A program made the position numbers and the translations under genes. Of a stretch of DNA of 13,127 nucleotides, positions 1-13,127 are shown in pieces (positions within the stretch are counted from its first letter, which is position 1; every line of letters starts with the position of its first letter). The stretch lies in NCBI GenBank assembly GCA_947479185.1, contig CANJYY010000034.1, positions 1 through 13,127 on the forward strand, read 5' to 3'. The notes under the pieces are model-generated. The model was not told the DNA's origin. It did not search any database and was given only the letters and a program-made list of their open reading frames with translations. The DNA comes from Caulobacteraceae bacterium. GTDB lineage: Bacteria; Pseudomonadota; Alphaproteobacteria; Caulobacterales; Caulobacteraceae.

Positions 1-1
1 C

Positions 2-241
2 ATCGACCTGATGGTCGGCCCGCAGAGTCTCAACCGGCTGACCTTCAAGACCGCCTTGTCGCTCAAGCTGAGCGGCGTGCATCTGATGATCGGCGGCGGT
101 CGCCTGCACCACATAACGTCAGGCCGCTGCGGCGGGGAGGCGACCTTCTCCCTCGCCGGCGTCACCCTGATCGAGCGCAACACCCCGCCGCTGGACCTGC
201 CCGGCCGCGTGGCGTTCAAGGCGTCCGCGGCTGCGACCTAG
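2..241 (+). CDS. C-terminal fragment of an unrecognised protein
   Basis: An open frame runs in from the left edge and ends at TAG 239-241, giving 79 visible residues; the start lies outside the window. I do not recognise the family. The visible part alternates hydrophobic and polar residues (for example LSLKLSGVHLMIGGGRL), which suggests beta-strands rather than helices, and it has a single Cys in SGRCGGEATFSL. A type II secretion N-like or other envelope beta-rich protein is conceivable, but this is only an impression. It is convergent with the acyl-CoA ligase gene, with only 10 bp between the two stop codons. Composition matches the neighbouring genes, so it is likely real rather than a shadow frame. 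Confidence 0.55.
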   Translation: MDLMVGPQSLNRLTFKTALSLKLSGVHLMIGGGRLHHITSGRCGGEATFSLAGVTLIERNTPPLDLPGRVAFKASAAAT

Positions 242-246
242 GAGCC

Positions 247-264
247 CCTGCTCAGTCGAGCAGG
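247..264. terminator. Hairpin between convergent genes, possible bidirectional terminator
   Basis: CCTGCTC (247-253), loop AGTC, GAGCAGG (258-264) is a perfect 7-bp stem. It covers the last codons and stop of the acyl-CoA ligase gene and lies just after the stop of the convergent plus-strand gene. No T-run follows on either strand, so intrinsic termination is only a possibility; it may act with Rho or simply protect the 3' end. Confidence 0.3.
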
Positions 265-1874
265 TGGTTGTTCCAGGCGGTCCGCAGGGTCTTCTTGTCG
301 ATCTTGCCGGTGGCGGTCAGCGGCACGGCGGCGAACACCACGTCGTCGGGCATCCACCATTTGACGATCCTGGGCCGCAGGAAGTCGAGCACCTCGTCGC
401 GCGTCACGGTGCGGCCCTCGTGGACCTCGATGACCAGCAGCGGGCGTTCCTCCCACTTGGGGTGAGGAATACCGACCACGGCGGCGATCTTCACGCCCGG
501 GCAGGCGACGGCGATGTTCTCCAGATCGATCGAGCTGATCCATTCGCCGCCGGTCTTGATCACGTCCTTGGCGCGGTCGGTGATGCGCATGAAGCCGTGT
601 TCGTCGAGGGTGGCGATGTCGCCGGTGTCGAACCAGCCGTCGTCGTCGATGGCGTCGGCGTCCTTGCGGAAATAGCGTTTGATGGTCCAGGGGCCGCGCA
701 CCATCAGGGCCCCGCTGGTCTCGCCGTCGCGCGGCGCCTCGCTGCCGTCGTCGAGCATGATCTTCAGTTCGATGCCGAACTGCAGCCGGCCCTGGCGGGT
801 CCAGATGATCTCGTCGACCTGGGCCTCGCCCAGGGCGGCGATCGACGGTGTCGGCGTGGCGACCACGCCCAGCGGGCAGGTCTCGGTCATGCCCCAGATC
901 TGCAGCACCTGGACGTCGTGCTTGACCTTGAAGGTCTCGGCCATCGCCCGCGGCACGGCCGAACCGCCGATGATCACCTTCTTAAGGGCGCCTACGGTCT
1001 GGCCGGTCTGGGCCAGCCAGTCGAGATACATGGTCCAGATGGTCGGCACGCCGCCGGAGAAGGTCACGCCCTCATCGATGATCAGCGCCTGCAGGCTGGC
1101 CGGGTCCATCTTCTCGGCCGGCAGCACCAGCTTGCAGCCGTTGATCGGGCAGATGAACGGCAGGCCCCAGGCGGTGGCGTGATAGAGTGACGAGCAGGGC
1201 ATCACCACGTCGAACGCCGTCAGGCCGAAGGCGCTGGCCAGGCCCGCGGCCATGGCGTGCAGCACCACCGCCCGGTGGCTGTAGAGCACGCCCTTGGGGT
1301 CGCCCGTTGTGCCCGAGGTGTAGCAGAGGAAGGCCCCGGCGTTCTCGTCCAGCCTGGGCCAGGCGAACGGCAGGTCCGACTGCGCGTCGAGCAGGGTCTC
1401 GTAGTTCAGCGCCCCGACGGTCCCGGCGTCATGGCTGTCGGCGTCCGACAGCAGCACGAAGGTCTTCACCGTGTGGAGCCGGTCCGCCAGCCGCTCGACC
1501 AGCGGGGCGAAGGTGCGGTCGTAGAACAGCACCGTGCTCTCGGCATGCTCGAGCACATAGACGATCTGCTCGTCGAACAGTCGCGGATTGACGGTGTTGA
1601 GCACGCCGCCCAGGCCCGGAACGGCGTAGAACAGCTCCATGTGGCGGTGGGTGTTCCAGGCCAGGCTGGCGATGCGGTCGCCGCTCGTTACGCCCAGGGC
1701 CTGCAGCGCCCGCGCCAGCTTGCGCGTCCGCGCGGCCATGCCGGCATAGTCGTACCGATGGATGCGGCCCTCGACGGTGCGCGACACCACTTCGACCCGA
1801 CCGTGCGCCGTCTCGGCGTGGGTCAGGATGGCGGTCGTCAGCAACGGGACGTCCTGCATCAGTCCGGGGATCAC
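252..1874 (-). CDS. AMP-forming fatty acyl-CoA ligase (AlkK-like)
   Basis: Activates a fatty acid to its acyl-CoA by way of an acyl-adenylate; cytoplasmic or membrane-peripheral. The 540-residue length is normal for the family (AlkK about 546). The ANL-superfamily motifs are all present: P-loop [11 protein letters not shown] (185-195), WGMTETC (327-333), GWFDTGD (413-419, with the ribose-binding Asp), DRAKD (433-437), the [11 protein letters not shown] segment (442-452) that marks the medium/long-chain acyl-CoA ligase branch, and [11 protein letters not shown] (521-531) with catalytic Lys524. The start is GTG, chosen because a perfect AGGAGG lies 9 nt upstream; ATG at 1859 is an alternative with no such site. 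It lies 63 bp downstream of a TetR gene on the same strand, so regulation by that protein is likely. Chain-length preference cannot be read from the sequence. A role in fatty-acid degradation is inferred. Confidence 0.93.
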
Positions 1875-1883
1875 AGCGCGCTT

Positions 1884-1889
1884 CCTCCT
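1884..1889 (-). promoter_or_regulatory. Ribosome binding site fixing the GTG start of the acyl-CoA ligase
   Basis: On the minus strand this reads AGGAGG, the full consensus Shine-Dalgarno, 9 nt before the GTG at 1872-1874. It decides the GTG start over the internal ATG five codons later. Confidence 0.85.
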
Positions 1890-1937
1890 GGTCGTTTCTT
1901 GCCCCGTCTTAAGGATCAGCGGCGGTCGGAGCGCAAG

Positions 1938-2546
1938 TCAATCCAGCCGATAGGCCTCGCGGCCGGCCGCCCGGTTCTCGCGTACGATGCGGCCCCACCA
2001 GCGGATGCGTTCAGCGTCGGTCAGGCCGTCGCTGTCCTCGAGCCAGCGGATCATGCAGTCGACCAGCAGGCCGAACAGCGCGCCGGCCGCCATCTGCGCC
2101 CGCTCTTCGGCTCCGGCGGGGGCGTCGGGTCCCGGCTTGAAGAGGGGCAGGGAGGTGCGCGTCAGCAGTGGGCGAAGCCGCGCCTCCCACTCGGACTGGC
2201 CGGCGCGGCAGTTGCGGAGAACCAGCCTGAACGGCGCGGGCTCTTCCCGCGCGGCCGCCAGCACCCGGGCAATGATCGAGCCGTACCCTTCCCACTGCGC
2301 GGCCTCCGCCGCCTCGATGGCGCCGACCACCTTCTCGAACACCGCCTCGACCAGCGCTTCCCGGGACGGAAACAGGCGATAGAACAGCACCTTGGCCGCG
2401 CCTGCGGCGTCGGCGATGTCGCGCATGGTCGCGGTGTGCAGGCCCTTCTCGAGCAGCACCCGGGCGGCGACGCGAACATACTCGTCCCGCCGCGCCGCCT
2501 GGTCGACGCGGGGCTTCTTGCGGACGGGCGTGGCGGCGGGGGTCAT
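1938..2546 (-). CDS. TetR/AcrR-family transcriptional regulator
   Basis: A 202-residue protein of typical TetR length. The N-terminal DNA-binding domain covers about residues 18-65. Its helix-turn-helix reads TMRDIADAAGAAKVLFYRLF (40-59), followed by PSREALVEAVF, the usual start of helix 4. The first 15 residues are a basic, Pro-rich tail (TPVRKKPRVDQ). The C-terminal two thirds is helical ligand-binding domain and has no family-specific motif I can name. The ATG has only a weak ribosome binding site. The gene is 63 bp upstream of, and co-oriented with, the acyl-CoA ligase gene, so by analogy with FadR/PsrA-type TetR proteins it probably senses an acyl-CoA or fatty acid and controls that gene and itself. 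A 17-bp palindrome 40 bp upstream is a candidate operator. Family call is secure; ligand and target are inferred. Confidence 0.9.
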   Translation of the reverse strand: MTPAATPVRKKPRVDQAARRDEYVRVAARVLLEKGLHTATMRDIADAAGAAKVLFYRLFPSREALVEAVFEKVVGAIEAAEAAQWEGYGSIIARVLAAAREEPAPFRLVLRNCRAGQSEWEARLRPLLTRTSLPLFKPGPDAPAGAEERAQMAAGALFGLLVDCMIRWLEDSDGLTDAERIRWWGRIVRENRAAGREAYRLD

Positions 2547-2585
2547 GGGTCTGGTCTAGCGGAACGGTGGGGGCTTGCCGAATGA

Positions 2586-2602
2586 AACCGGGCCGCCTGG
2601 TT
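2586..2602. promoter_or_regulatory. 17-bp palindrome, candidate TetR operator
   Basis: AACCGGGCCGCCTGGTT has arms AACC-GGC and GCC-GGTT around a central C at 2594; 7 of 8 arm positions pair, the exception being G2590/T2598. Size and symmetry fit TetR-family operators. It sits 40 bp upstream of the TetR start, where it could overlap that gene's promoter. As an RNA hairpin it would be poor because the arms leave almost no loop, so a DNA site is the better reading. Confidence 0.4.
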
Positions 2603-2622
2603 CGGTTGTCGCGTTGGCCGCC

Positions 2623-2964
2623 CTAGACACGCGGCGGAGAGAGGACCCGACTGGCGACGAACAACAGGCCGACGACGAACGCCGGTCCCGCGATGGCGAC
2701 GTACCAGCTGGCCGGGCGATCCGGACCCGCCAGCAGGACGTAGGCGCCGCCCAGAAGCATGAACAGGACGCCGCCCGCGACCGGCCAGCGCCAGCCGACG
2801 AGCGTGGCGGCCAGCACGGCGGCGGCGGGCGTCAGGTGCGCGCCGAAGGCCAGGACGAGATCCAGCGCGCCTCGCCCGTCGAAGACATCGAGCGCGAAGG
2901 CGGCGACGAACAGGGTGAAGGCCAGCCCGAGCGCCCGCGGGGTCCACAGGATCAGGGTTCGCAC
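2623..2964 (-). CDS. Small integral membrane protein, DUF7670-like
   Basis: A 113-residue hydrophobic protein with about four transmembrane helices: roughly residues 7-25, 31-53, 58-77 and 87-106. The opening VRTLILWTPRALGLAFTLF, the acidic FALDVFDG turn after helix 1, and the WRWPVAGGVLFMLLGG segment resemble small bacterial membrane proteins grouped as DUF7670; this is from memory. Function unknown. The start is GTG at 2962-2964, because GGAGG lies 8 nt upstream. The frame stays open to ATG 3051, but that adds 29 basic, non-membrane residues with no good ribosome binding site. The gene stands alone, 99 bp after the MacB permease stop and 76 bp before the TetR start, all on the same strand, so read-through from the efflux operon is possible. 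Confidence 0.7.
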   Translation of the reverse strand: MRTLILWTPRALGLAFTLFVAAFALDVFDGRGALDLVLAFGAHLTPAAAVLAATLVGWRWPVAGGVLFMLLGGAYVLLAGPDRPASWYVAIAGPAFVVGLLFVASRVLSPPRV

Positions 2965-2972
2965 GGGTGAGG

Positions 2973-2977
2973 CCTCC
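2973..2977 (-). promoter_or_regulatory. Ribosome binding site fixing the GTG start of the DUF7670-like gene
   Basis: GGAGG on the minus strand, 8 nt before GTG at 2962-2964. It supports the 113-residue product over the 142-residue reading that begins at 3051. Confidence 0.7.
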
Positions 2978-2983
2978 GCCGGG

Positions 2984-2999
2984 ACCGGATGAGTCCGGT
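2984..2999. repeat. Inverted repeat in the leader of the DUF7670-like gene
   Basis: ACCGGA-TGAG-TCCGGT is a perfect 6-bp stem with a 4-nt loop, lying 20 bp upstream of the GTG start and 64 bp after the MacB permease stop. It has no T-run, so it is a weak terminator candidate; it could equally be an operator or a leader hairpin. Confidence 0.3.
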
Positions 3000-3063
3000 T
3001 TCCGCGCGCATGACGGGCTGTCCCGCGTCTTGCGGCATTGAGCCGGATCAAGGCGCGGCCGGC

Positions 3064-4305
3064 TTATTCCCGCCGCAGCGCCTCGATCGGGTCCAGCCGC
3101 GCGGCGCGCCAGCTCGGATAGGCCCCGAACACCAGCCCGACGATCAGCGAGAAGCCCAGCGAGACGGGGATCGACCAGCCGGCGATGGCCACCGGCCAGT
3201 CGCCGAGCTTGGCCATCAGGAAGCCGCCGCCGACGCCGATGATCAGGCCGATGATCCCGCCGATCACCGACAGGGTGATGGCCTCGAGCGCAAACTGGAA
3301 CAGCACGTCGTTGCGCCGGGCCCCGACGGCCATGCGCAGCCCGATCTCGCGGGTGCGCTCGGTCACGGCGACCAGCATGATGTTCATGATGCCCACGCCG
3401 CCGACAACCAGCGACACGGCGGCCACGGCGGCCAGCAGCGAGGTGAAGGTCTTCACCGAGGCCTGCATGGCCTCCATGATCGAGGCCATGTTCTGGACGC
3501 TGAAGTCGTCCTCGGCGCCCTGGCGGATACGGTGACGCTCGCGCAGCAGGTTGGTCACGTCCTCCTGCAGCCGGTCCATATCGTCGGCGGTGTCGGCCTT
3601 GACGTAGATGGTCTGGACGTTGCTGCCCTGGACGCGTCGACCGACCACGCGGGAGCGCACGGCCTGCAGGGGCCCGAGCACGATGTCGTCCTGGTCCTGG
3701 CCGAAGCCGCTCTGGCCCCTGGAGGCCAGCACCCCGACCACCTCGAACGGCACCGATCCGACGCGGATGCGTTTGCCGACGGGATCAATGTCCGCGCCGA
3801 ACAGTTCGGTGGCGATGGTCTGGCCGATGACGATGACCTTGCGGCCCTGGCGGGCCTCGTTCTCGTCGAACATCCGGCCGGACGCGATGGTCAGGTCGCG
3901 GGCGGTCAGATAGTCGGGCGTCACCCCCTCGACCCGGGTCTGCCAGTTGGCGCCCTCGGCGGTCAGCTGCGCGCCGCCCCGGACGCTTGGCGCCACGGCG
4001 GCGGCGCCCTCGACCTGTGTCTGGATGGCCCTGGCGTCGTCCTCGGTCAGGGTCTGGCCGGTGCCGGCGCCCTGGCTGACAAAGCCGCCGCCCGGACCGC
4101 GCGAGGCGCCGGGCGAGACGATCAGCAGATTTGAGCCCAGGCCGCCGATGGCGCTGGTCACGCGCTGCTGCGCGCCCAGGCCGATGGAGGTCATCATAAC
4201 CACGGCGGCGACGCCGATGACCACGCCCAGCGAGGTGAGGGCGCTGCGGGTCGGATGGGCGATGATGGCGCGGGCCGCGAAGACGACCAGATCGATGCGT
4301 CTCAT
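3064..4305 (-). CDS. macB: MacB-like ABC transporter permease (FtsX/MacB fold)
   Basis: Inner-membrane subunit of a MacAB-type efflux ABC transporter, 413 residues. It has the MacB layout: one transmembrane helix near the N-terminus (about 21-43, HPTRSALTSLGVVIGVAAV), a large periplasmic MacB_PCD domain (about 45-285), then the FtsX domain with three helices (about 286-312, 340-366, 379-399). Family-typical stretches include GGVGIMNIMLVAVTERTREI (302-321), GLRMAVGAR (322-330) and the closing YPSWRAARLDPIEALRRE. E. coli MacB carries its ATPase on the same chain; here ATPase and permease are separate genes, overlapping by 4 bp (ATGA, 4302-4305). GGGAG lies 7 nt before the ATG. MacB-type pumps work by mechanotransmission on substrates in the periplasm. 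The substrate is unknown; macrolide export should not be assumed. LolCE is less likely given the MacA-like partner. Confidence 0.92.
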   Translation of the reverse strand: MRRIDLVVFAARAIIAHPTRSALTSLGVVIGVAAVVMMTSIGLGAQQRVTSAIGGLGSNLLIVSPGASRGPGGGFVSQGAGTGQTLTEDDARAIQTQVEGAAAVAPSVRGGAQLTAEGANWQTRVEGVTPDYLTARDLTIASGRMFDENEARQGRKVIVIGQTIATELFGADIDPVGKRIRVGSVPFEVVGVLASRGQSGFGQDQDDIVLGPLQAVRSRVVGRRVQGSNVQTIYVKADTADDMDRLQEDVTNLLRERHRIRQGAEDDFSVQNMASIMEAMQASVKTFTSLLAAVAAVSLVVGGVGIMNIMLVAVTERTREIGLRMAVGARRNDVLFQFALEAITLSVIGGIIGLIIGVGGGFLMAKLGDWPVAIAGWSIPVSLGFSLIVGLVFGAYPSWRAARLDPIEALRRE

Positions 4306-4985
4306 TGCCCGGCTCCCGATTGATCGGAGATGATCTTGCCGTCCTGGAAGGTCACCCGGCGCCGCGCCTGGTCGGCGACCTTCTGGTCATGGGTCACCAG
4401 CACCAGGGTCAGCCCCTCGGCGTTGAGGTCCCGGAACAGTTGCAGCACGTCCTTGCCGGTCTGGCTGTCGAGCGCGCCGGTCGGCTCGTCGGCCAGCAGC
4501 AGGTCGGGCGAATTGGCCAGGGCCCGGGCGATGGCCACCCGCTGCTGCTGGCCGCCGGACATCTGCGTCGGCCGGTGGCCGGTGCGGGCGCCCAGGCCGA
4601 CCCGCTCCAGCAGGGTGGCCGCGCGTGCGCGCCGTTCGGCCGGCGGCAGGCCGGCGTAGACCATCGGCAGCTCGACGTTCTGCAGCGCCGTCAGCCGCGG
4701 CAGCAGCTGGAAGGACTGGAACACGAAGCCGATCCGCCGGCAGCGGAAGTTGGCCAGGTCATCGTCGTCGAAGCCGGACACGTCCTCGCCATCGAACAGG
4801 TAGCGGCCGCGGGTCGGACGATCCAGGCCGCCGATGATGTTCATCAGCGTCGACTTGCCCGACCCGGACGCCCCGGTGATCGCGATATGCTCGCCGCGCG
4901 CGATGTCGATGGAGACGCCCGCCAGGGCGGCCACCGTCTCCTCGCCCATCTGGTAGACCTTCTCCAGGTCACGGATTTCGATCAT
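4302..4985 (-). CDS. macB: MacB/LolD-type ABC transporter ATPase
   Basis: Nucleotide-binding subunit driving the adjacent permease; cytoplasmic. All ABC motifs are intact in 227 residues: Walker A GASGSGKST (38-46), Q-loop Gln90 in FVFQSFQLLPRLTALQNVELP, signature SGGQQQRVAIARAL (143-156), Walker B LLLADE (162-167) with catalytic Glu167, D-loop ALD, and H-loop His199 in LVTHD. The FQLLPRLTALQNVELP stretch is characteristic of the MacB/LolD/FtsE group. It starts 10 bp after the adaptor stop and ends inside the permease start (ATGA), so the three products should be made together. No strong Shine-Dalgarno precedes its ATG, consistent with coupled translation. It corresponds to the N-terminal half of a full-length MacB. 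Confidence 0.93.
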   Translation of the reverse strand: MIEIRDLEKVYQMGEETVAALAGVSIDIARGEHIAITGASGSGKSTLMNIIGGLDRPTRGRYLFDGEDVSGFDDDDLANFRCRRIGFVFQSFQLLPRLTALQNVELPMVYAGLPPAERRARAATLLERVGLGARTGHRPTQMSGGQQQRVAIARALANSPDLLLADEPTGALDSQTGKDVLQLFRDLNAEGLTLVLVTHDQKVADQARRRVTFQDGKIISDQSGAGQ

Positions 4986-4995
4986 CGAGCGGGAC

Positions 4996-6570
4996 CTACA
5001 TCCGGACCCGGACGCCGCCGCCGCCCATCGGGCCGCCCTGCGTCGCCTTGGGCTTGGCCTTGGGGCCGCCGCCGATGATCACCTCGTCGCCGGCCTTCAG
5101 CGGGCCGACGATCTGGGTGAACGAACCGTCCGACGCGCCGACGCGCACCGGCACGGCGGTCGGCTTGCCGTCGCGCAGGACATAGACCACGCCGGAGGTC
5201 ATGCCGCCCTGGCCACGCCGGCCGCCCATGGCGGCCATCCGCGCGCGCAGGGCAACCAGCTTTTCCTTCTGGGCCGGCTTCAGGATCGGTTCGATACGGG
5301 TCAGCACGGTCTGCATCATCTGCCGCGTGGCCTGACGCATGGCGGTCGGGTCCCCCGACGCCTTGGCCATGGCCTTGGTGCGCTCTTCGGCCAGGATCGC
5401 CTCGACCTTGGCCTTCTGGCCGGCGTCGAGGTCGAGCTGCTCAATCAGCCGCGCGCCCATGGCGCCGCGCTGGCCGGAGCCGGCGCCCTGGCGTTGACCG
5501 CCGGCGCCCGGAGGCGAACCACCGGGGCCGCCCATGGCGGAGCCGGCCGTACGGCTGCTGGTCGAGGCCTGCTGGTCGGGCGGCGTCCAGCGCAGGGCCG
5601 CGGCGGGCACCTTCAGCACGCCGCGCAGCTGCTGGATGACGATGTCGGCGTTGGCCGTCATGCCAGGCATCAACTTGCCGCCCGGGTTCTCGGCCTGGGC
5701 GATGACGATGTAGGCGACGACGTTGGACTCGGTCTCCGGCTGCTTGCGCACCTGGGTCACGACGCCGGTGTAGGTGTCGTCCGGAAAGGCGTCGACGGTG
5801 AAGCGGACCTCCTGGCCCTCCTGCACCTGGCCGATGTCGGCCTCGTCGACGCTGATCTTCACCTCGAGCTTGGACAGGTCCTGGGCGATCTGGAACAGCA
5901 CCGGGGCGGTGAAGCTGGCGGCGACGGTCTGGCCGGGTTCGATGCTGCGGTTGATCACCACGCCGCTGATCGGCGCGACGATGTTGGTGCGGCCCAGATC
6001 GGTGCGGGTGCTGGCCAGCGCGGCCTGGCTCTGGGTCACCCCGGCGCGGGCCGCCTGGACATTGGCCTGGGTCGACTTCCAGGCCGCCATCGAGGTTTCG
6101 AGCGCGGCCTTGGCCATGATGCCCTGGTCATACAGCGACTTGGTGCGGTTGTAGGCGGCGCGGGCCTGCTCGGCCTGGGCCTGGGCCTGGGCGACCTGGG
6201 CCTGGTTGGCGGCGATCTGCGCCTCGCTCTGCCGCAGCCGGCTGACGTAGGTCTGCGGGTCCAGGGTGGCCAACAGCTGGCCGGCGGCCACCTGGTCATT
6301 GAAGTCGACCAGCACCTTGAGGATCTGGCCGGAAATCTGCGAGCCGACATCCACCGTCACCAGCGCCTGCAGCGAGCCGGAGGCCGAGACGGACTTGGTG
6401 ATGTCGCCCTGCTGCACCTGCTCGGTGCGGTAGGGGTCCTTCGGCGCCTTGGGCTTGAACATCTGCCAGCCGCCCCAGACGGCGAGCAGCGCCCCGATGG
6501 CGGCGAGGGCGTAGACGACGGGACGCGGCAGGCCGCCCTTGCGACGGATCGGTGCGGTATGCAGGCTCAT
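4996..6570 (-). CDS. macA: MacA-like periplasmic adaptor with an inserted LTxxQ (Spy/CpxP-like) segment
   Basis: Membrane-fusion protein linking the MacB-like pump to an outer-membrane channel, 524 residues (E. coli MacA is about 370). In order: cytoplasmic basic tail, membrane anchor (about 18-36), first half of the lipoyl domain (VGSQISGQILKVLVDFNDQV, 75-94), coiled-coil hairpin rich in Gln/Ala (about 108-193), second lipoyl half (IVAPISGVVINRSIEPGQTV, 197-216), beta-barrel (about 225-327), then the C-terminal membrane-proximal strands (about 459-500). Between barrel and C-terminal domain lies an unusual stretch, 330-458: a low-complexity Gly/Pro/Gln/Ser linker, then a helical segment with LDLDAGQKAKVEAIL (379-393) and LKPAQKEKLVALR (430-442). 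These match the LTxxQ pattern of the periplasmic proteins Spy and CpxP. A Gly/Met-rich tail ends the protein. It overlaps the EF-hand gene by 4 bp (ATGA). Adaptor call is firm; the nature of the insert is inferred from motifs. Confidence 0.92.
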   Translation of the reverse strand: MSLHTAPIRRKGGLPRPVVYALAAIGALLAVWGGWQMFKPKAPKDPYRTEQVQQGDITKSVSASGSLQALVTVDVGSQISGQILKVLVDFNDQVAAGQLLATLDPQTYVSRLRQSEAQIAANQAQVAQAQAQAEQARAAYNRTKSLYDQGIMAKAALETSMAAWKSTQANVQAARAGVTQSQAALASTRTDLGRTNIVAPISGVVINRSIEPGQTVAASFTAPVLFQIAQDLSKLEVKISVDEADIGQVQEGQEVRFTVDAFPDDTYTGVVTQVRKQPETESNVVAYIVIAQAENPGGKLMPGMTANADIVIQQLRGVLKVPAAALRWTPPDQQASTSSRTAGSAMGGPGGSPPGAGGQRQGAGSGQRGAMGARLIEQLDLDAGQKAKVEAILAEERTKAMAKASGDPTAMRQATRQMMQTVLTRIEPILKPAQKEKLVALRARMAAMGGRRGQGGMTSGVVYVLRDGKPTAVPVRVGASDGSFTQIVGPLKAGDEVIIGGGPKAKPKATQGGPMGGGGVRVRM

Positions 6571-7382
6571 GGGGTCTCGTGTCTCGACAGGGTGGCGGGC
6601 GCCGCAATCTCAATGGCGTTAGCCGTCGTAGGTTGCAGCGGCATTTCAACTGGTTTCGCCGGCGTCTTCCGTCGGGGACGCTCGGGCGGCGCGCTGTCCA
6701 TGGTCTGGGCCGGCGTGACGGGCAGTTCGGCGCGGGTGATACGGCCGTCGTGGTCGGCGTCGAGCAAGGCGAATCGTCGGCGCGCGGCGGCCTCGGCCTC
6801 GGCGCGGCTGACCCGCTGGTCCAGGTCGGCGTCCGCCCCGCGCACGGGATGGGGCTCGTTGAGCAGGCCGTACTGGGCCGCGCCCTGTCGCCGAACCGAT
6901 CGCGGGGCGCCCCGGGGATGAAGGAAGGTCGGCGCGCCGATCACCTGTTCAGCGCGGCTGGTCGGGAATTCGGGCGGCGGACCGCCATCCGGCCGGTCGC
7001 GCCGGACCAGGACGCCGGTGATCTCGGGCGCGACATTGCGCTCGTAGTCGGCGACCTCGAACCCGTCGACGACGCGGTCGCGGTCGGTGTCCAGCCGGTC
7101 GAAGAAGGCCATGGAATCGGCCAGGAATTCCTCCCGGGAAAGACCCTCGTCATGGTCCGCGTCGGCGCGGCCGAACCAGAGCGCGACCGGGTAGGGTTGG
7201 CCCGGCTCGGCGTGGAACGGCTCGCCGGCCGGACTGATGAACAGCTGCGGTGGCGGAGGGCCGCGCGGCGCGGGCGGCTCGACCGGTCCGCCGCCGGGAA
7301 TGGAGATCGGCGCGCCGGGATCCTGGGCAAGGGCAGGGGTGGCGGCGACCATCAACAGCAGGCAGACGAGGCGAGCGCGCAT
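6567..7382 (-). CDS. Secreted EF-hand protein with four calcium-binding loops
   Basis: A 271-residue periplasmic protein expected to bind Ca2+. The signal peptide is MRARLVCLLLMVAATPALA, with likely cleavage before Gln20. A Pro/Gly-rich linker follows, then four EF-hand loops with the D-x-D-x-D...E spacing: 74-85 (DADHDEGLSREE), 98-109 (DTDRDRVVDGFE), 184-195 (DADLDQRVSRAE) and 208-219 (DADHDGRITRAE, the most canonical). About 75 residues of unknown fold separate the two pairs, and the end is a basic, Pro-rich tail. ATG 7382 is chosen because it begins the signal peptide and has GGAG 6 nt upstream; the frame is open to 7466 but the extra residues would bury the signal. Its stop overlaps the MacA-like start by ATGA, so it is translationally coupled to the pump. 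It could act as a calcium-dependent partner or sensor of the pump; that is inference. Confidence 0.85.
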   Translation of the reverse strand: MRARLVCLLLMVAATPALAQDPGAPISIPGGGPVEPPAPRGPPPPQLFISPAGEPFHAEPGQPYPVALWFGRADADHDEGLSREEFLADSMAFFDRLDTDRDRVVDGFEVADYERNVAPEITGVLVRRDRPDGGPPPEFPTSRAEQVIGAPTFLHPRGAPRSVRRQGAAQYGLLNEPHPVRGADADLDQRVSRAEAEAAARRRFALLDADHDGRITRAELPVTPAQTMDSAPPERPRRKTPAKPVEMPLQPTTANAIEIAAPATLSRHETP

Positions 7383-7388
7383 GGAAGA

Positions 7389-7392
7389 CTCC
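7389..7392 (-). promoter_or_regulatory. Ribosome binding site fixing the EF-hand gene start
   Basis: GGAG on the minus strand, 6 nt before ATG 7380-7382. It supports the start at the signal peptide over the longer readings from 7397 or 7466. Confidence 0.6.
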
Positions 7393-7411
7393 GGCATGAC
7401 GGGACGAGTCA

Positions 7412-7433
7412 GCCTGTGGTCCGCCCGTGGCCC
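7412..7433. promoter_or_regulatory. Tandem 11-bp direct repeat, candidate response-regulator site
   Basis: GCCTGTGGTCC (7412-7422) is followed directly by GCCCGTGGCCC (7423-7433), matching at 9 of 11 positions; the core GCCCGTGG recurs at 7441-7448. PhoB/OmpR-family regulators bind direct repeats of about 11 bp, and such a regulator is encoded two genes upstream. The repeat lies 30-51 bp before the EF-hand start codon, in the only gap (86 bp) inside the six-gene block. No convincing -35/-10 pair was found in this gap. Confidence 0.4.
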
Positions 7434-7468
7434 CAGTAAGGCCCGTGGTTTGCGCGACCGCAACATGT

Positions 7469-8920
7469 CTAGAGCGGCAGGGTGACGCGCGCGGTCAGGC
7501 CGCCGGCCGACCGCGAGATCAGCACCACGTCCCCGCCATGCGCCCGGGCGATCGACCGCACCACGGCGAGGCCCAGGCCCGCGCCGCCGGTTTCCCGGCT
7601 GCGCGAGGGCTCGCCGCGATAGAAGGGTTCGAACACCCGCTCGGCCTCCTCGACGGGAATGCCCGGGCCGTCGTCCTCGATCTCGATCACCGCGTCGCCG
7701 TTCTCGGCGAACACCCGGCCGCGCGCCCGCAGGCCGTACTTCAGGGCATTGCCCACGAGGTTGGCGATCAGCCGCCGCAGGGCCAGCGGATCACCCTCGA
7801 CGACCAGTCGTTCGGAGGGCAGGGCGACGGCGTCGGCGCCGGTCTCGGCCGCCTCGTCGAGCACGCTTTCGACCAGCGAGGACAGCTCCAGCTTCTCGCG
7901 CGGCCCGGCGCGGGTGGCGTCGCGGACAAAGCCGAGGGTGGCGGAGATCATCGCGTCCATCTGGTCGATGTCGGCGGCCAGCTTGGCCCGGATGTCGTCG
8001 GGCGCGGCCTCGATGCGGAACCGCAGGCGGGTCAGTGGCGTGCGCAGGTCGTGGGCGATCGCCCCGACCATCGCCGTGCGGTCCTCGACATAGCGCCTCA
8101 GCCGCTCCTGCATGCGGTTGAACGCTTCGGCGGCGGCGACAACCTCGCTCGATCCGGCCAGCTCCAGCGGCGGCGCGCGCGGATCGCGGCCCAGCCGGTC
8201 GGCGGCGGTGGCGAAGGCGGCGATCGGCGCGGCCAGCCGGCGGGCGAACCACCAGGCCAGCGGCGTCACCGCGAGGATCGAGATCAGCAGGGTGATCACG
8301 ACATGGCCCTGCCAGGAGTTCCACTGGAAGCTCGGCTGCGGCCGCGCGACCAGCCAGCGGCCGTCGTCCTGGCGTACGCCGATCTTGAACGGCGCGAACA
8401 GCACCCGTTCGTCGAAGCGCATGGCTGCGCCAGGCCCGGGCCCGGGGCCGGGCGGCGGGCCGTGCTGCATCATGGGACCGCCCGCCGGCGGCGGGCCATG
8501 CTGCATCATCGGGCCGCCGCGAAACACCCGCACCTCGAAGGTCGACTCGACCGAGCGGGAGCGCAGGAACATGCGCCGGGGTCCATCGGTCTCGATGACG
8601 ATGCGGACCGGATCAACCTGCAGGGCCTCGGCGAGGCCCTTGCGCACCTCTTCCCGCCAGCGGCTGCCGCGCTGCCGCAGCGGCTGCTCCCGTGGCGCGG
8701 CGCCCTGCAGGGCGACAACCAGCGGCCGCGCCTCGGGCACGGGCGTCACCCCGACGCCACGCAGCGCGCGGGCGACGTCCGACAGACGGTAGAGTTCGGG
8801 CGGCGGCGGCGGCAGGTGCAGCACGATCGCCGAGGTGATGGCGTGCGACGCGCCGAGGCAGACCACCACCAGCGCCAGCACCTGGAGAAAGATGGGCGCG
8901 CCGCGCCAGGGCGTCTTCAT
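7469..8920 (-). CDS. Sensor histidine kinase of the EnvZ/CpxA/RstB type
   Basis: Inner-membrane two-component sensor, 483 residues. Transmembrane helix 1 is about 8-34, followed by a periplasmic domain of about 170 residues, transmembrane helix 2 (about 204-224), HAMP (about 225-278), dimerisation domain with the H-box GAIAHDLRTPLTRLRF (phospho-acceptor His290), and an ATP-binding domain with N-box LIANLVGNALKYG (384-396), G1 EDDGPGIP (415-422) and G2 GGAGLGLAVV (445-454). All catalytic motifs are intact. The periplasmic part contains a perfect tandem repeat of GGPMMQHGPPP (135-145 and 147-157) followed by GPGPGPG; Met/His-rich runs like this often bind copper or silver, but binding here is unproven. 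The start overlaps the response regulator stop by ATGA (8917-8920). The signal sensed is not known; an envelope or metal cue is plausible given the downstream EF-hand and efflux genes. Confidence 0.93.
   Translation of the reverse strand: MKTPWRGAPIFLQVLALVVVCLGASHAITSAIVLHLPPPPPELYRLSDVARALRGVGVTPVPEARPLVVALQGAAPREQPLRQRGSRWREEVRKGLAEALQVDPVRIVIETDGPRRMFLRSRSVESTFEVRVFRGGPMMQHGPPPAGGPMMQHGPPPGPGPGPGAAMRFDERVLFAPFKIGVRQDDGRWLVARPQPSFQWNSWQGHVVITLLISILAVTPLAWWFARRLAAPIAAFATAADRLGRDPRAPPLELAGSSEVVAAAEAFNRMQERLRRYVEDRTAMVGAIAHDLRTPLTRLRFRIEAAPDDIRAKLAADIDQMDAMISATLGFVRDATRAGPREKLELSSLVESVLDEAAETGADAVALPSERLVVEGDPLALRRLIANLVGNALKYGLRARGRVFAENGDAVIEIEDDGPGIPVEEAERVFEPFYRGEPSRSRETGGAGLGLAVVRSIARAHGGDVVLISRSAGGLTARVTLPL
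8450..8518 (-). repeat. In-frame tandem repeat coding for a Met/His-rich motif in the sensor domain
   Basis: Two copies of a 33-nt unit, offset by 36 nt, code for GGPMMQHGPPP twice within the periplasmic domain of the histidine kinase. The copies differ at several third-codon positions, so the amino-acid repeat is kept while the DNA has diverged, which suggests some selection rather than a very recent slippage. Confidence 0.75.
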
Positions 8921-9675
8921 GAAGAGCGGGTGACCTTGGGCGAGAACATGTAGCCCTCGCTGCGGATGGTGCGGATGATCTCCACGCCGCTGTCGCTGTC
9001 CAGCTTGCGGCGCAGGCGGCTGATCTGCACGTCGATGGCCCGGTCATAGGCCTCGGTGTCCGGTCCGCGGGCCATGTCGAGCAACTGGTCGCGGGTCAGC
9101 ACGCGTTGCGGCCGTTCGACGAAGGCGCGCAGCAGAGAGAACTCGCCGCTCGACAGGTTGACGATCACGCCCTGGGGCGAGCGCAGCTCCCGGCGGACCA
9201 GGTCCAGCCGCCAGCCGGCGAACTCGCAGGTCGCGCCCATCGGCGCGTCCGCGGCGCGGGGCTCCTGCCGCCGGCGCAGCACCGCCCGCACCCGCGCCAG
9301 CAGTTCACGCGGATTGCACGGCTTGGGCAGGTAGTCGTCGGCGCCCAGCTCGAGGCCGACGATGCGGTCGGTTTCCTCGCCCATGGCCGACAGCATGACG
9401 ATGCCGGGGCCGCCTGCGCGGCCGGACAGGCGGCGGCAGATCGACAGGCCGTCCTCGCCGGGCATCATCACGTCCAGCACGATCAGGTCGGCCGGCTCGC
9501 GCTGAAGGGCCAGCTCCATCGACCGGGCGTCGGACGCCTGGTCGACGCGGTAGCCGTGCAGGGTCAGAAAGTCGGCGATCACGTCGCGGATGCCCGGATC
9601 GTCATCAACGATCAGGATTCGGGCGCCGGGGGTCTCGGCGACGCTGTGGGCGGTCTTGTCCATCACGAGCTCCAT
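8917..9675 (-). CDS. PhoB/OmpR-family response regulator
   Basis: A 252-residue transcription factor, cognate partner of the overlapping histidine kinase gene. Receiver domain (about 18-135): acidic pocket Asp24-Asp25-Asp26, phospho-acceptor Asp68 in LIVLDVMMPGEDG, Ser96 in the switch position, and Lys118 in LPKPCNPRELLARV. The C-terminal winged-helix DNA-binding domain (about 150-248) has NLSSGEFSLLRAF, RVLTRDQLLDMARG, the recognition-helix region DRAIDVQISRLRRKLD, and the wing IRTIRSEGYMF. ATG 9675 has AAGG 5 nt upstream; an alternative ATG at 9663 has GGAG 6 nt upstream and would remove only four residues. It probably autoregulates its operon and controls the downstream EF-hand/MacAB genes; this is inferred from order and orientation. 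Confidence 0.93.
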   Translation of the reverse strand: MELVMDKTAHSVAETPGARILIVDDDPGIRDVIADFLTLHGYRVDQASDARSMELALQREPADLIVLDVMMPGEDGLSICRRLSGRAGGPGIVMLSAMGEETDRIVGLELGADDYLPKPCNPRELLARVRAVLRRRQEPRAADAPMGATCEFAGWRLDLVRRELRSPQGVIVNLSSGEFSLLRAFVERPQRVLTRDQLLDMARGPDTEAYDRAIDVQISRLRRKLDSDSGVEIIRTIRSEGYMFSPKVTRSS

Positions 9676-9706
9676 GGCCGCCTTGTGCCGGACGGACGTG
9701 GCGGCC
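9676..9706. repeat. Inverted repeat abutting the response-regulator start
   Basis: GGCCGCC (9676-9682) and GGCGGCC (9700-9706) are 7-bp perfect arms with a 17-nt loop. The arm nearest the gene overlaps the weak ribosome binding site of ATG 9675. It could fold in the mRNA and lower initiation there, or be chance in GC-rich DNA. Confidence 0.25.
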
Positions 9707-9730
9707 GGATTTCAGCCCTGCAACACACAC

Positions 9731-9758
9731 AGGGACAGACACCGAGGCGTCTGTCCCT
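9731..9758 (-). terminator. 10-bp hairpin after the glyoxalase II-like gene, terminator or REP-like palindrome
   Basis: AGGGACAGAC (9731-9740), loop ACCGAGGC, GTCTGTCCCT (9749-9758) is a perfect 10-bp stem beginning 8 bp after the stop of the hydrolase gene. Read on the minus strand it is followed by GTGTGTGTT rather than a T-run, so it is an imperfect intrinsic terminator. It also lies 55 bp upstream of the response regulator start and could act as an operator there. The core GGGACAGACACC resembles dispersed REP-type palindromes I recall from other proteobacteria; that link is unproven. Confidence 0.5.
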
Positions 9759-9766
9759 CATTTGCG

Positions 9767-10477
9767 CTAGCTATACCGCTTCGGCACGCCGTCCATTTCC
9801 GGCAAGCTGCCGGCCTCGACGCCCAGCGCGATGTCCGAGACGAACGGGTTGGCCTTGCGCTCGAAGCCGAAGGTGCTCATCGGGCCGTGGCCGGGCACGA
9901 AGGCGACGTCGTCGCCGAGCGGCCAGAGTTTCTGGGTGATCGAGTCGATCAGCTGCTGGTGATTGCCGCGCGGAAAGTCGGTGCGGCCGATCGAGCCCTT
10001 GAACAGCACATCGCCGACCTGGGCGAAGCGCGCCTCGCGATTGAAGAAGACGACGTGGCCGGGCGTGTGCCCCGGACAGTGGATGACCTCGAACTCGGCC
10101 TCACCGACCTGCACCGTGTCGCCGTCGCCCAGCCAGCGGTCCGGCGTGAACGCCTCGGCGCCGGGGATGCCGTAGCGCGCGCCGCTCTCGGGGATCTGAT
10201 CGATCCAGAACTGGTCGTCGGGATGCGGGCCTTCGATCGGCGCGCCGGTCAGGGCCTTCAGCTCGGCCGTGCCGCCGGCGTGGTCCATGTGGCCATGGGT
10301 GATCCAGATTTTCTCGACCGTCAGGCCCTGTTCGGTGATGGCGGCCATCAGGCGCGGAATCTCGCCGCCCGGATCGATAACCGCGGCCTTCTTCGTCTTC
10401 TCGCACCAGACGACAGTGCAGTTCTGCTGCAGCGGCGTGACGGGCGCGATGAAGGCCTTGATCGGGGAAGAGGACAC
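9767..10477 (-). CDS. gloC: Glyoxalase II-like metallo-beta-lactamase-fold hydrolase (YcbL/GloC type)
   Basis: A cytoplasmic 236-residue zinc hydrolase, probably a hydroxyacylglutathione (thioester) hydrolase. The metal ligands are all present: HGHMDH (61-66), His137 in HCPGHTPGHVVFF, Asp156 in VGDVLFKGSIGRTDFPRG and His197 in VPGHGPMSTFGFE. The order, length and stretches such as NCTVVWCE, DRWLGDGD and QLIDSITQKLWPLGDDV match E. coli YcbL (GloC) closely, which lacks the C-terminal glutathione-binding domain of GloB. The start is GTG at 10475-10477 with AGGAG 6 nt upstream. The frame is open back to 11224, but that extension reads antigenically meaningless sequence through the permease gene and its terminator and is rejected. 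It appears to be a single-gene unit, bounded by hairpins on both sides. Confidence 0.93.
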   Translation of the reverse strand: MSSSPIKAFIAPVTPLQQNCTVVWCEKTKKAAVIDPGGEIPRLMAAITEQGLTVEKIWITHGHMDHAGGTAELKALTGAPIEGPHPDDQFWIDQIPESGARYGIPGAEAFTPDRWLGDGDTVQVGEAEFEVIHCPGHTPGHVVFFNREARFAQVGDVLFKGSIGRTDFPRGNHQQLIDSITQKLWPLGDDVAFVPGHGPMSTFGFERKANPFVSDIALGVEAGSLPEMDGVPKRYS

Positions 10478-10483
10478 GCAAAG

Positions 10484-10488
10484 CTCCT
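10484..10488 (-). promoter_or_regulatory. Ribosome binding site fixing the GTG start of the YcbL-like gene
   Basis: AGGAG on the minus strand, 6 nt before GTG 10475-10477. It decides a 236-residue product; the long upstream extension of the frame has no support. Confidence 0.85.
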
Positions 10489-10547
10489 GCGGCGGCGGAC
10501 GCTCACATGATCGGTGTTCAGGCGTCCGGAATAAAGGGGCGGATACG

Positions 10548-10577
10548 AAAAAGGCCCGGGATCGCTCCCGGGCCTTT
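10548..10577 (-). terminator. Intrinsic terminator of the amino acid permease gene
   Basis: AAAGGCCCGGG (10550-10560), loop ATCGCT, CCCGGGCCTTT (10567-10577) is a perfect 11-bp stem. On the minus strand it is followed by a run of T's (complement of AAAAA 10548-10552). It begins 19 bp after the permease stop and leaves about 70 bp before the next gene start, so the YcbL-like gene must have its own promoter in 10489-10547, where I see no clear consensus. Confidence 0.88.
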
Positions 10578-10596
10578 CCGTTGTCGGTCGTCAGGA

Positions 10597-12369
10597 TCAG
10601 GCGTGGTCGTCGCCGATGCCGTGCACTTCGGCCTGCATCGGACCCGGACCGGCGTTGTCGTCCTCCAGCTGCGGGAGACCCTTGCCGAGGCGCGAGTTCC
10701 AGAAGCCGTAGAAGATGTAGATCAGCGCGCCGACGCCGGCGTAGCCGCCGAGCAGGATGGCCGGGATCGGGTCGCCGTTGGCGGCCTTGGTGAAGATGTC
10801 CTCGACCAGCGGGCCGGTCATGATCAGGGCGAAGAAGATGCCCAGAACCGGCACCGGGCCGAGCCACACCTTGTTCTTCTGGAACAGGGAGAAGACGAAC
10901 CACAGGCCCATGACCACGGCCATGACCTTCACGCCCGTCGCCACCCAGGTGGAGCCGAGCAGGAACTGGAAGAAGGCCAGGAAGCAGGCGATCACCACCG
11001 AGGCGACAATGACCATGACGTACTGCGGAACCATGCCGCCGCCGCCCGGGATGCTGAACGGACGCACCAGCTGCTTTTCGCGGGTGCGCAGGTACATCAC
11101 GCTGAGGCAGACGATGCCGAACGCCGTGGCGGTGCCCAGGCTGACCAGGTCGCCGAGGATTTCGATCGGCAGGAAGGCCGCCGCCACCGAGATGATCATG
11201 CCCAGCACGATGGTGCCGATCCACGGGGTGCGGAACTTCGGGTGCAGCTGGGCGAAGAACTTCGGCAGCAGGCCGTCGCGGGCCATGGCGTAGAACACGC
11301 GGGTCTGGCCGTAGGTGAGGATCAGCATGACCGACGACAGGCCGGCCACGGCGCCGACCTTGATCAGGATCGAGAACCAGTCGGTGCCCATGCGGTCGAC
11401 GGCCAGCGCGATCGGGGCGGGCACGCCCAGTTCGCGGAAGTCGACGATGCCGGTCAGGACGGCGGCGATCATCATGTAGATGACCGTGCAGACGAGAAGG
11501 CTGCCGAGAATGCCGAAGGGAATGTCCTTCTGCGGGTTCTTGGCTTCGGCCGCGGCGGTCGAGACGGCTTCGAAGCCGACGTAGGCGAAGAAGATCACCG
11601 AGGCGGCGCGGAAGATGCCGGGCATGCCGTACTTGAAGCCGCCTTCGTTCTCCGGAATGAACGGCGTCCAGTGGTCGATGGCGTCGGCCTGGTGCTGGAA
11701 GATGAACATCGCGCCGACGCCGATGAACAGCAGCAGCACGCCGACCTTGATGGCCACGATGACGTTGTTGACGCTGGCGGATTCGGAAATGCCGAGCACC
11801 AGCAGGGCGGTCACGGCGAGAATGCCGGCCGCGCCGAGCAGGTTGGCCCCGCCGCCGGCGACAAAGCTCAGGCCGCCTTCACCCTGGACGGCCTGGACGA
11901 ACGAGGTCGTCCACTGGGCCGGGAATTCGAGACCGAAGTTGTGCAGCAGGCTGACCACGTTGCCGGACCAGCCGGCGGCCACGGTCGAGGCCGCCACGCC
12001 GTATTCCAGCACCAGCAGCCAGCCCATGACCCAGGCGAACAGCTCGCCGAGCGTGGTGTAGCTGTAGGTATAGGCCGATCCGGCCACGGGCATGGTCGAG
12101 GCCAGCTCGGCGTAGCACAGGCCGGCGAACACGCAGGCGAAGAAGGCGACGACGAACGACAGGATCACCGCCGGGCCGGCGAAGTTGGCCGCGGCGTTGC
12201 CGGTCATCACATAGATGCCCGCGCCGATGATGCAGCCGATGCCGAGGAACAGCAGGTTCCATTTGCCGAGCGACCGCTTCAGCTGGTGATTGTTCGACTC
12301 GCGCTGAACCTGCTCGATGGACTTCTTGAGAAACAGTCGGTTCCCGCGTGACGCGGTATCTGCGGACAT
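10597..12369 (-). CDS. APC-superfamily amino acid permease, CAT family (YfnA-like)
   Basis: Inner-membrane amino acid transporter of 590 residues, with about 12-14 hydrophobic helices. The N-terminal soluble stretch RLFLKKSIEQVQRES is typical of bacterial CAT-type permeases. Helix 1 has the broken-helix substrate motif GIGCIIGAGIYVMTG (43-57); helix 6 has FFAYVGFEAVSTAAAEAKNP (260-279), the family's best signature; later TYGQTRVFYAMARDGLLP is also standard. The C-terminal tail is short and acidic (QLEDDNAGPG). ATG 12369 is chosen because it precedes the conserved N-terminus and has GGGAG 8 nt upstream; an open extension to 12453 is unsupported. Cationic or branched-chain amino acids are family-typical substrates, but specificity cannot be read here. 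It is divergent from hrpB across 130 bp and ends at a strong terminator, so it is likely monocistronic. Confidence 0.93.
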   Translation of the reverse strand: MSADTASRGNRLFLKKSIEQVQRESNNHQLKRSLGKWNLLFLGIGCIIGAGIYVMTGNAAANFAGPAVILSFVVAFFACVFAGLCYAELASTMPVAGSAYTYSYTTLGELFAWVMGWLLVLEYGVAASTVAAGWSGNVVSLLHNFGLEFPAQWTTSFVQAVQGEGGLSFVAGGGANLLGAAGILAVTALLVLGISESASVNNVIVAIKVGVLLLFIGVGAMFIFQHQADAIDHWTPFIPENEGGFKYGMPGIFRAASVIFFAYVGFEAVSTAAAEAKNPQKDIPFGILGSLLVCTVIYMMIAAVLTGIVDFRELGVPAPIALAVDRMGTDWFSILIKVGAVAGLSSVMLILTYGQTRVFYAMARDGLLPKFFAQLHPKFRTPWIGTIVLGMIISVAAAFLPIEILGDLVSLGTATAFGIVCLSVMYLRTREKQLVRPFSIPGGGGMVPQYVMVIVASVVIACFLAFFQFLLGSTWVATGVKVMAVVMGLWFVFSLFQKNKVWLGPVPVLGIFFALIMTGPLVEDIFTKAANGDPIPAILLGGYAGVGALIYIFYGFWNSRLGKGLPQLEDDNAGPGPMQAEVHGIGDDHA

Positions 12370-12389
12370 TCGTCTCGCTCCCCCCAATG

Positions 12390-12408
12390 GCCGGCGACCC
12401 CCGCCGGC
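12390..12408. repeat. Inverted repeat just upstream of the amino acid permease gene
   Basis: GCCGGCG (12390-12396), loop ACCCC, CGCCGGC (12402-12408), a perfect 7-bp stem ending 21 bp before the permease start. It could be a leader hairpin affecting the permease mRNA or a protein-binding site in the divergent promoter region. Confidence 0.4.
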
Positions 12409-12437
12409 GCTGTTACAGGCCGGTGACGTTAGCAGCA

Positions 12438-12459
12438 AAGCCGTCCCGCGCAACGGCTT
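12438..12459. repeat. Second inverted repeat in the permease-hrpB divergent region
   Basis: AAGCCGT (12438-12444) and ACGGCTT (12453-12459) are perfect 7-bp arms separated by 8 nt. They are flanked by a direct repeat CGGTGACG (12421-12428 and 12461-12468), 40 bp apart. Location between divergent starts fits an operator. On the minus strand GCTAACGT (complement of 12423-12430) loosely resembles the Caulobacter GCTANAWC -10 element; the matching -35 is weak. Confidence 0.35.
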
Positions 12460-12499
12460 ACGGTGACGAGGGGCTTCCGACGCACTAGGACTGCCCCCG

Positions 12500-13127
12500 A
12501 TGCTGCCGATTGAGGAAATCCTGCCCCGTCTGGGTCATGCGCTGGTCGAGGGGGTCAGCGCCGTGCTGGTCGCCCCGCCGGGCGCCGGCAAGACCACGCG
12601 CGTCCCCCTGTTCCTCAAGGACCAGCCATGGGTCCAGGGTGGCAAGCTGATCGTGCTGGAGCCCCGACGGCTGGCGGCCCGCGCGGCGGCGGCGCGCATG
12701 GCCTGGGCGCTCGGCGAGCCGGTCGGCGAGACGGTCGGCTTCCGCGTGCGGCTGCAGTCGAAGGTCTCGGCCCGCACCCGCATCGAGGTGGTCACCGAGG
12801 GCGTCTTCACCCGCATGATCCAGGACGACCCCGGCCTCGATGGCGTGGCCGCAGTGCTGTTCGACGAATTTCACGAGCGCAGCCTCGACGCCGATCTGGG
12901 CCTGGCGCTGGCGCGCGACAGCCAGTCGCTGCTGCGCGAGGATCTGCGCCTGCTGGTGATGTCTGCCACCCTGGACGATGCGCGCCTGGCCGCCATGCTG
13001 GAGGCGCCGGTGGTGCAGAGCCACGGCCGCGCCTTTCCGGTGGAGACGCGATATTTGGGCCGCGACGACCGGCTGCGGCTTGAGGAGCGGACGGCCCGCG
13101 CCGTGCGCACGGCCCTTGCCGAGGAAA
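12500..13127 (+). CDS. hrpB: ATP-dependent helicase HrpB, N-terminal part
   Basis: The gene runs off the right edge with 209 codons visible of a protein usually about 800-840 residues. HrpB is a DEAH-type RNA helicase-like protein of unclear physiological role. Visible motifs in order: I, APPGAGKTT (25-33, Lys31); Ia, LEPRRLAARAAAARMA (53-68); GFRVRLQSKVS (80-90); Ib, TEGVFTRMIQDDP (99-111); II, DEFHER (122-127), the DEFH variant typical of HrpB; III, SAT (155-157); then a VVQSHGRAFPVETRYLGR segment (173-190) that is characteristic of HrpB. ATG 12500 is the first start after an in-frame TGA at 12464, with AGGA 9 nt upstream. It diverges from the amino acid permease gene. Confidence 0.93.
   Translation, partial: MLPIEEILPRLGHALVEGVSAVLVAPPGAGKTTRVPLFLKDQPWVQGGKLIVLEPRRLAARAAAARMAWALGEPVGETVGFRVRLQSKVSARTRIEVVTEGVFTRMIQDDPGLDGVAAVLFDEFHERSLDADLGLALARDSQSLLREDLRLLVMSATLDDARLAAMLEAPVVQSHGRAFPVETRYLGRDDRLRLEERTARAVRTALAEE

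Follow-up and report, generated by a model that had tools for sequence, protein, structure and literature searches.

CpxP, one of the proteins after which the LTXXQ (Spy/CpxP) superfamily is named, acts with CpxA. CpxP (PDB 3qzc, 3itf), the STV/VirG-like protein (5io8, 5ihf) and the secreted periplasmic chaperone Spy of E. coli (3o39, 3oeo, 5wnw) are free proteins. Spy binds unfolded clients without ATP and dimerises (PMC4791398), and a disordered N terminus helps it to release them (PMC9122904). MacA adaptors of the MacAB-TolC type (5nik, 9qgy, 3fpp, 4dk0) form hexameric funnels, and MacA is termed a mechanical transducer in the accessible portion of the review PMC13328181. The cargo of MacB-type pumps comes from the periplasm and includes proteins of up to about 10 kDa that are exported by Sec (PMC8277102).

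The window analysed here, by which we mean the whole stretch of 13,127 nucleotides, stems from a Caulobacteraceae draft genome that is 73.84% complete. It encodes an adaptor of the sort that connects an ATP-driven export pump with the outer membrane. The protein shares with MacA the core domains, their order and the MacB-type genes alongside, but is about 125 residues longer in the stretch from the barrel to the membrane-proximal domain. Within this extra segment, residues 367-450 almost certainly constitute an LTXXQ domain of the Spy/CpxP superfamily. Unlike the free-standing, exported Spy and CpxP proteins and the free STV/VirG-like protein, this domain is embedded in a 524-residue adaptor and is thus a member of the superfamily rather than a Spy or CpxP protein. 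Both parts belong to known families, while the architecture is new. A fusion of an LTXXQ or Spy/CpxP unit to an efflux adaptor is undescribed in the titles and abstract beginnings of open-licence papers among the matches listed; the words “Spy” and “chaperone” are absent from the review PMC13328181, as is “Spy” from the accessible portion of PMC8277102. Automatic annotation places PF07813 beside adaptor domains in one related protein (P0110). The pairing is therefore visible in databases and, as far as found, undiscussed.

The adaptor and its gene cluster

Six tightly spaced genes follow each other on the minus strand in the order response regulator, histidine kinase, EF-hand protein, adaptor, ATPase, and permease (Table 1). 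Three adjoining pairs, among them ATPase and permease, overlap by 4 nt, and the remaining gaps measure 2 and 10 nt; judged from these coordinates, the six genes very probably form a single operon. The core fold together with the adjoining MacB-type ATPase and permease genes identifies a MacA-like ABC adaptor. Since it scores 193.6 bits against the NCBI MacA equivalog NF008606, below the cut-off of 342, we call it MacA-like and not MacA. The ATPase aligns to the N-terminal part of MacB (NCBIfam NF007826, 280 bits), and in contrast to MacAB-TolC, ATPase and permease are separate genes. The closest named relatives of the adaptor (best 80 of 542) are Caulobacterales and Caulobacter records. No Rfam family reaches its gathering score in the window.

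Table 1. Features of the window; nucleotide positions refer to the whole stretch, residue numbers to the adaptor.
Feature	Position	Strand	Evidence or remark
MacB-type permease, periplasmic core domain	3064..4305	-	PF12704 175.8 bits, PF02687 75.6 bits
MacB/LolD-type ATPase subunit	4302..4985	-	PF00005 124.7 bits; 10-nt gap to adaptor
MacA-like periplasmic adaptor, insert host	4996..6570	-	524 aa
C-terminal strands, MacA fold resumed (458-505)	5056..5199	-	MacA alignment and AF2 model
Embedded LTXXQ / Spy-CpxP superfamily domain (367-450)	5221..5472	-	profile, PDB and structure evidence
Insert helix 4 (432-449)	5224..5277	-	AF2/DSSP
Second LTxxQ-like motif LKPAQ (430-434)	5269..5283	-	L430 in 119/120, Q434 in 120/120 listed homologues
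Insert helix 3 (408-429)	5284..5349	-	AF2/DSSP
Insert helix 2 (383-403)	5362..5424	-	AF2/DSSP
First LTxxQ-like motif LDLDAGQ (379-385)	5416..5436	-	L379, L381, Q385 in 120/120 listed homologues
Insert helix 1 (370-379)	5434..5463	-	AF2/DSSP
Gly/Pro-rich flexible linker (330-366)	5473..5583	-	pLDDT <50 at 342-366
Canonical adaptor core (45-327)	5590..6438	-	E. coli MacA alignment; AF2 pLDDT mostly >90
EF-hand protein, predicted exported	6567..7466	-	PF13499 39.3 bits, cut-off 30; 4-nt overlap with adaptor gene
Sensor histidine kinase	7469..8920	-	PF02518 and PF00672 over cut-off; PF00512 26.7 vs 26.9 bits
OmpR-type response regulator	8917..9675	-	PF00072, PF00486

The EF-hand protein contains two EF-hand stretches and begins, by eye, like a signal peptide; its resemblance to lanmodulin is weak (NF053806, 34.7 bits against a cut-off of 135), so we do not give it that name. 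A Pro/Gly/Met-rich repeat is seen by eye in the presumed periplasmic part of the kinase and could bind metal or peptide.

An LTXXQ domain on a flexible linker

The initial annotation had described residues 330-458, which correspond exactly to window positions 5197-5583 on the minus strand, as a segment without counterpart in E. coli MacA. The alignment bears this out: the MacA chains 9qgy, 5nik, and 3fpp match query residues 17-327 (3fpp from 42) and 462-509, and the two blocks are about 10 residues apart in E. coli MacA versus 134 in the query. As a folded unit, however, the proposed segment holds for residues 367-450, whereas 330-366 form a Gly/Pro-rich linker. For these 84 residues, AF2 predicts a confident antiparallel four-helix fold, as is typical of the superfamily, attached by the disordered linker, in agreement with the initial structural proposal (pTM of the full adaptor model, 0.63). 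Fold comparison relies on the insert modelled alone, as the search with the whole model did not reach it. Mean conservation across 120 listed homologues amounts to 0.54 in the linker (330-367), 0.69 in the helical part (370-447), 0.71 in the coiled-coil hairpin, and 0.85 in the core without the hairpin. A random expansion would not be expected to look like this.

Both LTxxQ-like motifs lie where they had been proposed, as L-x-L-x-x-x-Q at 379-385 and L-x-x-x-Q at 430-434, and are conserved. L438 is likewise invariant in 120 of the 120 homologues listed out of 131 matches; their conservation is partly built in because they were picked by similarity to the insert region itself. When the choice is guided by the whole adaptor (66 inserts: the window and 65 loci from named genomes), the L and Q positions of the two motifs are still kept at ≥90%. 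Where the motifs should have T, the window has D and K, and the window copy, compared with Spy, has no aromatic residue. T occurs in 14/48 and 21/48 inserts of a compact alignment, which comprises 48 of the 66 and favours compact copies because 16 Lysobacteraceae-type rows (mostly with long loops), L026, and L088 were left out. The loop between the motifs is often longer or variable in the Lysobacteraceae-type rows. A spacing of about 51 residues “as in Spy” did not stand: the motifs are 49 residues apart in the insert (L381 to L430) versus 73 in E. coli Spy by profile alignment, and 52 in the compact free-standing P0130. Thus, the insert represents a compact version of the domain.

Single-sequence searches give little. 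The window insert reaches 16.7 bits against PF07813 (E = 0.012, cut-off 24.3; 18.6 bits when trimmed), the full-length window adaptor shows no LTXXQ in Pfam at E ≤ 5, the insert has no LTXXQ match in NCBIfam, and a PDB search with the single insert returns nothing under E = 0.24. These negatives are outweighed by the family profile searches. PF07813 is matched by all 27 trimmed, non-redundant inserts taken from the 120 listed homologues (named sources mostly Caulobacter or Phenylobacterium) at E ≤ 1, with a best value of 4.7e-7; the next families match 2/27. In the larger set, PF07813 is found for 51/66 inserts at E ≤ 0.1, PF13801 (Metal_resist) for 26/66, and the next families for 2/66. Among full-length related adaptors, PF07813 exceeds its cut-off in L022, L135, L145, and L189, stays below it in L109, and is not listed for L107. 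Searched against the PDB, the 66-insert profile ranks E. coli Spy sequences in the first four places (E 1.6e-8 to 3.9e-6), followed by the VirG-like 5ihf (0.0025) and CpxP (0.18 and 0.41); the narrower 27-row profile again places Spy first (E 0.0031 to 0.019). The similarity to LTxxQ proteins that the proposed profile check was to look for is present. By hhalign, the insert pairs with 13 free-standing LTXXQ-type proteins at a probability of 99.0 over 82 columns; because 12 of the 13 were found with the insert profile, this result carries less independent weight than the matches in Pfam and the PDB. In the structure search, VirG-like, CnrX, Spy, and CpxP chains make up the first 21 matches, in line with the Spy/CpxP-type reading, with Foldseek E-values that are not significant alone. 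As controls, the adaptor's own coiled-coil hairpin reaches an hhalign probability of 0.06, and PF07813 lies outside the 25 families listed of 57 when the hairpins of these 66 adaptors are scanned, hence in at most 1/66.

Occurrence and a second mode of attachment

The initial survey proposal, that other MacA homologues might carry the insert, is confirmed for many MacA-like adaptors. Among related adaptors from named genomes (best 80 of 542), a long segment of 105-157 residues between the flanks is present in 65/80 and absent (21-49 residues) in 15/80, a biased sample drawn with the insert-bearing query alignment. The 65 include records titled Caulobacter, Phenylobacterium, Brevundimonas, Luteimonas, Lysobacter, and Pseudoxanthomonas as well as Burkholderiales, Paraglaciecola, and Candidatus Rokuibacteriota records. 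The source labels of P0132 (Mycobacterium tuberculosis) and L063 (Alistipes) look wrong, probably through contamination or misbinning.

In genome samples, all of which include the window's genome and give lower bounds, the 27-row profile matches at least 22 of 385 genomes of the class, in 16 cases within a frame longer than 500 aa. The 48-row profile matches at least 44/149 genomes of the family and at least 82/398 of the phylum; in the latter, the matching frame measures ≥498 aa in 15 genomes, and the other 67 have only shorter ones (126-331 aa), which presumably are free-standing relatives. With the adaptor core as query, at least 100/299 phylum genomes match at E ≤ 1e-30, and the domain is detected in 5 of the 30 best core-matched loci at E ≤ 0.01, the window being one of the five. 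Overall, the insert-bearing adaptor looks like a minority architecture of patchy occurrence.

A single clean origin of the insert is unsupported. Our quick tree comprises 140 cores (93 with the domain detected, 39 without, and 8 with a long segment below detection) and requires at least seven state changes with the eight “long” rows left out; the starred branches alone force five changes for the domain-less group. Long branches are flagged in this tree, which carries no bootstrap and does not distinguish gain from loss. The eight long rows each contain one to three loosely LTxxQ-like motifs, seven of them with a longer inter-motif stretch. Alignment A3 combines the window with 59/65 insert-bearing loci and 46/120 proteins.

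In 60 of the 65 insert-bearing loci, the adaptor gene is followed within 4 kb by both an ATPase and a permease gene. An EF-hand gene, by contrast, occurs in 8/65 insert-bearing and 0/15 insert-less loci. The suspected co-occurrence is therefore limited, and a general rule is rejected at 8/65; because of this count, we regard the EF-hand partnership as a feature of some lineages and not of the graft.

In addition to the insert, adaptors with a C-terminal LTXXQ domain, 4-22 residues from the stop, are found in at least eight genomes of the window's family (L003/L111, L135, L138, L144, L145, L148, L154, and L156). They are distant from the query core (41-63 bits). The MdtA/MuxA model fits best for L003, L135, and L145 (351-416 bits, cut-off 391, two over), and the MdtA-type assignment covers these three of the eight C-terminal, RND-type adaptors. 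One of them (L145/L189; L189:1094-3193) is an MdtA-type adaptor of 699 aa with two tandem C-terminal LTXXQ domains, and the L135 gene adjoins MdtB-type and MdtC-type permeases (L188; 1540 and 1337 bits, both below their own cut-offs). Thus, some MdtA/MuxA RND adaptors of the family carry one or two LTXXQ domains, but at the C terminus. Kinship, predicted fold, fixed insertion site, wide occurrence, and second attachment are established by computation. By sequence, the same domain appears to have been recruited at two positions, on two adaptor types, and once as a tandem pair; the strongest argument for a function at the pump is this attachment to adaptors by more than one route.

Possible roles of the domain at the pump

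An LTXXQ graft on a flexible tether that binds clients or cargo at the pump is the best explanation overall, which we hold tentatively, at a likelihood approaching but not reaching even. The client- or cargo-binding mechanism taken by itself is somewhat less secure and counts as a serious possibility. It would start from a domain grafted by its Gly/Pro-rich tether between the β-barrel and the membrane-proximal domain. Since MacA adaptors are hexameric, six LTXXQ domains per pump may surround the base of the funnel, where they would sit near the periplasmic domains of MacB. In a Spy-like manner, they would reversibly bind periplasmic clients such as lipopeptides and unfolded or amphipathic polypeptides, which would be retained at the pump entrance and then passed to MacB. 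The disordered linker may aid client release, comparable to the disordered N terminus of Spy.

The chief rival, because two-component genes adjoin, is a regulatory, CpxP-like role in which the domain reports the state of the pump or envelope to the cluster's histidine kinase by attaching to its periplasmic part or letting go of it, in the way CpxP works on CpxA. Regulator and kinase genes belong to the window's cluster, and a kinase and regulator pair lies within 4 kb upstream in 23/65 insert-bearing versus 1/15 insert-less loci, counts that cover upstream pairs only (in 57/65 insert-bearing loci, the upstream sequence extends over at least 2.5 kb). Consecutive locus tags are borne by a free LTxxQ protein and a CpxRA-like pair of Sinorhizobium meliloti (PMC2912261). 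However, the contrast is soft: two insert-less loci have a kinase/regulator pair (L071) or a kinase (L083) downstream, and the insert-less loci are few and come mostly from other lineages. Moreover, the pair is on the opposite strand in L033, L047, L055, and L102. As 42 of the 65 insert-bearing loci have no upstream pair within 4 kb, regulation cannot be the general role, and we consider this reading doubtful.

Alternatively, the hairpins could pair and thereby lock or stabilise the hexamer, or the hold of the adaptor on the permease, without binding clients. The location between barrel and membrane-proximal part and the dimerisation of Spy, a member of the same superfamily (PMC4791398, accessible portion), are consistent with such a structural or assembly role. 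The long low-confidence tether argues against a fixed slot, though, as do the variable, often long inter-motif loop of the Lysobacteraceae-type rows and the C-terminal attachment in RND-type adaptors, which make this role rather unlikely. A unit that senses or buffers a ligand or metal, in the manner of CnrX (Metal_resist), and so tunes the pump is improbable: compared with the metal sensors CnrX and NccX (PF13801), the inserts conserve neither His (present in 3/48) nor Cys (0/48) as metal ligands, and Met, although present, occupies no invariant position among the 120 listed homologues. An accidental likeness between a low-complexity helical segment and LTxxQ without kinship, to which the weak single-sequence Pfam score and the capacity of Ala/Lys/Arg-rich helices for spurious matches might point, is hardly credible given the contradicting family profile, PDB, and structure results with their negative controls.

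Returning to client binding, a domain of a client-binding or stress-sensing type on relatives of MacA and MdtA adaptors makes cargo collection from the periplasm by MacB-type pumps testable, and the compact 84-residue domain can be excised, swapped, or expressed alone. A broader proposal, which we rate as unlikely, is that some of the MacB and Mdt pumps possess built-in periplasmic chaperone modules, so that the adaptor ring would capture unfolded or amphipathic polypeptides of the periplasm and feed them to the transporter; if true, such pumps would be energy-driven exporters for envelope protein quality control, beyond drug efflux.

Several other genes were noted in the course of the analysis. 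About 100 extra Ala/Ser/Thr-rich residues in the MdtC-type permease (L188:8450-11845) are not an LTXXQ domain. LTXXQ-like units stand two or three in tandem in proteins of 239-329 aa from L124 (1135-2124), L132, L123, and L129; the L124 protein finds nothing in Pfam at E ≤ 0.01. The sole PF07813 match of the window's own genome is a 202-aa protein (L001:1297-1905, 61.6 bits), flanked by what we take to be cytochrome c maturation genes. Finally, in one of the 15 insert-less MacA-like operons (L097), a Metal_resist-type gene (PF13801, 26.2 bits, below the cut-off of 29.2) and a zf-HC2 gene, together at 313-1258, lie just upstream of the adaptor, an arrangement that we presume to resemble cnrYX.
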